Below are positions 1-64,000 of a stretch of 64,000 bases of DNA, in pieces. This stretch comes from an uncultured Clostridia bacterium (lineage in GTDB: Bacteria; Bacillota; Clostridia; Oscillospirales; Ruminococcaceae): the NCBI GenBank assembly GCA_947589215.1, contig CANQCL010000002.1, positions 62,001-126,000 on the forward strand. Reading direction: 5' to 3'. The notes beneath the pieces are model-generated. The model ran no database searches. It saw nothing but the letters and a program-made list of their open reading frames with translations, and was not told the origin of the DNA. The position numbers and the translations under genes were made by a program. Position 1 is the stretch's first letter. Each line of letters begins with the position of its first letter.

Positions 1-958
1 AGGTTTAATGGCTATAAATAAGCTAATCACGATAGGTAATTTCACTATGTATGCTTCTGCGGCAAGTCAGTTTACAAACGGTATGATGTCAACAATTGGC
101 TCTTTGCAAAATCTGTTTATGGTTTCTACATATTTGTATAACTATGTCGATTTTATGGGAATTAAAACAGATTCAGCGTTCGGAAACGACCTCATTGACA
201 AAAACGGCAAGCATACTATTGAATTTAAAGATGTGTGGTTTAAATATCCGAGAACGGATAAGTATGTTCTGCAAGGCGTTAATATTAAGATAAACAGCGG
301 TGAAAAGCTGTCTATTGTTGGGCTGAACGGAGCAGGCAAGACTACATTTATAAAGCTTCTATGCCGTTTGTACAAGGTAGACAAGGGAGAGATACTCATA
401 GACGGCAAGAACATAAACAGTTACGATTTTGACGAGTATGAGTATCTTTTCTCGGTCGTGTTTCAGGATTTCAAGCTGTTTGCGTTTTCCATTAAAGAGA
501 ATGTGTCTATAAGTGAGAACCCAAATGATGAAAGGGTACAGAATCTTTGTGAGAAGGTCGGGCTCGGAGATAAAATAGCCTCTTTGGATAAGGGTATTGA
601 AACTTCGCTTTTCAGACAGTTTGACAAAGAGGGAATAGAGCCGTCGGGCGGCGAACAGCAAAAGATGAGTATTGCAAGAGCGTTATACAAAGATTCGCCA
701 ATCGTTATTTTAGACGAGCCGACAGCGGCACTCGACCCTGTTGCAGAGTATGAAATATACAGGCAGTTCAACGGCTTTGTCGAGAGCAAAACGGCTATAT
801 ATATTTCTCACAGGCTTTCAAGCTGCAGGTTTTGCGATAGAATAGCCGTATTCTCGGGAAACAATATCGCAGAATACGGAACACACGATGAGCTTGTGAG
901 CATTGAAAACGGTATATATTCAAAAATGTGGAAAGCTCAGGCACAGTATTATGCTTAA
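1..958 (+). CDS. ABC exporter, C-terminal part (end of membrane domain plus ATPase domain), truncated by window start
   Basis: The reading frame is already open at the left edge, so the first ATG (position 8) is probably internal and most of the membrane domain lies outside the window. Numbering from that ATG, residues 1-50 look like the end of an ABC exporter transmembrane domain. The nucleotide-binding domain follows, with Walker A GLNGAGKT (105-112), Q-loop Gln153, signature SGGEQ (213-217), Walker B IVILDE (232-237) and the H-loop His at 268. This is the MsbA/LmrA-like half-transporter layout, which works as a homo- or heterodimer in the cytoplasmic membrane. The substrate cannot be read from the sequence; a peptide, lipid or drug is typical. 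A terminator closes the unit. Confidence 0.9.
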   Translation, partial: GLMAINKLITIGNFTMYASAASQFTNGMMSTIGSLQNLFMVSTYLYNYVDFMGIKTDSAFGNDLIDKNGKHTIEFKDVWFKYPRTDKYVLQGVNIKINSGEKLSIVGLNGAGKTTFIKLLCRLYKVDKGEILIDGKNINSYDFDEYEYLFSVVFQDFKLFAFSIKENVSISENPNDERVQNLCEKVGLGDKIASLDKGIETSLFRQFDKEGIEPSGGEQQKMSIARALYKDSPIVILDEPTAALDPVAEYEIYRQFNGFVESKTAIYISHRLSSCRFCDRIAVFSGNNIAEYGTHDELVSIENGIYSKMWKAQAQYYA

Positions 959-965
959 TATTTCT

Positions 966-999
966 AGAACGCCCCAATTGGGGCGTTTATACTTTTTGA
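966..999 (+). terminator. Intrinsic terminator after the ABC exporter
   Basis: A perfect 20-nt inverted repeat (AACGCCCCAATTGGGGCGTT, 968-987) lies 10 nt after the stop codon and is followed by a T-rich stretch. It separates the transporter from the promoter at 1038. Confidence 0.8.
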
Positions 1000-1037
1000 A
1001 TAAAATAAATAATAAAAAATAATTTTTTTTATAAAAC

Positions 1038-1066
1038 TTGACATTGAGACTTTGATATAATATAAT
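1038..1066 (+). promoter_or_regulatory. Vegetative (sigma-A) promoter of the GH5 pair
   Basis: A perfect -35 TTGACA (1038-1043), a 17-nt spacer and a perfect -10 TATAAT (1061-1066). It lies about 60 nt upstream of the first cellulase gene, leaving an AT-rich leader that ends in the ribosome binding site GAAGGTGG. Confidence 0.85.
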
Positions 1067-1128
1067 CTAAAGCGTAAGTGTAAATATATAAATTTTTTGT
1101 ATATAAATATTTGAAGGTGGATGTATAA

Positions 1129-3321
1129 ATGAGAACTAAGAAAGTGTTTGCTTGTATATTAGCAACCTGTACAATGCTGGGTTCTTTGTCAATGCAGGGT
1201 ATATCAACTGTTACGGGAATGGCTGACGACGGAGTAATGCGTGACGATATGACAGCGCAGGACTATGCCGACGATATGGGACTTGGAATTAATTTGGGTA
1301 ATACAATGGAGGCATACTATCTTGACTTAAACAAACAATATTCTGGTGCGCAGTCTATAGGCAGAAATAAGCCTGAGAATTATGAAACCTGCTGGGGGGC
1401 TGTTGAAACTACTCAAGCAGCTATCAGAGGAATGAAAAATGTTGGCTTCAAAACTGTCAGAATACCTGTATATTGGGGCAACATGATGAAGGAAGACGGA
1501 ACATATACTATAAATTCAGAATATATAGGCAGAGTTAAGGAAATAGTAGATTACTGTCGTAATGCAGGAGTTTATGCTGTTATAAATATGCATCATTATG
1601 ATGAATTTGTAATAAGACATTTTTCAACCTTTGGAACTTTGGAAGAATGTGCTGAAACTGTCAAACATCTCTGGACGCAGATTGCAAATTATTTCAAAGA
1701 TTATTCTGATTATCTTATTTTTGAAGGCTTTAATGAATATTTAGGCGGCGGTCCTTATGAGCTTGATAAAAACGGTAAAATTGCACTCGACAGCAAAGGT
1801 GATGCTAAAATTCTTAATCTTTCCACTGAAGATGCTTACAAGTGGACAAATACTTTAAATCAGGCATTTGTAGACGCGGTAAGAGCTACCGGCGGAAATA
1901 ATGAAAAGAGAATGCTTGTTGTTTCAGGTTATTGGACAAATATTGACAACACGACCAAATCATCGTTCATTGTGCCCACTGATTCAGCTAAAGACAGATT
2001 GATGGTATCTGTTCATTATGTAGACAACAGTATGTATTGGTCAAATCAAATTGGAAACGAAAATTGGAAACAGTATAGCATAAATCAGTTAGAGCTTTTA
2101 AAAAGAGCTTTCACATCAAGGGGAATACCTGTGTTTATCGGAGAGACAACCACGTCTACATCATATAAGGGTCACTTTGCCAGTGACGCTGAAATAACTG
2201 AGCCATACAAGGCTATGGATTATATGCTCAGACTTATTAAGAGCTATGGTTTTGTTCCTGTTTTGTGGGATACGTGTGACAGCTTTTATTTGAGAGACAA
2301 AGGCTATATATATCTGGAAACTGATGAAGAAGTTATAATGAATCTTTCTAAGGAACTTGCTGACGGAACTTTTGTTCCTATTGAAACCGGTTATCTTGAT
2401 CCTATGTCAAAAGAAGATGCTCTCGGTGTGATTAACAGCGGCGATTCACCTCTTAATTTGGCAAGCGGAACGGCTGACGCTTCAATGGCGGGAGCTGTAA
2501 AGATAAAATACATATTCGACTGCGCTATGGATGTTTCATTCAATGAGTGGTCAAGTATAAGTTTATCGGCAACTGTCGCCGACAAAGATTATTATTATGA
2601 TGCTTATGGCTGCGATGGCATGAAATTTACTGGTAATGAAGCAGTTTTAAACCTTACTGATCAGATTAACGAAGGTGACAGCTATAGTGTTTATGCATCA
2701 ACGGGTTCGTGGGAGAATGCTGAAGACTATGTGTTTTTAATCAGATGTATTGAATTTATTGATAAAGACGGAAATGTAATCAAGACGATTGATAAATCAA
2801 ATAAGTCTGAAGAACCATCATCAGAGCCAACGTCCGATTCTTCGTCTGACACATCATCAGAACCGTCTGATAATTCGAGCATCCCGTCGGATTCATCTAA
2901 CAATCCTACAAAGCCTTCACCTAATGCGTCTATCTCTACAACGGCTCCTAAAGTAACTGCTGATAATAGGGCAGAACAGGCTTTAAAGGATAAGCAAAAA
3001 GCTGAAAATAAAGTCAAGAAGGCAAAGGTTAAAAAGCTTACTGCTAAAAGCGGTACAAATAAAAGGATAACTGTCAACTGGAAAAAAGTCAGCAATGCAA
3101 AAGGTTATGAGATTCAGGTTTCAAATAAGAAGAACTTTAAAAACGTAATCTTTAGAAAGTATACAACAAGCAGGAAGCTGACTATAAAGAGCAAAAAGAT
3201 AAAGAGCAATAAAACCTACTATGTTAGAATCAGAGCATATGCTACTTATAAAAATGCAAATGGAAAGAAAAAGAAAGTATACGGTAGATGGACAAAGAAA
3301 ATAAAGGTTAAGTCTAAATAA
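1129..3321 (+). CDS. Secreted GH5 endoglucanase-type glycosidase with an extra beta-rich module and a C-terminal FN3-like domain
   Basis: A 730-residue protein. Residues 1-30 form a signal peptide (MRTKK start, then a hydrophobic stretch). The glycoside hydrolase family 5 barrel spans about 45-415: GLGINLGNTME (51-61), RIPVYWGN with the conserved Arg111, HH at 155-156, acid/base Glu203 in FNEY and nucleophile Glu339 in IGET. Residues ~430-555 are a separate beta-rich module with several aromatic residues that I cannot assign to a family; a carbohydrate-binding module is plausible. A Ser/Pro/Thr/Glu linker (556-610) follows, then a lysine-rich fibronectin-III-like domain (~635-730). I see no dockerin or LPXTG anchor. 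It should hydrolyse beta-1,4-glucans such as cellulose, mixed-linkage glucan or xyloglucan outside the cell; the exact substrate is inferred. The next gene is its paralogue. Confidence 0.9.
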   Translation: MRTKKVFACILATCTMLGSLSMQGISTVTGMADDGVMRDDMTAQDYADDMGLGINLGNTMEAYYLDLNKQYSGAQSIGRNKPENYETCWGAVETTQAAIRGMKNVGFKTVRIPVYWGNMMKEDGTYTINSEYIGRVKEIVDYCRNAGVYAVINMHHYDEFVIRHFSTFGTLEECAETVKHLWTQIANYFKDYSDYLIFEGFNEYLGGGPYELDKNGKIALDSKGDAKILNLSTEDAYKWTNTLNQAFVDAVRATGGNNEKRMLVVSGYWTNIDNTTKSSFIVPTDSAKDRLMVSVHYVDNSMYWSNQIGNENWKQYSINQLELLKRAFTSRGIPVFIGETTTSTSYKGHFASDAEITEPYKAMDYMLRLIKSYGFVPVLWDTCDSFYLRDKGYIYLETDEEVIMNLSKELADGTFVPIETGYLDPMSKEDALGVINSGDSPLNLASGTADASMAGAVKIKYIFDCAMDVSFNEWSSISLSATVADKDYYYDAYGCDGMKFTGNEAVLNLTDQINEGDSYSVYASTGSWENAEDYVFLIRCIEFIDKDGNVIKTIDKSNKSEEPSSEPTSDSSSDTSSEPSDNSSIPSDSSNNPTKPSPNASISTTAPKVTADNRAEQALKDKQKAENKVKKAKVKKLTAKSGTNKRITVNWKKVSNAKGYEIQVSNKKNFKNVIFRKYTTSRKLTIKSKKIKSNKTYYVRIRAYATYKNANGKKKKVYGRWTKKIKVKSK

Positions 3322-3373
3322 TTGTGAGATGAAAGCAAAAAATTAAAAAATATATATAGAAAGGAAATATACT

Positions 3374-5017
3374 ATGAAAACTAAAAAAATAATCGCTTTC
3401 GTATTGGCAACCTGCACAATGCTGGGTTCTCTGTCGTTTCAGGGCATTTCTTCTTTGACAGGAATGGCTGACGATGGAGTAATGCGTGACGATATGACAG
3501 CACAGGATTATGCCGATGATATGGGGCTTGGAATCAATCTGGGCAACACTATGGAAGGCTATTGGCTTGATAGCAGCAGAGTTGACTCAGGAGCTTCCAC
3601 AGAACCGGGAAACAAACCGCAGGATTATGAAAAATGCTGGGGAGCTGTTGTAACCACTCAGGAGATTATAGATGGAATGAAGAATTCCGGCTTTAACACT
3701 GTCAGAATCCCTGTATACTGGGGCAATATGATGAAGGAAGACGGAACTTTTACTATAAATCCCGATTATATCGGAAGAGTTAAAGAAATCGTTGATTATT
3801 GCCGTAATGCAGGAGTTTACGCAGTTATAAATATTCATCATTATGATGAGTTTGTAATAAGACGCTTCACAGCAAATGATGATTTAGAAGGTTGTTCTAA
3901 AGTATTTAATCATCTTTGGACTCAGATTGCAGAATATTTTAAAGATTATTCTGACTATCTTATTTTTGAAGGCTTTAATGAATACTTAGGCGGAGGTCCT
4001 CTTGATGCTAACGGCAAAGTAGTTGATCTTCCTAAAGAAAAGGCTTATCTGTGGACTAATACGCTAAATCAAACATTTGTAGACGCAGTAAGGGCAACCG
4101 GCGGAAACAACGAAAAGAGAATACTTATCGCATCTGGTTATTGGACTAATATTGATAACACGACAAAGCCAGATTTCAAGATGCCTACTGATACAGTCGA
4201 AGATAGATTAATGGTATCGGTTCACTATGTGGATAACGGTTCATATTGGTCTAATCAGATAGGAAATAAAAACTGGATTGATTATAGCAAGAGCCAGTTA
4301 GAGCTTCTAAAAAATGCGTTTACTGAAAAGAATATACCTGTATTTATAGGCGAGACAACTTCTATTTATAGTAACGAACATTTTGCTAATAATGCTATTG
4401 TTAAAACAACATATGAAGCTTTGGACTATATGTTAAGACTTATTAAGAGCTATGGATTTGTTCCTGTTTTGTGGGACACAAATGACAATTTCTATTCAAG
4501 AACGCAATATCAAATTAAACTGATATACAATAAAATTGTTATTGATAATCTTACCAAAGAGCTTAAAGACGGAACTTTCACTGCACCTGAAACTCCTACG
4601 GCAGCACCTTCATCCAGTAATTCTACAACACCGCCAAGTAATTCTTCACAAACAACGTCTAAGCCAACGGCAGCAACAACTGCGGCAGCACCTCAGGTAA
4701 AAGTTCCTACACAGGCAAAATTGACAAAGCTGAAAGTAAGAAGTAAGAAAAAAGGTAAGATAAATGTTGTCTGGGGAAAAGTAAGCGGTGCTAAGGGATA
4801 TGAGGTTCAGGTTTCCAAATTAAAAACTTTTAATAAACTGATTCTCACAAAGAAAACTTCTAAATTAAAACTTGTAATCAAAAACAGTAAGATTAAAAGT
4901 AAAAAAATTTACTATGTAAGAGTAAGAGCGTATAATACATATAATGATGCTGGCGGTTTCACAAGAACAGTATATAGTAAATGGAATTACGTTCTTAGAA
5001 AAGTTAAGGTAAAATAG
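3374..5017 (+). CDS. Secreted GH5 endoglucanase-type glycosidase, paralogue of the preceding gene
   Basis: A 547-residue protein, nearly collinear with the upstream enzyme over residues 1-410. The stretch around residues 31-57 is identical in both. It has a signal peptide (1-30), Arg111, HH at 155-156, acid/base Glu203 (FNEY) and nucleophile Glu327 (IGET). It lacks the upstream protein's beta-rich module: the barrel leads straight into an Ala/Pro/Ser/Thr linker (~412-455) and a basic FN3-like C-terminal domain (~457-547). The gene starts 52 nt after the first cellulase stop, with an AAAGGAAATATACT-ATG start region and no promoter of its own visible, so the two are probably co-transcribed. Tandem duplication followed by module gain or loss is the simplest reading. 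Whether their substrates differ cannot be told from sequence. Confidence 0.9.
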   Translation: MKTKKIIAFVLATCTMLGSLSFQGISSLTGMADDGVMRDDMTAQDYADDMGLGINLGNTMEGYWLDSSRVDSGASTEPGNKPQDYEKCWGAVVTTQEIIDGMKNSGFNTVRIPVYWGNMMKEDGTFTINPDYIGRVKEIVDYCRNAGVYAVINIHHYDEFVIRRFTANDDLEGCSKVFNHLWTQIAEYFKDYSDYLIFEGFNEYLGGGPLDANGKVVDLPKEKAYLWTNTLNQTFVDAVRATGGNNEKRILIASGYWTNIDNTTKPDFKMPTDTVEDRLMVSVHYVDNGSYWSNQIGNKNWIDYSKSQLELLKNAFTEKNIPVFIGETTSIYSNEHFANNAIVKTTYEALDYMLRLIKSYGFVPVLWDTNDNFYSRTQYQIKLIYNKIVIDNLTKELKDGTFTAPETPTAAPSSSNSTTPPSNSSQTTSKPTAATTAAAPQVKVPTQAKLTKLKVRSKKKGKINVVWGKVSGAKGYEVQVSKLKTFNKLILTKKTSKLKLVIKNSKIKSKKIYYVRVRAYNTYNDAGGFTRTVYSKWNYVLRKVKVK

Positions 5018-5036
5018 TCAAATGAACATTAATAAG

Positions 5037-5070
5037 TCCGCCATGGCAGGTTTGTCAACGGCGGATTTTT
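5037..5070 (+). terminator. Intrinsic terminator after the GH5 pair
   Basis: TCCGCC (5037-5042) pairs with GGCGGA (5060-5065) and is followed directly by TTTTT (5066-5070). It lies 19 nt after the stop codon. Confidence 0.7.
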
Positions 5071-5133
5071 ATTATCTTTTGCATGGAGGCTATTGCCTCT
5101 GACTGACAACTTAGCAACCTGTTGGCTCGATAG

Positions 5134-5162
5134 TTGACAAGGTTTGTGAAATTTGTTATAAT
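5134..5162 (+). promoter_or_regulatory. Sigma-A promoter of the LTA-synthase-like gene
   Basis: TTGACA (5134-5139), a 17-nt spacer and TATAAT (5157-5162), all matching consensus exactly. The start codon at 5244 is about 75 nt downstream of the expected transcription start. Confidence 0.85.
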
Positions 5163-5243
5163 AACCTATTATGTGCGTATGTATGTGCGCGATTTCAAAA
5201 ATGAATTTATTTATCTTTGATAAATATCAGGAGGTTATCCAAA

Positions 5244-7559
5244 GTGGAAGATAAATTTTCAACTGACCTGGATGATGTATCTTTAGATGATAAAAATAAA
5301 TCTCATAATATAAATAGTAAGCTTTTTAAAATAAAAAACGGAATAATTAAGTATATAAAAAATAATATTTTGTTTTTGACATATGTAGTCTTAATGCTGC
5401 TGAATGCAACGGTTTTACGTTTTTTCACTGTTAAAAACTATTTATCAATAAAGCCTGTGCTTGCAGATGTTGCTGTAATACTGATAATCGGATTGTTCGG
5501 GTATTTTATAAAGCCGAGAAAAAGATTTGTATATTATATGATTTGGATAAGTTTGTTTTCTGTGCTGTCTATGGCAAACTCTATTTACTATACTAATTAT
5601 AAGTCGTTTATATCGGTATCTCTTTTTTCAACAGCGTCGCAGCTTGGCGGTGTTATTGACGCTGTAACGGAAAATATTCTTGAAGCTAAAGATCTGGTTT
5701 TCTTATTGTCGATTTTAATTTATATAGTAATCTATATATTATTAAGAAAAAAGAAAACATATTTTGCCAGATTGGATAATACAAACAAAAAAAGCTTTAG
5801 AAAGGCTGCAAGAAACACTTTATTTGTGGGTTTGGCATTTGCAGTATTATTCGTATCAACTCTGACAAAAACAGATATATCAAGATTAGGAAATTCATGG
5901 AACAGAGAGTATGTTTTATCTGCGTTCGGTTTATACACATATACATTCAGTGATATTGTAACAAGCACAAAAGCACAGCTTAATGTTCTGTTTGGAGAAA
6001 GGGAGAGTGCAGATGCGTTCCATGCCTTTTACGACGACAAGGAGGACGCTGACCCTGTAAGCGATGATAACGAATATACCGATATTTTTAAGGGTAAGAA
6101 TGTTATAGTGATACACGCAGAGAGTATTCAGCAGTTTACAATGGATACCAAAATAAACGGTCAGGAGCTTACGCCGAATCTTAATAAGCTTGCTAAAGAG
6201 GGTATTTACTTCTCCAACTTTTACGCTCAGGAAAGCGTTGGAACAAGTTCTGATTCAGAGTTTACTTTCAGTACTTCGCTTATGCCGGCTTCCAGCGGAA
6301 CTGTTGCGATAAACTATTGTGACAGAACTTATGTATCAATACAAAAGCTCTTAAAGGAGCAGGGGTATTATACATTTTCAATGCACGGAAATAACGGCTC
6401 GTATTGGAACAGGTTAAAGCTGCATGAGTCGCTTGGATATGATAAATTTTATAACTATACGACCGACTATGATATTGACGAAACTATTGGACTTGGGCTA
6501 TCTGATAAATCATTTTTCCGTCAATCGAGCAATATAATTGGAAATCTTTCAAAAGAGTATGATAAGTTTTACGGAACATTGATCATGCTGACTAACCACA
6601 CTCCGTTTACCGATATAGAAAATTACAGCGATTACGAGGTCGACTTCAAATATCTAAGGATGAATGAAGAAACAGGGAAGTATGAGGAAAAGTCTGCTCC
6701 GTTTTTGGAAGGAACAAAGCTTGGCAGTTATTTTAAGTCGGTTCACTATGCGGACGAGGCAATAGGAGAGTTTATAAACGAACTTGATTCTAAAGGAATT
6801 TTAGATAATACGGTAATTGTTATATACGGCGATCATGACGCAAAAATTAAAGAAAGCGAATACAATTATTATCTTAACTATGACCCTTATACAGAAACCG
6901 TTTTGAGCGAGGGTGATGAGGGATATATTCCTGTGAACGAGTATTGTTACAATATCAACAGACGTGTTCCTTTTATAATCTGGACAAAGGATCACAAGGA
7001 GTATGAGCCGATAGAGGTAAAATCCGTTGCAGGAATGTACGACGCTTTGCCTACGCTTGGAAATATGTTCGGATTTCACGATGAATACGCTTTAGGACAT
7101 GATTTATTCAGCAGTTATGCTAAGGACAATATAGTAGTTTTCCCTAATGCGAACTTTATTACTAATAAAATATACTATTCGAGTTCAAAGCATGAATACT
7201 TTGATTTGGATAAATATGAAAATGCAGTGACATCTATTCCGTGCAATCAGGTTTATAGTTATTCAGAAGGCTTGCCAAGACTAAAAGACAGCAAAGGATT
7301 TCTAACTGAAAACAGATTGAATTATTCTTCAGACAAGCTATTGGAAAGGTATAATAACAACGCTGTAAATGAGCTATATATTAAAGAACGAAGCGAGTAT
7401 GCAGAAAACAGAATGAATATATCGAGTTCAATAATTTTCCACGATATGATTGCTAAAAATCAAGAAAATGCTGTGTCGGACAGCGTTGAAAGTACGTCAG
7501 AAATAAATCAAACTGAAAAGAGTGTTTCTACAAAGGCTAAAACCAAGAAAGCTTCATAA
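5244..7559 (+). CDS. LTA-synthase family membrane sulfatase-fold phosphotransferase
   Basis: A 771-residue polytopic membrane protein. The start is taken as GTG 5244 because AGGAGGT (5229-5235) sits 8 nt upstream; an in-frame TTG at 5217 precedes that site. About five transmembrane segments occupy residues ~40-210. The extracellular alkaline-phosphatase/sulfatase-fold domain starts near 285 and shows metal ligand Glu293 (HAES), catalytic Thr334 (VGTSSD) and the YGDHD metal site. These match LtaS-type enzymes, which transfer glycerol phosphate from phosphatidylglycerol onto a polymer. The last ~80 residues are charged and low-complexity. It stands alone between its own promoter and terminator. 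Whether the product is classical lipoteichoic acid or another phosphoglycerol-modified glycan is not determinable from the sequence. Confidence 0.88.
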   Translation: MEDKFSTDLDDVSLDDKNKSHNINSKLFKIKNGIIKYIKNNILFLTYVVLMLLNATVLRFFTVKNYLSIKPVLADVAVILIIGLFGYFIKPRKRFVYYMIWISLFSVLSMANSIYYTNYKSFISVSLFSTASQLGGVIDAVTENILEAKDLVFLLSILIYIVIYILLRKKKTYFARLDNTNKKSFRKAARNTLFVGLAFAVLFVSTLTKTDISRLGNSWNREYVLSAFGLYTYTFSDIVTSTKAQLNVLFGERESADAFHAFYDDKEDADPVSDDNEYTDIFKGKNVIVIHAESIQQFTMDTKINGQELTPNLNKLAKEGIYFSNFYAQESVGTSSDSEFTFSTSLMPASSGTVAINYCDRTYVSIQKLLKEQGYYTFSMHGNNGSYWNRLKLHESLGYDKFYNYTTDYDIDETIGLGLSDKSFFRQSSNIIGNLSKEYDKFYGTLIMLTNHTPFTDIENYSDYEVDFKYLRMNEETGKYEEKSAPFLEGTKLGSYFKSVHYADEAIGEFINELDSKGILDNTVIVIYGDHDAKIKESEYNYYLNYDPYTETVLSEGDEGYIPVNEYCYNINRRVPFIIWTKDHKEYEPIEVKSVAGMYDALPTLGNMFGFHDEYALGHDLFSSYAKDNIVVFPNANFITNKIYYSSSKHEYFDLDKYENAVTSIPCNQVYSYSEGLPRLKDSKGFLTENRLNYSSDKLLERYNNNAVNELYIKERSEYAENRMNISSSIIFHDMIAKNQENAVSDSVESTSEINQTEKSVSTKAKTKKAS

Positions 7560-7564
7560 AAAAT

Positions 7565-7600
7565 AACATCCGTAAGCTATATGCCTGCGGATGTTTTATA
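7565..7600 (+). terminator. Intrinsic terminator after the LTA-synthase-like gene
   Basis: AACATCCG (7565-7572) pairs with CGGATGTT (7588-7595), with T residues continuing beyond. It lies immediately after the stop codon. Confidence 0.7.
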
Positions 7601-7604
7601 CCAA

Positions 7605-7641
7605 TAAAAAAGAACAGCAGATTAAAATATCTGCTGTTCTT
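7605..7641 (-). terminator. Intrinsic terminator of rpmB
   Basis: An 11-bp perfect stem (AGAACAGCAGA / TCTGCTGTTCT, 7611-7621 and 7630-7640). Read on the minus strand it is followed by six T residues, 16 nt after the rpmB stop. Confidence 0.8.
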
Positions 7642-7656
7642 ATCATACTATTTTCC

Positions 7657-7842
7657 TTATGCTCTTGTTACCTTTCCGGAACGTAAGCATCTTGTGCATG
7701 CGTGAACGTGACAAGGAGTGCCGTTTACGATTGCCTTTATTCTTTTAACATTAGGCTTCCATGCTCTGTTTGTTCTTCTGTGTGAGTGAGATACTGCAGC
7801 TCCGAAAGTTACACCCTTTCCGCAAAAATCGCATTTTGCCAT
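7657..7842 (-). CDS. rpmB: 50S ribosomal protein L28 (zinc-ligand type)
   Basis: A 61-residue L28 protein of the large ribosomal subunit. The start is ATG at 7842 (MAKCDFCGK), because AGGAGG lies 8 nt upstream; an in-frame GTG further upstream overlaps that site. Two CxxC pairs (CDFC near the N-terminus, CTRC near the C-terminus) mark the four-cysteine, zinc-binding form. The basic core HSHRRTNRAW is typical of L28. It is monocistronic, with its own terminator, and is transcribed towards the LTA-synthase gene. No promoter stood out in the ~280-nt gap shared with lepB. Confidence 0.96.
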   Translation of the reverse strand: MAKCDFCGKGVTFGAAVSHSHRRTNRAWKPNVKRIKAIVNGTPCHVHACTRCLRSGKVTRA

Positions 7843-8067
7843 TGACTGCACCTCCTTTAATCCTTTTTATAATTGTAACTATATCAGTTTAACAGATTTC
7901 TTTTTAAATTGCAAGCACTTTTGCAAAATTTCTTAAATTATTCATATTTTCTCGTTCAGCGACTTTTAGTTGGTAGTAATTCAATTATAAAGTTTTGCCC
8001 TTTCTTTATCTTATTTTATTTTACGATGAACCACAGAAAATTTGTTCCTTTTTCTTTTTAAAAGTAC

Positions 8068-8096
8068 TTGAATTTTGTATGTTTTTTTGTTAGAAT
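8068..8096 (+). promoter_or_regulatory. Sigma-A promoter of the lepB-rbgA-rnhB-yraN-thrC run
   Basis: TTGAAT (8068-8073), a 17-nt spacer and TAGAAT (8091-8096), a close match to the vegetative consensus, ending 32 nt before the lepB start. The rest of the 7843-8128 gap is AT-rich and shows nothing else I can name. Confidence 0.65.
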
Positions 8097-8128
8097 TATG
8101 TTATATTTAAAATAAAGAGGTATTGTTA

Positions 8129-8713
8129 ATGGAATATAAAGATAATGAGATTTACAGCAATGATGATTACAAAAAGTTCAATGAAAAAAAGTCTGTAGGG
8201 AACGAGGTTATGGAATGGCTTGAATCCATTGCTATTTCAATTTTTATAGTTATACTTGTGTTCTCCTTTGTTTTTAGAATTGTAATTGTTGACGGAAGCT
8301 CAATGGTTCCAACACTTGAGGACGGACAGAGACTTGTTATATCTCATCTTTTCTATACACCTAAGCAGGGAGATATAGTAGTAGTAAACAGCAAAGGTCT
8401 TAACAAAACTATTATAAAAAGAGTTATAGCAACTGAGGGACAGACTGTTGATATAGATTTTGAAAAATGCACAGTAACTGTAGACGGAAAGATATTAGAT
8501 GAACCTTACATTTATGAACCTACTGCAAGAGATGACGGAGGAAACAACTATCCATTGGTTGTACCTGAGAATACTATTTTTGTTATGGGTGATAACAGAA
8601 ACAATTCTACAGACAGCAGAAACTCACTTGTTGGATTTATTCCTATCGATGATGTATTGGGAAAGGCAGTATTCAGAATTTATCCGTTTGATAGGTTTGG
8701 AAGGGTTAAATAA
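8129..8713 (+). CDS. lepB: Signal peptidase I
   Basis: A 194-residue type I signal peptidase that cleaves signal peptides from secreted proteins at the outer face of the membrane. The ATG at 8129 is preferred because AAAGAGG sits 8 nt upstream; a TTG two codons earlier is the alternative. One transmembrane segment lies at ~25-48 (SIAISIFIVILVFSFVF). The catalytic serine is in GSSMVPTL, the general-base lysine in IIKRVIA, and the conserved box is GDNRNNSTDSR. Length and single-span topology fit the Gram-positive SipS type. It is first in a five-gene run; a signal peptidase next to rbgA and rnhB is a common Firmicutes arrangement. Confidence 0.95.
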   Translation: MEYKDNEIYSNDDYKKFNEKKSVGNEVMEWLESIAISIFIVILVFSFVFRIVIVDGSSMVPTLEDGQRLVISHLFYTPKQGDIVVVNSKGLNKTIIKRVIATEGQTVDIDFEKCTVTVDGKILDEPYIYEPTARDDGGNNYPLVVPENTIFVMGDNRNNSTDSRNSLVGFIPIDDVLGKAVFRIYPFDRFGRVK

Positions 8714-8745
8714 GGATTTGTTTTGATTCGGAAAGGTGTATTAAA

Positions 8746-9645
8746 ATGAGCAGCGAAACAAGTGTTCAGTGGTTTCCCGGTCATATGGCGAAAACTCGCC
8801 GGCTGATGCAGTCTAATTTAAAATTGGTTGACGCAGTTGTTGAGATGACGGATGCCAGAATCCCTATTTCAAGCAGAAACCCTGAAATGGATAGACTTGT
8901 AGGTTCTAAGCCTAGACTTGTAATTCTTAATAAGAGTGACGCTGCTGATAAAACGGTCACATCAATGTGGCTTGATTATTATAAAAGAAACGGTATCAAT
9001 GCTCTTTCAATGGACTGCCGAAGCGGCAAGGGAGTAAATAAGTTTATACCAGCGTTAAAAGAGCTGTTAAAAGAGCAAATTGAAATCTGGAACAGCAAAG
9101 GAATGGTCGGCAGACCTATAAGAATAATGATTGTAGGAATTCCCAATGTTGGGAAATCATCTTTAATAAACAGGCTTGCAGGTTCAAAAAGAGTAAAGGT
9201 CGAGGACAGACCGGGTGTTACAAGAGGTAAGCAGTGGGTCTCAATAGGAAATGAAATCGAGCTTTTGGATATGCCGGGAGTTTTGTGGCCAAAGTTTGAG
9301 GACAAAACTGTCGGAGAGCATTTGGCTTTTACAGGCGCTGTTAAAGACGATGTGATGGATTTGGAATATCTCGCTTGCAGGCTTCTTCAATTTTTGTATG
9401 AAAAATACCCTGAAAGTATTATTGAGAGATATAATGTAAGTTTGGATGATATTGAAAATGACGATATGTCGCTTAGTGATTGTACAGCAGGTTTTGAAAT
9501 TCTTGAAAGAATAGGCAGAAAACGGGGCTTTTTGATTTCTGGCGGTGAGATAAATACTGAAAGAGCTGCTATAACTGTTGTAGATGAGTTCAGAGGCGGA
9601 AAGCTGGGGCGTATGTCAATAGAAACCCCTAAGGATATAAAATAG
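8746..9645 (+). CDS. rbgA: Ribosome biogenesis GTPase RbgA (YlqF)
   Basis: A 299-residue circularly permuted GTPase needed for late assembly of the 50S subunit. The motif order is permuted: G4 NKSD (62-65) comes before G1 GIPNVGKSS (131-139), the G2 Thr (159) and G3 DMPG (175-178). The N-terminal VQWFPGHMAK is the family hallmark. The C-terminal ~100 residues would be the ANTAR-like RNA-binding domain. The start ATG follows GGAAAGGTG. It is followed after 8 nt by rnhB, the same order as ylqF-rnhB in Bacillus. Confidence 0.96.
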   Translation: MSSETSVQWFPGHMAKTRRLMQSNLKLVDAVVEMTDARIPISSRNPEMDRLVGSKPRLVILNKSDAADKTVTSMWLDYYKRNGINALSMDCRSGKGVNKFIPALKELLKEQIEIWNSKGMVGRPIRIMIVGIPNVGKSSLINRLAGSKRVKVEDRPGVTRGKQWVSIGNEIELLDMPGVLWPKFEDKTVGEHLAFTGAVKDDVMDLEYLACRLLQFLYEKYPESIIERYNVSLDDIENDDMSLSDCTAGFEILERIGRKRGFLISGGEINTERAAITVVDEFRGGKLGRMSIETPKDIK

Positions 9646-9653
9646 GAAAAGCT

Positions 9654-10250
9654 ATGGAATTATATGAATTTGACAAAAGTATAAGAAACGGCAGGATTAT
9701 CTGCGGTGTTGATGAAGCTGGCAGAGGTCCATTAGCAGGTGATGTATATGCCGCCGCAGTTATCTTTGACGAAGATACCGTTATTGAGGGTATTAATGAT
9801 TCAAAGAAGCTGAGTGAGAAGAAAAGGGAAGTTCTTTTTGATAAAATAATAGAAAAAGCAAAGGCATATTGTATTGCTAAAGCAACTATAGAAGAAATTG
9901 AGCAGTTGAATATTCTGAATGCAGCTATGCTTGCAATGAAAAGAGCTATTGAAGGTCTTGAAATAAAGCCTCAGCTTGCATTGATCGACGGCAATAAGTC
10001 TCCCGATATTGATATACCTGCCGAGACTGTGGTTAAAGGAGATGCTAAATCGCAGTCTATTGCGGCGGCATCTATTTTAGCTAAGGTCGCTAGGGACAGA
10101 TATATGAAAGAATTAGACAAAAAGTATCCGCAGTATCAGTTTTCAAAGCACAAAGGCTACGGCACAAAATTGCACTATGAAATGTTGGAGAAGTACGGTA
10201 TTTCACCTGTTCACAGACCGAGCTTTTTGAAAAAGGTTTTAAACAAATGA
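9654..10250 (+). CDS. rnhB: Ribonuclease HII
   Basis: A 198-residue RNase HII that cuts the RNA strand of RNA-DNA hybrids and single ribonucleotides in DNA. The motif GVDEAGRGPLAGD holds the DE pair (Asp20, Glu21). Asp112 (LIDGN) and Asp148 (VARDRYM) complete the metal-binding acidic set. The C-terminal HKGYGTKLHYE is also characteristic. Its 3' end overlaps yraN by 4 nt (ATGA), indicating translational coupling. Confidence 0.96.
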   Translation: MELYEFDKSIRNGRIICGVDEAGRGPLAGDVYAAAVIFDEDTVIEGINDSKKLSEKKREVLFDKIIEKAKAYCIAKATIEEIEQLNILNAAMLAMKRAIEGLEIKPQLALIDGNKSPDIDIPAETVVKGDAKSQSIAAASILAKVARDRYMKELDKKYPQYQFSKHKGYGTKLHYEMLEKYGISPVHRPSFLKKVLNK

Positions 10251-10612
10251 AAAGCAGAGAGATAGGTAATATTGGCGAACAGGCAGTATGTGATTATTTA
10301 GCAAAGAACGGCTATGAAATTGCAGATAGAAATTTCACCGTCAAAGGCGGAGAAATAGACATAATAGCCAAAAAGAACGACACTGTTTGCTTTGTTGAAG
10401 TAAAAACAAGAAAGGCTAATTCTTTAGCTTCGGGAGAGGAAGCCTTGACCGTTGCTAAACGCGAGCATATAATATATGCTGCGGAAAGGTATCTTCAAGC
10501 TTTATCATCTGTTCCTAAGTGCAGATTTGATGTTGCAGTGGTTGAAATGAGAGATAAAAAGATTATGAAGCTAAAGTATTATGTTAATGCATTTGATAAC
10601 AGTCATAAGTAA
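10247..10612 (+). CDS. YraN / UPF0102 family nuclease-like protein
   Basis: A 121-residue member of the UPF0102 (YraN) family, a PD-(D/E)XK nuclease-like fold whose cellular role is still unclear. GEID (35-38) and EVKTR (51-55) form the expected D/E-x-K core, and the N-terminal GEQAVCDYLAKNGY matches the family. It follows rnhB with a 4-nt overlap, the classic context for this family. Confidence 0.93.
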   Translation: MKSREIGNIGEQAVCDYLAKNGYEIADRNFTVKGGEIDIIAKKNDTVCFVEVKTRKANSLASGEEALTVAKREHIIYAAERYLQALSSVPKCRFDVAVVEMRDKKIMKLKYYVNAFDNSHK

Positions 10613-10627
10613 ATCTAGGAGGTTTTT

Positions 10628-12121
10628 ATGTATTATAAAAGTACAAGAGACAGCAATGTAAATGTAACGTCTGCGCAGGCTATAGCGCAGGGAATTTCAA
10701 AAGACGGAGGACTGTTTGTTCCGAGTGAAATACCAAGTATTACATTTGATGATATTAAGACGATGGGGGATATGAGCTACCCTAATAGAGCGGCATTTGT
10801 ATTTTCAAAGTATCTTACCGATTTCAGCGACGCTGAAATAAGATACTGCGTTGACAATGCTTATACTGATAAAAATTTCGACACAAAAAATATCTGTGAA
10901 CTGGCAAAGCTTTTTGACGGTACTTATATGCTTGAGCTTTGGCACGGTCCGACGTGCGCTTTTAAGGATATGGCGCTCCAGATACTTCCGTATCTTATCA
11001 CAACTTCGTCTAAGAAACTCAATCTTGATAAAAAGGTCGTTATTCTAGTCGCAACATCAGGAGACACAGGTAAAGCCGCTCTTGAAGGCTTTAAGGATGT
11101 TGAGGGTACGCAGATCATGGTCTTTTATCCTGTTGACGGAGTGTCTAAAATGCAGAAAAAGCAGATGACAACTCAGGAGGGTGAAAATGTCGCTGTCTGT
11201 GCTATTAAAGGTAACTTTGATGACGCTCAGAATGGCGTCAAGGCGATTTTTACAAACCAAGAGGTTGAGAATAAGCTAAGCAATAACGGTCTTATGTTCT
11301 CATCTGCAAACTCAATAAACTGGGGACGTCTTGCTCCGCAGATCATTTATTATGTTTCTTCATATGCTCAGCTTGTTAAAGACGGAAAGGTTGAATTGGG
11401 AGAAAAAATAAATATAGTAGTTCCTACAGGAAATTTCGGTAACATTTTAGCTGCATATTATGCAAAGAAAATGGGTATACCTGTTAATAAGCTCATTTGT
11501 GCTTCTAATTCAAATAACGTGCTTACCGATTTTATAAATACTGGAATTTACGATAGAAACAGACAATTTTATACAACTATTTCGCCGTCTATGGATATTC
11601 TTGTTTCTTCAAATCTTGAGAGACTTCTCTATCATATTTGCGGTGAAAACGACGCTCAGATAAGAGAGTGGTTTTCGACTCTGTCTGATTGCGGTAAATA
11701 TGAGGTTTCAGATAGCGTTAAGGCTGTTTTAAAGGAAGAATTCTATGCAGGCTTTTGTAATGATACACAGACTAAGGCTTGCATAAAAGAGCAGTACGAT
11801 AAACATTCTTTTGTATGCGACACTCATACGGCAGTTGCTGTAAAGGTTTATGAAGACTATAGAGAAAAAACAGGCGACACGACAAAGACTGTTATAGCGT
11901 CTACTGCAAGCCCTTATAAGTTCTCAAACAGCGTTTTAGAAGCGCTCGGCACGTTTGACTCTTCATTAGATGAATTTGAGCTTGTAGATAAGCTTTATGA
12001 GGTTTCAAAGCTTGAAGTTCCAAAGTCTTTGGCGGAGCTTAAAGATAAGGAAATCAGGTTTAAAGATACTATTGAAAAGTCTGATATGAAAGATTTTGTT
12101 TTGAAGTCACTGGGAATATAA
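10628..12121 (+). CDS. thrC: Threonine synthase
   Basis: A 497-residue PLP enzyme converting O-phosphohomoserine to threonine. The PLP lysine is Lys113 in WHGPTCAFKDMAL. The glycine-rich phosphate loop VPTGNFGN and the substrate-binding TSGDTGKAAL are present. At ~500 residues it belongs to the long yeast/E. coli-type class rather than the ~350-residue Bacillus type. It starts 16 nt after yraN with a perfect AGGAGG site. No hom or thrB neighbour is in the window. Confidence 0.95.
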   Translation: MYYKSTRDSNVNVTSAQAIAQGISKDGGLFVPSEIPSITFDDIKTMGDMSYPNRAAFVFSKYLTDFSDAEIRYCVDNAYTDKNFDTKNICELAKLFDGTYMLELWHGPTCAFKDMALQILPYLITTSSKKLNLDKKVVILVATSGDTGKAALEGFKDVEGTQIMVFYPVDGVSKMQKKQMTTQEGENVAVCAIKGNFDDAQNGVKAIFTNQEVENKLSNNGLMFSSANSINWGRLAPQIIYYVSSYAQLVKDGKVELGEKINIVVPTGNFGNILAAYYAKKMGIPVNKLICASNSNNVLTDFINTGIYDRNRQFYTTISPSMDILVSSNLERLLYHICGENDAQIREWFSTLSDCGKYEVSDSVKAVLKEEFYAGFCNDTQTKACIKEQYDKHSFVCDTHTAVAVKVYEDYREKTGDTTKTVIASTASPYKFSNSVLEALGTFDSSLDEFELVDKLYEVSKLEVPKSLAELKDKEIRFKDTIEKSDMKDFVLKSLGI

Positions 12122-12136
12122 AAGGATTATATGTAA

Positions 12137-12168
12137 AATCGTCTGCCGATAAAGACAGACGATTTTCT
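12137..12168 (+). terminator. Intrinsic terminator after thrC
   Basis: A 10-bp stem, AAATCGTCTG (12137-12146) with CAGACGATTT (12156-12165), followed by a short T run. It closes the lepB-thrC unit. Confidence 0.75.
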
Positions 12169-12181
12169 GTGATTTTATTAT

Positions 12182-12346
12182 TTAGCCTTTTGGCTTGAAG
12201 GTTCTGCATATTGTTTCATCACAACAGTCTGGCTTGTCGCAGCAGCAGCAAATATCTACCTTGCCTGCTACACATTCGCAGTTATCTCTGTTGTAAACAC
12301 AGCTTGAAACATCACAGTTGATTCCTTGAATCTTATGATTTTGCAT
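12182..12346 (-). CDS. Small Cys-rich DUF1540-type protein
   Basis: A 54-residue protein with ten cysteines. It starts at ATG 12346 behind a good ribosome binding site (AAAGGAG, 7 nt upstream on the minus strand) and ends with TAA at 12182. The pattern I-x-C-x-V-x-x-C-x-Y-N near the N-terminus, a run of four Cys in the middle (DICCCCD), and a C-terminal CRTF match DUF1540, small probably metal-binding proteins widespread in Clostridia and often linked to sporulation or stress. The function is unknown. It stands alone, opposite in orientation to both neighbours. CAAGCTTG, a small palindrome, lies just upstream of its ribosome binding site. Confidence 0.85.
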   Translation of the reverse strand: MQNHKIQGINCDVSSCVYNRDNCECVAGKVDICCCCDKPDCCDETICRTFKPKG

Positions 12347-12442
12347 AATAAAATCTCCTTTCGCAAGCTTGATCTTGCAAAATTATTATTAGCAGAACAC
12401 TAAATAGTATTCATAATTTTTCGTAAAGTTGGAGGACTGGTT

Positions 12443-13144
12443 TTGTCATTATTTACTATTGGAGATCTTCATTTATCATTTGGAGTAAACAAGCCTATGG
12501 ATATTTTCAAAGGCTGGAATAATTATCAGGATCGTTTGGCGGAAAATTGGCAAAAAAAAATAAAGCCTGATGATACTGTTGTACTTCCCGGTGATTTTTC
12601 CTGGGCAATAAATTTAGAAGAGGCTGTTCCTGATTTTCGGTTTGTTGAAAATTTAAACGGAAATAAAATTTTGCTAAAAGGCAATCACGATTACTGGTGG
12701 GAAACCAAGACGAAGATGGATAGTTTTTTTGAAGAAAACGGATTTAAGACATTTTCGATATTAAATAACAACCATTATAAGTACGGCGATATAGGCATTT
12801 GCGGTACAAGGGGCTGGATAAATGAAAATGGAGTTTCAGCTGATAGAAAGGTGCTGTTAAGAGAAGCCGGCAGACTTGAGATGTCTATACAATCTGCTTT
12901 AAAAGAAAATTTAAAGCCTGTCGTATTTTTGCATTATCCGCCGATTTATGCTAACGACAAAAACTATGAAATTCTTGAGGTCATTGAGAAGTATAATATA
13001 AAAAAATGCTTTTATGGACATATTCACGGCAGCGCTGCGAATTACGCTGTAGACGGAATTGTAGATGATATTTTGTACAGGCTTGTGTCAAGTGATTATT
13101 TAGAATTTGATCCTTTGGATATTTCTGACATAGTTTTAGATTAA
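12443..13144 (+). CDS. Calcineurin-like metallophosphoesterase
   Basis: A 233-residue cytosolic protein of the calcineurin-like phosphoesterase superfamily. The metal-binding motifs appear in order: GDLH (7-10), GDFSW (50-54), GNHDYWW (80-86) and a C-terminal GHIHG (~197-201). It starts with TTG at 12443, placed 8 nt after GGAGGA; no better start is nearby. It lacks a signal peptide. The natural substrate is unknown. It lies singly between DUF1540 and tig. Confidence 0.88.
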   Translation: MSLFTIGDLHLSFGVNKPMDIFKGWNNYQDRLAENWQKKIKPDDTVVLPGDFSWAINLEEAVPDFRFVENLNGNKILLKGNHDYWWETKTKMDSFFEENGFKTFSILNNNHYKYGDIGICGTRGWINENGVSADRKVLLREAGRLEMSIQSALKENLKPVVFLHYPPIYANDKNYEILEVIEKYNIKKCFYGHIHGSAANYAVDGIVDDILYRLVSSDYLEFDPLDISDIVLD

Positions 13145-13161
13145 TTTTTTACAAATTTGTC

Positions 13162-13190
13162 TTGAAATATAATTTATGCTGTGATATAAT
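13162..13190 (+). promoter_or_regulatory. Sigma-A promoter of tig
   Basis: TTGAAA (13162-13167), a 17-nt spacer and TATAAT (13185-13190), 35 nt upstream of the trigger factor start. Confidence 0.8.
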
Positions 13191-13225
13191 ATTTTAGATA
13201 TTTTAAAAATTTGGAGGATGTCAAT

Positions 13226-14506
13226 ATGAGTGTAAAATCAAATAAGGAAGTAGAGACAAATAAACACGAGTTGGAGATAGAGATTTCAGCGGAGGCTTTT
13301 GAGGCTGCGGTTGAAAAGGCATATCAGATGAAAAAGAAAAACATTTCTGTTCCCGGCTTTAGAAAGGGAAAGGCAACAAGAAAGATAATTGAAAAAGAAT
13401 ACGGAGAAGGCGTTTTCTATGAGGATGCTGTAAACGCTTTAGTGCCAGGAGAGGTAGATACAGCTGTTGCAGAGGCTGGCTTTGAGCTTGTTACAAGACC
13501 TGATGTAGAGGTAGTTTCTGTCGATAAAGAAAAAGGTCTGGAAATCAAGGTAACTTGCATAACAAAGCCTGAGGTTAAAATTGAAAAGTATAAAGGATTA
13601 GAAGCAACAAAAACTGTCAAAGCTGTAACTGATGAGGATATTGACAAGGATATTGAAAATTTAAGACAAAAGGGTATGAGAATCATTGACGTTGACAACA
13701 GACCTTGCCAAAACGGTGACGACGTTGTTATTGATTTTGACGGATATAAGGACGGTGTACCTTTTGAGGGCGGAAAGGCTGAGAAGTTTACTCTTTCGCT
13801 GGGAAGCGGTCAGTTTATTCCGGGATTTGAGGAGCAGGTATGCGGTCATAGTGTAGGAGATGAATTTGATATAAATGTTACTTTCCCGGAGGATTATGGC
13901 GCTGAGGAATTGGCAGGCAAAGACGCGGTATTCAAAATCAAGCTGCATGAAATCAAGGCTAAGGAGCTTCCGGAGCTAGACGATGATTTTGTAAAAGACA
14001 CGACCGAGTTTGATACAGTTGAACAGTTAAAGGAAGACGTTAAGAAAAAGTTGGAGGAAGCAGAGGAAAAGAAAGCGGATTCTGAGGTCGAGGGCACGCT
14101 GTTTGACCAAATCATTGACAATGTTGAGGGTGAAATTCCTGAGGTAATGTATGACAACAGAGTTGAAGAGATGATTCAGGATATGTCACAGAGACTTGCA
14201 CAGCAGGGTATCAGCTTAGATATGTACCTTCAGTATACAGGCTCTGATATGGACACTTTGAAAAAAACCTATCGTGAGCAGGCTGAAAAGCAGGTAAAGC
14301 TCAGACTTGCTCTTGAACAGGTCGTAAAAGCTGAAAACATTGAAGTTCCTGATGATGATGTTGAAGAAGAGTTCAAGAAAATGGCTGATAACTACAAAAT
14401 GGATATTGAACAGGTCAAGTCTTACGTAACTGCTGACGCATTAAAAATGGACTTAGCAGTCGCAAAGGCGGCAGACTTGGTAAAAGATTCTGCTAAAATC
14501 AAGTAA
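13226..14506 (+). CDS. tig: Trigger factor chaperone / peptidyl-prolyl isomerase
   Basis: A 426-residue ribosome-associated chaperone. The ATG at 13226 has GGAGG 8 nt upstream; an in-frame TTG at 13211 overlaps that site and is less likely. The N-terminal ribosome-docking domain carries the signature GFRKGKA (44-50). The FKBP-like prolyl isomerase domain (~155-245) shows GDDVVIDFDGY and LGSGQFIPGFEEQ. The rest is the helical C-terminal chaperone domain. tig-clpP-clpX is a conserved Firmicutes order, joining nascent-chain folding with proteolysis. A GC hairpin without a T tract lies between tig and clpP. Confidence 0.96.
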   Translation: MSVKSNKEVETNKHELEIEISAEAFEAAVEKAYQMKKKNISVPGFRKGKATRKIIEKEYGEGVFYEDAVNALVPGEVDTAVAEAGFELVTRPDVEVVSVDKEKGLEIKVTCITKPEVKIEKYKGLEATKTVKAVTDEDIDKDIENLRQKGMRIIDVDNRPCQNGDDVVIDFDGYKDGVPFEGGKAEKFTLSLGSGQFIPGFEEQVCGHSVGDEFDINVTFPEDYGAEELAGKDAVFKIKLHEIKAKELPELDDDFVKDTTEFDTVEQLKEDVKKKLEEAEEKKADSEVEGTLFDQIIDNVEGEIPEVMYDNRVEEMIQDMSQRLAQQGISLDMYLQYTGSDMDTLKKTYREQAEKQVKLRLALEQVVKAENIEVPDDDVEEEFKKMADNYKMDIEQVKSYVTADALKMDLAVAKAADLVKDSAKIK

Positions 14507-14573
14507 AAGTAATTCGCCCGCAGTTATTGTGGGCGATAAGCGTATATGAACAAATTAAAATGGAGGAGATATT

Positions 14574-15167
14574 ATGTCGACACTTGTACCTTATGTAGTT
14601 GAACAAACCAGTCACGGAGAAAGAAGCTACGATATTTTTTCGAGACTTTTAAATGACAGAATAGTAATGCTTACAGGACCTATTGATGATTCTGTTGCAA
14701 GCGTTGTGGTTGCACAGCTTTTATATCTGGAGGGTCAGGATCCTGACAAGGATATAGACCTTTATATAAATAGTCCGGGAGGATCTGTTACTGCCGGATT
14801 TGCAATTTACGATACAATGCAGTATATTAAATGCGATGTTTCTACTATTTGTATTGGTCTTGCGGCATCATTCGGTTCTTTCCTGCTTTCAAGCGGAGCA
14901 AAGGGAAAGAGATTTGCTTTGCCTAACAGTGAGATTTTGATTCATCAGCCGTTGATTTCAGGAGGCGGCTTAAGCGGTCAGCAGACGGATATACAGATAC
15001 ACGCTGACAATATGCTTAAAACTAGAGAGAGACTTGAAAGAATTTTGGCAGAGAACTGCTCAAAGGACATTGAAACAATTCACAAAGATTGTGAAAGAGA
15101 TAATTATATGACAGCAGAGCAGGCTATGCAGTACGGATTGGTAGATAAGGTTATTACAAAGAGATAA
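14574..15167 (+). CDS. clpP: ATP-dependent Clp protease proteolytic subunit
   Basis: A 197-residue serine peptidase forming the 14-mer ClpP chamber. The triad is Ser99 (LAASFGS), His124 (ILIHQP) and Asp172 in the KDCERDNYM segment. The short N-terminal propeptide region and the [11 protein letters not shown] hydrophobic loop fit the family. It starts at an ATG preceded by GGAGGAG. It is followed 11 nt later by its unfoldase partner clpX. Confidence 0.97.
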
Positions 15168-15178
15168 GGACGGTGCTT

Positions 15179-16474
15179 ATGTCTAACAAGAACGGTTTGA
15201 ATTTCTGTAGTTTTTGCGGAAATGCCGAGAACGAGGTCAGACACTTGTTTTCGGCAGGCGATGTGCATATATGCGATAACTGTGTAATGCTCTGCTTTGA
15301 TATTATGGCACAGCAGGGCGACGCTGCCCGTTACATTGATAGAAGGAGTCAAACCAAATCAAAGAAGGAAACAACTGAAGAAAAAAAGAAAATTGCTCTA
15401 ACTAAACCTATTGAAATAAAAAATGTTCTCGATCAATATGTTATCGGACAGGATGAGGCTAAGATTTCTCTAGCTGTATCTGTATACAATCATTATAAGA
15501 GAATTTTAAATAACAAGGAAAATAACGATAACGATGTTGAAATTCAAAAGAGTAACATTCTTCTTTTAGGACCAACTGGAACAGGTAAAACTCTGTTAGC
15601 TCAAACTCTTGCAAAGATACTAAACGTACCCTTTGCCATAGCAGACGCAACAACGCTTACAGAGGCAGGATATGTCGGAGACGATGTAGAGAATGTGCTT
15701 ACAAGGCTGATTCAGGCGGCTGACTATGATATTGAAGCTGCGCAGAGGGGTATAATATATATTGACGAAATAGATAAAATCGCAAGAAAAAGCGAGAACA
15801 CCTCTATTACCCGTGACGTCAGCGGAGAGGGCGTACAGCAGGCTCTTTTGAAAATAATAGAGGGCTGTGTATCAAATGTACCGCCTCAGGGCGGAAGAAA
15901 GCATCCTACTCAGGAGTTTATTCAAATCGATACTAATAATATTCTTTTTATATGCGGCGGAGCATTTGACGGTCTTTCTAAAATCATCAACAAAAGAACT
16001 GACAAATCATCGCTGGGCTTTGGAAGCGAAATAAAATCAAAAAGTGATAAAAAAAGTACGAATGTTTTTGAGAAAGTCGAGCCGCAGGATCTGGTCAAGT
16101 ACGGTATGGTACCGGAGCTTGTAGGCAGGCTACCTGTTATCACTGTTTTAAATGATTTAGACGAAGACGCTTTGGTTAAAATTCTTACTCAGCCTAAGAA
16201 TTCCCTTATCAAGCAGTTTACAAAGCTGTTTGACTATGACAACATTGAACTTGTTTTTACGGAAGAAGCCAAATCTGCGATTGCCAAAAAAGCACTTGCT
16301 CAAAAAACCGGCGCAAGAGGTCTTAGGGCAGTTGTCGAGGGAATACTTATGAATGTTATGTTTACATCTCCGTCTGAAGACGATATTGTAAGCGTAATAA
16401 TTAACGAAAACTGTGTTACAAACGGCGAAGAGCCGGAAATCTACAGAGCGAATAAGGCAAGAAGAATAGGATAA
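15179..16474 (+). CDS. clpX: ClpX ATPase, unfoldase subunit of ClpXP
   Basis: A 431-residue AAA+ unfoldase. The ATG at 15179 is chosen over an in-frame GTG two codons upstream. The N-terminal zinc-binding domain has four Cys (10, 13, 32, 35), Walker A is GPTGTGKT (131-138), Walker B is [10 protein letters not shown], and the LGF loop (SSLGFGSE) matches the ClpP-docking IGF loop. It feeds unfolded substrates into ClpP, encoded immediately upstream. Confidence 0.97.
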
Positions 16475-16477
16475 AAT

Positions 16478-16506
16478 AAAGCTCCCGTTTGTCGGGAGCT
16501 TTTTAT
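16478..16506. terminator. Bidirectional terminator between clpX and metA
   Basis: AAAGCTCCCG pairs with CGGGAGCTTT around a TTTGT loop, with T tracts on both strands. It serves the convergent clpX (plus) and metA (minus) genes. Confidence 0.85.
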
Positions 16507-16510
16507 ATTT

Positions 16511-17434
16511 CTATATTTTTTTGAGATTATTTAAGTCAAAAGGCGTTGCTTGATATACTAAATAGTTAAGCCAGTTTGAAAACATAAGATTTGCATGGCA
16601 GACCCACGAATGTACCGGCTTGTTATTCGGATTATCATCAGGGAAGTAATTATAAGGTATGTCTATATCAAGACCTTTTTCTAAGTCACGACGGTATTCG
16701 TTTTCAAGCGTTCTCTTATCATATTCGGAATGTCCTGTCAAAAAGAACTGCCTGTCCGTTTTATCTGCGATGATATGTACTCCGCTTATATCGGATTCTG
16801 TAAGTATAGTAAGCTCTTTTACCTTTTCAATATCCTCTTTTCTCACTTCGGTATATCTTGAGTGAGGAACTAAAAAAACATCATCAAAACCGTTTAAAAG
16901 AGGATGCTTAGGGTGCAAGACTCTATGAGGAAACACACCGAACATTTTTTTCTCAAGCGGATATTTTGGTATTCCGTAATGGTAGTAAAGACCTGCCTGA
17001 GCCGCCCAGCAAACGTGGATAGTTGAATAAACATTTGTCTTTGACCACTCGAATATTTCACAGAGCTCATTCCAATAATCAACTTCCTCGTAATCCATTT
17101 GTTCAACAGGAGCGCCTGTAATTATCATACCGTCATATCTATTGTCTTTTATCTCGTCAAAAGTCTTATAAAATGAAAGCAAATGCTCCATTGGAGTATT
17201 CTTAGATTTGTGCGATGCCATTTGAATAAGCTCAATATTTACCTGCAATGGCGTGTTGGATAAGAGTTTTAAAAATTGTGTCTCAGTTTCAATTTTCTTT
17301 GGCATAAGATTTACAATAGCAATCTCAAGCGGTCTTATGTCTTGATGTTCAGCTCTTTCTTTAGGTATGGCAAATATGTTTTCCTCTTCAAAAACCGAAA
17401 ATGCAGGAAGGTTGTTCGGTATTCTAATCGGCAT
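16511..17434 (-). CDS. metA: Homoserine O-acyltransferase, predicted O-acetyltransferase
   Basis: A 307-residue MetA-family enzyme that acylates homoserine, the committed step of methionine synthesis. The catalytic Cys is Cys142 in HVCWAAQAG; the GHSEYD segment carries the family's His and Glu. In this family residue 111 decides the acyl donor: Glu favours acetyl-CoA, Gly favours succinyl-CoA. Here residue 111 is Glu (GAPVEQM), so the enzyme is predicted to be a homoserine O-acetyltransferase. It has its own sigma-A promoter. The ~38-nt untranslated leader is too short for a SAM riboswitch. Confidence 0.94.
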
Positions 17435-17471
17435 ATTAATGCTCCTTCTGTAAAAAATCTAATTTATATAT

Positions 17472-17500
17472 AGTATAACACAATAGAAATGTCATTTCAA
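17472..17500 (-). promoter_or_regulatory. Sigma-A promoter of metA
   Basis: On the minus strand: TTGAAA (17500-17495), a 17-nt spacer and TATACT (17477-17472). It lies between the mnmA stop and the metA start. Confidence 0.75.
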
Positions 17501-17528
17501 GAAAGAATATTGTTAATGTCAGAATTCG

Positions 17529-18605
17529 CTATTGTATAATACCTCCTCCTACAACAATGTCTCCATCATATAAAACAACCGCCTGACCTTTTGTAACAGC
17601 TCTCTGCGGCTCGTCAAATTCGATCAAAAGGGTGTCGTCATCAAGCTGTGCTGCTGTTGCCCACTGTTCTGCTTGACGGTAACGAACCTTTGCTTTAACC
17701 CTCAAAGGTGTGGTAAGTTTTTCTTTTGATATTAGGTTTATGTTTTTTGCTGTAAGCGTTTTGGTGTATAAATCCTGCTCTCTGCCGAGAGTGACGGTGT
17801 TTAGTTCGGGATCAACCGATAGAACAAAGGTAGGGTTATTTGAGATTGATACGCCAAGACCTCGCCGCTGACCTATTGTATAGCGAATAATTCCTTCATG
17901 CGTACCTAGAACATTGCCGTTTAAGTCAACGAAATTACCTTTAGGATAAGATCTGCCGGTATACTGCTCAATAAAATCATAATATTTTTTATTCTGAACA
18001 AAGCATATGTCCTGACTGTCGTGCTTATTTGCATTTACAAAGCCTTTTTTTTCTGCGATTTTCCTTACTTCTGTTTTTTCCATTCCTCCTAAAGGAAACA
18101 AAGTGTGTTTAAGCTGTTCCTGAGTCATACTATACAAAACATAGCTTTGGTCTTTTGTTTTGTCTACGGCTTTTTTGAGCAAATAACGGATATTCTCTTT
18201 GTCAAATTCAATTTGGGCGTAGTGCCCTGTTACAACGTAATCAAAGTCTAATTCTTTTGCACGCAAAAACAGCTTTTCAAATTTCAGATAGCGGTTGCAG
18301 TCTATACAAGGATTAGGCGTCATTCCGTTTTCATAGGCATATACAAACTTGTCTATTACTTTTTCTTTAAAGCTTTCAGAAAAATTAAAAACATAGTATG
18401 GTATATCAAGAGAATATGCAACGCTTCTTGCGTCATCAACATCTTCAGCAGAACAGCAGGTGTACTTTCTGGAAACGCCGATATCCTCGTTGTTAAACAG
18501 CTTCATTGTAGCGCCGATGCACTCATATCCCTGTTTGGTTATTAAATAAGCGGCTACGCTTGAATCAACGCCTCCGCTCATAGCTATAACAGCCTTTTTA
18601 TTCAT
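17529..18605 (-). CDS. mnmA: tRNA-specific 2-thiouridylase MnmA
   Basis: A 358-residue enzyme that thiolates U34 of tRNAs for Lys, Glu and Gln. The PP-loop is MSGGVDSSVAA (9-19). The two active-site cysteines are Cys100 (in NPCIDCN) and Cys201 (SQDICFV). C-terminal beta domains follow, with GQRRGLGV and GQAVVLYDGD. No IscS-type desulfurase gene is adjacent. It is transcribed from a near-perfect promoter divergent from glyA. Confidence 0.96.
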   Translation of the reverse strand: MNKKAVIAMSGGVDSSVAAYLITKQGYECIGATMKLFNNEDIGVSRKYTCCSAEDVDDARSVAYSLDIPYYVFNFSESFKEKVIDKFVYAYENGMTPNPCIDCNRYLKFEKLFLRAKELDFDYVVTGHYAQIEFDKENIRYLLKKAVDKTKDQSYVLYSMTQEQLKHTLFPLGGMEKTEVRKIAEKKGFVNANKHDSQDICFVQNKKYYDFIEQYTGRSYPKGNFVDLNGNVLGTHEGIIRYTIGQRRGLGVSISNNPTFVLSVDPELNTVTLGREQDLYTKTLTAKNINLISKEKLTTPLRVKAKVRYRQAEQWATAAQLDDDTLLIEFDEPQRAVTKGQAVVLYDGDIVVGGGIIQ

Positions 18606-18643
18606 AGTTAAGTTTCACCTTGTTACTTAATAATTACAGGCAC

Positions 18644-18672
18644 ATTATAAAATAATATCTTAATTTTGTCAA
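18644..18672 (-). promoter_or_regulatory. Sigma-A promoter of mnmA
   Basis: Minus strand: TTGACA (18672-18667), a 17-nt spacer and TATAAT (18649-18644), an exact consensus 38 nt before the start codon. Confidence 0.85.
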
Positions 18673-18716
18673 GAGAGTCAATAAATAGAGGGCGTAGAAA
18701 AATAATGTAAAATAAC

Positions 18717-18745
18717 TTGAAATAGAATGAAATTTAGTATATAAT
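18717..18745 (+). promoter_or_regulatory. Sigma-A promoter of glyA
   Basis: TTGAAA (18717-18722), a 17-nt spacer and TATAAT (18740-18745), 32 nt before the glyA start. The short leader leaves no room for a glycine or folate riboswitch. Confidence 0.8.
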
Positions 18746-18777
18746 ATTTATATTAATTATATAAGGAGTAGAAGACT

Positions 18778-20022
18778 ATGGAAATGATGGATTCAATTGG
18801 TTATGTAAAAAAGTATGATAAAGAAGTAGGAGAGGCTATGGACGCCGAGCTTGCACGCCAGAGGAGAAACCTCGAGCTTATAGCAAGTGAAAATATTGTT
18901 TCAGGTGCCGTTATGGCTGCAATGGGAAGCGTTTTAACAAATAAATATGCAGAGGGTTATCCGGGAAAAAGATATTACGGCGGATGTCAGTGCGTTGACG
19001 TTGTTGAAAATATTGCAATAGAAAGAGCCTGCAAGCTTTTTGGAGCAAAGTATGCAAATGTTCAGCCCCACTCGGGAGCTCAGGCTAATATCGCAACTTA
19101 CTTTGCACTGGTCAATCCGGGCGACACAATTATGGGTATGAGTCTTGCACACGGCGGTCACTTAACTCACGGAAGCCCTGTAAATATGAGCGGAAAGTAT
19201 TTTAATTTTGTTTCTTATGAGTTGGGCGATAACGAAAGAATTGACTACGATGAGTTAGAAAATCAAGCAAAAGAGTGCCAGCCAAAGCTAATTGTAGCGG
19301 GAGCATCGGCTTACCCTAGAATTATTGATTTTGAGAGAATTTCAAACATTGCAAAATCAGTCGGCGCATATTTTATGGTTGATATGGCGCACATCGCAGG
19401 TCTTGTTGCTGCAGGCGAACATCCGTCGCCTGTGCCATACGCTGATGTTGTTACGACTACTACTCACAAAACTTTGAGAGGTCCAAGAGGAGGACTAATT
19501 CTTACCAATGACGAGGAAATTGCTAAGAAAATCAACAAAGCTATCTTCCCGGGAACACAGGGCGGTCCGCTGGAACACGTTATAGCAGGTAAGGCAGTAT
19601 GCTTTGGCGAGGCATTAAAGCCTGAGTTTAAGGAATATCAGCATCAGGTAGTTTTAAACGCAAAAGCTCTTTCGGAGGGACTTGTAAAAAGAGGTTTCAG
19701 ACTAGTCTCAGGCGGAACGGACAACCATTTAGCACTTGTTGATTTGCAGCCTTTTAATATTACAGGTAAGGAATTAGAGCACAGACTTGACGAGGTTTAC
19801 ATCACAGTTAATAAAAACGCTATTCCGAACGATCCTCAAAGTCCGTTTATAACAAGCGGAATAAGAGTTGGTACACCTGCCGTTACAACAAGAGGACTTA
19901 AAGAGGATGATATGGAGGTTATTGCAGAGTGCATTTATCTGACGGCTACTGATTTTGAAAATAAGGCAGACGAAGTCAGAGAAAAAGTTAATGATCTTTG
20001 CAAGAAGTATCCTTTATACTAA
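18778..20022 (+). CDS. glyA: Serine hydroxymethyltransferase
   Basis: A 414-residue PLP enzyme interconverting serine and glycine with tetrahydrofolate, the main source of one-carbon units. The PLP lysine is Lys231 in the [14 protein letters not shown] motif. LIASENI (34-40), [13 protein letters not shown] (58-70) and QPHSGAQAN (96-104) are diagnostic. It starts at an ATG 9 nt after AAGGAG; a second ATG two codons on is a weaker choice. rarA follows 33 nt later. Confidence 0.97.
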
Positions 20023-20055
20023 TTAATAAAATATAATTTAAGGAGTTGACCGACA

Positions 20056-21321
20056 GTGAACAAGCCTTTGGCAGACCGTATAAGACCGAAAACGCTTGAT
20101 GAAGTTGTCGGTCAATCTCATTTGTTGGGTAAGGACAAGCCGCTTAGAAGAATAATAGAAAGCGGTCAGATACCGAATATGATTTTCTATGGTCCTTCGG
20201 GAACGGGAAAAACAACTGTTGCTAGAATTATTGCTGACAATACTAACTTAAAAATGTACAAACTAAACGGCACATCTGCGTCAATTAATGACATTAAAGA
20301 TATTATTGCAGAGACTGAGACTTTTGAGGGCTTTAACGGTATACTGCTTTATTTAGATGAAATTCAGTACCTCAATAAAAAGCAGCAGCAGTCTTTGCTT
20401 GAATATATAGAAAACGGTAAGATAACGCTTATTGCGTCTACTACTGAAAACCCGTACTTTTATGTGTTTAACGCAATTATAAGCCGTTCTACGGTTTTTG
20501 AGTTTAAGCAGGTGAGTTCAGTTGATGTCATTCCTGCTGTAAAACGTGCGTTTCAGATAATTGCTGATGAGATGGGCGTAAGGCTCAGACTTGAAAACGG
20601 AGTTGTTGACTATATCTCCACCGGCTGCGGAGGAGATGTGAGAAAATCGCTTAATACAGTAGAGCTGTGCGTTTTGTCTGCTGATAAAAATGGTGAATGC
20701 TTGGAAATTACGCTTAATAATGTTAAACTGCTTACACAGAAAAGCAATATGCGTTATGACAAAGACGGCGATGAGCATTACGATATTTTGTCTGCATTTC
20801 AGAAGTCTATCAGGGGAAGCGATGAAAACGCAGCTTTGCATTATGCAGCAAGACTGATGACAGCAGGGGATTTTACTTCTCTTTGCAGACGTCTGCTGGT
20901 AGTAGCGTCAGAAGATATTGGGCTTGCTTATCCTATGGCAGTTTCTATTGTAAAATCGTGTGTAGACAGTGCACTTCAGCTAGGACTTCCAGAAGCGAGA
21001 ATACCGATTGCAGAGGCTATTATTCTTTTGTGTACCGCACCAAAGTCTAACAGCGCATATATGGCTATCAACTCTGCGATGGACGATATTGAAAAGGGGC
21101 TGTCGGGTGCTATACCGAGACAGCTTCAGAATGTTCATTTTGACGGCGACGACGCAGAGGTTAAAGGGCAAAACTATAAATACCCTCACGATTTTCCTAA
21201 TCATTATGTTAAGCAGCAGTATCTTCCCGATAATTTAAAAGACAGAGTTTATTACGAGTTCGGGGATAATAAGCAGGAACAGACGGCTTTACAATATAGA
21301 AAAAAGATAAAGGGACAGTAA
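20056..21321 (+). CDS. rarA: Replication-associated recombination protein RarA (MgsA) AAA+ ATPase
   Basis: A 421-residue AAA+ ATPase related to the clamp loader, acting at stalled replication forks. Walker A is GPSGTGKTT (46-54), Walker B is LLYLDEIQYL, and the N-terminal PLADRIRPKTLDEVVGQ is the family signature. The C-terminal half holds the tetramerisation region (ending KYPHDFPNHYVKQQYLP). It starts with GTG 20056 after AAGGAG. Probably transcribed with glyA. Confidence 0.94.
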   Translation: MNKPLADRIRPKTLDEVVGQSHLLGKDKPLRRIIESGQIPNMIFYGPSGTGKTTVARIIADNTNLKMYKLNGTSASINDIKDIIAETETFEGFNGILLYLDEIQYLNKKQQQSLLEYIENGKITLIASTTENPYFYVFNAIISRSTVFEFKQVSSVDVIPAVKRAFQIIADEMGVRLRLENGVVDYISTGCGGDVRKSLNTVELCVLSADKNGECLEITLNNVKLLTQKSNMRYDKDGDEHYDILSAFQKSIRGSDENAALHYAARLMTAGDFTSLCRRLLVVASEDIGLAYPMAVSIVKSCVDSALQLGLPEARIPIAEAIILLCTAPKSNSAYMAINSAMDDIEKGLSGAIPRQLQNVHFDGDDAEVKGQNYKYPHDFPNHYVKQQYLPDNLKDRVYYEFGDNKQEQTALQYRKKIKGQ

Positions 21322-21333
21322 TATAAAAAAGAA

Positions 21334-21369
21334 AAGCTAAGGAGTTATAAGATTCCTTAGCCTTTTTAT
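21334..21369. terminator. Bidirectional terminator between rarA and the S1-domain gene
   Basis: GCTAAGGA (21336-21343) pairs with TCCTTAGC (21354-21361), with T-rich tails on both sides, between convergent genes. Confidence 0.8.
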
Positions 21370-22290
21370 TTAAAACTCGGTATATATTTGCTTGTGACAT
21401 TCTTCTGTTGAGTAATTCCACTTATCAATATGACCTTCGGTTATATAGTAATTTAGAGATTTATCAAATCCGCTGGATGAAAAAACATCAACAATGATAA
21501 GTTTGACTTTCATCTTTTCTGGTATAATTGATTTTATGAAAACACTCGCAGACTGACCTATATGTACATTATCCTTTGGCTCTGCAAGACCGGCGAGATT
21601 TGGAGTAAGCTCAATAAAAATCCCATAGTCCTCTATTGAACGGATAATACCTCCCACTGTCTGACCGACTTCAAACAGTTCGGCATTTTCAGACCATGTG
21701 CCTAAAAGCTCTTTATGCGTTAGAAAAATTCTGTCGTTTTCTCTTCCTTTAACTACAGCGTAAATATCCTGACCGTTGTAAAATCTGTCCGACGGGTGTG
21801 ATATTCTTGATACGGAAATAGCGTCTATGGGGATAAGAGACGCAACACCGCAGCCAATATCAACAAAGCATCCGAACTGTTCTATATGAGTTATTTTTGC
21901 TGGAATTACATCTCCGCTTTCAAGATTGTTTATATAATTTGCAATGCACTCCTCCTGTGCGGCTTTTCTTGAAAGTATCACTAAAGTTTCATCACTGTCA
22001 TTTGTAATTATATCCATAACCTTAAAGCATACAGGCTTGTTTACTCTTGATAGCAGGGCAATATCCTTTGTCTCGCCGGTCTCAATACCTATAGCACCCT
22101 CTACTCTTGGGATTATAGCTTTCGCAAATGGAATATCTACTACAATATTGTGCTCGCAGTCGCACATTAAAGCTTTTGCCTCTAAAATAACGCCGGCTTC
22201 TTTTGCTTCATTTAATGTTGATATGGATTTTAAGTAGCTTTTGTTGGTGTTGTTACTTATCAGTTTGCCCTCAGGCATATAATTTTTCAT
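21370..22290 (-). CDS. S1-domain RNA-binding protein (S1-like)
   Basis: A 306-residue protein with at least two S1 (OB-fold) RNA-binding repeats: about 125-197 (GDVIPAKITHIEQFGCFVDI, then VASLIPIDAIS) and 207-275 (VGGIIRSIEDYGIFIEL, then LAGLAEP). A degenerate third copy may occupy the N-terminal half. It resembles short S1-like proteins of Clostridia that lack the six-repeat array of ribosomal protein S1. A role in mRNA binding or translation is inferred. A weak minus-strand promoter candidate, TTGACA-17-TAGATA, sits at 22439-22411. Confidence 0.82.
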   Translation of the reverse strand: MKNYMPEGKLISNNTNKSYLKSISTLNEAKEAGVILEAKALMCDCEHNIVVDIPFAKAIIPRVEGAIGIETGETKDIALLSRVNKPVCFKVMDIITNDSDETLVILSRKAAQEECIANYINNLESGDVIPAKITHIEQFGCFVDIGCGVASLIPIDAISVSRISHPSDRFYNGQDIYAVVKGRENDRIFLTHKELLGTWSENAELFEVGQTVGGIIRSIEDYGIFIELTPNLAGLAEPKDNVHIGQSASVFIKSIIPEKMKVKLIIVDVFSSSGFDKSLNYYITEGHIDKWNYSTEECHKQIYTEF

Positions 22291-22424
22291 TAAATTATCA
22301 TTCCTTCCTTTGTGATTGAGCTTTTGTATTTATACAATAAAAAGCGCAATGTAACTGTTTGTTTTATACTTTTCTGACAATAATCATAATATACTGTATA
22401 AAAAGTTTTATATCTAATACTATG

Positions 22425-22462
22425 AAGGCAAAATGTCAATTATGCCTTTATTGATAAAGGCA
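22425..22462 (+). other. Pair of mutually exclusive hairpins in the S1/DUF951 intergenic region
   Basis: AAGGCA (22425-22430), TGCCTT (22443-22448) and a second AAGGCA (22457-22462) can pair in two exclusive ways. The second pairing is a perfect 8-bp stem (TGCCTTTA/TAAAGGCA) with a TTGA loop. There is no T tract, so it is not an intrinsic terminator. It lies upstream of the DUF951 promoter and may overlap the S1-gene promoter. Its function is unknown. Confidence 0.4.
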
Positions 22463-22481
22463 AGAAAATAAGAAGTTCTAT

Positions 22482-22510
22482 TTGCTTTTTTGATAAATAT
22501 ATGATATACT
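22482..22510 (+). promoter_or_regulatory. Putative promoter of the DUF951 gene
   Basis: TTGCTT (22482-22487), a 17-nt spacer and TATACT (22505-22510), about 40 nt before the ribosome binding site region. The rest of the 22291-22549 gap is AT-rich with the hairpins noted above. Confidence 0.5.
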
Positions 22511-22549
22511 AACATCTTGAGTTGAAATATTTTCATATTATTAACAGGA

Positions 22550-22747
22550 GTGATAATTACGGATATAAGACCTGATGATATATTAATTATGAAGAAAAAG
22601 CATCCGTGCGGGGAAAAGAAAATGTTTGTTCTGCGTTCGGGAATGGATTTTAAACTTAGGTGTATAGGCTGCGGACGTGAATTTATGATAGCACGTTCAA
22701 AAGCTGAGAAAAACATAAAATCTGTTATCAGAGATGAGGATACCTAG
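22550..22747 (+). CDS. DUF951 small zinc-ribbon-like protein
   Basis: About 63-65 residues, cytosolic. KKKHPCG, then LRCIGCGREFMIAR and a lysine-rich helix match DUF951, a small Firmicutes family of unknown function. Three cysteines (HPCG, CIGC) suggest metal binding. The start is unusual. The ribosome binding site AGGAG (22546-22550) overlaps the only in-frame GTG (22550), and the properly spaced codons are ATT (22556) or ATA; no ATG or TTG is available before the upstream stop. Translation probably starts at GTG 22550 or ATT 22556. prfA follows after 59 nt. Confidence 0.85.
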   Translation: MIITDIRPDDILIMKKKHPCGEKKMFVLRSGMDFKLRCIGCGREFMIARSKAEKNIKSVIRDEDT

Positions 22748-22806
22748 CAATTTAAGACATTCAGTCATAATCTTAAATATATAATATAATTTATAGGAGA
22801 ATATTT

Positions 22807-23889
22807 ATGTTTGAAAAGCTAAAAGCGCTTGAGGAAAGATATGAAGAAATAAATAATAAGCTTATGGAGCCTGATGTTGTCAATGATCAGGCGCTTTATA
22901 CATCACTTATGAAGGAGTATAAGAGCATTACTCCGATAATAGAGAAGTTCAGAGAATATAAAAAGGCAAAAGAATCGTTCGACGAGGCTGTAGAGCTTCT
23001 TGACGCAGGCGGACTGGATAAGGAATTCAAGGAAATGGTACAGCTTCAGTATGATGAGTCAAAAGAGCAGGAGGAGGCTTTAACTGAGGAGCTGAAAATT
23101 CTGCTTTTGCCAAAAGACCCCAACGATGATAAAAATGTTATAGTTGAGATAAGAGGAGGAGCAGGCGGAGAAGAGGCTTCGCTTTTTGCAAATTCCCTTT
23201 ATAGAATGTACACTATGTATGCCGAAAGAAACGGCTGGAGTATTGAGGTAATTAACGCTAATGAAACAGAGCTTGGCGGTTTCAAAGAAATATCATTCAG
23301 TATTCAGGGTGAGGGCGCATACTCAAGGCTAAAGTATGAAAGCGGAGTTCACAGAGTACAGCGAGTTCCCGAGACTGAGTCTCAGGGCAGGGTTCATACA
23401 TCAACTGTAACAGTTGCTGTGTTGCCTGAGGCTGATGATGTTGAGTTTGAGATAAATGAGTCTACCGATTTGAAAATTGATGTTTTCAGAGCGTCGGGAG
23501 CAGGCGGACAGCATATAAATAAAACCGAGTCTGCTGTGAGAATAACTTATCTCCCGACCGGTTTAGTTGTTGAATGTCAGGACGAGAGAAGCCAGCATAA
23601 GAACAAGGAAAGAGCGTTAAAGGTTCTGCGTTCAAAGCTTTATGAGGAACAGCAAAGAGCTCAGGAAAATGAAATTGCGGCTGTAAGGCGTTCTCAAGTC
23701 GGAACAGGGGATCGCTCTGAGAGAATTAGAACTTACAATTTCCCTGAGGGCAGAGTTTCAGATCATAGGATAGGTCTTACAATATACAGATTAGAGCAAT
23801 TTTTAAACGGCAATATGGACGAGGTTATCGACGCTCTGGCAACTGCTGATCAGGCTGCAAAGCTTGCTATGCAGGAGAGCGAAAACTGA
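22807..23889 (+). CDS. prfA: Peptide chain release factor 1
   Basis: A 360-residue class I release factor reading UAA and UAG. The GGQ catalytic motif (233-235) lies in [18 protein letters not shown]. The codon-recognition loop reads P-E-T (188-190) in [14 protein letters not shown], the PxT position that separates RF1 from RF2. It starts at ATG after AGGAGAATATTT. prmC, the methyltransferase that usually follows and modifies the GGQ glutamine, is not next to it; tsaC follows instead. Confidence 0.97.
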
Positions 23890-23903
23890 TCGGTATACGT
23901 TTT

Positions 23904-24920
23904 ATGAAAACTAAAGTTTTAAAGCCTACAAAGGAAAATATAAGCTACTGCGCTGAACTGATTAAAAGCGGAGAGGTTGTAGGAATGCCCACTGAAACTG
24001 TATATGGTCTTGCCGCAAACGCTTTTGATGAGGTTGCTGTAAAAAAGATTTTTGCGGCTAAGAAGCGCCCTGCTGACAACCCTTTGATTGTTCATATTGC
24101 GGATATAGAAATGCTCAAAGGTTTAGTAAAAGATGTTCCTGCTATTGCATTTGACGTATGCAAAAGATTTTGGCCCGGACCTTTGACGGTTGTTTTGCCA
24201 AAAAGCGATAAGATACCGTCTGTTACAAGCGGAGGTCTTGAAACAGTAGGTATAAGACTGCCGTCTAATGAGATTGCAAGAGAGCTTATTAGAGCGAGCG
24301 GTTTGCCTCTTGCGGCACCATCTGCTAATTTGTCCGGAAGTCCAAGTCCTACAACGGCAGGTCACGTTTATGACGATTTAAACGGCAGAATACCCGCTAT
24401 ACTTGACGGCGGAAAATGTTCTGTCGGCGTTGAATCGACAGTTATCTCTTTTGAAGGTGATATAATCAGATTGTTAAGACCGGGCAGGATTTCTGTTGAT
24501 GATTTAAAGACGGTCACATCAAAGGTGATTATCGACAAGGGAGTTTTAGAAGTTATTTCAAATGATACGAGGGTAAAATCACCGGGTATGAAATATAAGC
24601 ATTACTCGCCTAAGGCTGATGTTACTCTTATAGATGGTTCGGCTGAATTCTTTGAAAGATATATAAGTGAAAGAAATTCTGCTGACACATACGCTTTGAT
24701 TTTTGACGGTGATATTATCTCAAAAGATATTAAGTCTATAAAGTACGGCGGCAGCAGCGAACAGCAGGCAGAAAGAATTTTTGCAGTTTTAAGAGAAATT
24801 GACAAAATTGGAGCAAAAAAGGTTTATGCGAGATGTCCTTCAAAAGAGGGAATAGGACTTGCTGTTTATAACAGAATGCTTCGTGCGTCGGGATTTAAAG
24901 TTATTAAAGAAGGTGACTGA
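23904..24920 (+). CDS. tsaC: Threonylcarbamoyl-AMP synthase (Sua5 type)
   Basis: A 338-residue Sua5-form enzyme that makes threonylcarbamoyl-adenylate for t6A37 of ANN-decoding tRNAs. The YrdC domain (~10-200) shows GMPTETVYGLAANA, KKRPADNPL and APSANLSGSPSPT. The extra C-terminal ~100-residue Sua5 domain (from SPGMKYKHYSPKA on) distinguishes it from short TsaC. The stop and the coaE start are directly adjacent (TGA-ATG), so the genes are coupled. Confidence 0.95.
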   Translation: MKTKVLKPTKENISYCAELIKSGEVVGMPTETVYGLAANAFDEVAVKKIFAAKKRPADNPLIVHIADIEMLKGLVKDVPAIAFDVCKRFWPGPLTVVLPKSDKIPSVTSGGLETVGIRLPSNEIARELIRASGLPLAAPSANLSGSPSPTTAGHVYDDLNGRIPAILDGGKCSVGVESTVISFEGDIIRLLRPGRISVDDLKTVTSKVIIDKGVLEVISNDTRVKSPGMKYKHYSPKADVTLIDGSAEFFERYISERNSADTYALIFDGDIISKDIKSIKYGGSSEQQAERIFAVLREIDKIGAKKVYARCPSKEGIGLAVYNRMLRASGFKVIKEGD

Positions 24921-25544
24921 ATGAAGTCTTATATTATCGGGCTTACAGGTCAAAGCGGCGCAGGAAAAACAACCGTTTGTGATACTTTTAAGTCACTTGG
25001 TTTTCAGATTATAAATGCAGATTCAGTTTCAAAATATATTACTGAGAACAGCAAGGCTTGTATTGATGAACTTCAAACAGCGTTTGGTGAAGAATATATA
25101 GAAAACGGCGTTTTAAACAGGCGCAAGCTGGGTTCGTTAGTCTTTGCAGACAGAGAAAAGCTTGACAAGCTTATGGAAATAACTTTTCCGTATATAATCG
25201 AAGAGATCGACAAGCAAATTGCGAGAATCGGTAGTAATAAGCTGATTGTCGTTGATGCGCCTACTTTATTTGAAAGCGGACTCAATAAAAGCTGTGATAA
25301 GATAGTCAGCGTTATATCGGATAAGACTTTAAGACTTGATAGAATTATGAAAAGGGATAAAATTTCTAAAGAAGAAGCTGAAAAAAGGTTTTCATCTCAG
25401 TTTAGTGAGAAGTTTTTTAAAGATAACAGTGATTTTATTATAGAGAATAACGGCAGTGAAGATGAATTAATAAAAAAGACCATTTTAACTGCACAGAGCA
25501 TTAAGGAGATTTACAATGACAAGAAGAGCAAAGAGGAAGAATAG
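24921..25544 (+). CDS. coaE: Dephospho-CoA kinase
   Basis: A 207-residue P-loop kinase for the last step of coenzyme A synthesis. The P-loop is GLTGQSGAGKTT (8-19); INADSVSKYI supplies the substrate-binding Asp, and VVDAPTLFESGL follows. It begins immediately after tsaC. Its last 29 nt overlap the downstream transglycosylase gene, whose ribosome binding site lies inside coaE. Confidence 0.95.
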   Translation: MKSYIIGLTGQSGAGKTTVCDTFKSLGFQIINADSVSKYITENSKACIDELQTAFGEEYIENGVLNRRKLGSLVFADREKLDKLMEITFPYIIEEIDKQIARIGSNKLIVVDAPTLFESGLNKSCDKIVSVISDKTLRLDRIMKRDKISKEEAEKRFSSQFSEKFFKDNSDFIIENNGSEDELIKKTILTAQSIKEIYNDKKSKEEE

Positions 25545-26103
25545 AGGAGCTGTTTTTTTATTAGTTTTAATAATTCTTTCTGTTGTTGCATTTGCCGTTT
25601 ACAAGTCGGTGCCGGCATTTTTGAAGAAAAATGTTTACCCTAAGAAGTATTCTGAATATGTAGAGAGATACAGCGAAGAATATGATATAGACGAAAATTT
25701 CATATACGCTGTTATTAAAACCGAAAGCGGATTTGATCCCGACGCACGGTCAAATGTCGGGGCAGTTGGGCTGATGCAGCTTATGCCTATTGCATTTAAA
25801 GAGGTAAGCAATAATATCGAGGACAACAAAGGTCTTAAATATTCGGATATGTATGAACCGGAATATAACATAATGTACGGAACATGGTATTTGGATTATT
25901 TGTATAAGCAGTTTGGCTCATATGAGCTTACAATAGCTGCTTATCATGCAGGTATGACCGAAGTCAGAGGCTGGTTATACAGCGGAGTTCTTGATGAAGA
26001 TAACTTAAATCTTGATAATATACCGAGCGAATATTCTGATACAAGGCATTACATAAACAAGGTTATAAGTGCTTATAAAGAGTATAACAGACTATACAGA
26101 TAA
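25516..26103 (+). CDS. Membrane-anchored lytic transglycosylase (SLT domain)
   Basis: A 195-residue protein with a short basic N-terminus, one membrane anchor (~11-30) and an extracellular soluble-lytic-transglycosylase domain (~50-190). The catalytic glutamate is Glu70 in AVIKTESGFDP; GAVGLMQLMP and the AAYHAG motif complete the family set. It should cleave peptidoglycan between MurNAc and GlcNAc with anhydro product formation. AAGGAG inside coaE, 9 nt upstream of the ATG, supports this start. Confidence 0.92.
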   Translation: MTRRAKRKNRGAVFLLVLIILSVVAFAVYKSVPAFLKKNVYPKKYSEYVERYSEEYDIDENFIYAVIKTESGFDPDARSNVGAVGLMQLMPIAFKEVSNNIEDNKGLKYSDMYEPEYNIMYGTWYLDYLYKQFGSYELTIAAYHAGMTEVRGWLYSGVLDEDNLNLDNIPSEYSDTRHYINKVISAYKEYNRLYR

Positions 26104-26122
26104 AACAGAAAGGATGATTTCA

Positions 26123-27523
26123 ATGTCAGAATCTAAGGCTAAGGACTTAAAAAAGGAGCTGTTTACTAAAAAGAAGAATGCTGTTTTTTTATTAGACGAC
26201 AGTGAAATAAGTAAAGCAGATGATTTCTGCAAAGGGTATATGAATTTTCTTAATGCCGCAAAAACCGAAAGGGAGGCAGTATGCGAAGCTGTAAAGCTCC
26301 TTGAAGAAAATGGATTTGTTCAATATAATTTTGATAAAGAGTTAAATCCCGGAGATAAAATTTACATTAACAACAGGGGAAAAGCAATTATTGCCGCAAT
26401 TATCGGAAGTGAAGACGTTAGCAAGGGTTTCAGAATAAACGCTGCACACATTGATTCACCGAGACTTGATTTAAAGCAGAACCCTGTTTATGAGGATAAC
26501 CAAATCGGATTTTTCAAAACTCATTACTACGGCGGAATAAAAAAATACCAGTGGACGACAATTCCGTTGTCGCTTCACGGCGTTATTATAAATTCCAAGA
26601 ATGAAAAGATAGAGGTGAAAATCGGCGAGGACGAATCTGACCCGGTATTCTGCGTCTGCGATTTACTTCCTCATTTAGCAACTCAGCAAATGAAAAGAAA
26701 TCTATCAGAGGGCGTTAAGGGTGAGGAGCTTAATATAATTATTGGCTCAAGACCGTTTAAAGATGACAAGGAATCGGAAATGGTCAAGCTGAATATTATC
26801 AAAATCCTCAATGAAAAATACGGAATTGATGAGGACGATTTTATTTCAGCAGAGCTTGAGGCAGTACCTGCTTTTAAGGCAAAGGATATCGGTTTTGACA
26901 GAAGTATGATAGGCTCTTACGGACAAGACGACAGAGTTTGTGCTTATACTGCTCTTAAAGCGCTTCTTGATTGTGATAAAGCTCCAAAGAGAACCGCTGT
27001 AACAGTCTTAACTGATAAAGAGGAAACAGGTAGTGACGGCAATACAGGACTTAACAGCTCGTATTTAAAATATTTTCTTTACGATTTAGCTGAAAAGCTG
27101 GGAGGAAAGCCAAGACAGGTCATATCTGCGTCCGAGTGTCTATCTGCTGATGTGAACGCTGCTTTTGATCCTACATTCCCCGATGTTCTGGAAATCAGAA
27201 ATGCATCAAAAATCAACTACGGCGTATGCGTAACTAAATTTACAGGCTCAAGAGGAAAATCAGGCACGTCTGACGCCTCTGCGGAATTTGTTGCAAGGAT
27301 AAGAAATCTATTAGACAGCAAAAATGTTATCTGGCAGACAGGAGAGTTGGGAAAGGTTGATTTAGGCGGCGGCGGAACGGTAGCTATGTATTTAGCGAAC
27401 CTCAACATTGATGTAATTGATGTAGGAGTTCCGGTACTTTCAATGCACGCGCCTTTCGAGATAACTTCAAAAATAGACACATATATGGCTTATAAGGCTT
27501 TTAAAGTATTTATTGAAAACTGA
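26123..27523 (+). CDS. M18 family aminopeptidase
   Basis: A 466-residue M18 zinc aminopeptidase, preferring acidic N-terminal residues in characterised members. The ATG at 26123 has AAAGGA 8 nt upstream; in-frame ATG 26114 overlaps that site. Motifs: AAHIDSPRLDLK (first metal His-Asp), GQDDRVCAYTAL, DKEETGSDGNTG (catalytic Glu pair), SADVNAAFDP and a C-terminal HAPFEI. Its ribosome binding site begins just after the transglycosylase stop. A strong terminator follows. Confidence 0.92.
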   Translation: MSESKAKDLKKELFTKKKNAVFLLDDSEISKADDFCKGYMNFLNAAKTEREAVCEAVKLLEENGFVQYNFDKELNPGDKIYINNRGKAIIAAIIGSEDVSKGFRINAAHIDSPRLDLKQNPVYEDNQIGFFKTHYYGGIKKYQWTTIPLSLHGVIINSKNEKIEVKIGEDESDPVFCVCDLLPHLATQQMKRNLSEGVKGEELNIIIGSRPFKDDKESEMVKLNIIKILNEKYGIDEDDFISAELEAVPAFKAKDIGFDRSMIGSYGQDDRVCAYTALKALLDCDKAPKRTAVTVLTDKEETGSDGNTGLNSSYLKYFLYDLAEKLGGKPRQVISASECLSADVNAAFDPTFPDVLEIRNASKINYGVCVTKFTGSRGKSGTSDASAEFVARIRNLLDSKNVIWQTGELGKVDLGGGGTVAMYLANLNIDVIDVGVPVLSMHAPFEITSKIDTYMAYKAFKVFIEN

Positions 27524-27537
27524 TTTAATATATTTTT

Positions 27538-27572
27538 AAATGCACCTGCAATTTTTTGCAGGTGCATTTTTT
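27538..27572 (+). terminator. Intrinsic terminator after the M18 aminopeptidase
   Basis: A perfect 13-bp stem (AAATGCACCTGCA with TGCAGGTGCATTT) followed by T6. Confidence 0.9.
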
Positions 27573-27582
27573 ATGCTTTAAA

Positions 27583-27616
27583 ATCGACATTTTTATTAAA
27601 AGGCTTGGATTATAAT
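27583..27616 (+). promoter_or_regulatory. Putative Spo0A-activated promoter of spoIIGA-sigE
   Basis: ATCGACA (27583-27589) matches the reverse complement of the Spo0A box (TGTCGAA) at 6 of 7 positions and overlaps a -35-like TCGACA (27584-27589). A consensus -10 TATAAT (27611-27616) lies 21 nt further on. A spacer too long for normal sigma-A use, with a 0A box over the -35, is the known architecture of the Bacillus subtilis spoIIG promoter. One box only is clear here. Confidence 0.45.
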
Positions 27617-27642
27617 ATTCATAAAGCGTGAGGTGAAGCTTT

Positions 27643-28461
27643 TTGAAGTGCATTTATGCTGATGTTTTGGTTATTACGAATATATATTTTACATATTTCT
27701 TTATTAAAATATTATGCTTAGTATTTCACATAAATACAAACGCAAAACGTATTGCGTTTTCATCAGCGGCAGGAGGTTTTTCTGCACTTTTGATTTTACT
27801 TCCAATAAATGATTACATAATAATGCTGTTTAAGCTTGCAGCCGTTTTTATAATAATTTATATCTGCGGCTTTTCAAAAGACAAATACGATATTATAAAA
27901 TACTCGCTTACGTTTATTCTTATCAATATTATTTTTACAGGTATTTGCTTTTTTATATGGAAACTCTCAGGCGGCAGAATGATATATGTAAAGAATTTCA
28001 CCGTATACTTTGATATATCTTTGATAATGCTTATAATAATCACTATTTTTGTTTACTTTATAATGACTATAGCTGATTACTTTTTAATGAACAGAAGAAA
28101 TCTGTCAGGCTTATATACGATATCCTTTAATCTGTTTAACAAAGAATATTCATTTAAGGGAATAGTCGATACGGGGAATAATTTATATGATTATTTTTCA
28201 GGACGTTCAGTTGTAGTATGCAAAAGTAACGAACTTATGGGTTTATATAATGAACTTCTAAACCAGAATGTAAACACCGGCTTTAGGCTTATACCGTATG
28301 CCACTGTTGCAGGAGACAGTCTTATACCTATTAAATCAGTGCAGGAAATTAAAATAGAAGATGAAAACGGAAACTGTAAAGAGGTGAGAGCGTGTATAGG
28401 TATAGTAAGCAGTGAAACAGATGAGCCATCGGCGATATTTAACCCAAGTATATTAAGCTGA
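27643..28461 (+). CDS. spoIIGA: Sigma-E processing protease SpoIIGA
   Basis: A 272-residue membrane aspartic protease that removes the pro-sequence of sigma-E in the mother cell. About five transmembrane segments fill residues 8-145, followed by a cytosolic protease domain with the single catalytic Asp176 in IVDTGNNLYD; two subunits are thought to form the active site. It starts with TTG 27643 after GAGGTG. It is followed 60 nt later by its substrate gene sigE, the universal order in spore formers. Confidence 0.94.
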   Translation: MKCIYADVLVITNIYFTYFFIKILCLVFHINTNAKRIAFSSAAGGFSALLILLPINDYIIMLFKLAAVFIIIYICGFSKDKYDIIKYSLTFILINIIFTGICFFIWKLSGGRMIYVKNFTVYFDISLIMLIIITIFVYFIMTIADYFLMNRRNLSGLYTISFNLFNKEYSFKGIVDTGNNLYDYFSGRSVVVCKSNELMGLYNELLNQNVNTGFRLIPYATVAGDSLIPIKSVQEIKIEDENGNCKEVRACIGIVSSETDEPSAIFNPSILS

Positions 28462-28521
28462 ATTTAATATTAGGTTTAAATAAAATTAGAGAGGAGATAA
28501 GCTTTTAAAAGGCAAAACAAA

Positions 28522-29238
28522 ATGAAATTAAATTTATTATTCAATAAAATATTAAGCAAAATAACTATTCTTCTTAACAGAAATAAAAAATATATAGATT
28601 ACATAAACGGCGCAGAGTCCCTTCCTCCGCCGCTCACAGCAGAGGAAGAACAAAAAGCATTTGAGCAAATAAAGAACAACGATAAGCGAGGCAGAGAAAC
28701 GCTTATCGTCCATAATCTGAGACTTGTAGTTTACATAGCGAAGAAGTTTGAATCTACCGGCATTGGGATAGAGGATTTGATTTCAATAGGAACTATAGGC
28801 TTAATCAAAGCTGTAAACACATTTCAAGTAGATAAAAATATAAAGCTTGCGACATATGCCTCACGGTGTATTGAAAATGAAATACTTATGTTTTTAAGAA
28901 AGTCAAACCAATACAGAAACGATATTTCAATTGACGAGCCTCTTAATGTCGACTGGGACGGAAATGAACTTCTACTTTCTGATATTCTAGGCACAGATGA
29001 GGACGTAGTAATAAGGGGAATTGAAAACGAGGTCGAGAAAGAGTTAGTTTTGATTGAAATAGAAAAGCTGGGAGACAGGGAAAAACAGATTATGAAGATG
29101 CGCTTTGGTCTTTTGGGTCAGAGAGAAATGACCCAAAAAGAGGTTGCGGATATAGTTGGCATATCGCAGTCATACATATCTAGGCTGGAAAAGAGAATAC
29201 TAAAAACAATAAAGGATAACTTAGAAAAGATATGTTAG
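28522..29238 (+). CDS. sigE: Sporulation mother-cell sigma factor E (pro-sigma-E)
   Basis: A 238-residue sigma-70 family factor. The first ~27 residues are the membrane-binding pro-sequence. They are followed by YINGAESLPPPLTAEEE, typical of the SpoIIGA cleavage region. Region 2 contains LVVYIAKKFESTGIG and EDLISIGTIGLIKA; region 4 contains REMTQKEVADIVGISQSYIS, the helix-turn-helix that reads the -35. Its TAG stop lies inside a CIRCE-like half-site. In most spore formers sigG follows directly; here hsp20 comes between. Confidence 0.96.
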   Translation: MKLNLLFNKILSKITILLNRNKKYIDYINGAESLPPPLTAEEEQKAFEQIKNNDKRGRETLIVHNLRLVVYIAKKFESTGIGIEDLISIGTIGLIKAVNTFQVDKNIKLATYASRCIENEILMFLRKSNQYRNDISIDEPLNVDWDGNELLLSDILGTDEDVVIRGIENEVEKELVLIEIEKLGDREKQIMKMRFGLLGQREMTQKEVADIVGISQSYISRLEKRILKTIKDNLEKIC

Positions 29239-29243
29239 CACTC
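29235..29243 (+). promoter_or_regulatory. Isolated CIRCE half-site overlapping the sigE stop codon
   Basis: TTAGCACTC is an exact CIRCE left arm, located 14 nt upstream of the full operator and in the same orientation as its left arm. The sigE stop codon lies within it. It may extend HrcA binding, or it may be chance. Confidence 0.4.
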
Positions 29244-29257
29244 AAAAATTATAAATG

Positions 29258-29284
29258 CTAGCACTCGCATTAATGGAGTGCTAA
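29258..29284 (+). promoter_or_regulatory. CIRCE operator (HrcA binding site) upstream of hsp20
   Basis: CTAGCACTC (29258-29266), nine nucleotides, then GAGTGCTAA (29276-29284). This matches the CIRCE consensus TTAGCACTC-N9-GAGTGCTAA at 17 of 18 arm positions. HrcA represses heat-shock genes through this element. It lies 150 nt before hsp20. A weak promoter candidate, TTAATG-18-TAATAT, overlaps the right arm. Between it and hsp20 lies an 8-codon reading frame (GTG 29362 to TAA 29388) behind AAAGGAAAG, possibly a leader. Confidence 0.85.
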
Positions 29285-29434
29285 TTTTCATCTTAATATC
29301 ATTAAACTTTCACAAAACTAACACAATAGAGCAATATTATGTAATTGTTGAAAGGAAAGAAGTGATTCCGATGAACAAGGATTTATAAAACGAGTAAACA
29401 AACAAAACTAAAACTTTATCAGGAGGAATTTATT

Positions 29435-29869
29435 ATGTTATACGGATTAACACCATTTGAAAGAAGCACATACGATTTGTTCAATGTTTTTCACGAGTTT
29501 GAAAAGGACTTTTTTAACACAAAGCCATCGAACGATTTAAGGTCATGCAGAACTGATATTTGCGACAAGGGCGATAAATTTGTTCTTGAGGCTGAATTGC
29601 CGGGTTTTGATAAAGAGGACATAAACATTGATATAAACGGAGATTATCTGACATTATCGGCTACACATAAGTCTGAGAAGGAGGATAAGGACAAGGACGG
29701 CAACTATATTTGCAGAGAGCGTTCATACGGCTCATATCAGAGAAGATATGATATTTCAAATATAGATTCTGAGGCTATTCAAGCAGAGTACAAAAACGGT
29801 ATACTAACGCTTGATTTGCCTAAGAAGGCTAAGACAGAGCCTGAATCAAGAAGGCTTGAAATTAAGTAA
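29435..29869 (+). CDS. Small heat-shock protein Hsp20
   Basis: A 144-residue ATP-independent chaperone that holds unfolding proteins. The alpha-crystallin domain covers ~38-135: TDICDKGDKFVLEAELPGF, NIDINGDYLTLSA, the short linker KSEKEDKDKDGNY and the C-terminal strand NGILTLDLPK. A C-terminal LEI resembles the I-x-I/V tail motif. Its AGGAGG site is near perfect. Control by HrcA/CIRCE is predicted from the operator upstream. It is inserted between sigE and sigG, with its own terminator. Confidence 0.94.
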   Translation: MLYGLTPFERSTYDLFNVFHEFEKDFFNTKPSNDLRSCRTDICDKGDKFVLEAELPGFDKEDINIDINGDYLTLSATHKSEKEDKDKDGNYICRERSYGSYQRRYDISNIDSEAIQAEYKNGILTLDLPKKAKTEPESRRLEIK

Positions 29870-29913
29870 GATTATTTGCTTTATACTTCCATTTCTTTTA
29901 TATTTATGCTTTT

Positions 29914-29947
29914 CACCTGCTATGTTAAATCTAGCAGGTGTTTTTTT
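29914..29947 (+). terminator. Intrinsic terminator after hsp20
   Basis: CACCTGCTA (29914-29922) pairs with TAGCAGGTG (29932-29940), followed by seven T residues. It isolates sigG transcription from hsp20. Confidence 0.85.
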
Positions 29948-29982
29948 ACCAGAAATTGACCTTGCAATCATTTTGATTTTTT

Positions 29983-30012
29983 GCATATAAGAAAATCTCA
30001 CAGCCAATAATT
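29983..30012 (+). promoter_or_regulatory. Putative forespore (sigma-F/G type) promoter of sigG
   Basis: GCATA (29983-29987), a 15-nt spacer and GCCAATAATT (30003-30012) fit the sigma-F/sigma-G consensus (GNATA, 15 nt, GGNNANANT) with one mismatch at the second G. It ends 31 nt before the sigG start. A sigma-A reading (TTGCAA-18-TATAAG) overlaps it and cannot be excluded. Confidence 0.45.
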
Positions 30013-30043
30013 ATATTAAACTAATTGTTGGAGAAGATTAAAA

Positions 30044-30817
30044 ATGCAGTATAATAAAGTTGAGATAAGCGGGGTAAATACTTCTGAGCTGCCCACGTTA
30101 AAGGAATCTGAAAAGTTGGAGCTGTTAAAGAAGGTAAGGGACGGCGATAAAAATGCAAGAGACGAACTGATAAACGGTAATCTAAGGCTTGTTTTAAGCG
30201 TTTTGCAGATGTTTGCGGGGAGAGGAGAGTCTCCTGATGATTTATTTCAAGTAGGAGTTGTAGGGCTAATAAAGGCAATAGATAATTTTTCTCTTGAATA
30301 CGACGTCAAATTTTCAACCTATGCTTTTCCGATGATTTTAGGAGAAATAAGACGGTATTTAAGAGATAATTTTCCAATAAGGGTAAGCCGTTCGCTTCGT
30401 GATTTGGCATATAAGGCTATGCAGGCAAAGGAGAAGTATATAAACGAGCATCAAAAGGAGCCTAAAATTGAAGAGATAGCAAAGATGATTGACGCAAAAA
30501 CCTCAGATGTAGTGACAGCCCTTGAGTCTATATGCGACCCTATTTCGATATACGAGCCGGTATATTCAGATTCTGGAGACGCTTTATTTGTTCTTGACCA
30601 AATAGGTGACGGAAATAATGATATAAGCTGGCTAAATGAAATATCCCTCAAGGAGGCTATTTCAAAGCTTATGCCCAGAGAGAAAAACATACTCAGTTTA
30701 AGATTTTTTCAGGGTAAAACTCAAGTAGAGGTTGCAAAAAGCATTGGTATTTCACAGGCTCAGGTTTCAAGACTTGAAAAGGGCGCATTGGAGCAGATAA
30801 AAAAACAGTTCTGCTAA
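30044..30817 (+). CDS. sigG: Late forespore sigma factor G
   Basis: A 257-residue sigma-70 family factor directing late forespore genes. The N-terminal YNKVEISGVNTSELP motif is typical of SigG and involved in its control by anti-sigma factors. Region 2 reads DLFQVGVVGLIKAIDNF and VKFSTYAFPMILGEIRRYLR; region 4 reads GKTQVEVAKSIGISQAQVSR. The ribosome binding site is TTGGAGAAG. Separation from sigE by hsp20 and a terminator means it must use its own promoter. Confidence 0.96.
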   Translation: MQYNKVEISGVNTSELPTLKESEKLELLKKVRDGDKNARDELINGNLRLVLSVLQMFAGRGESPDDLFQVGVVGLIKAIDNFSLEYDVKFSTYAFPMILGEIRRYLRDNFPIRVSRSLRDLAYKAMQAKEKYINEHQKEPKIEEIAKMIDAKTSDVVTALESICDPISIYEPVYSDSGDALFVLDQIGDGNNDISWLNEISLKEAISKLMPREKNILSLRFFQGKTQVEVAKSIGISQAQVSRLEKGALEQIKKQFC

Positions 30818-30840
30818 TTTCTGAAATTTATTATTAATTG

Positions 30841-30880
30841 AAAAAGTGCGGTAAACAATGATAAAATACCGCACTTTTTT
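30841..30880 (+). terminator. Intrinsic terminator after sigG
   Basis: A 13-bp stem (AAAAAGTGCGGTA with TACCGCACTTTTT) ending in T6. Confidence 0.9.
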
Positions 30881-30904
30881 AGCAGATAAATTTAAGCGTC
30901 GGTC

Positions 30905-30933
30905 TTGACAATAAGAAAATTATATGTTAATAT
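30905..30933 (+). promoter_or_regulatory. Sigma-A promoter of the tyrS T-box leader
   Basis: TTGACA (30905-30910), a 17-nt spacer and TAATAT (30928-30933), ahead of the T-box leader. Confidence 0.7.
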
Positions 30934-30939
30934 ATCAAA

Positions 30940-31187
30940 AATTAAAGGCTGTGATAAGAACAAGTAGCATATCATTGTTGTTTTAAGAGAGCTTTCGGTC
31001 GGTGTGAGAAAGCAATAACTCGATTTGTGAATACATCTTTGAGCTGATATTCTGAAATTCAGTAGGTTTATTCGTCTGACGCCCGTTAAAGCGTTATGAG
31101 TTCACAGTTAATGTTTGGCTGTGATAAATTGAGGTGGTACCACGATTTATTCGTCCTCTGGCTTTTGTCAGAGGATTTTTATTTTAC
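30940..31187 (+). promoter_or_regulatory. T-box riboswitch, tyrosine specific, upstream of tyrS
   Basis: The stem I distal part includes GCTTTC...GAAAGC around GGTCGGTGTGA. The specifier region reads GAATACATC, giving UAC (Tyr) at 31032-31034. The T-box core AGGTGGTACCACG lies at 31132-31144. A terminator follows (TCCTCTG 31154-31160 with CAGAGGA 31169-31175, then T5). The variable base of the UGGN bulge is T, which pairs with the A73 discriminator of bacterial tRNA-Tyr. Uncharged tRNA-Tyr should stabilise the antiterminator and switch on tyrS. The 31188-31292 stretch is untranslated leader carrying the GGAGG site. Confidence 0.95.
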
Positions 31188-31292
31188 TAGAAAGGGGTGA
31201 TATTCTTGAAATCAGTGTTTGATTTCATCGTTTATGAGTGATTAAGGTATAAATTTCTGTAAAGATTAAAATACAATTTCGGAGGAAGAAAA

Positions 31293-32513
31293 ATGACATT
31301 ATTTGAGGAACTGAAAAGAAGAGGTCTGTTAGCTCAGCTTACAGACGAAAAGGAAATTGAGGAATTAGTCAACGCTGGAAAAGCCACATTCTACATCGGC
31401 TTTGACCCAACTGCTGATAGTCTGCACGTTGGTCATTTTATGGCGCTTTGTCTTATGAAAAGAATGCAGATGGCAGGGAATAAGCCAATAGTTCTTATCG
31501 GCGGCGGAACAGCTATGATAGGCGACCCGTCTGGAAGAACTGATATGAGAAAGATGATGACTAGAGAAACCATTCAGCACAATGTTGACTGCTTTAAAAA
31601 GCAGATGAGCCGTTTTATTGATTTCTCAGACGACAAGGCTATTATTGTAAACAATGCCGACTGGCTTATGGATCTGAATTACGTTGAGGTTTTACGAGAA
31701 ATCGGTCCGCACTTCAGCGTAAACAGAATGTTATCACACGAGTGCTATAAGCAGAGAATGGAAAGAGGCTTGTCTTTCCTTGAATTCAACTATATGATTA
31801 TGCAAAGCTATGACTTTTATGTACTGTATCAGAAGTACGGCTGTAATATGCAGTTCGGCGGAGACGATCAGTGGGCAAATATGCTCGGCGGAACTGAGCT
31901 TATAAGACGAAAGCTCGGTAAAGACGCTTATGCTATGACAATTACTCTGCTGCTCAATTCTGAAGGCAAAAAAATGGGTAAGACAGAAAAGGGTGCAGTT
32001 TGGCTTGACGCTGACAAGACATCTCCGTATGATTTTTACCAATACTGGAGAAATGTAAATGACGCTGACGTTATAAAATGCTTAAAGATGCTCACATTTG
32101 TTCCTATTGAGGAAATAGAGGAAATGGAAAGAACTATGGAGGGCGCAGAGCTTAATAAAGCAAAAGAGATTTTAGCTTTCGAGCTTACAAAGCTGGTTCA
32201 CGGAGAAGATGAAGCAAATAAGGCTCAGAACGCCGCAAAATCTGTTTTCGGCAAAGCGGGTGTTAGCGATGATATGCCGACTACTAAAATCAGCGCTGAC
32301 GATTTAAACGATGACGGCTGTATAGGACTTCTAACGCTTTTGGTCAAGTGCGGTCTTGCTGCATCAAACGGAGAGGCAAGACGTCTTGTTCAGCAGGGCG
32401 GAGTATCAGTAAATGATGAAAAGATATTAGATGCGAAGGCTATTGTAAATCTTGATAAGGCGGTAATAATCAAAAAAGGAAAGAAAGTTTTCCACAAAGC
32501 TGAAAAAGAATAA
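31293..32513 (+). CDS. tyrS: Tyrosyl-tRNA synthetase
   Basis: A 406-residue class Ic synthetase. The HIGH motif is HVGH (45-48), preceded by GFDPTADSL. The KMSKS loop appears as KMGKT, normal for many TyrRS. The C-terminal S4-like RNA-binding domain (~340-406) contains [13 protein letters not shown]. The gene is controlled by the T-box leader. A GGAGGAAG site lies 6 nt before the ATG. Confidence 0.97.
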
Positions 32514-32518
32514 CAAAA

Positions 32519-32556
32519 AAGGTGAAGAGCAATACTGCTTTTCACCTTGATTTTTT
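32519..32556. terminator. Bidirectional terminator between tyrS and the helicase-loader gene
   Basis: AAGGTGAA and AGCA pair with TGCT and TTCACCTT around a short loop, with T6 runs on both strands, between convergent genes. Confidence 0.8.
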
Positions 32557-33550
32557 ATCTGTCCATCATTCGTCTTTTAACTTGTCTTATATCCGTTCCG
32601 AAAAATCTGTATGGCGTAAACATTCCTGTGAGCCTTGATATAATTCTGTCGTCGTATTTTTCATTGAGTTCTGAAAGTGAAAGGTTTGTAGAAACGATTG
32701 TCGGAACATCCATATTGATTCGTGTGTTTATTATGTTATACAGCGTTGAATTATTGAAAGGAGTGGAAAACTCCGAGCCTAAATCGTCAAGTATTACCAA
32801 GTCTGCGTTGATGATCGTTTCAACTGTATTTCCATTGCTCCTTCCAAAATGTTCGTTTTCTGTCTTAGTTAGAAAATTGTTTATTGAATCAAATACAACA
32901 TTAAAGCCTTTTTCGATAAGCGACTTCGCTATCATTGAGGATATAAAGGTTTTTCCCAAGCCAGTTTTTCCTAAGAAAAACAACGAACAGGAGTTTTTTG
33001 AAAAAGTGTCAACATAATTTTTGCACTGTATAAGAATTTCATTCATTCGTTCTCTGGGTATAATGCCAGACTTTTCATCAGGTATGTTTGAATACAGACC
33101 AAGATTAAATTCGTCAAAATCGTGAAGCTCGATTTTACAGCTTTCGTTAAGCTCGTCAACAGTGTACTTTTTTATAAGCTCATTAAAGCACTGGCATCTG
33201 CTGCCGTTTACATATCCGCTGTCATCGCAAACAGAACAGGTGAATTTTGCTTTTAGATAATCTTCCGGATAACCGAACTCTTTAAGCATTACTTTTATCA
33301 ATAGTTGGTTTTCGAGATTTTTATTTTTCAGCTCGTCAATAATTTTTCCAATATTATCACTGCGAGACAATATTGCCTTTGATAAATCAATACTTGTCTG
33401 AAAAATTCTGTTGTATAAAGAGTCGATTTCCGGAGCTTTTTTACTGATCTCTGCTTTGTGAAGCTCAAGAGTTTGAAAAGCATTGTTCCGTCTGCTCTCA
33501 ATTTCAGAAGCAGCTTTTGTGAAAGCCGAAGGCGATATATTGTTATTCAT
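32555..33550 (-). CDS. DnaI/DnaC-like replicative helicase loader ATPase
   Basis: A 331-residue AAA+ protein that loads the replicative helicase at origins or restart sites. The N-terminal domain carries a C-x2-C-x10-C-x-C zinc cluster (105, 108, 119, 121). Walker A is GKTGLGKT (194-201) and Walker B is VILDDL (252-257). The segment SRLTGMFTPYRFFGTDIR at the C-terminus includes the arginine finger region. It overlaps the upstream DnaD-like gene by 8 nt, so the two are coupled. The pair mirrors the dnaB-dnaI neighbourhood of Bacillus. The name dnaI or dnaC varies with annotators. Confidence 0.9.
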   Translation of the reverse strand: MNNNISPSAFTKAASEIESRRNNAFQTLELHKAEISKKAPEIDSLYNRIFQTSIDLSKAILSRSDNIGKIIDELKNKNLENQLLIKVMLKEFGYPEDYLKAKFTCSVCDDSGYVNGSRCQCFNELIKKYTVDELNESCKIELHDFDEFNLGLYSNIPDEKSGIIPRERMNEILIQCKNYVDTFSKNSCSLFFLGKTGLGKTFISSMIAKSLIEKGFNVVFDSINNFLTKTENEHFGRSNGNTVETIINADLVILDDLGSEFSTPFNNSTLYNIINTRINMDVPTIVSTNLSLSELNEKYDDRIISRLTGMFTPYRFFGTDIRQVKRRMMDR

Positions 33551-34616
33551 TTTTGTTTTTATCCTTTCCTTTTATTTTAGGAACATGATTTAAAGTGAAT
33601 TCATAAAACTCGTCAAGGTCGTAGGAATGTTCTTTTTCTTTACCTTTATTACCTTTATTCTTTGAATTATTTTTTTTAGCTTTAGCGTCATGAATATTTA
33701 CCTCGTCAATAGTAAATATCTTATCGTTTGCCCAACTTGTGATAATTTTATTTATATATGGGAAAGATAGCTTGTTTATCTGGTCAACGCACTTTTCATA
33801 TGCAAGCTGGATCATATCAATATCAAAACCTAATTCTGTCCACGAGCTTATATATTCTTTTTGTTTTTTTGTAGGGTTTGTTGTAAGCCCAAAAATCTTT
33901 GCTACCTTGTTTTCAATTTTGTGTAGCTTCATTAATTTTATGATTTCAGCCTCAACCTGACGGTATGAAGTAATATCCTGCTCAAACCAAGATTCAGCAA
34001 TGCTCTCAACGTATCTGATACTTGCTTTGCCGATATCTTCGCAGTATTGAACTAACATAAGAACCGATGCAACAGGGAAACCGTAATTTTCTACTAAATT
34101 TATATAACCGCATTGCTCAGAAAATCTTAAATTCCTTTTTAATATAACTTCAAGCTGAGAAAACATTTCTTTTATTTCTTTTTGACTGTTTACAATATCA
34201 GCTACGTCCTTTGAGGAATATTTAACATGGCTTTTCTTTTCAAGAGACTTATCACTAGGATTTTCAGCCGGAAGTATAGAAATCGTTTCAGAATTTGTTG
34301 CTGGCGAAATATCTGACGAACTGCTATTAGTTGAAGTATGTATGGGTTTAATTTCTTTGTTTTTTAAAACTGTTACGTTCAGAACTGAAAAAATCTCTGC
34401 CTGACTCCAGTAAACAATGGCGTCGTCTATAATGTCGGTTGAAATACCTGTGGCATCGCTTATATCTTCAGATATTATTTCATTTTTATCACTAGATAAA
34501 ATAAATAACAGTACCTTTAAAAAATCACCGCTGCACAGCTTTATATGCTTTGAAACTACATTGTAGGGAACGGTAAAGAATTGTCCCCAGTTTTTTCTCT
34601 CTATTTTATACTTCAT
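33543..34616 (-). CDS. DnaD/DnaB-like replication initiation protein with two DnaD domains
   Basis: 357 residues from ATG 34616 (MKYKIERKNWG), placed after GAGGTG. Further in-frame upstream sequence has no ribosome binding site. The N-terminal winged-helix region (~1-110) is followed by a Ser/Asn-rich linker and two DnaD-type domains (~130-215 and ~225-300, the second ending with FPYINKIITSW, the usual YxxxIxxxW-like motif). A lysine-rich tail follows. It probably binds DNA and helps bring the helicase loader encoded next to it. Confidence 0.88.
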   Translation of the reverse strand: MKYKIERKNWGQFFTVPYNVVSKHIKLCSGDFLKVLLFILSSDKNEIISEDISDATGISTDIIDDAIVYWSQAEIFSVLNVTVLKNKEIKPIHTSTNSSSSDISPATNSETISILPAENPSDKSLEKKSHVKYSSKDVADIVNSQKEIKEMFSQLEVILKRNLRFSEQCGYINLVENYGFPVASVLMLVQYCEDIGKASIRYVESIAESWFEQDITSYRQVEAEIIKLMKLHKIENKVAKIFGLTTNPTKKQKEYISSWTELGFDIDMIQLAYEKCVDQINKLSFPYINKIITSWANDKIFTIDEVNIHDAKAKKNNSKNKGNKGKEKEHSYDLDEFYEFTLNHVPKIKGKDKNKNE

Positions 34617-34708
34617 CTTGCACCTCAAAATAAAATTCAGCGAAAAAGTCTTTGGCTGATAAATAAAATAATACAATATATTTTTTTATCCGACATTAAT
34701 TATAATTA

Positions 34709-34737
34709 AGTATAACACAGAAAAAAATCATTTGCAA
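34709..34737 (-). promoter_or_regulatory. Sigma-A promoter of the DnaD-like/helicase-loader pair
   Basis: Minus strand: TTGCAA (34737-34732), a 17-nt spacer and TATACT (34714-34709). Confidence 0.65.
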
Positions 34738-34759
34738 TTCAAAATATTGATAAATTGAC

Positions 34760-34788
34760 TTGAAATAACTGTTATTGTATGATATAAT
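34760..34788 (+). promoter_or_regulatory. Sigma-A promoter of the miaB-mutSL block
   Basis: TTGAAA (34760-34765), a 17-nt spacer and TATAAT (34783-34788), 31 nt before the miaB start and divergent from the replication pair. Confidence 0.8.
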
Positions 34789-34819
34789 ACACTATATATA
34801 AATAAAAGGGAGCTTTATT

Positions 34820-36205
34820 TTGGAAAAAAAGTCTATATGTTGTGTTAATAATAATTTTTCGATTGATGATCTCAAACGATTAATTTTAGATATTTACGGG
34901 GATAAAACTCCGCTTTGCTATTTACATTCTTTCGGCTGTCAGCAGAATGCCACCGACGGCGAAAAGCTTAAAGACTTGATCTCAAAAATCGGGTATGAGT
35001 TTACTGAAAACACCGAAAACGCTTCGCTTATTATACTGAATACCTGTGCTGTAAGAGAACACGCAGAGGACAGAGTTTTCGGAAATATAGGCAGATATAA
35101 GCGTTTAAAGAAGGAAAGACCGAATACCGTTATTTGCATATGCGGCTGTATGGCACAGCAAAAGCATATTGCGGAAAGAATAAAGCAAAACTATCGTCAG
35201 GTAGATTTGGTATTCGGCACTTTTGCTTATAATCAGTTTTATGAAATGCTTTATGAGGTATTAAAAACCAAAAGCAGAGTTTTTAACATAACTGAGCAGG
35301 AAAGCGATATCAATGAAAACTTAAAACAGCTAAGGGATAGTAGTTTCAAGGCGTCGGTTCCTATTATGTATGGATGTAACAATTTCTGCACATATTGTAT
35401 AGTGCCATATGTAAGAGGCAGAGAGCGTTCAAGGACTGTAGAGGCAGTTTTTGACGAAGTATCAGGCTTAGTAAGAGAGGGCTACAAGGAAATAACTTTG
35501 CTCGGTCAGAATGTAAATTCATACAGCTATGGTTTTCCAAAGCTTTTGAGAAAGCTGAATACAATTGAGGGCGATTTCAGAATTCGCTTTATGAGTTCAC
35601 ACCCCAAAGACGCATCGAATGAGCTTATAGACGCGATACTTGAGTGCAATAAGGTCTGCAAGCATTTACATCTTCCTATGCAGTCGGGCTGCGACAGAGT
35701 TTTAAAAGAGATGAACCGAAAGTACACTGTTGAAGAATATGCGAAAATTATTGATTATGCACGAAGCAAAAAGCCGGATTTTTCTTTCACAAGCGATATA
35801 ATTGTAGGGTTTCCCGGCGAGACATATAAGGAGTTTTGCGAGACTAAGGAAGCTGTAAAGAGATTCAAATTTGATAATATATATTCATTTGTCTACTCAA
35901 AAAGAAGCGGTACTAAAGCTGCTTTGATGGAGGATAATATAAGCAGCAAGCAAAAGGGCTTGTGGCTAAGAGAGCTTTTACTCGAACACAGAGAAGTCAA
36001 TGTTGAGTGGATGTCACGTTTTGTCGGCAAGACATTAAGGGTTTTGGCTGACAAAGAGGGAAGAACCTCAGACCAGCATATTCAGGGAAGAAGCGATGAA
36101 AATATTATTGTCGAGTTTATCGGCAGTAAAGATCTTATTGGCAGCTTTGTTGATGTAAAGATAGTTAAGGCAATGAACTGGGCTCTGCTCGGTGAAATTG
36201 TTTAA
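34820..36205 (+). CDS. miaB: tRNA-2-methylthio-N6-dimethylallyladenosine synthase MiaB
   Basis: A 461-residue radical-SAM methylthiotransferase acting on i6A37 of tRNA. Three N-terminal cluster cysteines (40, 76, 110) lie in SFGCQQN, NTCAVRE and CGCMAQQ. The radical-SAM triad is C186-x3-C190-x2-C193 in YGCNNFCTYCIVPYVRG. A C-terminal TRAM domain follows (~390-461). It starts with TTG 34820 after AAAGGGAG. miaA, which makes its substrate, is downstream in the same block. Confidence 0.96.
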   Translation: MEKKSICCVNNNFSIDDLKRLILDIYGDKTPLCYLHSFGCQQNATDGEKLKDLISKIGYEFTENTENASLIILNTCAVREHAEDRVFGNIGRYKRLKKERPNTVICICGCMAQQKHIAERIKQNYRQVDLVFGTFAYNQFYEMLYEVLKTKSRVFNITEQESDINENLKQLRDSSFKASVPIMYGCNNFCTYCIVPYVRGRERSRTVEAVFDEVSGLVREGYKEITLLGQNVNSYSYGFPKLLRKLNTIEGDFRIRFMSSHPKDASNELIDAILECNKVCKHLHLPMQSGCDRVLKEMNRKYTVEEYAKIIDYARSKKPDFSFTSDIIVGFPGETYKEFCETKEAVKRFKFDNIYSFVYSKRSGTKAALMEDNISSKQKGLWLRELLLEHREVNVEWMSRFVGKTLRVLADKEGRTSDQHIQGRSDENIIVEFIGSKDLIGSFVDVKIVKAMNWALLGEIV

Positions 36206-36229
36206 TAAATATGATAAAGGAGATTTTTT

Positions 36230-36640
36230 ATGACTGTTATTGAAATGGCAAGAGAACTAGGAAAAGCATTGCAGGAGGACGAAAGATACAAGAAATATCA
36301 AGAGGCAAAGGTAAAGAACGATAAAGACGTCGAGTTACAAAATATGATAGGCGAATTTAACGTTAAGAGAATGCAGCTTAATCAAGAGATGCAGAAAAAA
36401 GAAAAAGACGCAGATGCAATGAAACGTCTCGACAGCGAGTTAAAAGAAATTTATAACAAGATTATGGCAAACCCCAATATGGCAGAGTTTACATCAGCAC
36501 AGGAAAAGGTCGAAAAGCTAATAAACTCGGTAAACTTTATTATCAGTTCTGCTGCTAACGGAGAGGATCCTATGACCTGTCCTGAAGAACAGCCTGCAAG
36601 CTGCGGCGGCAGCTGTTCGACCTGCGGAGGATGTCATTAA
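36230..36640 (+). CDS. YlbF/YmcA (RicF/RicA) family protein with Cys-rich tail
   Basis: 136 residues. A mostly helical YlbF-family domain (1-108) is followed by a tail with five cysteines (117, 125, 129, 132, 135), ending CSTCGGCH. In Bacillus the YlbF, YmcA and YaaT proteins form a complex bearing Fe-S clusters that affects RNA processing, competence and sporulation, and ymcA sits right after miaB as here. The tail cysteines may bind a metal or cluster. The family assignment is firm; equivalence to RicA or RicF specifically is not. Confidence 0.85.
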   Translation: MTVIEMARELGKALQEDERYKKYQEAKVKNDKDVELQNMIGEFNVKRMQLNQEMQKKEKDADAMKRLDSELKEIYNKIMANPNMAEFTSAQEKVEKLINSVNFIISSAANGEDPMTCPEEQPASCGGSCSTCGGCH

Positions 36641-36672
36641 ATTAAAAAGTAGGAAAAGGGAAGTGAGTTCAA

Positions 36673-39282
36673 GTGAAATTAGCCGATATTGATGTGTCGA
36701 AGCTATCTCCTATGATGCAAAAATATGTAGAAATCAAAAAGAATTATAAAAATCACATTGTTTTTTATAGGCTGGGTGATTTTTATGAAATGTTTTTTGA
36801 TGACGCTATTGTTGTGTCTCGTGAGCTTGAACTTACCTTGACCGGTCGTGACTGCGGCTTGGAGGAGCGGGCTCCGATGTGCGGAGTTCCTCACCATGCC
36901 TGCGAAACATACATAAAAAGGCTTATTGATAAGGGATTTATGGTTGCTATTTGTGAGCAAACAGAGGATCCTTCTCAGGCAAAGGGACTTGTTAAAAGAG
37001 AAATTGTAAGAGTTGTAACTCCCGGAACGCTTATTGAAAGCAGTATGCTTGATGAAACGCAGAACAACTATATATGCTCGATTTATTATAATGACAGTGA
37101 AATATCGCTCTGTCTTACCGATATTTCAACAGGCGAAGTGCATCTTTATCTGTTCACAGACAGAAATGCAGTTTCTGACGCTGTAAACGAGCTTTCAAGG
37201 TTTGAGCCTGTTGAGGTGTTAATGAACGACAACGTGCTGAAACTTAAAGAGGTAACGTCTTTTATAAAAGAGAAGCTTAAAGCAAGCGTTTCAATTCTCG
37301 ACGACAAGGATTTTGATATTTCAGCTAACAGAGAGGTTGTATGCGAGCAGTTTTCTGTAACTGATTTATCTAAGCTTTCTGTCAATGTTGATAGCATTGA
37401 AGCAAATGCTGTTAGCGGTTTGTTTAAATACATATACGACACTCAAAAGGCTTTAATAGGCAGATTTACCAATATCATAAGACACGAAAACGATCCTTTG
37501 ATGATATTAGGTCTAACGGCAAGAAGGAACTTAGAGCTTACCGAAACCTTGAGAAACAAAGAAAAGAAAGGCTCACTGCTTTGGGTACTTGATAAAAATA
37601 AGACATCTATGGGCAAAAGGCTTTTAAAGACGTTTATTGACCAGCCTTTGACTAATCCTGCAAAAATAATTCAAAGGCTTGACGCTGTTGAACAGCTTGT
37701 AAAAAATCCTGTTGTTCTAGGTGATTTAAGCGAGGATCTAGCAGGTGTTTATGACATTGAGCGTCTTATGACAAGGGTAATGTATAAAACTGCAACTCCC
37801 AGAGATTTAAAAGCATTGTCTGCAACAGCCGAAAGGCTCCCTGAAATAAAAAGGCTTTTGTCAAACTTTTCTGCTAAACTTTTGGTTTCGGAAAATGAAA
37901 AAATTTCTACCTTAGAGGATATTGCAAATCTGATTGAAAACTCTATAGTTGACGAGCCTCCTGTAAACACTAAAGACGGCGGAGTTATAAAAGATGGCTT
38001 TAACAAAAATTTGGACGAGCTTCGCAATATAATTCACGGCGGAAAAAGCATTATTGAAAATATAGCCGAAAAGGAACGGGAAAGAACGGGAATCAAAACC
38101 TTGAAAATCGGTTATAACCGTGTGTTTGGATATTATATTGAAGTAACTAAATCAAACATTGATCTAGTTCCTGAAAGCTATATCAGAAAGCAGACTCTTA
38201 CAAACTGCGAAAGATACATAACTGAAGAACTTAAAGACGCTGAAAATACCATACTCGGCGCAAACGATAAAGTCATCTCATTAGAGCAGGAAATTTTTAT
38301 TGAGGTTAGAGATTATATTGCCAAACAGCTTACAGTTGTTCAGGAAACTGCATCTGCCATTGCATTAATTGACGTTTTAGCGTCTTTCGCAACAGTTGCT
38401 ACGGCAAACAACTATTCTAAGCCGGAGATTGCCATTGACGGCGTCATAGATATTAAAAATGGCAGACATCCTGTTGTCGAATTGATGCAAAAGGACGAGA
38501 TGTTTGTTCCGAATGACGCTTATTTAGACTTGACGGAAAACAAAATGAGTATAATTACAGGTCCGAATATGTCGGGTAAATCCACTTATATGAGGCAGAT
38601 AGCGCTTATTACTCTTATGGCTCAGATAGGCTCTTTCGTGCCTGCTGATTATGCCAAAATCTCAGTTGTAGATCAAATTTTCACAAGAGTAGGCGCATCT
38701 GATGACCTAACTTCAGGTCAGTCGACGTTTATGGTCGAGATGAGCGAGGTTGCTGAGATCGTTAAAAATGCAACGCAGAACAGCCTTGTTATTTTAGACG
38801 AGGTCGGCAGGGGAACATCGACCTTTGACGGTATAAGCATTGCAAGAAGCGTTGCGGAGTTTATTTCCGGTTCTAAAAAGTTGGGCTGTAAAACCCTGTT
38901 TGCAACCCATTACCACGAGCTTATTGAACTTGAAAATGAGTTAAGCGGTGTAAAGAATTACAGCGTTGCGGTTAAGCGAACTGCTCAGGGAATTAAGTTT
39001 CTGAGAAAAATAGTAAGAGGCGGAGTAGACGAAAGCTATGGAATTGAAGTTGCAAAACTAGCAGGGCTTCCTGCTAAGATAATAAACCGTGCCAATGAAC
39101 TTTTGAAAGGATTTGAAGAAGAAAGCAACAATACAAAGGTATCAGTGCAAGGTGATATGCAGATTGGTATGGACGATATTAATGAAAAAATTGTAATAGA
39201 AAAGCTAAGAAAAACAAACATTGATGAAATGAATGACGAGGAACTAAGGTTCTACATAAAGGATATTTTGAAATATATTTAG
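36673..39282 (+). CDS. mutS: DNA mismatch repair protein MutS
   Basis: 869 residues, full length. The mismatch-sensing motif GDFYEMF gives Phe37 and Glu39. The connector, lever and clamp domains follow, then the ATPase with Walker A GPNMSGKST (630-638), LVILDEVGRGTSTFDG and the FATHYHEL segment. It starts with GTG 36673. It binds mispairs and recruits MutL, encoded 20 nt downstream. Confidence 0.97.
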   Translation: MKLADIDVSKLSPMMQKYVEIKKNYKNHIVFYRLGDFYEMFFDDAIVVSRELELTLTGRDCGLEERAPMCGVPHHACETYIKRLIDKGFMVAICEQTEDPSQAKGLVKREIVRVVTPGTLIESSMLDETQNNYICSIYYNDSEISLCLTDISTGEVHLYLFTDRNAVSDAVNELSRFEPVEVLMNDNVLKLKEVTSFIKEKLKASVSILDDKDFDISANREVVCEQFSVTDLSKLSVNVDSIEANAVSGLFKYIYDTQKALIGRFTNIIRHENDPLMILGLTARRNLELTETLRNKEKKGSLLWVLDKNKTSMGKRLLKTFIDQPLTNPAKIIQRLDAVEQLVKNPVVLGDLSEDLAGVYDIERLMTRVMYKTATPRDLKALSATAERLPEIKRLLSNFSAKLLVSENEKISTLEDIANLIENSIVDEPPVNTKDGGVIKDGFNKNLDELRNIIHGGKSIIENIAEKERERTGIKTLKIGYNRVFGYYIEVTKSNIDLVPESYIRKQTLTNCERYITEELKDAENTILGANDKVISLEQEIFIEVRDYIAKQLTVVQETASAIALIDVLASFATVATANNYSKPEIAIDGVIDIKNGRHPVVELMQKDEMFVPNDAYLDLTENKMSIITGPNMSGKSTYMRQIALITLMAQIGSFVPADYAKISVVDQIFTRVGASDDLTSGQSTFMVEMSEVAEIVKNATQNSLVILDEVGRGTSTFDGISIARSVAEFISGSKKLGCKTLFATHYHELIELENELSGVKNYSVAVKRTAQGIKFLRKIVRGGVDESYGIEVAKLAGLPAKIINRANELLKGFEEESNNTKVSVQGDMQIGMDDINEKIVIEKLRKTNIDEMNDEELRFYIKDILKYI

Positions 39283-39302
39283 CGAACGGAGCGTACCATA
39301 AT

Positions 39303-41249
39303 ATGCCAAAGATTAACGTATTGACAAAGGAAGTTGCCGAGCTGATAGCGGCAGGCGAGGTAATTGAACGTCCATCGTCTGTTATAAAGGAGCTTTTGGA
39401 AAATTCAATAGATTCGGGTGCCAATGTTATAACCGTCGAGATAAAAAACGGCGGTCGTACATATATGAGGGTCACTGATAACGGCTGCGGAATCAATCCT
39501 GAGGATATTCCTACTGCTTTTTTGCGGCACGCCACAAGTAAAATAACGTCAAAAAGCGATTTAGATAAAATTCTTACTCTTGGATTTCGAGGAGAGGCTC
39601 TGGCGTCTATTTGCGCTGTGTCAAAAACAGAGGTTCTTTCAAAGGTTATAGATCAAGAATACGGAACGCATTATGTAATTGAAGGCTCAGAGGAAAGGGT
39701 CAATGAAAGATCCGGCTGTCCTAACGGTACGACTATAGTTATTAGAGATATATTTTATAATGTTCCAGCAAGGCTTAAATTTCTTAAAAAGGATGTTACC
39801 GAAGGAAACGCTGTTTCTGCTGTAGTTTCAAAGCTTGCATTATCTCACCCTGAGATATCCTTTAAGCTTATTCGGGATAATAAGACAGAGCTTGTAACAG
39901 CAGGAGACAGAAAACTCTTTTCTGCAATATATTCGGTGTTCGGAAAGAGCTTTGCAAGCTCCCTTATTCCTGTAGATTACTCTTATAACGGGATAACCGT
40001 AAATGGGTATACTGTAAAGCCTCTTGAGGCAAAGGCTAAAAGAACCTTTCAGAATTTTTTTATTAACAATAGATATGTGAAATCAGTAACTTGTATGGTT
40101 TCGCTTGAGGAGGCATATAAAAATCAAATTATGACAGGGAAATTTCCTGCCTGCGTACTGTGTTTGAATATACCTCCCAATCTTGTTGATGTCAATGTGC
40201 ATCCTGCGAAAATTGAGGTAAAGTTTTCAAACGAGAAAATGGTATATGAAAGCGTCTATTTTGCTGTCAAGAACGCACTTCTTCAAGATGCTTCTCCTAA
40301 GGAGCTTGAGCTTGAGAATAAAAAGCATTTTACAAACAGTGAACTTCATCAGCTTATGAATACCAACAGCGGAGTTCAGACAACACTGAACTCTAAGCGG
40401 GAATTGGCTGACGGCGTTAATAAAACAGATAAATTTACCATAAAAACATATTCAAAGCCCGAAGAAGAATTTTATTGTGTTGAAGCGCCTAAGGCTGAAT
40501 ATTCCACTGAAACAGATACTTATAATAAAGATAACGACATTTCTAAACTTAAACCTGAAGAACCAAGAGATTTAGACGATTTTAAGTTTTTAGATAGTTC
40601 TTCCTTTGTTAAGAAAGAGCCTAAATCAGAGACTGTTGTTACTGATAATTCAGATAATGAGGATAACGAGTTTTCAAAATCAAAGCCATTAGTTATCGGC
40701 GAGATTTTTAACACTTATATTATTGTTGAAAAGGATAGTGATATGTACCTTTTTGACAAGCACGCCGCACATGAGAGATATATATTTGAAAAAATCAAAA
40801 GCGAAGCAGATAAACTCGATTCGCAGATGCTTTTTGAGCCGGCGGACGTTTTGCTGTCATATGATGAATATGATGCAATAATATCAAATATTGAGACTGC
40901 AAGACAGTTTGGATTTATTTTAGAAGATGCCAATGCTCCTAGTATTAAAGTATTGGGCGTTCCGGTGGTTATTGAGGATACAGACCCTTCAGATATAATT
41001 TCAGAGCTTGCGCATAATTTCTTAGAGCATAAACAGAATCCTAATTTATCGCTTTTTGACGAGCTTTACCACTCTATAGCCTGCAAAGCTGCAATAAAGG
41101 GTAATATAAAATCAGATAAAATAGAGCTTCAAAGTCTAATTGATAAGATATTTGGCGATGAAAATATTAGATACTGTCCTCACGGCAGACCTGTGTTTAC
41201 AAAAATCTCAAAAAGGGAAATCGAAAAGCAGTTCAAACGCATTGTGTAA
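39303..41249 (+). CDS. mutL: DNA mismatch repair protein MutL (endonuclease-competent)
   Basis: 648 residues. The GHKL ATPase domain (1-~330) shows VIKELLENSIDSGA, DNGCGI and GFRGEALASI. An acidic linker (~340-460) leads to the C-terminal dimerisation domain. That domain keeps the nuclease motif DKHAAHERYIFE (485-496, form DxHA-x2-E-x4-E) and the CPHGRP motif, so it should nick DNA itself, as expected where MutH is absent. Confidence 0.97.
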   Translation: MPKINVLTKEVAELIAAGEVIERPSSVIKELLENSIDSGANVITVEIKNGGRTYMRVTDNGCGINPEDIPTAFLRHATSKITSKSDLDKILTLGFRGEALASICAVSKTEVLSKVIDQEYGTHYVIEGSEERVNERSGCPNGTTIVIRDIFYNVPARLKFLKKDVTEGNAVSAVVSKLALSHPEISFKLIRDNKTELVTAGDRKLFSAIYSVFGKSFASSLIPVDYSYNGITVNGYTVKPLEAKAKRTFQNFFINNRYVKSVTCMVSLEEAYKNQIMTGKFPACVLCLNIPPNLVDVNVHPAKIEVKFSNEKMVYESVYFAVKNALLQDASPKELELENKKHFTNSELHQLMNTNSGVQTTLNSKRELADGVNKTDKFTIKTYSKPEEEFYCVEAPKAEYSTETDTYNKDNDISKLKPEEPRDLDDFKFLDSSSFVKKEPKSETVVTDNSDNEDNEFSKSKPLVIGEIFNTYIIVEKDSDMYLFDKHAAHERYIFEKIKSEADKLDSQMLFEPADVLLSYDEYDAIISNIETARQFGFILEDANAPSIKVLGVPVVIEDTDPSDIISELAHNFLEHKQNPNLSLFDELYHSIACKAAIKGNIKSDKIELQSLIDKIFGDENIRYCPHGRPVFTKISKREIEKQFKRIV

Positions 41250-41276
41250 CATCAGCTTAATTAAGGAGAGTTTTAA

Positions 41277-42218
41277 TTGGCAAAGCAACCTATTATCGTA
41301 GTCGTCGGACCGACTGCCACAGGTAAAACTGCATTAGCTGTTGAATTGGCAAAGCTATATAACGGTGAAGTTATTTCTGCCGACTCTATGCAAATTTATA
41401 AGGGTATGGATATACTTACCGCAAAGCCGACTGAAGTAGAGAAACAGGGTATAAGACATCATCTTATGGACTTTTTAGAGCCTGAGACCGATTTCAGCGT
41501 TGCCGACTATGTAAAGCTTGCAAACATAGCAGTTGATGATATATCAAGCAGAGGAAAGCTTCCTGTGCTTGCTGGAGGAACTGGGCTTTATATAAACTCG
41601 CTTATTGACAATATAAAATTTGATGATACAACAGGTGATAAAGAATATCGTGAAAGACTTTTATCTGTTGCTAAGGAGAAAGGAAACCATTATCTTTGGC
41701 AAAGGCTTTTAGATGTTGATGAGAAGTCTGCGTTGGCTGTTCACGAAAACAATGTTTCGAGAGTTATAAGGGCACTGGAGGTCTATGAAAAAACAGGGGA
41801 GAAATTATCTGAGTACAAAAAATCCAGTCGTCTTGAGGAGTCGAGATTTGTGCCTGCAATGATAGGTTTGACATTCTCAGACAGGCAATTGCTTTATGAC
41901 AGAATAAATGAAAGAGTAGATACTATGATTGCAGACGGTTTAGTCAACGAGGCAAAAGGTATTTATTGTAGCAGAAATCTTAATACTGCACATCAGGCGA
42001 TCGGATATAAGGAGCTTATTCCTTATTTTGAAGGACAAGCTTCGCTTGAGGACTGTATAGAAAAAATTAAGATGGAAACAAGGCGTTACGCAAAGCGCCA
42101 GCTTACTTGGTTTAGGCGAGATAAAAGAATTAACTGGATTGAAGTAGATAAATATAAAAATATTGAAGAAATTTCAGAAAAAGTAAAAAAATATATAGCC
42201 ATTTGTATAAAAATGTGA
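41277..42218 (+). CDS. miaA: tRNA dimethylallyltransferase
   Basis: A 313-residue enzyme adding dimethylallyl to A37 of UNN-reading tRNAs. The P-loop is GPTATGKT (11-18), ISADSMQIYKGMDI contains the catalytic Asp, and LAGGTGLYI and AIGYKEL are also diagnostic. It starts with TTG 41277, 8 nt after AAGGAGAG. It makes the substrate for MiaB, encoded at the front of the block. Confidence 0.96.
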   Translation: MAKQPIIVVVGPTATGKTALAVELAKLYNGEVISADSMQIYKGMDILTAKPTEVEKQGIRHHLMDFLEPETDFSVADYVKLANIAVDDISSRGKLPVLAGGTGLYINSLIDNIKFDDTTGDKEYRERLLSVAKEKGNHYLWQRLLDVDEKSALAVHENNVSRVIRALEVYEKTGEKLSEYKKSSRLEESRFVPAMIGLTFSDRQLLYDRINERVDTMIADGLVNEAKGIYCSRNLNTAHQAIGYKELIPYFEGQASLEDCIEKIKMETRRYAKRQLTWFRRDKRINWIEVDKYKNIEEISEKVKKYIAICIKM

Positions 42219-42224
42219 TATAAT
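42196..42224 (+). promoter_or_regulatory. Possible hfq promoter at the miaA 3' end
   Basis: TAGCCA (42196-42201), a 17-nt spacer and TATAAT (42219-42224). The -10 is perfect, the -35 weak. It would give a ~90-nt leader before hfq. Confidence 0.35.
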
Positions 42225-42317
42225 ATTAATATATTTTATCAGTAATTAGTAATTTCATATTACTTTGCTTTAAAATTCAACAGAATTTTAAGTTCTTAAA
42301 AGAAAGGAAGATATAAT

Positions 42318-42554
42318 ATGAACAAAGCAATGAATTTACAGGACGTATTTTTAAATCAGGCAAGAAAAGAGAAAGTTCCTGTAACAATCTTTTTAGTGAA
42401 CGGATTTCAGTTTAAGGGATTAGTTCACGGCTTTGACAGCTACATTGTCATTTTAGAGTGCGACGGAAAACAGAATGTAGTTTATAAGCATGCAATTTCA
42501 ACAATTGTTCCTTCAAAAACAATTAATCTGCTTGATTCTAATAGTGACAATTAA
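42318..42554 (+). CDS. hfq: RNA chaperone Hfq
   Basis: A 78-residue Sm-fold hexamer subunit that binds small RNAs and A-rich RNA. Sm1 is [19 protein letters not shown]-like and Sm2 is [12 protein letters not shown]. The N-terminal [12 protein letters not shown] is typical. The miaA-hfq order is widely conserved. The AGAAAGGAAG site lies 8 nt before ATG. Confidence 0.96.
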
Positions 42555-42590
42555 ATTTAGTTTGTTTATTTATTTGAGGTTGTTATCAAA

Positions 42591-43823
42591 ATGAATTCAA
42601 TTACAGTTAAAGTTTTAGGCATTGCTTTATCTGTTTTTATATTGATTATGGTCGGAAGTCAGATAGCTTATAAGATACAGGATTCTCACGATACTGAAGA
42701 AGCCGTACTTTATACAGTTAATGAGAATATAACTTTTAAAGGAATGTTTCTTCGTGATGAGCGGGTTGTGAAGTACAACAACACAATCGACGGTGTTATT
42801 AATTATCTGTATGACGACGGTTTGAAGGTTTCTGAGAACTCGGCTATTGCCAAGGTTTATAGTAATCAAGACCAAATTTATTACAGAAACAGATTGTCAA
42901 GGCTGAAAAAGGTTTTATCTGATTTAAAAAGAGCTCAGAGTCCGGGTACGACAAATTATGTTCAGGCTGAAACTTTGAGGAGTAAAATAGAAGATTATTA
43001 TACGAATTTGTCAAATATGATTCAGCAGAAAAAATACTCCTCTGTTAGTTCTTATAGCGATGATTTGCTTTATACTATGAACATATATAATATTGTAACC
43101 GGCAGCAGCGAAAATTTTAAACCTGCAATAAATCTGATAAAAGCTGAAATTAATGAACTTAAAACTAAAATAGAGAATCCGCTTAGCAGTATAAAAGCAA
43201 ATGAGGCCGGTTACTTTGTGAAGTCTGTTGACGGATATGAGTCGTCGGTATCATATGATGATTTAGAAAATATGTCAACAGACGAACTGCAAAAGTTGTT
43301 TGATATAAAACCTGAGATTACCGAAAATGCAGTAGGAAAGCTTTTAAAAAGCTATGAATGGAAGTTTCTCGGAATAATTAAAAACACTAATAAATTTTTG
43401 ATTAATGACGGATTGTCAATAAGATTTAATTCTTCCAATAAGGTTTACGGCGTTACGGTTGACAGTATAAAGCCAATTGACGGCACTGATACCAGTATTG
43501 TAATTCTTAGCTGTAATGAGCTTGACGAGACTGTGCTGAATAACAGATTTGACAATGCTGAACTGATATTCGATGAATATACCGGAATAAAAATTCCGAG
43601 AGAGGCTATCAGGTTTCAAGGCGAGCAGAAAGGCGTTTATGTAACGCTAGGGCAGGAGATTACTTTCAAAAAAGTTGATGTTATATACGAAGGCGATGAC
43701 TTTGTGCTGTCAAAGAATACCTCAGATGACAGTTATCTGCTTTTGTATGACAAAATTCTTTTAGAGGGGGTAAGCGCAGATGAAGTCTCAAGAACAGCAA
43801 ATTACTCAGAAGATTCAGGATAA
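42591..43823 (+). CDS. HlyD-like membrane-anchored adaptor of unknown role
   Basis: A 410-residue protein with one N-terminal membrane segment (~7-25) and an extracellular remainder. The first beta-rich part (~45-85, GVINYLYDDGLKVSENSAIAKV-like) resembles a lipoyl/barrel-sandwich half. A helical hairpin follows (~90-200), then a second beta part (~200-370, with KIPREAIRFQGEQKGVYV near its end) as in HlyD/MacA-type adaptors. No transporter gene is nearby. Its last 44 nt overlap yggS, tying it to the sepF-divIVA operon. A link to envelope or division is inferred from position only. Confidence 0.75.
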   Translation: MNSITVKVLGIALSVFILIMVGSQIAYKIQDSHDTEEAVLYTVNENITFKGMFLRDERVVKYNNTIDGVINYLYDDGLKVSENSAIAKVYSNQDQIYYRNRLSRLKKVLSDLKRAQSPGTTNYVQAETLRSKIEDYYTNLSNMIQQKKYSSVSSYSDDLLYTMNIYNIVTGSSENFKPAINLIKAEINELKTKIENPLSSIKANEAGYFVKSVDGYESSVSYDDLENMSTDELQKLFDIKPEITENAVGKLLKSYEWKFLGIIKNTNKFLINDGLSIRFNSSNKVYGVTVDSIKPIDGTDTSIVILSCNELDETVLNNRFDNAELIFDEYTGIKIPREAIRFQGEQKGVYVTLGQEITFKKVDVIYEGDDFVLSKNTSDDSYLLLYDKILLEGVSADEVSRTANYSEDSG

Positions 43824-44514
43824 AAAATTTGAATATCTTATTGAAAACTATAAAGAAATATGTTATAATATTAAAGATAGTAAGTCTAAATACAGAAAAC
43901 ACGACGATAATGTGCGAATAATGGCTGTTACCAAGACTGTTGAGCCTGAGTTTATCAACTTTGCCATTGAGCAGGGAATTGATTTACTCGGTGAAAACAG
44001 AGTACAGGAGTTTCTTTCAAAGAAGGATTCATACAAACCGTGCGAGGTACAGTTTATAGGGCATTTACAGACAAATAAAGTTAAGTACATTATCAATGAT
44101 GTTTCTCAGATTCAATCGGTTGACAGTTTTAAGCTGGCTGCTGAAATTGATAGACAAGCTAAGAAAAATGATAAAACTATGGATATTCTTATTGAAGTTA
44201 ATATCGGTGATGAGTTATCAAAAAGCGGAATTTCAAGGTCAGGCGTTTTAGAGCTTGCAAAAAGGATTTCGGAGCTTGAGAACGTAAGAATAAACGGTTT
44301 GATGGCTATTCCTCCGATAAATGCTGACGATAGTATCTACGGCAGTTTGCAGGAGCTTTATCATGAAATAGGACAAAAGAAGCTAAATCATATCAATATG
44401 AATGTGTTATCAGTTGGTATGTCAGGAGATTACGTCAAAGCCGTCCAATACGGTTCTAATCTCGTGAGAATAGGAACAAAGCTCTTTGGAGCGAGAAAAT
44501 ATTTGGAGGTATAA
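43780..44514 (+). CDS. YggS-family PLP-binding protein (PLP homeostasis)
   Basis: 244 residues, alanine-racemase-like TIM barrel without the racemase C-terminal domain. The PLP lysine is Lys52 in IMAVTKTVEP. LIGENRVQEF-like and FIGHLQTNKVK motifs and SVGMSGDYVKAVQYGSNLVRIG are diagnostic. It keeps PLP levels in balance in other bacteria. The YlmE equivalent of Bacillus sits in this same ylmEFGH-divIVA block. The start ATG overlaps the preceding gene by 44 nt and has GAGGGGG upstream. Confidence 0.93.
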   Translation: MKSQEQQITQKIQDKKFEYLIENYKEICYNIKDSKSKYRKHDDNVRIMAVTKTVEPEFINFAIEQGIDLLGENRVQEFLSKKDSYKPCEVQFIGHLQTNKVKYIINDVSQIQSVDSFKLAAEIDRQAKKNDKTMDILIEVNIGDELSKSGISRSGVLELAKRISELENVRINGLMAIPPINADDSIYGSLQELYHEIGQKKLNHINMNVLSVGMSGDYVKAVQYGSNLVRIGTKLFGARKYLEV

Positions 44515-44517
44515 ACA

Positions 44518-44943
44518 ATGAGTGTTATGCAAAGCTTTAGAAATCTTTTCATCGGCAGCGATGAAACGGCTGACGATTATGAGTCGATTTACGAGAAAGA
44601 ACAGCAAATGACGGCAGATGAAATTAGAGACAGAAGAAACAGAGAAGTAAAAATCGCTGCGACAACAACTTTACAGATTGTTTTGGCAAGACCTACAGAT
44701 TTTTCTGAGGTTAAAGCAATCGGAGACGATCTCAACGACCAGAAAACCGTTCTGCTTAACCTTGAAACAGTAAGAAGCGAGGATGCAAAAAGAATTCTTG
44801 ACTTTTTATCGGGCGTTGCATATGCAAACGGCGCCGATATCAAGATGATGGCTCAGAAAACCTTTGCAATAATGCCTAAGAATGTAGGTTTCTCCGGCGT
44901 TGACTTGATGAGTGAGCTGGAAAACAACGGATACAGCTTTTAA
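44518..44943 (+). CDS. sepF: Cell division protein SepF
   Basis: A 141-residue FtsZ-binding protein. The N-terminal amphipathic stretch MSVMQSFRNLFIG is the membrane anchor. After an acidic linker, the folded domain (~50-141) has RPTDFSEVKAIGDDL and RILDFLSGVAYANGADIK, the typical SepF core that tethers and aligns FtsZ filaments. Its stop codon overlaps the ylmH start (TAATG). Confidence 0.96.
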   Translation: MSVMQSFRNLFIGSDETADDYESIYEKEQQMTADEIRDRRNREVKIAATTTLQIVLARPTDFSEVKAIGDDLNDQKTVLLNLETVRSEDAKRILDFLSGVAYANGADIKMMAQKTFAIMPKNVGFSGVDLMSELENNGYSF

Positions 44944-45728
44944 TGAAAGAGTTTAACAGCTCTTTTTTGAAGAATTTGTCAAAGCAGGATCACTTGCTTG
45001 TTGAAAGAATAATTGACTGGACTAATATTGCAAATGAAAAATATACTGAGAAGTTTTCTTTCTTCTTAGATTGTCGCCAGTCAAAAATCGCAAAGCAGGT
45101 ACTTGATTCACTTAAATTTGATAACTATAAATTTTTTGGCGGATATGATGACGCTCATAGACTTGTTCTAGGCGTATTTCCGACTTATACACATATTAAT
45201 AATATTGATTTTCCTGTCAAAGGAATAACCTTTACATATAGAAAATGTGATATTTTGACGCATCGTGACGTGCTTGGAAGCTTAATGTCATTAAAGGTTG
45301 CAAGAGAATGTATAGGAGATATAATTATCAGCGAAGGAAAGACAATTGTTTTTGTTGTTGACAAAATATTACCTTTAATTCTTGAAAACGTACATAAAAT
45401 CGGTAAAATAGGTGTTAAGACTGAAATCGGATTTGATTTATCAGATGTTGCCTTAGAGCAAAAGTTTTCCGATATATGCGGTACTGTGCAATCCTTAAGA
45501 GCCGACAGCGTTGTTGCGTTAGCGATAAGCAAGAGCAGGGAAAAGGCTTCAAGTTTAATCAAAACCAGCGGAGTTGTTATTGATTACGAAGAAATTTTTT
45601 CTCCAAGCTATGAAATGTGTGAAGGCGTTGACTTTTCCATTCGCGGATACGGAAAATTTTTGCTGAGTTCCATTGACGGACTGTCAAGGAAAAATCGTTT
45701 ACACATAACGGTTAAAAAATATGATTAA
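44943..45728 (+). CDS. ylmH: YlmH-type S4-domain RNA-binding protein
   Basis: 261 residues. The N-terminal half is the YlmH-specific domain, containing GGYDDAHRLVLGVFP. The C-terminal S4 domain is ~180-255 (LRADSVVALAISKSREKASSLIKTSGVVIDYE). YlmH-type proteins bind ribosomes or RNA; Bacillus YlmH acts in ribosome quality control. Overlap with sepF indicates coupling. Confidence 0.92.
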   Translation: MKEFNSSFLKNLSKQDHLLVERIIDWTNIANEKYTEKFSFFLDCRQSKIAKQVLDSLKFDNYKFFGGYDDAHRLVLGVFPTYTHINNIDFPVKGITFTYRKCDILTHRDVLGSLMSLKVARECIGDIIISEGKTIVFVVDKILPLILENVHKIGKIGVKTEIGFDLSDVALEQKFSDICGTVQSLRADSVVALAISKSREKASSLIKTSGVVIDYEEIFSPSYEMCEGVDFSIRGYGKFLLSSIDGLSRKNRLHITVKKYD

Positions 45729-45749
45729 TATATCTTAGGAGGCAATAGT

Positions 45750-46490
45750 ATGATCAATCCAAACGATATAGCTGAAAAGACCTTTGAAAAGGCTACATTT
45801 GGTTACAAGTCTGAAGATGTAGATGAGTATCTACTTGCTCTTTCAAAAGCTTTTGCTGATGTAGTTTCTCAGAATCAGGAGAGCGAGGCTAAAATCATCA
45901 AGCTTGTTGAAAAAATCAACGAGTACAGAAACGATGAGGACGCTATCAAAGAAGCACTGCTTGGCGCTCAGAAGCAAGGTCATAAGATTATTGCGGAAGC
46001 TAAAGCTGAAGCTGAGGCTATACTTAACAAGGCTCGTGAAGAACAAGAAATCGTTTCGCGACAAAGTGCTGAGGAATGTGACAGGATTGTTCGTGAGCAC
46101 AAGGCTAAGTGTGAAACTCTTATTAGAGAGAATACTGAAAAAACCGAATACAGGATCAAGTCATCTAAGATCCAGAGCGAGCAGGAGGCTGAAAACCTTG
46201 CTAAGCTTAAGGTTGAGGTTACAAGATTCAAGGCGCAGCTTACAGAGCTATATAATAAGCAGTTGAAGCTTATTATGGAGCTTCCTGAAATTTCAGAGGA
46301 TGAGGTTGAGCAAATTATTGCTGAGAAAGAAGCACGCGAAAAGAAGCTTGAAGAGAGCAAGGCTATCATCGACAAGGCTCAGGAGATCGCCGCTCATAAC
46401 AGCGTGCAGGATAACTTTCATTATGAGGGAAACAAATATACTCCCGATGAAGGTCATTACGGTGATTTGAAATTTGGAAAAAATAACTGA
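45750..46490 (+). CDS. divIVA: DivIVA-domain cell division/polarity protein
   Basis: A 246-residue largely coiled-coil protein. The N-terminal DivIVA domain (1-~60) reads NPNDIAEKTFEKATFGYKSEDVDEYL and carries the membrane-binding region. Long Ala/Glu/Lys-rich coiled coils fill ~55-215. It would recognise curved membrane at septum and poles. Last in the sepF-ylmH set, directly before ileS, as in many Firmicutes. Confidence 0.92.
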   Translation: MINPNDIAEKTFEKATFGYKSEDVDEYLLALSKAFADVVSQNQESEAKIIKLVEKINEYRNDEDAIKEALLGAQKQGHKIIAEAKAEAEAILNKAREEQEIVSRQSAEECDRIVREHKAKCETLIRENTEKTEYRIKSSKIQSEQEAENLAKLKVEVTRFKAQLTELYNKQLKLIMELPEISEDEVEQIIAEKEAREKKLEESKAIIDKAQEIAAHNSVQDNFHYEGNKYTPDEGHYGDLKFGKNN

Positions 46491-46512
46491 TTATTAAGGA
46501 GACTTTTTGTAA

Positions 46513-49308
46513 ATGCCACAGGACTATAACGCTTCATTGAATTTACCTAAGACAGAATTTCCTATGAGGGGAAACCTTCCTAAGAGAGAGCCGGAGATGC
46601 TCAAAAAATGGGATGAAGAAAATCTTTATGATGATATAATCAAGAGAAACGAGGGAAAGCCGAATTATACTTTGCATGACGGACCTCCATACGCTAACGG
46701 TGATATCCATCTCGGAACTGCTTTAAACAAGGTTTTGAAGGATATAATCGTTAAGTATAAGAATATGAGCGGTTTTCGCTCTCATTATGTACCCGGTTGG
46801 GATACGCACGGTCTGCCTATTGAGCTAAAGGCAATGAAATCAATAGGAGTTGAAAACGGTGCAATACCCCCAGTCGAGCTTAGACAGCACTGTAAGGATT
46901 TTGCTCTGTCATTTGTGGAAAATCAAAAGGAGCAGTTTAAACGTCTTGGTGTTTTAGGCGATTTTGATAATCCTTACTTAACATTAAAGCCTGCGTTTGA
47001 GGCAAGAGAAGTTGAGGTTTTTGGCGAGTTTGCTAAAAAAGGTTATGTATATAAGGGCTTAAAGCCTGTTTATTGGTGTCCTGAGTGTCAGACTGCTTTG
47101 GCAGAGGCTGAAATTGAGTATTCAGATGACCCGTGCCAGTCGATTTATGTTAAGTTTAAAGTATCTGACGACAAGGGACTTTTTACCGAAAAGGGAATAG
47201 ACATAAATAAAACATACTTCGTTATTTGGACAACTACCACTTGGACGCTTCCGGGCAACTTGGCTATTTGTCTTGGTCCTAATTATGACTATGCTGTTGT
47301 TAGGGCTGAAAACGGCGAAAATTATGTTATGGCTGAATACCTCATTCCTGTAACTATGCAGGTTGCGGGAATAGAAAAGTTTGAGATTATCGCTAAATTT
47401 TTGGGCAGCGATCTTGAGGGTATCAAGACCGAGCATCCGTTTATGAACAGACCTTCGCCTGTTATTCTCGGCGACCACGTTACTTTAGAAAGCGGTACGG
47501 GCTGTGTTCACACGGCTCCGGGCTACGGTGTTGACGACTTTGAAGTATGTAAAAAATATGATGATATAGGTATAGTTGTCGGCGTTGACGGCAAGGGAGT
47601 TTTAACTAAGGATTCCGGAATGTTTGAGGGACTGACAACTGACAAGGCAAACAAGGTGATTGCCGAGCATTTAAAAGAAACGGGCGCTTTGTTCGCTATT
47701 GAGGAAATTGAGCACCAGTACCCTCATTGCTGGAGATGCAAGTCGCCTATTCTGTTTAGAGCAACCGAGCAGTGGTTCTGTTCTGTTAAGAACTTTAAAG
47801 ACGAAACAGTAAAGGCAATCGAAAAAGTTGATTGGATTCCTAAATGGGGCGAGGAAAGAATCAAAGGAATGGTTCAGGACCGTTCTGACTGGTGCATTTC
47901 CAGACAAAGAACATGGGGTGTTCCGATACCTGTTGTTTATTGTAAAGACTGCGGAAAGCCTATCTGCAATGATGAAACTATTAAAGCAATTTCCGATTTA
48001 TTCAGGGCAGAGGGTTCAGACGCTTGGTATAAAAAGGACGCTAAGGATTTCATTCCTGAAAGCGTAAAATGTGAGTGCGGATGTTCGGATTTTGAGAAAG
48101 AGATGGACATACTCGACGTTTGGTTTGACAGCGGAGTTACTCACAAAGCTGTTTTAGAGGAAAGAGAAGACTTAAACGCTCCAGCTGATTTATATCTCGA
48201 GGGTGCTGACCAATACAGAGGCTGGTTTCAATCGTCCTTGCTTACGTCAATCGTCTGCAATGGAGAGGCTCCTTACAAGGCTGTTTGCACTCACGGTTGG
48301 GTCGTTGACGGTCAGGGAAAAACTATGCACAAGTCTCTCGGAAACGGCATTGAGCCGTCTGAAATTACAAATAAATACGGTTCTGATATTCTAAGGCTTT
48401 GGGTAGCGTCGTCTGATTATCATTCTGATATCAGAATCTCAGATGATATTTTGGCACAGCTATCAGAAGCATATAAGAAAATAAGAAACACAGCAAGATT
48501 TATATTGGGCAATTTATCAAATGCTGACGGTTTTGATATCGACAAGGACGGCGTTTCAGATAATGAGTTATTTGAACTTGATAAATGGGCATTAGCAAAG
48601 CTTGACGAGCTTATTGACAAGGTAAACGCTGCGTACACTGCATTTGATTATCATATTGTTTTCCACGCAATACACAACTTCTGTGTTATTGATATGTCGA
48701 ACTTCTATCTTGACATTATTAAAGACAGATTGTATTGTGATGATGTTGATTCAGTTTCAAGAAGGGCTGCTCAGACAGCTATGTATAAAATTCTGAGCGC
48801 TGTTACAAGACTTATCGCACCTATTATGTCGTTTACAGCTGATGAGATATGGGGTTATATACCTCACTCGTCAAGTGATAATGCGAAGAGCGTTTTCTTA
48901 AATGATATGCCTGAAAAATCTGGTATAAAAATTGATAATGAATTCACAGCAAAGTGGGATTTGATTGCCGAACTCAGAGAAGACGTTAAGAAAGCTCTTG
49001 AAATAAAGAGAGCAGACAAGGTTATAGGCAAGTCATTAGAAGCAGATGTAATCTTGTATGCCGATGAAGATAAGAGAGAAGCTATTTCTAAGTTTGTAAA
49101 CGAACTGCCCGAAATTTTTATTGTCTCAAAGGTTGAGCTTAAAGACGGTGAAGGTGAATTCAAGGGCGAACTTGACGGTGTAACAGTTGATGTTATAAAG
49201 GCAACGGGGGAAAAGTGCGAAAGATGTTGGAAATTCTCAGAGTCTGTTGGCACTCATAATGACCACCCGACACTTTGCGACAGATGTCACAGCGTTATTA
49301 CAAAATAA
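46513..49308 (+). CDS. ileS: Isoleucyl-tRNA synthetase
   Basis: 931 residues, class Ia. HIGH is HLGT (66-69) in DGPPYANGDIHLGTA. The CP1 editing domain includes GTGCVHTAPGYGVDDF. KMSKS appears as MHKSLGNG around residue 604. A C-terminal zinc finger (CERCW and CDRCH, ~905-928) marks the bacterial type. No T-box is present directly upstream: only 22 nt separate it from divIVA, so any tRNA control would have to sit elsewhere. Confidence 0.97.
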   Translation: MPQDYNASLNLPKTEFPMRGNLPKREPEMLKKWDEENLYDDIIKRNEGKPNYTLHDGPPYANGDIHLGTALNKVLKDIIVKYKNMSGFRSHYVPGWDTHGLPIELKAMKSIGVENGAIPPVELRQHCKDFALSFVENQKEQFKRLGVLGDFDNPYLTLKPAFEAREVEVFGEFAKKGYVYKGLKPVYWCPECQTALAEAEIEYSDDPCQSIYVKFKVSDDKGLFTEKGIDINKTYFVIWTTTTWTLPGNLAICLGPNYDYAVVRAENGENYVMAEYLIPVTMQVAGIEKFEIIAKFLGSDLEGIKTEHPFMNRPSPVILGDHVTLESGTGCVHTAPGYGVDDFEVCKKYDDIGIVVGVDGKGVLTKDSGMFEGLTTDKANKVIAEHLKETGALFAIEEIEHQYPHCWRCKSPILFRATEQWFCSVKNFKDETVKAIEKVDWIPKWGEERIKGMVQDRSDWCISRQRTWGVPIPVVYCKDCGKPICNDETIKAISDLFRAEGSDAWYKKDAKDFIPESVKCECGCSDFEKEMDILDVWFDSGVTHKAVLEEREDLNAPADLYLEGADQYRGWFQSSLLTSIVCNGEAPYKAVCTHGWVVDGQGKTMHKSLGNGIEPSEITNKYGSDILRLWVASSDYHSDIRISDDILAQLSEAYKKIRNTARFILGNLSNADGFDIDKDGVSDNELFELDKWALAKLDELIDKVNAAYTAFDYHIVFHAIHNFCVIDMSNFYLDIIKDRLYCDDVDSVSRRAAQTAMYKILSAVTRLIAPIMSFTADEIWGYIPHSSSDNAKSVFLNDMPEKSGIKIDNEFTAKWDLIAELREDVKKALEIKRADKVIGKSLEADVILYADEDKREAISKFVNELPEIFIVSKVELKDGEGEFKGELDGVTVDVIKATGEKCERCWKFSESVGTHNDHPTLCDRCHSVITK

Positions 49309-49321
49309 TAATTATTAGCGT

Positions 49322-49354
49322 AAGTTGTCAGATTATTTTGACAACTTATGTTTT
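49322..49354 (+). terminator. Probable terminator after ileS
   Basis: AAGTTGTCA (49322-49330) pairs with TGACAACTT (49339-49347), followed by ATGTTTTG. The stem is good but the T tract is broken. The rest of the gap up to lspA is AT-rich without other clear signals. Confidence 0.55.
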
Positions 49355-49472
49355 GTTCAAAATTATTGAGAAAATATTACTCTTTTAATTCTTTTTACCT
49401 GTTATCCCATAAACTGTTTGCATATTGCTCACTGAGTTTATGCACATTTTGGAGTAAGAAACGGAGATTAAA

Positions 49473-50096
49473 ATGATTTTCATATCGCTTATACTGGTTG
49501 TATTGCTTGTTATAATTGATCAAGCTGTCAAATATTTTGTAATCTCGAATATTGATTTGTACGAAACATTTTATACTTTCAGTATTGGGAAGTATGATTT
49601 GTTTAGTATTACTCACGTCAGAAATAATGGTGCGGCTTGGAGTATAATGGAAGGGAAAACAATATTGCTTACAGCTGTAGCTGTAATAGCAATTATAATA
49701 GTTTTTTTTCTGATTGCGTCCGGTAAGTTTAAGCTGAAGCTTGAAGTAGTTATGCTGTCGTTCATTATGGCAGGCGGAATAGGAAACATAATTGACAGAA
49801 TAAAATATAAAGAGGTAATTGATTATATACAAACAGATTTTATGAATTTTCCTGTGTTTAATTTTGCCGATATATGTGTAGTTGTTGGAGCAATTGGTTT
49901 TTGCATTGCCTATTTAATTGTTGAATCGGTAAATAATCATAAGAAACGCTCTGTTGTTATAGGTGCATTGGGGGATTCCCCTAATGAAGCGGACAATGCT
50001 GATGAGGTAGATATACTTAATGAGCTGTCAAACAGTTCAAATGAAGAATCAACAAGCAGTGTAAAGTCAGAGGATAACAAAAATGAAGAGTCTTAG
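49473..50096 (+). CDS. lspA: Lipoprotein signal peptidase (signal peptidase II) with acidic C-terminal extension
   Basis: 207 residues. Four transmembrane segments fill ~3-158. The catalytic aspartates are Asp108 (GNIIDRI) and Asp133 (FNFADICV); VRNNGAAWSI is the other family motif. It cleaves prolipoproteins at the lipid-modified Cys. About 45 extra residues at the C-terminus are rich in Asp, Glu, Ser and Asn and go beyond the usual ~160-residue length. Overlaps rluD by 14 nt. Confidence 0.95.
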   Translation: MIFISLILVVLLVIIDQAVKYFVISNIDLYETFYTFSIGKYDLFSITHVRNNGAAWSIMEGKTILLTAVAVIAIIIVFFLIASGKFKLKLEVVMLSFIMAGGIGNIIDRIKYKEVIDYIQTDFMNFPVFNFADICVVVGAIGFCIAYLIVESVNNHKKRSVVIGALGDSPNEADNADEVDILNELSNSSNEESTSSVKSEDNKNEES

Positions 50097-50988
50097 GCTT
50101 TATGTTTCAAGTGAAACCGCAGGGCAAAGAATTGATAAATGGTTATCTGAAAATATTGAGGACTTATCACGTTCCTTAGTTCAGAAGCTTTTAAAAGAAA
50201 ACAATATTCTTATAAATTCTAAGGCAGTCAGCAAAAACTATAAGCTTTGTGCTGATGATATTATTGATATAAATATTCCCGAACCGAAGTCTTTAGATAT
50301 TCTGCCTCAAAACATACCTGTTGATATTGTTTTTGAAGATGATGACTTACTGGTTGTAAATAAACCCAAAGGTATGGTTGTCCATCCTGCGGCGGGAAAC
50401 CCAGACGGCACCCTTGTAAACGCTCTTTTATACCACTGTAAAGGACGTCTTTCAAGCATTAACGGCGTTATAAGACCGGGTATTGTGCATAGAATAGATA
50501 AATATACCAGCGGTTTGCTGATAGTTGCCAAAACAGATAAGGCGCATACTCATCTGGCAGAGCAGATCAAAAATCACTCGTTCACTAGAGAATATATGGG
50601 CATAGTCTGCGGTAGAATGAATGATAAAGAGGGTACTGTTGACGCCCCTATCGGCAGACATAAGATAAACAGAAAAAAGATGGCGGTAACTGATACAAAT
50701 TCTAAAAATGCGGTTACTCATTATAAGGTTTTAGAGACATTTGATAAATACTCTTTGTTAAGATTTATTCTTGAAACCGGCAGAACTCATCAGATAAGGG
50801 TTCATATGTCGTATATAGGGCATCCCATTCTGGGCGATGATGTGTACGGCAAGGCTTTTAAGGGGATAGACGGTCAATGCCTGCACGCTAAAAAGATAGG
50901 GTTTGTTCACCCGTCAACAGGGGAGTATATGGAGTTTGACAGCGAACTACCCGAATATTTTGAAAAAATACTGAAAAAGGTAAGATAA
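50083..50988 (+). CDS. RluD-type 23S rRNA pseudouridine synthase
   Basis: 301 residues. The N-terminal S4 domain (~10-70) has RIDKWLSENIEDLSRSLVQK. The catalytic domain contains Asp139 in VHRIDKYTSGLL, the RluA/RluD active-site motif; canonical sequences have RLD. VVNKPKGMVVHPA and GRTHQIRVHM support the family. It likely modifies 23S rRNA. The lspA-rluD pairing is conserved in Firmicutes. Confidence 0.93.
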   Translation: MKSLRLYVSSETAGQRIDKWLSENIEDLSRSLVQKLLKENNILINSKAVSKNYKLCADDIIDINIPEPKSLDILPQNIPVDIVFEDDDLLVVNKPKGMVVHPAAGNPDGTLVNALLYHCKGRLSSINGVIRPGIVHRIDKYTSGLLIVAKTDKAHTHLAEQIKNHSFTREYMGIVCGRMNDKEGTVDAPIGRHKINRKKMAVTDTNSKNAVTHYKVLETFDKYSLLRFILETGRTHQIRVHMSYIGHPILGDDVYGKAFKGIDGQCLHAKKIGFVHPSTGEYMEFDSELPEYFEKILKKVR

Positions 50989-50992
50989 ATAT

Positions 50993-51805
50993 ATGTTTGA
51001 AGATATATCAAAGGTACTGCTGATAACCGATATGGACGGAACCTTTCTGCCTACTGATAAAATACCGTCAAAAGGTAATTTAGAGGCAATCAAGAGGTTT
51101 CAAAACGCAGGCGGTAAATTTACAATAGCCACAGGTCGAGCACATCAAGCTACGTCGCAATACTTTGAATATTTTGAAGTTAATTTTCCTATGATAATGT
51201 TTAACGGCGGAATGATTTATGATATGGAAACTGATAAGTCTATATATGATATTTATACTCCGCCTGTTGCTAAAGAGATTACTATTGATATATTAAATAA
51301 ATTCCCTCATCTAGGCTGTGAGATTTTATCTAAAAAGGTCAATGTTATAAGCAGAAACGAAACTGAGGATAATCATATAAAAATCTGCAAGGTAACGCCT
51401 AATTACACTGATGTTGATAATGTAGAAGATAACTGGTATAAGGTACTTTTTGCAGATACAAAAGAAAATCTGGATATTGTTGAAGAGTATGTCAGTCAGC
51501 GTAAGTTTACGGGCGTTGACTTTGTAAGAAGCGATATAAACTATTTTGAGATTTTGCCACAGGAGAATTCAAAGGGCTCTGCGCTAAGGGCAATGAGAAA
51601 GCTATGCAATATCGAAGATTACACTGTAGTTGCGGTCGGTGACTACAACAACGATATTCAAATGCTTATTGAAGCAGATTTGGGTGTTTGTCCTGCTAAT
51701 GCGGTTGACGCTGTAAAGGACGTTGCCGATTTGGTATTAGAAGAATCTTGTGATGAAAATGCTATCGCAGCAGTGATAGATTATATATTTTCAAAAGTAA
51801 ATTAA
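50993..51805 (+). CDS. HAD-superfamily Cof-type phosphatase
   Basis: 270 residues. Motif I is ITDMDGTFLP (nucleophile Asp13, acid Asp15). The C2 cap lies between ~85 and ~190, GSALRAMRK supplies the motif III Lys region, and VAVGDYNNDIQML is motif IV. The Cof type acts on small sugar phosphates or nucleotides; the substrate is not determinable. It starts 4 nt after the rluD stop. Confidence 0.9.
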   Translation: MFEDISKVLLITDMDGTFLPTDKIPSKGNLEAIKRFQNAGGKFTIATGRAHQATSQYFEYFEVNFPMIMFNGGMIYDMETDKSIYDIYTPPVAKEITIDILNKFPHLGCEILSKKVNVISRNETEDNHIKICKVTPNYTDVDNVEDNWYKVLFADTKENLDIVEEYVSQRKFTGVDFVRSDINYFEILPQENSKGSALRAMRKLCNIEDYTVVAVGDYNNDIQMLIEADLGVCPANAVDAVKDVADLVLEESCDENAIAAVIDYIFSKVN

Positions 51806-51821
51806 TCTGGAGGATTGAAAA

Positions 51822-52667
51822 ATGGACGCTACTATTAAAAAGCAGCTTGAAATACAAGCCTGCAAAATTCGTATGGGTATAATTGAAGGCGTTTATAATG
51901 CAAAATCCGGTCATCCCGGCGGATCATTGTCAATAGCAGACACATTGACATATCTTTATTTTGCAAAGATGAATGTTGACCCTAAAAATCCTGATATGGA
52001 GGACAGAGACAGACTTGTTCTTTCAAAGGGGCATACTGCTCCTGCACTTTATTCAACACTTGCGAATAAGGGCTTTTTTGATTTAGAGGAGCTTAAATCA
52101 TTAAGACATATAGGCGCATTACTTCAAGGACACCCTTGTATTCATATTCCGGGAGTTGATATGTCGTCTGGTTCTTTGGGGCAGGGAATTTCAGCTGCTT
52201 GCGGAATGGCGCTGAGCGGTAAGATATCAAATGCGCCTTATAAAGTTTACACTATTCTCGGCGACGGTGAAATTGAAGAAGGTCAGGTCTGGGAGGCTGC
52301 TATGTTCGCTTCTCATAAAGAGCTTGACAATCTTGTTGCTATTGTTGACAACAACGGTTTACAGATAGACGGCGCTATTGAAGACGTATGTTCGCCGTAT
52401 CCTATAAAAGACAAATTTGAAGCCTTTGGCTGGCACGTTATCGAGACAGACGCACATGATTTTGACAAGCTTGAAGCCGCATTCGACGAGGCTGAAAAAA
52501 TTGCAGGACAGCCTGTCGCTATTATTCAAAAGAGCGTTAAGGGCAAGGGCGTATCATTTATGGAAAATCAGGTTTCCTGGCACGGTTCAGCTCCTAATGC
52601 CGAGCAGTACAATCAAGCAATGGAAGAGCTTAATAAAACTTTGAAAGCATTGGAGGGTCAAATATGA
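51822..52667 (+). CDS. Transketolase, N-terminal subunit
   Basis: 281 residues, the thiamine-diphosphate-binding half of a split transketolase. SGHPGGSLS (29-37), the TPP motif starting GDGE (147-150) and ending near DNNG, and a C-terminal SWHG mark it. It pairs with the next gene product, the two together covering one standard transketolase chain minus its C-terminal domain. The gene overlaps its partner by 4 nt. Split transketolases are common in Clostridia. Confidence 0.95.
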   Translation: MDATIKKQLEIQACKIRMGIIEGVYNAKSGHPGGSLSIADTLTYLYFAKMNVDPKNPDMEDRDRLVLSKGHTAPALYSTLANKGFFDLEELKSLRHIGALLQGHPCIHIPGVDMSSGSLGQGISAACGMALSGKISNAPYKVYTILGDGEIEEGQVWEAAMFASHKELDNLVAIVDNNGLQIDGAIEDVCSPYPIKDKFEAFGWHVIETDAHDFDKLEAAFDEAEKIAGQPVAIIQKSVKGKGVSFMENQVSWHGSAPNAEQYNQAMEELNKTLKALEGQI

Positions 52668-53608
52668 GCGAAGTAGTAAAAAAGGCTACCAGAGAAAGCT
52701 ATGGAGAGGCTTTAGCCGAACTTGGTGAAAAGTATGAAAATTTATACGTTTTTGATGCTGACCTTGCAGCGGCTACAAAGACGGGAATTTTTAAGAAAAA
52801 ATACCCTGAGAGATTTTTTGACTGCGGAATTGCTGAAGCAAATATGATGGGTGTGGCCGCAGGAATGGCTGCTACAGGTAAAATTCCTTTTGCGTCTACC
52901 TTTGCAATGTTTGCAGCAGGCAGAGCATACGAGATAGTAAGAAATACAATTGGTTATCCGCATCTAAACGTAAAAATCGGTGCTACTCATGCGGGAATTT
53001 CAGTAGGAGAGGACGGAGCAACACACCAGTGCAACGAGGATATTGCTCTTATGAGAACGATTCCGGGTATGACAATTATAAACCCTGCTGATGATGTTGA
53101 AGCAAAAGCCGCTGTTGAGGCTGCTATTCTTCACGACGGACCTGTTTATCTAAGGTTCGGACGTCTTGCCGTACCTGTATTTAATGATAAAGAGACTTAC
53201 AAGTTTGAGCTCGGCAAAGGAATAAAGCTGATAGACGGAGATGACATAGCAATTATAGCAACAGGTCTTATGGTGTCAGAGGCGCTTACTGCTGCTGAGG
53301 AGCTAAAAAAAGACGGAATAAACGCAAGGGTAATAAATATCCACACAATAAAACCTATTGACAAGGATATTATACTAAAAGCCGCTGAGGACACTAAACT
53401 TTTGCTTACGGTTGAGGAGCACAGCGTTATTGGAGGACTTGGTTCGGCTGTTTGTGACGTTGTATCTGAGAACATTCCTACAAAGGTTATTAAGATAGGC
53501 GTTAATGACGAGTTCGGTCACTCGGGACCGGCTGTTGATTTATTAAAGGAGTTTGGTTTGTCGTCAGAAAACATTGTTAAGACGGTTAAAGAGGCTCTTG
53601 GAAAATAG
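52664..53608 (+). CDS. Transketolase, C-terminal subunit
   Basis: 314 residues, the pyrimidine-binding half plus the C-terminal domain. DADLAAATKT, FDCGIAEANMMGVAAGMA (Glu contacting TPP), GISVGEDGATHQ and TVEEHSVIGGLGSAV are the family markers. Together with the preceding subunit it transfers two-carbon units in the non-oxidative pentose phosphate pathway. Translationally coupled by ATGA overlap. A strong terminator follows. Confidence 0.95.
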   Translation: MSEVVKKATRESYGEALAELGEKYENLYVFDADLAAATKTGIFKKKYPERFFDCGIAEANMMGVAAGMAATGKIPFASTFAMFAAGRAYEIVRNTIGYPHLNVKIGATHAGISVGEDGATHQCNEDIALMRTIPGMTIINPADDVEAKAAVEAAILHDGPVYLRFGRLAVPVFNDKETYKFELGKGIKLIDGDDIAIIATGLMVSEALTAAEELKKDGINARVINIHTIKPIDKDIILKAAEDTKLLLTVEEHSVIGGLGSAVCDVVSENIPTKVIKIGVNDEFGHSGPAVDLLKEFGLSSENIVKTVKEALGK

Positions 53609-53625
53609 AATTTGATAATATTATA

Positions 53626-53658
53626 AAAGGCTATCAGATCAAATTCTGATAGCCTTTT
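53626..53658 (+). terminator. Intrinsic terminator after the transketolase genes
   Basis: A 14-bp stem (AAAAGGCTATCAGA with TCTGATAGCCTTTT) around a 5-6 nt loop. Confidence 0.85.
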
Positions 53659-53718
53659 CACTCTTTTCAAGGTATTGAATATAATAAGTTATCAATATTT
53701 ATGAGAGGAGTAAGAAAA

Positions 53719-54357
53719 TTGACGGCCAAACGCAAAAGAAAAAAGACAAATAAAAAGCGTAATGCAGTATTTATAATTTTGATCTGCATAGTTTTAACAG
53801 CAGTTTTTGCGCTCAATCATGCGCTTAGAATGAAGCTTAGAGATATAGCGGTTTACAAGTGCAAAAACAGTGCAACAGATATGATAAATAGGTCTATACA
53901 GAATACTTTAGATGATTTGGATTATACATATAGTGATTTAGTAGAAATTAATAAAAATTCTGAAAATGAAATTACATCGGTGTCGTGCGTATCATCAAAA
54001 ATAAACAGCTTGAAAACTAATATCTCAAATGAGATAAATAAGGATTTTAAAAATCAAGACAAAAACGGATTCAGTATTGCAGTAGGTACAATTTCAGGTA
54101 TAAACCTGTTCAGCGGCGTAGGACCTGATATAACTGTACATTTTGAAAAAGAGGGAAGCGTCAAAACTAATATTAAAAGCTCATTTTCCAGTGCCGGAAT
54201 AAACCAGACGTTACATAGAATTTATATTGAGGTAAGCTCAGACATAGTCGCAGTTGCAGCAGCAGGAACGTATAAATCTAGTGTTGAAACTGAATTTTTG
54301 CTTGCAGAAACGGTTATTGTAGGAGAAATTCCTGAAAGATATGCGTTAATATCTTAA
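53719..54357 (+). CDS. yunB: Sporulation protein YunB
   Basis: 212 residues from TTG 53719, chosen because AGAGGAG sits 8 nt before it; an in-frame ATG at 53701 has no ribosome binding site. A very basic N-terminus (KRKRKKTNKKR) precedes one transmembrane segment (~18-37), followed by an outer domain with GTISGINLFSGVGPDITVHF and AGINQTLHRIYIEV, the YunB signature. In Bacillus yunB is expressed in the mother cell. A possible -10, AATATAAT (53678-53685), fits sigma-E at 6 of 8, but a sigma-A reading (TTCACT-17-TATAAT) overlaps it. Confidence 0.88.
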   Translation: MTAKRKRKKTNKKRNAVFIILICIVLTAVFALNHALRMKLRDIAVYKCKNSATDMINRSIQNTLDDLDYTYSDLVEINKNSENEITSVSCVSSKINSLKTNISNEINKDFKNQDKNGFSIAVGTISGINLFSGVGPDITVHFEKEGSVKTNIKSSFSSAGINQTLHRIYIEVSSDIVAVAAAGTYKSSVETEFLLAETVIVGEIPERYALIS

Positions 54358-54432
54358 AAAATTAAGAAATATTGTTAAAATACTAGCTTTATTAATGTAA
54401 AATGTGGTATACTATAATTGTATATTTTTTAG

Positions 54433-56421
<1,989 letters not shown>

Positions 56422-56455
56422 AAAGGAGGTATGCTCCAAAAGGGGCAATTGAAAA

Positions 56456-56728
56456 ATGAATATTGACATTAAACACATTGCAAAATTAGCAAGGCTTCGC
56501 ATTGAGGACGGAGAGCTTGAAAAATTTAGAAGTGATATTCAGGGGATAGTAGAGATGGTTGAAAACCTTCCCGATGACATTAAGGACGAGCCTCTGCTTG
56601 ACCCAAACAACTCAATGAAGCTAAGAGAAGACAAGGTAAGAGAAAGCAAATATTCAAGAGATGAACTTACAAAGAATGCACCTCACGTTACAGCAGGCTG
56701 CCTTGTTGTTCCAAAGACGGTAGAATAG
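56456..56728 (+). CDS. gatC: Asp-tRNA(Asn)/Glu-tRNA(Gln) amidotransferase subunit C
   Basis: A 90-residue small subunit. KHIAKLARLRIEDGEL and LREDKVRESKYSRDELTKNAP are typical GatC segments; it wraps around GatA. A striking AAAGGAGGT lies ~25 nt upstream of the ATG inside a small GGAG/CTCC hairpin. The likely ribosome binding site is the nearer AGGGGC. Confidence 0.94.
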   Translation: MNIDIKHIAKLARLRIEDGELEKFRSDIQGIVEMVENLPDDIKDEPLLDPNNSMKLREDKVRESKYSRDELTKNAPHVTAGCLVVPKTVE

Positions 56729-56739
56729 GAGGCAGATAT

Positions 56740-58197
56740 ATGGAATTGTATAAAAATAGTGCGTTTGAGCTTTCTCAGATGATTAAAGATAAACAGATAA
56801 GCTCGGTTGAAGTAACAAAATCTGTTTTTGACAGGATCGATTCTGTTGAGGAAAAAGTTGACGCTTATGTAACTCTTGATAAGGAGAATGCTTTAAAAAA
56901 AGCAGAAGAAGTTGATAAAAAGATTGCCAACGGGGACAGGCTTTCTCCTCTTGCAGGAATTCCAATAGGAATTAAAGATAATATTTCGACTAAAGGACTC
57001 AGAACTACTTGCTCATCAAAAATGCTTGAGAATTACATTCCGCCGTTTAATGCGACTGTTATAGAGAAAATCAATAACGCTGATATGGTTATTACAGGCA
57101 AGCTAAATATGGACGAGTTTGCTATGGGTTCGTCTACTGAGACATCATATTTTAAAAAGACGAAAAATCCGTTTGATTTTGAAAGGATACCGGGTGGTTC
57201 GTCAGGCGGCTCTGCTGCATCTGTTGCAGCAGGTGAGGCTGTTGTTTCACTCGGCTCTGATACAGGCGGCTCGATTCGTCAGCCTGCAGCATACTGCGGA
57301 GTAGTTGGATTAAAGCCTACCTACGGCAGAGTATCACGTTTTGGACTTGTTGCATTTGCGTCATCTCTTGACCAAATAGGACCTGTAGGTCGCACTGTTA
57401 AAGATGTTGCTATGCTTCAGTCTGTTATTTCTGGTCATGACAAATATGACGCTACCTCTTCAAGCACTGACGTTTCGGATTATTTAGAAAATTTGAAGTC
57501 TGATGTCAAGGGGCTTAGAATTGGAATTTCTAAGGAATATTTCAGTGACGGAATTGATAGCAATGTAAAGGACGCTGTTTATAATGCTGTTAAGATTTTA
57601 GAGCAAAACGGAGCGTCTGTAAAAGAGATAAGTCTGCCGTCAACTAATTATGCACTGTCAGCATATTATATTATTTCCTCTGCTGAGGCTTCATCAAACC
57701 TTGCGAGATATGATGGTGTAAAGTACGGTTACAGAGCAAAGGAATTTGACAGTCTTATTGATATGTATGAAAAGACCCGTTCTGAGGGCTTTGGAGATGA
57801 AGTAAAGAGGAGAATTCTGCTCGGAACATTTGTGTTAAGCTCAGGCTTCTTTGACGCTTATTATAAAAAGGCAAAGCTAGTTCAAAGAAGAGTATCGGCA
57901 GAGTTTAATGAGGTTTTTAAAGACGTTGATGTTGTCTGCACGCCTACTGTTCCGTCAACAGCATTTAAAATCGGTGAAAATATTAATAATCCGCTGAAAA
58001 TGTATGCAACTGATATATGTACAGTAACTATCAACATTGCAGGTCTTCCTGCAATGAGCATACCTTGCGGATATGATGATAAAGGACTTCCTATCGGATT
58101 ACAGCTTGTAGGAAACAAGTTCTGTGAGCAAACGCTTTTAAATACCGCAAACGCATATGAGAACATAATCGGCGGATTTAAAAGTCCATTGCTTTAA
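56740..58197 (+). CDS. gatA: Asp-tRNA(Asn)/Glu-tRNA(Gln) amidotransferase subunit A
   Basis: A 485-residue amidase that releases ammonia from glutamine. The Ser-cisSer-Lys triad is complete: Lys79 (GIKDNIS), Ser154 (PGGSSGGSAA) and Ser178 (DTGGSIRQP), at the same numbers as in the Staphylococcus aureus enzyme. It needs GatC and GatB on either side. GGAGGCAGAT precedes the ATG. Confidence 0.97.
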   Translation: MELYKNSAFELSQMIKDKQISSVEVTKSVFDRIDSVEEKVDAYVTLDKENALKKAEEVDKKIANGDRLSPLAGIPIGIKDNISTKGLRTTCSSKMLENYIPPFNATVIEKINNADMVITGKLNMDEFAMGSSTETSYFKKTKNPFDFERIPGGSSGGSAASVAAGEAVVSLGSDTGGSIRQPAAYCGVVGLKPTYGRVSRFGLVAFASSLDQIGPVGRTVKDVAMLQSVISGHDKYDATSSSTDVSDYLENLKSDVKGLRIGISKEYFSDGIDSNVKDAVYNAVKILEQNGASVKEISLPSTNYALSAYYIISSAEASSNLARYDGVKYGYRAKEFDSLIDMYEKTRSEGFGDEVKRRILLGTFVLSSGFFDAYYKKAKLVQRRVSAEFNEVFKDVDVVCTPTVPSTAFKIGENINNPLKMYATDICTVTINIAGLPAMSIPCGYDDKGLPIGLQLVGNKFCEQTLLNTANAYENIIGGFKSPLL

Positions 58198-58215
58198 TGA
58201 TTGGAGGTAAGTATA

Positions 58216-59652
58216 ATGGTTAAAGGCTACGAAGTTGTAATCGGTTTAGAAGTTCACGCTGAGCTTAATACCGAATCTAAAATATATTGTGACTGCAAAA
58301 ACGCATTCGGGTTAGAGGTCAATACTCAGGTTTGTCCGATATGTATGGGTATGCCGGGAGCATTGCCAACTTTAAATGAAAAGGTAGTAGACTATGCAAT
58401 AAAGATGGGACACGCACTTAACTGCACAATAAATAACGTCTGCAAGCAGGACAGAAAAAATTATTTCTATCCTGATTTGCCTAAAGCGTATCAAATTTCT
58501 CAGGCAGAAGTGCCTTTATGTGAAAACGGCTACCTTGACATATTGGTAGACGGAGAGGAAAGAAGAATCGGCGTTACTAGAATTCACATTGAGGAGGACG
58601 CAGGAAAACTACTTCACTCTGACAAGTTTGACGGTTCTTTAGTTGATCTCAACAGATGTGGTGTTCCGCTTATCGAGATAGTTTCAGAGCCAGATATGAG
58701 AAGCTCTGCTGAGGCTCACGCTTATCTGGAAACTATAAAGTCAATTCTTCAATACTTAAACATAAGCGACTGCAAGATGCAGGAGGGTTCAATAAGATGC
58801 GATGTAAATGTGTCTGTTCATAAGCCCGGAGAGCCACTTGGAACACGTTCTGAAATGAAAAACGTAAACAGCTTTTCAGCGGCTGTAAGGGGAATAGACT
58901 TTGAAGTAAACAGACAGATTGGAATTTTAGAGGCAGGCGGAGAGGTAATTCAGGAAACACGCCGCTGGGACGATACAAAAGGCGAAAGTCTGTCTATGCG
59001 AAGCAAAGAGGACGCACAGGATTACAGATATTTCCCAGAGCCGGACTTGCTAACTATTGTAATTGACAAAGAAAGAATTGAAAAGCTGAAAAGCGAGATC
59101 CCCGAATTGCCTAATAAAAAGCTAGTTAGGTATGTTAAGGAGTTCGGTCTTTCCCAAAAGGACGCGTCATTTATATCGGAGGATATAGAGAAATCCAGTC
59201 TTTTCGACGAATGTGTTAAGGATAATCCAAAGCTGGCTAAGAGTGTATCCAACTGGATTTTAAGCGATGTTGCAAAATACTGCAACGAAACGGGTAAGAA
59301 AATTTCTGAAACCAAGCTGACCTCAAACAAGCTGTTGTACATTATTAAACTGATTGGTGATGGTAAGATCTCAAACAGCGCAGGAAAGACAATTTTTGAG
59401 ATTATCATTGATGAGGACAAGGATATAGACGAGATAATCAAGGAAAAATCGCTTGCTCAGGTTTCGGACGCTTCAGCCTTAGAGGCTATTGCAGATGAAG
59501 TTATTGCAAATAATGAGAAGTCTGTAAGCGATTACAAGAGCGGAAAAACTAACGCTCTGGGCTACTTAGTAGGTCAGTGTATGAAAGCGTCAAAGGGCAA
59601 GGCTAATCCGGGAATGATGAAAGAAATTATACTCAAAAAGCTTGAGGGGTAA
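58216..59652 (+). CDS. gatB: Asp-tRNA(Asn)/Glu-tRNA(Gln) amidotransferase subunit B
   Basis: 478 residues from ATG 58216, with GGAGG 8 nt upstream; an in-frame TTG at 58201 overlaps that site. The kinase domain shows EVVIGLEVHAELNT, CPICMGMPGALPTLN and RKNYFYPDLPKAYQISQ. A C-terminal YqeY-like tail domain (~405-478, ending GMMKEIILKKLEG) binds tRNA. It activates mischarged Glu-tRNA(Gln) or Asp-tRNA(Asn) and amidates it. End of the gatCAB operon. Confidence 0.97.
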   Translation: MVKGYEVVIGLEVHAELNTESKIYCDCKNAFGLEVNTQVCPICMGMPGALPTLNEKVVDYAIKMGHALNCTINNVCKQDRKNYFYPDLPKAYQISQAEVPLCENGYLDILVDGEERRIGVTRIHIEEDAGKLLHSDKFDGSLVDLNRCGVPLIEIVSEPDMRSSAEAHAYLETIKSILQYLNISDCKMQEGSIRCDVNVSVHKPGEPLGTRSEMKNVNSFSAAVRGIDFEVNRQIGILEAGGEVIQETRRWDDTKGESLSMRSKEDAQDYRYFPEPDLLTIVIDKERIEKLKSEIPELPNKKLVRYVKEFGLSQKDASFISEDIEKSSLFDECVKDNPKLAKSVSNWILSDVAKYCNETGKKISETKLTSNKLLYIIKLIGDGKISNSAGKTIFEIIIDEDKDIDEIIKEKSLAQVSDASALEAIADEVIANNEKSVSDYKSGKTNALGYLVGQCMKASKGKANPGMMKEIILKKLEG

Positions 59653-59850
59653 ATTGCTAAAGTATATTCTTGTAGCTTTGATACAACGCCGAGGAATAAT
59701 TGAAAAGTGCGCCTTGCGGTGTAAGCTGCCGCTTGGGGTGGAAAATGTGCGACTGATCTGATATGGATAGATTTATTCACGATTTTGTGGTACGATTTAT
59801 TGAGATACAGCCATGTTCACGCGGTAAATCGGGATTTGTAAGAGGTAGCT
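59653..59850 (+). other. Intergenic stretch of different base composition before the methyltransferase
   Basis: Locally richer in G+C than its surroundings, especially about 59708-59745. It contains one open run of 35 codons from TTG 59654 to TGA 59759, with no ribosome binding site and no family I recognise. No terminator for gatB and no promoter could be named. It looks like the edge of an acquired segment. Confidence 0.35.
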
Positions 59851-60636
59851 ATGAATATCGTAAACAAAAATATAGACGGTGGAAAAGCGTTTGATTGGGG
59901 TAAAACATCAAAAGATTATGCCAAATTTCGCGATATTTATCCACAAGAATTTTACAACAAAATAATAGAACGTAAGCTCTGCGTTGATAATCAAACAGTT
60001 CTTGATATTGGCACGGGGACAGGTGTGTTACCGAGAAATATGTATCAGTATGGTGCGAAATGGATTGGAACGGATATTTCTGAAAAACAGATTGAACAGG
60101 CTATAATTCTCTCCAAAGGTATGAATATTGACTATTACACAATGTCAGCAGAAGATTTACAATTCCCCGACAATTCATTTGATGTCATTACTGCTTGTCA
60201 ATGTTTTTGGTATTTTGATCATGAGCAGATTATGCCAAAGATTTACCGTATGCTTAAACCTAATGGACGAATTCTTGTGTTATACATGGCATGGTTACCT
60301 TTTGAAGATAGAATTGCAAATGCAAGTGAGATGCTTGTGTTAAAATATAGCTCTGATTGGAGCGGTGCAGGAGAGACAATTCACCCGATATTTATTCCCG
60401 AATGTTATAAGGAACAATTTGAGCTTGTTTACCATGAAGAATATCCTATAAATGTACATTTTACACGAAAAAGCTGGAATGGCAGGATGAAAGCGTGTCG
60501 AGGTGTTGGAGCCTCTCTGGCTGAAGAAGAAATTAAAAAGTGGGAACAAGAGCATATTAAACTGTTATCTGAAATTGCATCTGATGAATTTGATATTTTA
60601 CATTATGTTGCCATTGCAGAATTAAAAAAGATATAA
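59851..60636 (+). CDS. Class I SAM-dependent methyltransferase, substrate unknown
   Basis: 261 residues. The Rossmann motif I is VLDIGTGTG (50-58), then GTDISEKQIEQA, the motif-II-like DNSFDVITACQCFWYFD and ML-KPNGRILVLYM (post-motif). Overall it is the small-molecule type (methyltransf_11/25). The start is ATG after AGAGG. Arg codons are unusual: three of nine are CGA, rare in the neighbouring genes, which mostly use AGA. With the different upstream sequence this suggests recent acquisition. It lies alone between the gatCAB operon and ylbJ. Confidence 0.85.
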   Translation: MNIVNKNIDGGKAFDWGKTSKDYAKFRDIYPQEFYNKIIERKLCVDNQTVLDIGTGTGVLPRNMYQYGAKWIGTDISEKQIEQAIILSKGMNIDYYTMSAEDLQFPDNSFDVITACQCFWYFDHEQIMPKIYRMLKPNGRILVLYMAWLPFEDRIANASEMLVLKYSSDWSGAGETIHPIFIPECYKEQFELVYHEEYPINVHFTRKSWNGRMKACRGVGASLAEEEIKKWEQEHIKLLSEIASDEFDILHYVAIAELKKI

Positions 60637-60747
60637 GTACAACTTCCCGTTTACCAAAATGAACAAACAGAAAAACTACTCATCTCCGATGTGGTAGATA
60701 GAGATTTTGTTTGTATCAAAATCAGCAACAAAGAACCTACTTTTTAA
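60637..60747 (+). pseudogene. In-frame relic of a coding sequence directly after the methyltransferase stop
   Basis: The methyltransferase frame stays open for 36 sense codons after its stop, ending at TAA 60745. The translation starts VQLPVYQNEQ and looks like normal protein (…LLISDVVDRDF…), but has no start codon with a ribosome binding site. The methyltransferase is already full length without it. It may be the tail of a degraded neighbour. Chance is possible. Confidence 0.3.
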
Positions 60748-60764
60748 GTGGGTTCTTTTCTTTT
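60729..60764. terminator. Terminator between the methyltransferase patch and ylbJ
   Basis: AAGAACC (60731-60737) pairs with GGTTCTT (60751-60757), with extra pairs inside (AC/GT) and T-rich sequence following on the plus strand. It overlaps the last codons of ylbJ on the other strand. Confidence 0.6.
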
Positions 60765-61780
60765 GTAAAGATAAGTATGAACATCATTATAACCATAAGT
60801 ATAGCCGGAAGACAGCTCTTAGCGTCAGTAAATCCTATAGCTTTACCGCTTATGTATGTTTGAACTGAACTTGCCTGATAATTTATATTAAATATTGATG
60901 TTATTATTCTGGTAAAGGCAGCAGAGAGAAATACAGCAGGAATCCTTGATAGTATAAGATATTTAAGCGGTACACCATTTGATAGCGATTTTAGCTGAAA
61001 TAATATGCATACTCCGCCGAATGAAATAAAAGCTGAAATTATCGGGATAATATCGGTACTGGCATACATATCAACAACATTAGTAATTTCTAATAATGGG
61101 AGAATATCAAACTTTATTAATTTAAAAATGTTTAATCCTTTTAGTATTCCTATAATTGAAGCAAACAAAAGTATCATTGAGCAGATCATCAGCATACTTT
61201 TAGACGCACTTTGAACAGAGTCTACTATTGAGACTTGCGCTTTTATAGGCGATACATCTTTGATTTTAGGCATTTCCACAGTGTGGTTTAAAACTATTGC
61301 AATAACGCAGTTTGTCAGAAAATTTGCAAAAAATATCACAAACCCTATTGTTGCCGAAGAAAACATTGTTACTCCGACTAACCCCACAACAAAAGAAGGT
61401 CCCGATGCATAGCAATAGCAGGACATTTGTTCTGCGGTGAATTTGCTGATTTTACCTTGACTGTATAAATTGCTAAGAAGCTTAAATCCGATCGGATATC
61501 CGCATATATTGCCCAGAATAAAAACAAAAAACAGGTCGCTGTCCATTTTAAAAATGTATTTTGATATGAGGGCAAACGGCTTGCTGATAATTTTATAGCA
61601 CTCTGATTTTAAAACTAAATCTGAAAAAACCATAAATGAAAAAAGCGATGGGATAATCACAAAAAGACATCTGTTTACAGCAGTTACAATTTCCTTTGAT
61701 ACCTCGCTTGATTTTAAAACTAACAATAATCCGAAAATTAAAATAAGAATATATATCACAAAACTTTTTATTTTTGACAT
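60737..61780 (-). CDS. ylbJ: Sporulation integral membrane protein YlbJ
   Basis: 347 residues from ATG 61780 (MSKIKSFV), with AAGGAG 7 nt upstream; in-frame starts further up lack a site. About eight hydrophobic segments span the protein, related to nucleoside-transporter gate (Gate) domain proteins. LFVIIPSLFSFMVFSD, GNICGYPIGFKL and YCYASGPSFVVGLVG are family-typical. In Bacillus YlbJ is made in the mother cell under sigma-E and helps dipicolinate reach the spore. It is divergent from yqfC. Confidence 0.9.
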   Translation of the reverse strand: MSKIKSFVIYILILIFGLLLVLKSSEVSKEIVTAVNRCLFVIIPSLFSFMVFSDLVLKSECYKIISKPFALISKYIFKMDSDLFFVFILGNICGYPIGFKLLSNLYSQGKISKFTAEQMSCYCYASGPSFVVGLVGVTMFSSATIGFVIFFANFLTNCVIAIVLNHTVEMPKIKDVSPIKAQVSIVDSVQSASKSMLMICSMILLFASIIGILKGLNIFKLIKFDILPLLEITNVVDMYASTDIIPIISAFISFGGVCILFQLKSLSNGVPLKYLILSRIPAVFLSAAFTRIITSIFNINYQASSVQTYISGKAIGFTDAKSCLPAILMVIMMFILIFTKEKNPLKK

Positions 61781-61825
61781 AGGTTTTCTCCTTATATATT
61801 GGAGTAGAGCAATTTTAGGCTTATA

Positions 61826-61856
61826 AATGTATATGTTGTTTAAAATAATAATATAA
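61826..61856 (-). promoter_or_regulatory. Possible sigma-E promoter of ylbJ
   Basis: On the minus strand TTATATT (61856-61850), 16 nt, then TATACATT (61833-61826). The -10 matches the sigma-E consensus CATACAHT at 7 of 8; the spacing is slightly long. The shared 61781-61905 gap is very AT-rich, so chance matches are easy. Confidence 0.35.
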
Positions 61857-61905
61857 TTAATTAGTTTATACTTTTGTACAACTCCCAATAGAACGGAGGA
61901 AACGA

Positions 61906-62178
61906 ATGAAAAATTTTATTAATAATAATGCTTTAGGCGAGTTTACAGGTGTTGCATCTAATATTAATATCTACGGAACAAAAAAAGTAGTAATAGAAAG
62001 TTTCAAAAAAATCCTAGAGTGTAACGAGTCATTGATCATAATAAAAACCTGCGATAGCAGAGTAAGCCTTTGGGGAAATAAGCTGATACTTACAACATAT
62101 TCCTCCGGCTACGCTGAAATTACAGGTAATATTGACAGGATAGAAATTGATGATAAAAAGAATAAACCAGTAAAATGA
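61906..62178 (+). CDS. yqfC: Sporulation protein YqfC
   Basis: A 90-residue member of the YabP/YqfC family, beta-rich, expressed in the mother cell in Bacillus. VASNINIYGTKKVVIESFKKI and GYAEITGNIDRIEI are typical. The ribosome binding site is CGGAGGAAA. yqfC-yqfD-phoH is a conserved order. Confidence 0.92.
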   Translation: MKNFINNNALGEFTGVASNINIYGTKKVVIESFKKILECNESLIIIKTCDSRVSLWGNKLILTTYSSGYAEITGNIDRIEIDDKKNKPVK

Positions 62179-62196
62179 TTATTAGGAGTGAACATA

Positions 62197-63387
62197 GTGG
62201 CGCTTAACTTTTTAACGGGTATAACCGATATAAAAATAAAAAGTGATAATACCACCAAATTAATAAATGAACTGTCAAAGCGCAATATTCCTATAAAAAA
62301 GATAACATCCAAAAGTGGAGAAATAAATATAACAGTTTCGTTTTTTAAACATAAGCAGATAATAGAAATATGTGAAAGTCAAAATTATGAATTGGTTTAT
62401 GTAAGTTCAAAGGGAATAATTCCAAAGCTATTTAGATACAGATTCAGATACGGAATATTTGCAGGAATTTTGACGTCGTTATTTTTTATATTTATTCTTT
62501 CAAACACCGTGCTTAGAATTGAAATAAGCGGGGGAAACGACGAGCTTAATTCAGAAATAACTGCGTTGCTTAAACAGCAGAATATAAAGGTAGGCAGGTT
62601 TATACCAAACATTGATTTTTCAAAAGCTGAAAGCTATATGATGCTAAATTCAAATAATTTCGCCTGGATAACAATAAGAAACAGCGGTGCTACGCTGGTT
62701 GTTGATGTTCTTGAAAAGACGAAAGAGCCGGAGATGGACAGATTAAGACCTGTTACAAATTTAATTGCCGGCAAGAGCGGTGTTATAACTGACGTTAATG
62801 TCTACATAGGAAAACTTATGAAGGTTGTAGGAAATAAAGTAAGAAAAGGCGATGTTTTGGTTGCCGGAAAATACAGAGCAGAATCGGTAGACGAAAGTAA
62901 AAAGGATAAAGCCAAGCTTATGCTTTTCCACTGCAAGGGTGAAATATATGCTGATTACGATGAAAGTGTAACTTTTGAACAAAGATATATGGATGAGCAG
63001 GAGATAATAGTAGACGATGATAAAACCAGAAAGTATTTTACAATTTTTGATTTAGAAATCCCTATAAGTCCCGGCTCAAAAGTTACGGGTAATTATATTA
63101 TGACGAATAATAAATCGCAATTTTCTTTTCTAGGTTTTAGACTGCCTATAGGAATTTCAAAAAAAACCTACGATAAATACTACTTTGAAAAGGTAAAGCT
63201 TACTAAAAAGCAAGCAAAGGCTAAGCTAAGAAGAAAAATAAAGCTATACGAGAGAAATTTCTTAAAAGACAAAAGGATATTAAATAAGAAAGTAAAGGTC
63301 AAGGTAGGTAAAAAGAGCGTTAAGATGACAGTAAACTATAAACTGAACGGCAATATTGCTGTTGAAAAGGAATTATTGACAAAATAA
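62197..63387 (+). CDS. yqfD: Sporulation protein YqfD
   Basis: 396 residues from GTG 62197; AGGAG ends 8 nt before it, and an upstream in-frame GTG (62188) overlaps that site. A cytosolic N-terminal part (~1-80) is followed by one transmembrane segment (~86-106) and a large outer domain with NNFAWITIRNSGATLVVDVLE and VIVY-like strands; the last ~70 residues are very basic. YqfD is a mother-cell sporulation protein with no known biochemical function. It starts 18 nt after yqfC. Confidence 0.92.
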   Translation: MALNFLTGITDIKIKSDNTTKLINELSKRNIPIKKITSKSGEINITVSFFKHKQIIEICESQNYELVYVSSKGIIPKLFRYRFRYGIFAGILTSLFFIFILSNTVLRIEISGGNDELNSEITALLKQQNIKVGRFIPNIDFSKAESYMMLNSNNFAWITIRNSGATLVVDVLEKTKEPEMDRLRPVTNLIAGKSGVITDVNVYIGKLMKVVGNKVRKGDVLVAGKYRAESVDESKKDKAKLMLFHCKGEIYADYDESVTFEQRYMDEQEIIVDDDKTRKYFTIFDLEIPISPGSKVTGNYIMTNNKSQFSFLGFRLPIGISKKTYDKYYFEKVKLTKKQAKAKLRRKIKLYERNFLKDKRILNKKVKVKVGKKSVKMTVNYKLNGNIAVEKELLTK

Positions 63388-63409
63388 ATAAAATTGCTTT
63401 ATTTTTTTT

Positions 63410-63426
63410 AAAAATTATGGTATAAT
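63410..63426 (+). promoter_or_regulatory. Putative extended -10 promoter of phoH
   Basis: ATGGTATAAT contains a perfect -10 (63421-63426) with an upstream TG. The -35 is poor. Downstream, AAGCGG (63456-63461) pairs with CCGCTT (63477-63482) in the leader; no T tract follows. Confidence 0.45.
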
Positions 63427-63517
63427 AACTTTAACTTCAATTTAATCTAAAAATCAAGCGGTGAAGTCACTATAAACCGCTTATGGGAATTATAAAATAT
63501 ATCGGCAGGGTGAATTA

Positions 63518-64000
63518 ATGGTTGAAAGAATTGTAAATGTTGAATCAATGGATTCTATTTTAAACATTTTCGGTAGCTTTGATGAGAATGTCAATCTAAT
63601 TCAAAAGCAGTATAACGTCGTGATTTTAAGTCGTGGTACAGATATTAAAATCACAGGCGATGAAGAAAATGTTCAAAAAGCTGAACAGGCTATTGAATCT
63701 CTGATTTTTCTTGCAAACAAGGGAGATCAGATAAACGAGCAAAGTATCAGATACGTTTTTTCTCTTGTTAAGGAGGGCGCTCAAAAGGAGCTTACAAAGC
63801 TAAACGATGATGGAATATGCGTTACAACAAGCGGTAAAATTGTCAAGCCAAAGACATTGGGACAAAAGAAATATGTTGACGCTATCAGAGACAACACAAT
63901 CGTTATCGGAGTAGGTCCTGCCGGAACAGGAAAAACATATCTTGCGGTAGCTATGGCTGTTAAGGCTTTTAGAAATCATGAGGTCAATAAAATAATTCTT
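63518..64000 (+). CDS. phoH: PhoH-family ATPase, N-terminal part (runs off the window)
   Basis: 161 codons are visible and the frame is open at the right edge. The N-terminal ~110 residues form the KH-like domain typical of PhoH/YbeZ (LSRGTDIKITGDEENV). The P-loop is GPAGTGKT (133-140) after the invariant KTLGQKKYVDAI. It is a predicted RNA-related ATPase, normally followed by a 7TM-HD protein gene and ybeY. Start ATG lies after GGCAGGGTG. Confidence 0.93.
   Translation, partial: MVERIVNVESMDSILNIFGSFDENVNLIQKQYNVVILSRGTDIKITGDEENVQKAEQAIESLIFLANKGDQINEQSIRYVFSLVKEGAQKELTKLNDDGICVTTSGKIVKPKTLGQKKYVDAIRDNTIVIGVGPAGTGKTYLAVAMAVKAFRNHEVNKIIL

Follow-up and report, generated by a model that had tools for sequence, protein, structure and literature searches.

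Membrane fusion proteins of the AcrA, MexA and MacA type, together with the pneumococcal Spr0693 (PDB 5xu0) and BesA (4kks), are built from lipoyl, beta-barrel and membrane-proximal domains and a helical hairpin, and pump adaptors have a partner transporter. In Spr0693 the gating-ring loop runs from N211 to V224 (PMC5768738). Of the genes considered below, ylmD and ylmE are tied to division by their phenotypes in Streptomyces coelicolor (PMC5943314) and are reported to be dispensable in S. venezuelae (PMC5701809). In C. difficile, midcell localisation is seen for YlmG, SepF and DivIVA as well as for YlxW and YlxX; that study counts YlmG, YlxW and YlxX as conserved proteins of the septum whose function is largely unknown, and the protein described here is none of the three (PMC12548448). 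A literature search, mostly of papers available without subscription (sepF with HlyD; TIGR02828; HlyD with dcw, Firmicutes), returned no paper on this gene, which may have gone unnoticed because its sequence reads as that of an export adaptor.

We examined this gene in the window, the 64,000-nucleotide stretch of an uncultured Clostridia genome that was analysed here. We use MFP as shorthand for the encoded 410-residue protein of membrane-fusion-protein fold and its relatives. The forward strand carries, in order, mutS, mutL, miaA, hfq, MFP, yggS, sepF, ylmH, divIVA, ileS, lspA and rluD, with ylmG missing between sepF and ylmH (Table 1). The names miaA, hfq, yggS, sepF, ylmH, divIVA and MFP are based on profile searches, and the remaining five genes are what we take to be mutS, mutL, ileS, lspA and rluD from sequence reading. 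The initial annotation had described an anchored HlyD-like adaptor that lacked a transporter partner and overlapped yggS by 44 nt, and had taken its steady linkage to division genes to suggest a part in septum or wall assembly rather than export. The overlap is exactly 44 nt, and reading of the ORFs from mutS to rluD (36673-51805) revealed no transporter gene, such that MFP is not encoded beside an ABC, RND or MFS transporter.

Table 1. Features of the MFP locus and of the MFP protein, in window coordinates.
Feature	Position	Strand	Basis
hfq	42318..42554	+	PF17209 1.6e-33
MFP-fold protein gene, 410 aa	42591..43823	+	ORF; PF12700 4.2e-37
N-terminal membrane anchor, residues 3-30	42597..42680	+	helix in predicted model
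Lipoyl half-motif 1, residues 68-90	42792..42860	+	model strands; alignment with Spr0693 (PDB 5xu0)
Helical hairpin, residues 93-193, each arm broken once (four helices)	42867..43169	+	model
Lipoyl half-motif 2, residues 199-210, GYF at 207-209	43185..43220	+	model and sequence
Long loop DGYE...(G)K, residues 214-248, where pump adaptors have their gating-ring loop; family hallmark	43230..43334	+	alignment
Beta-barrel domain, residues 249-336	43335..43598	+	model, Foldseek
Membrane-proximal domain, residues 340-390	43608..43760	+	model; positions 247-397 profile-match BesA 4kks
AGAGGGGG, likely ribosome-binding site of yggS, within MFP gene	43763..43770	+	precedes yggS ATG; predicted from sequence
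MFP/yggS overlap, 44 nt	43780..43823	+	ORF coordinates
yggS (ylmE)	43780..44514	+	TIGR00044 155.5 bits, above cut-off
sepF	44518..44943	+	PF04472 2e-23
ylmH (S4-type RNA-binding)	44943..45728	+	PF17774 8.6e-13
divIVA	45750..46490	+	PF05103 4.1e-22

The adaptor-like fold and the anchor are borne out by the match to HlyD_2 (PF12700; 128 bits against a cut-off of 25.1), which covers the protein nearly end to end (residues 30-393), the N-terminal helix and an AlphaFold model (pLDDT 80.9, pTM 0.55) resembling AcrA, MexA and MacA. Together, the model, Foldseek and PF12700 place all of the lipoyl, beta-barrel and membrane-proximal domains in the protein, and the model adds the hairpin between the lipoyl halves. 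A Foldseek search with the model gave 68 PDB matches at E<=0.001 with AcrA, MexA and MacA on top (best match AcrA 9tg4, E 5.7e-14), and structure matching gave VIA Z 11.5 to 9a2v (rmsd 21.9, 297 aligned) and VIA Z 10.4 to BesA 4kku_B (rmsd 10.6, 229 aligned), while a PDB sequence search with the single window protein yielded nothing useful. The match to NCBIfam TIGR02828, 'putative membrane fusion protein', reached 44.4 bits, and all five family members tested (44 to 118 bits) fell under its cut-off of 154.4; neither the TIGR02828 nor the HlyD_2 output states a function or gene neighbourhood. Of 61 genomes (its own and relatives), 60 each contain one MFP match. A hydrophobic 19-mer lies near the start of 143 of 150 family members, with a median N-terminal net charge of +4, and the body is predicted to lie outside the membrane, held by one N-terminal transmembrane helix.

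The linkage to division genes proved deeper than the window alone could reveal. We surveyed 149 loci: 49 from relatives, taken as wide stretches from 60 matching genomes with the window's own genome and 10 of the same genus excluded, and 100 from the class or phylum, hand-picked among the matches listed, mostly one per family and using the best match per genome. MFP adjoins yggS or directly precedes sepF in 108 of the 114 families. The distance from the MFP stop to the yggS start is at most 250 bp in 129/149 loci (39/49 and 90/100 in the two sets), sepF begins no more than 1.5 kb away in 133 (48/49 and 85/100), and one or both are near in 143 (48/49 and 95/100). Since this proximity recurs in 143 of the 149 loci, which come from 114 families, the linkage is not due to chance. 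Moreover, among the 123 class genomes with both positions among the matches listed (150 SepF and 149 MFP matches in 196 genomes), MFP lies on the same strand and at most 2.6 kb upstream of sepF in 119, the other four having the two genes on different contigs. Thus we do not see the pattern that would have told against the initial annotation, an adaptor found mostly with transporters and missing at other sepF loci. In f58, f48 and other families, the weak matches from the class may be other HlyD proteins. The overlap with yggS is common but not universal, as 61 of the 129 loci with a near yggS have it; five exceed 100 nt (up to 346) and are probably overlong maximal ORFs.

The gene upstream of MFP varies across lineages, the nearest marker being hfq in 31 loci, miaA in 31 and rluD in one, with 86 loci showing no marker gene, whilst MFP-yggS-sepF is mostly constant. 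In 9/100 loci ftsZ lies upstream inside the fetched stretch, and in some lineages the cluster is attached to ftsZ-sigE-pgeF, as in the order ftsZ-spoIIGA-sigE-sigG-ylmC-pgeF-MFP-yggS-ylmG-ylmH-divIVA-ileS of locus L224. Recurrent neighbours are division or housekeeping genes, and no transporter recurs in the 149 loci. PhoH is found between MFP and yggS in two loci (L214 and L229) and beside MFP in a third (L207); it is not a transporter and was set aside as a pump partner. ABC-like ORFs were flagged near MFP by sequence pattern in seven loci. In the one examined (L216), a PstB-like ATPase and, after it, a PhoU-like ORF stand beside a PhoB/PhoR-like pair (names from sequence reading), and this arrangement looks accidental.

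Gene order can persist for causes other than common function. MFP could be an envelope protein unrelated to division that is held, like yggS and ileS, in an ancient operon through co-expression with growth genes (mutL-miaA-hfq, gpsA, pgeF, ileS). The cluster does include housekeeping genes without a division role, yggS-MFP occurs without sepF in nine loci uncut by a contig end, a promoter-like site inside yggS (43841-43869), one of two such sites noted with that at 42196-42224, could drive sepF separately, and the dispensability of ylmD and ylmE in S. venezuelae fits such an account. However, the upstream housekeeping genes swap between lineages around the mostly fixed trio, and both the S. 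coelicolor phenotypes and the midcell position of YlmG, SepF and DivIVA associate these genes with division. We therefore regard mere co-expression as rather doubtful.

The title of the initial annotation further implied a dedicated membrane partner of SepF. MFP lies just upstream of sepF in 133/149 loci and the two outlast a missing yggS in 14. No FtsA match was obtained in the window genome, so that SepF may be the sole FtsZ anchor there. However, by whole-genome profile matching, 10 of the 12 MFP-bearing genomes checked have no SepF match at all, on which ground we reject a SepF-specific partner. FtsA is above cut-off in nine of these ten, and in seven ftsA shares a contig with MFP and lies at most approximately 15 kb away, so most of the SepF-less genomes keep MFP in the division cluster. 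MFP thus persists whether SepF or FtsA anchors FtsZ and does not depend on SepF. The window MFP, moreover, probably makes little contact inside the cell because its cytoplasmic N-terminus is only a few residues long; basic cytoplasmic tails of ~90-230 residues precede the transmembrane segment in seven loci from six families. A dedicated SepF partnership is accordingly most improbable. The initial interpretation stands as to division-cluster linkage and the missing transporter neighbour, but its tie to SepF does not: the tie is to the cluster.

Alternatively, MFP may serve a transporter encoded elsewhere, either a MacB-type ABC transporter or FtsEX, with a wall or septum substrate as the exported compound. 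In favour of this, all four domains of the AcrA/MexA/MacA/BesA fold are present in the window MFP, FtsX occurs in 170/196 class genomes including its own, and 9 of the 20 listed MFP-less genomes also lack FtsX (G064, G066, G097, G145, G160, G164, G166, G186, G205). In the small genomes of family f29, loss of FtsX weakly parallels that of MFP. However, MFP is not confined to genomes with FtsX: ten genomes from four families (f33, f38, f62, f68) have a strong MFP match without an FtsX_ECD match, although a divergent FtsX could escape, and f58 carries FtsX but no MFP at its sepF. On the strength of these ten genomes we reject an obligate FtsEX adaptor. Furthermore, the sole permease-paired adaptor found in the genome is a different protein of 341 residues with a cysteine-bearing, lipoprotein-like N-terminus, above the RND_mfp cut-off and directly preceding a 995-residue FtsX-type permease. 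Its alignment to the MFP family by hhalign was weak and confined to the beta barrel (32% probability). An ordinary pump-type adaptor and the division-cluster MFP coexist in one genome. Pump adaptors also carry the gating ring where MFP has a long conserved loop. Taken together, these data make a remote transporter unlikely.

That loop measures approximately 33-60 residues in 150/150 proteins (29-56 between positions 217 and 249) and ~35 in the window MFP, as opposed to the short gating-ring loop of transporter adaptors. Conserved columns among the 150 include D214 (142), E217 (140), R319 (142) and E57 (141). These counts were taken from aligned columns, since a DGYE pattern proved too strict and missed 32/149 sequences; 18 of the 22 sequences of one locus batch entered alignment A4, leaving out three near-copies (L238, L239, L242) and one incomplete match (L258). 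The hairpin region is shorter than 30 residues in 20/150 relatives, and well-supported tree branches force at least four changes; the hairpin was lost repeatedly and is dispensable in the family.

We give about even credence to MFP being an ancestral extracytoplasmic member of the clostridial division and wall cluster, acting as a septal scaffold or spacer and not as an export tunnel; on sequence grounds it is a good candidate part of the dividing-wall machinery. By analogy with other MFPs, its lipoyl and beta-barrel domains may mediate assembly into a ring or arc. Because the lumen of such a ring would be occupied by the long loop, we propose a scaffold or spacer on which septal wall enzymes are arranged, in place of an export tunnel; the ring and plugged lumen are suggested by alignment. 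Overlap with yggS could hold the dose of MFP in step with the remaining operon. One protein of an RFP screen in C. difficile, CDR_2504, did not localise and could count against a division role (PMC12548448). Division can evidently proceed without MFP, because 10 of 20 sepF-bearing genomes, chosen for having no listed MFP and including f58, have none beside sepF. More tentatively, a whole branch of the fold may have left transport to become, in Clostridia-type bacteria, a loop-plugged ring or spacer of the septum that is present whether the cell uses SepF or FtsA. Clostridia often lack FtsA (above cut-off in only 45/196 class genomes), and little is known about the machinery of their septa. If the scaffold reading is true, MFP would offer a fresh way into the study of how gut anaerobes build septa and a case of the MFP fold at work without a pump.

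In f58, the place before yggS-sepF is taken by a small membrane protein, two YlxW/YlxX-like ORFs and one that resembles ftsQ; the last ORF along this stretch was profile-tested (PF05949), and the other names come from sequence reading. Like MFP, these are single-TM and probably extracytoplasmic proteins, but the DUF881 proteins YlxW and YlxX, found with ftsQ, belong to an unrelated family. BesA is not known to have a long hairpin and in this resembles the short-hairpin members of the MFP family. Two traits separate the family from pump adaptors, the long lipoyl loop and the repeatedly lost hairpin. The gating-ring loop has 14 residues in Spr0693 and, judged by eye, ~14 in the 341-residue adaptor, compared with ~35 in the window MFP and 33-60 in its family. 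Whereas pump adaptors accompany a partner transporter, MFP sits in a division cluster and has dispensed with the hairpin in 20 of 150 members.

The genome containing the window is 1.98 Mb in size. Among named genomes, its closest relatives are Ruminococcus MAGs and MAGs of uncultured Clostridia from isolates designated 'Lapin'. Here, the gene for the membrane-fusion protein (MFP) lies in the one-strand order mutS-mutL-miaA-hfq-MFP-yggS-sepF-ylmH-divIVA-ileS-lspA-rluD. It shares 44 nt with yggS, whose start is preceded by a good ribosome-binding site, and inspection of the window neighbourhood revealed no transporter gene around it, confirming the initial annotation of an adaptor without a transporter overlapping yggS beside division genes. 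The AlphaFold model (mean pLDDT 80.9, pTM 0.55) comprises a TM helix (residues 3-30), two lipoyl halves, a beta barrel, a membrane-proximal domain and a broken helical hairpin at 93-193. In Foldseek and VIA-align comparisons, AcrA, MexA, MacA, ZneB and BesA are among the high-ranking structures, and together with the domain layout this predicts an MFP fold; the high rmsd (10-22) probably reflects different angles between the domains. A promoter-like site within the start of yggS could drive sepF-ylmH-divIVA separately from hfq-MFP. However, the surrounding region holds 46 such sites versus 23.9 in shuffles, so the site may reflect composition.

Features of the MFP locus, the tailed homologues and the second adaptor of the same genome
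Feature	Position	Strand	Size	Remarks
hfq	window 42318-42554
MFP	window 42591-43823	+	410 aa	HlyD_2 family match, 4.2e-37
Promoter-like site	window 43841-43869			TTGAAA, 17 nt, TATAAT preceded by TG; 11/12
sepF/ylmH junction	window 44943			sepF directly touches ylmH; ylmG absent
Pump-type adaptor and permease	L279:4943-8969 (contig C8)		341 aa; 995 aa	adaptor directly precedes FtsX-type permease
Tailed MFP	loci L145, L166, L175, L179, L183, L235, L236

A single MFP match was found in each of 60 of the 61 genomes searched (its own and 60 relatives). A profile search (E<=0.001) matched 174/196 class and 241/299 phylum genomes, where weak matches may represent other HlyD proteins. We then compared 149 loci from 114 families, taken as wide stretches from 49 relatives and 100 class or phylum genomes. 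yggS starts within 250 bp past MFP in 129 loci and sepF within 1.5 kb in 133, with one or the other true of 143/149 loci and of 108/114 families. The steady linkage originally proposed is thus much stronger than stated. The exceptions are f61, where MFP is located elsewhere, f6, f108, f164 and f168, where other genes intervene after it, and f120, where PhoH adjoins it and SepF is absent. Among the 123 genomes for which the matches listed place both MFP and SepF, 119 have the two genes on one strand, with MFP upstream of sepF at a distance of no more than 2.6 kb; in the remaining 4 the two are on separate contigs. The ylm cluster of B. subtilis is not known to contain MFP.

Stretches around sepF were fetched from 20 genomes, 19 without a listed MFP and one (G111) with MFP elsewhere. 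A divergent or cut MFP precedes yggS/sepF in 10, and none was found there in the other 10, six of them from family f58; MFP is therefore not universally needed. In f58 its place is taken by ftsW/spoVE-like and ftsQ-like ORFs and YlxW-like, small-membrane and DUF881 proteins (names, except DUF881, from sequence reading; L270 is the sole locus fully read). In these loci (L270-L274, L277) the ftsQ-like and YlxW/YlxX-like (DUF881) group before yggS-sepF unites two division clusters.

Conversely, we checked 12 MFP-carrying genomes in which sepF was unseen, or undrawn, beside MFP. Ten, all phylum-level relatives (G500, G355, G429, G406, G526, G460, G461, G494, G385 and G534), have no SepF match genome-wide, which argues against MFP as a partner tied to SepF itself. 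FtsA scores above cut-off in 9 of these ten, and in 7 ftsA shares a contig with MFP, the two lying ~15 kb apart or less. The window genome shows the opposite pattern, with SepF and no FtsA match. SepF and FtsA look exchangeable within the phylum, and MFP follows the division cluster rather than either FtsZ anchor. In the ten SepF-less genomes yggS, ylmG, ylmH or divIVA mostly remain in place. In a C. difficile screen, YlmG, YlxW, YlxX, SepF and DivIVA are at midcell, sepF is essential and ftsA is absent (PMC12548448); pipY/yggS-sepF synteny is covered in PMC5504682. For ylmD and ylmE, division phenotypes are reported from Streptomyces coelicolor (PMC5943314) and dispensability from S. venezuelae (PMC5701809). 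The literature searched yielded no paper naming MFP in a division context. The interpretation first proposed is partly supported: the association of MFP with the division cluster holds (108/114 families), a tie to SepF does not, and a role in septum or wall assembly is a plausible candidate function.

Could MFP instead serve a pump or FtsEX? The only other protein of the window genome above the HlyD_2 cut-off also exceeds that of RND_mfp and has a cysteine-bearing, lipoprotein-like N-terminus; it is an ordinary-looking pump adaptor, different from MFP. FtsX_ECD matches occur in 170/196 class genomes. However, an FtsX match is missing from ten genomes (f33, f38, f62, f68) that carry MFP (E<=2.1e-48), and in f58 FtsX occurs with no MFP at sepF, so MFP is not an obligate FtsEX adaptor. 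FtsX is also absent from 9/20 listed MFP-less genomes, mostly small genomes of f29, and so a partial MFP-FtsX link may exist.

Upstream genes are more changeable. The nearest marker is hfq in 31 of the 149 loci, miaA in 31, rluD in 1 and none in 86, so the presence of an RNA chaperone gene next to the division cluster varies between lineages. Among the 100 class or phylum loci, pgeF (22, immediately adjacent in 16), sigE (21) and ftsZ (9) occur upstream, and ylmG occurs downstream in 60, compared with only 12/49 order loci. Locus L224, ftsZ-spoIIGA-sigE-sigG-ylmC-pgeF-MFP-yggS-ylmG-ylmH-divIVA-ileS with ftsA just beyond, looks like the oldest arrangement.

A hydrophobic anchor is present in 143/150 MFP proteins, with a median N-terminal net charge of +4 (N-in). 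Basic, low-hydrophobicity tails of 88-227 residues precede the TM helix in 7 loci from 6 families, and appear disordered. The two f36 tails (L145, L236) match weakly (1.1e-05), which suggests that the tails are coding, albeit at a value low complexity alone can yield. They would form a flexible cytoplasmic arm, unusual in export adaptors.

Conserved residues among the 150 proteins are E57 (141), D214 (142), E217 (140), K/R at 250 (147) and R319 (142). The E217-G249 stretch is 29-56 residues long (median 36) in 150/150, including the 20 members with hairpins shorter than 30 residues. Families f64, f129 and f141 contain both long- and short-hairpin forms, and hairpin loss requires 12 changes, at least 4 of them forced by well-supported branches, on a tree that included the hairpin columns and has many weak branches. 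That the hairpin is losable and the loop always kept suggests that selection preserves the ring, not the tunnel. In Spr0693, a pneumococcal adaptor, the gating ring comprises 14 residues, N211-V224 (PMC5768738). By eye, the end of its loop aligns with G249-K250 of MFP and the preceding GTVVEV resembles GYFVKSV; the pump-type adaptor of the window genome likewise has, by eye, a loop of ~14 residues, as against 33-60 in the MFP family.
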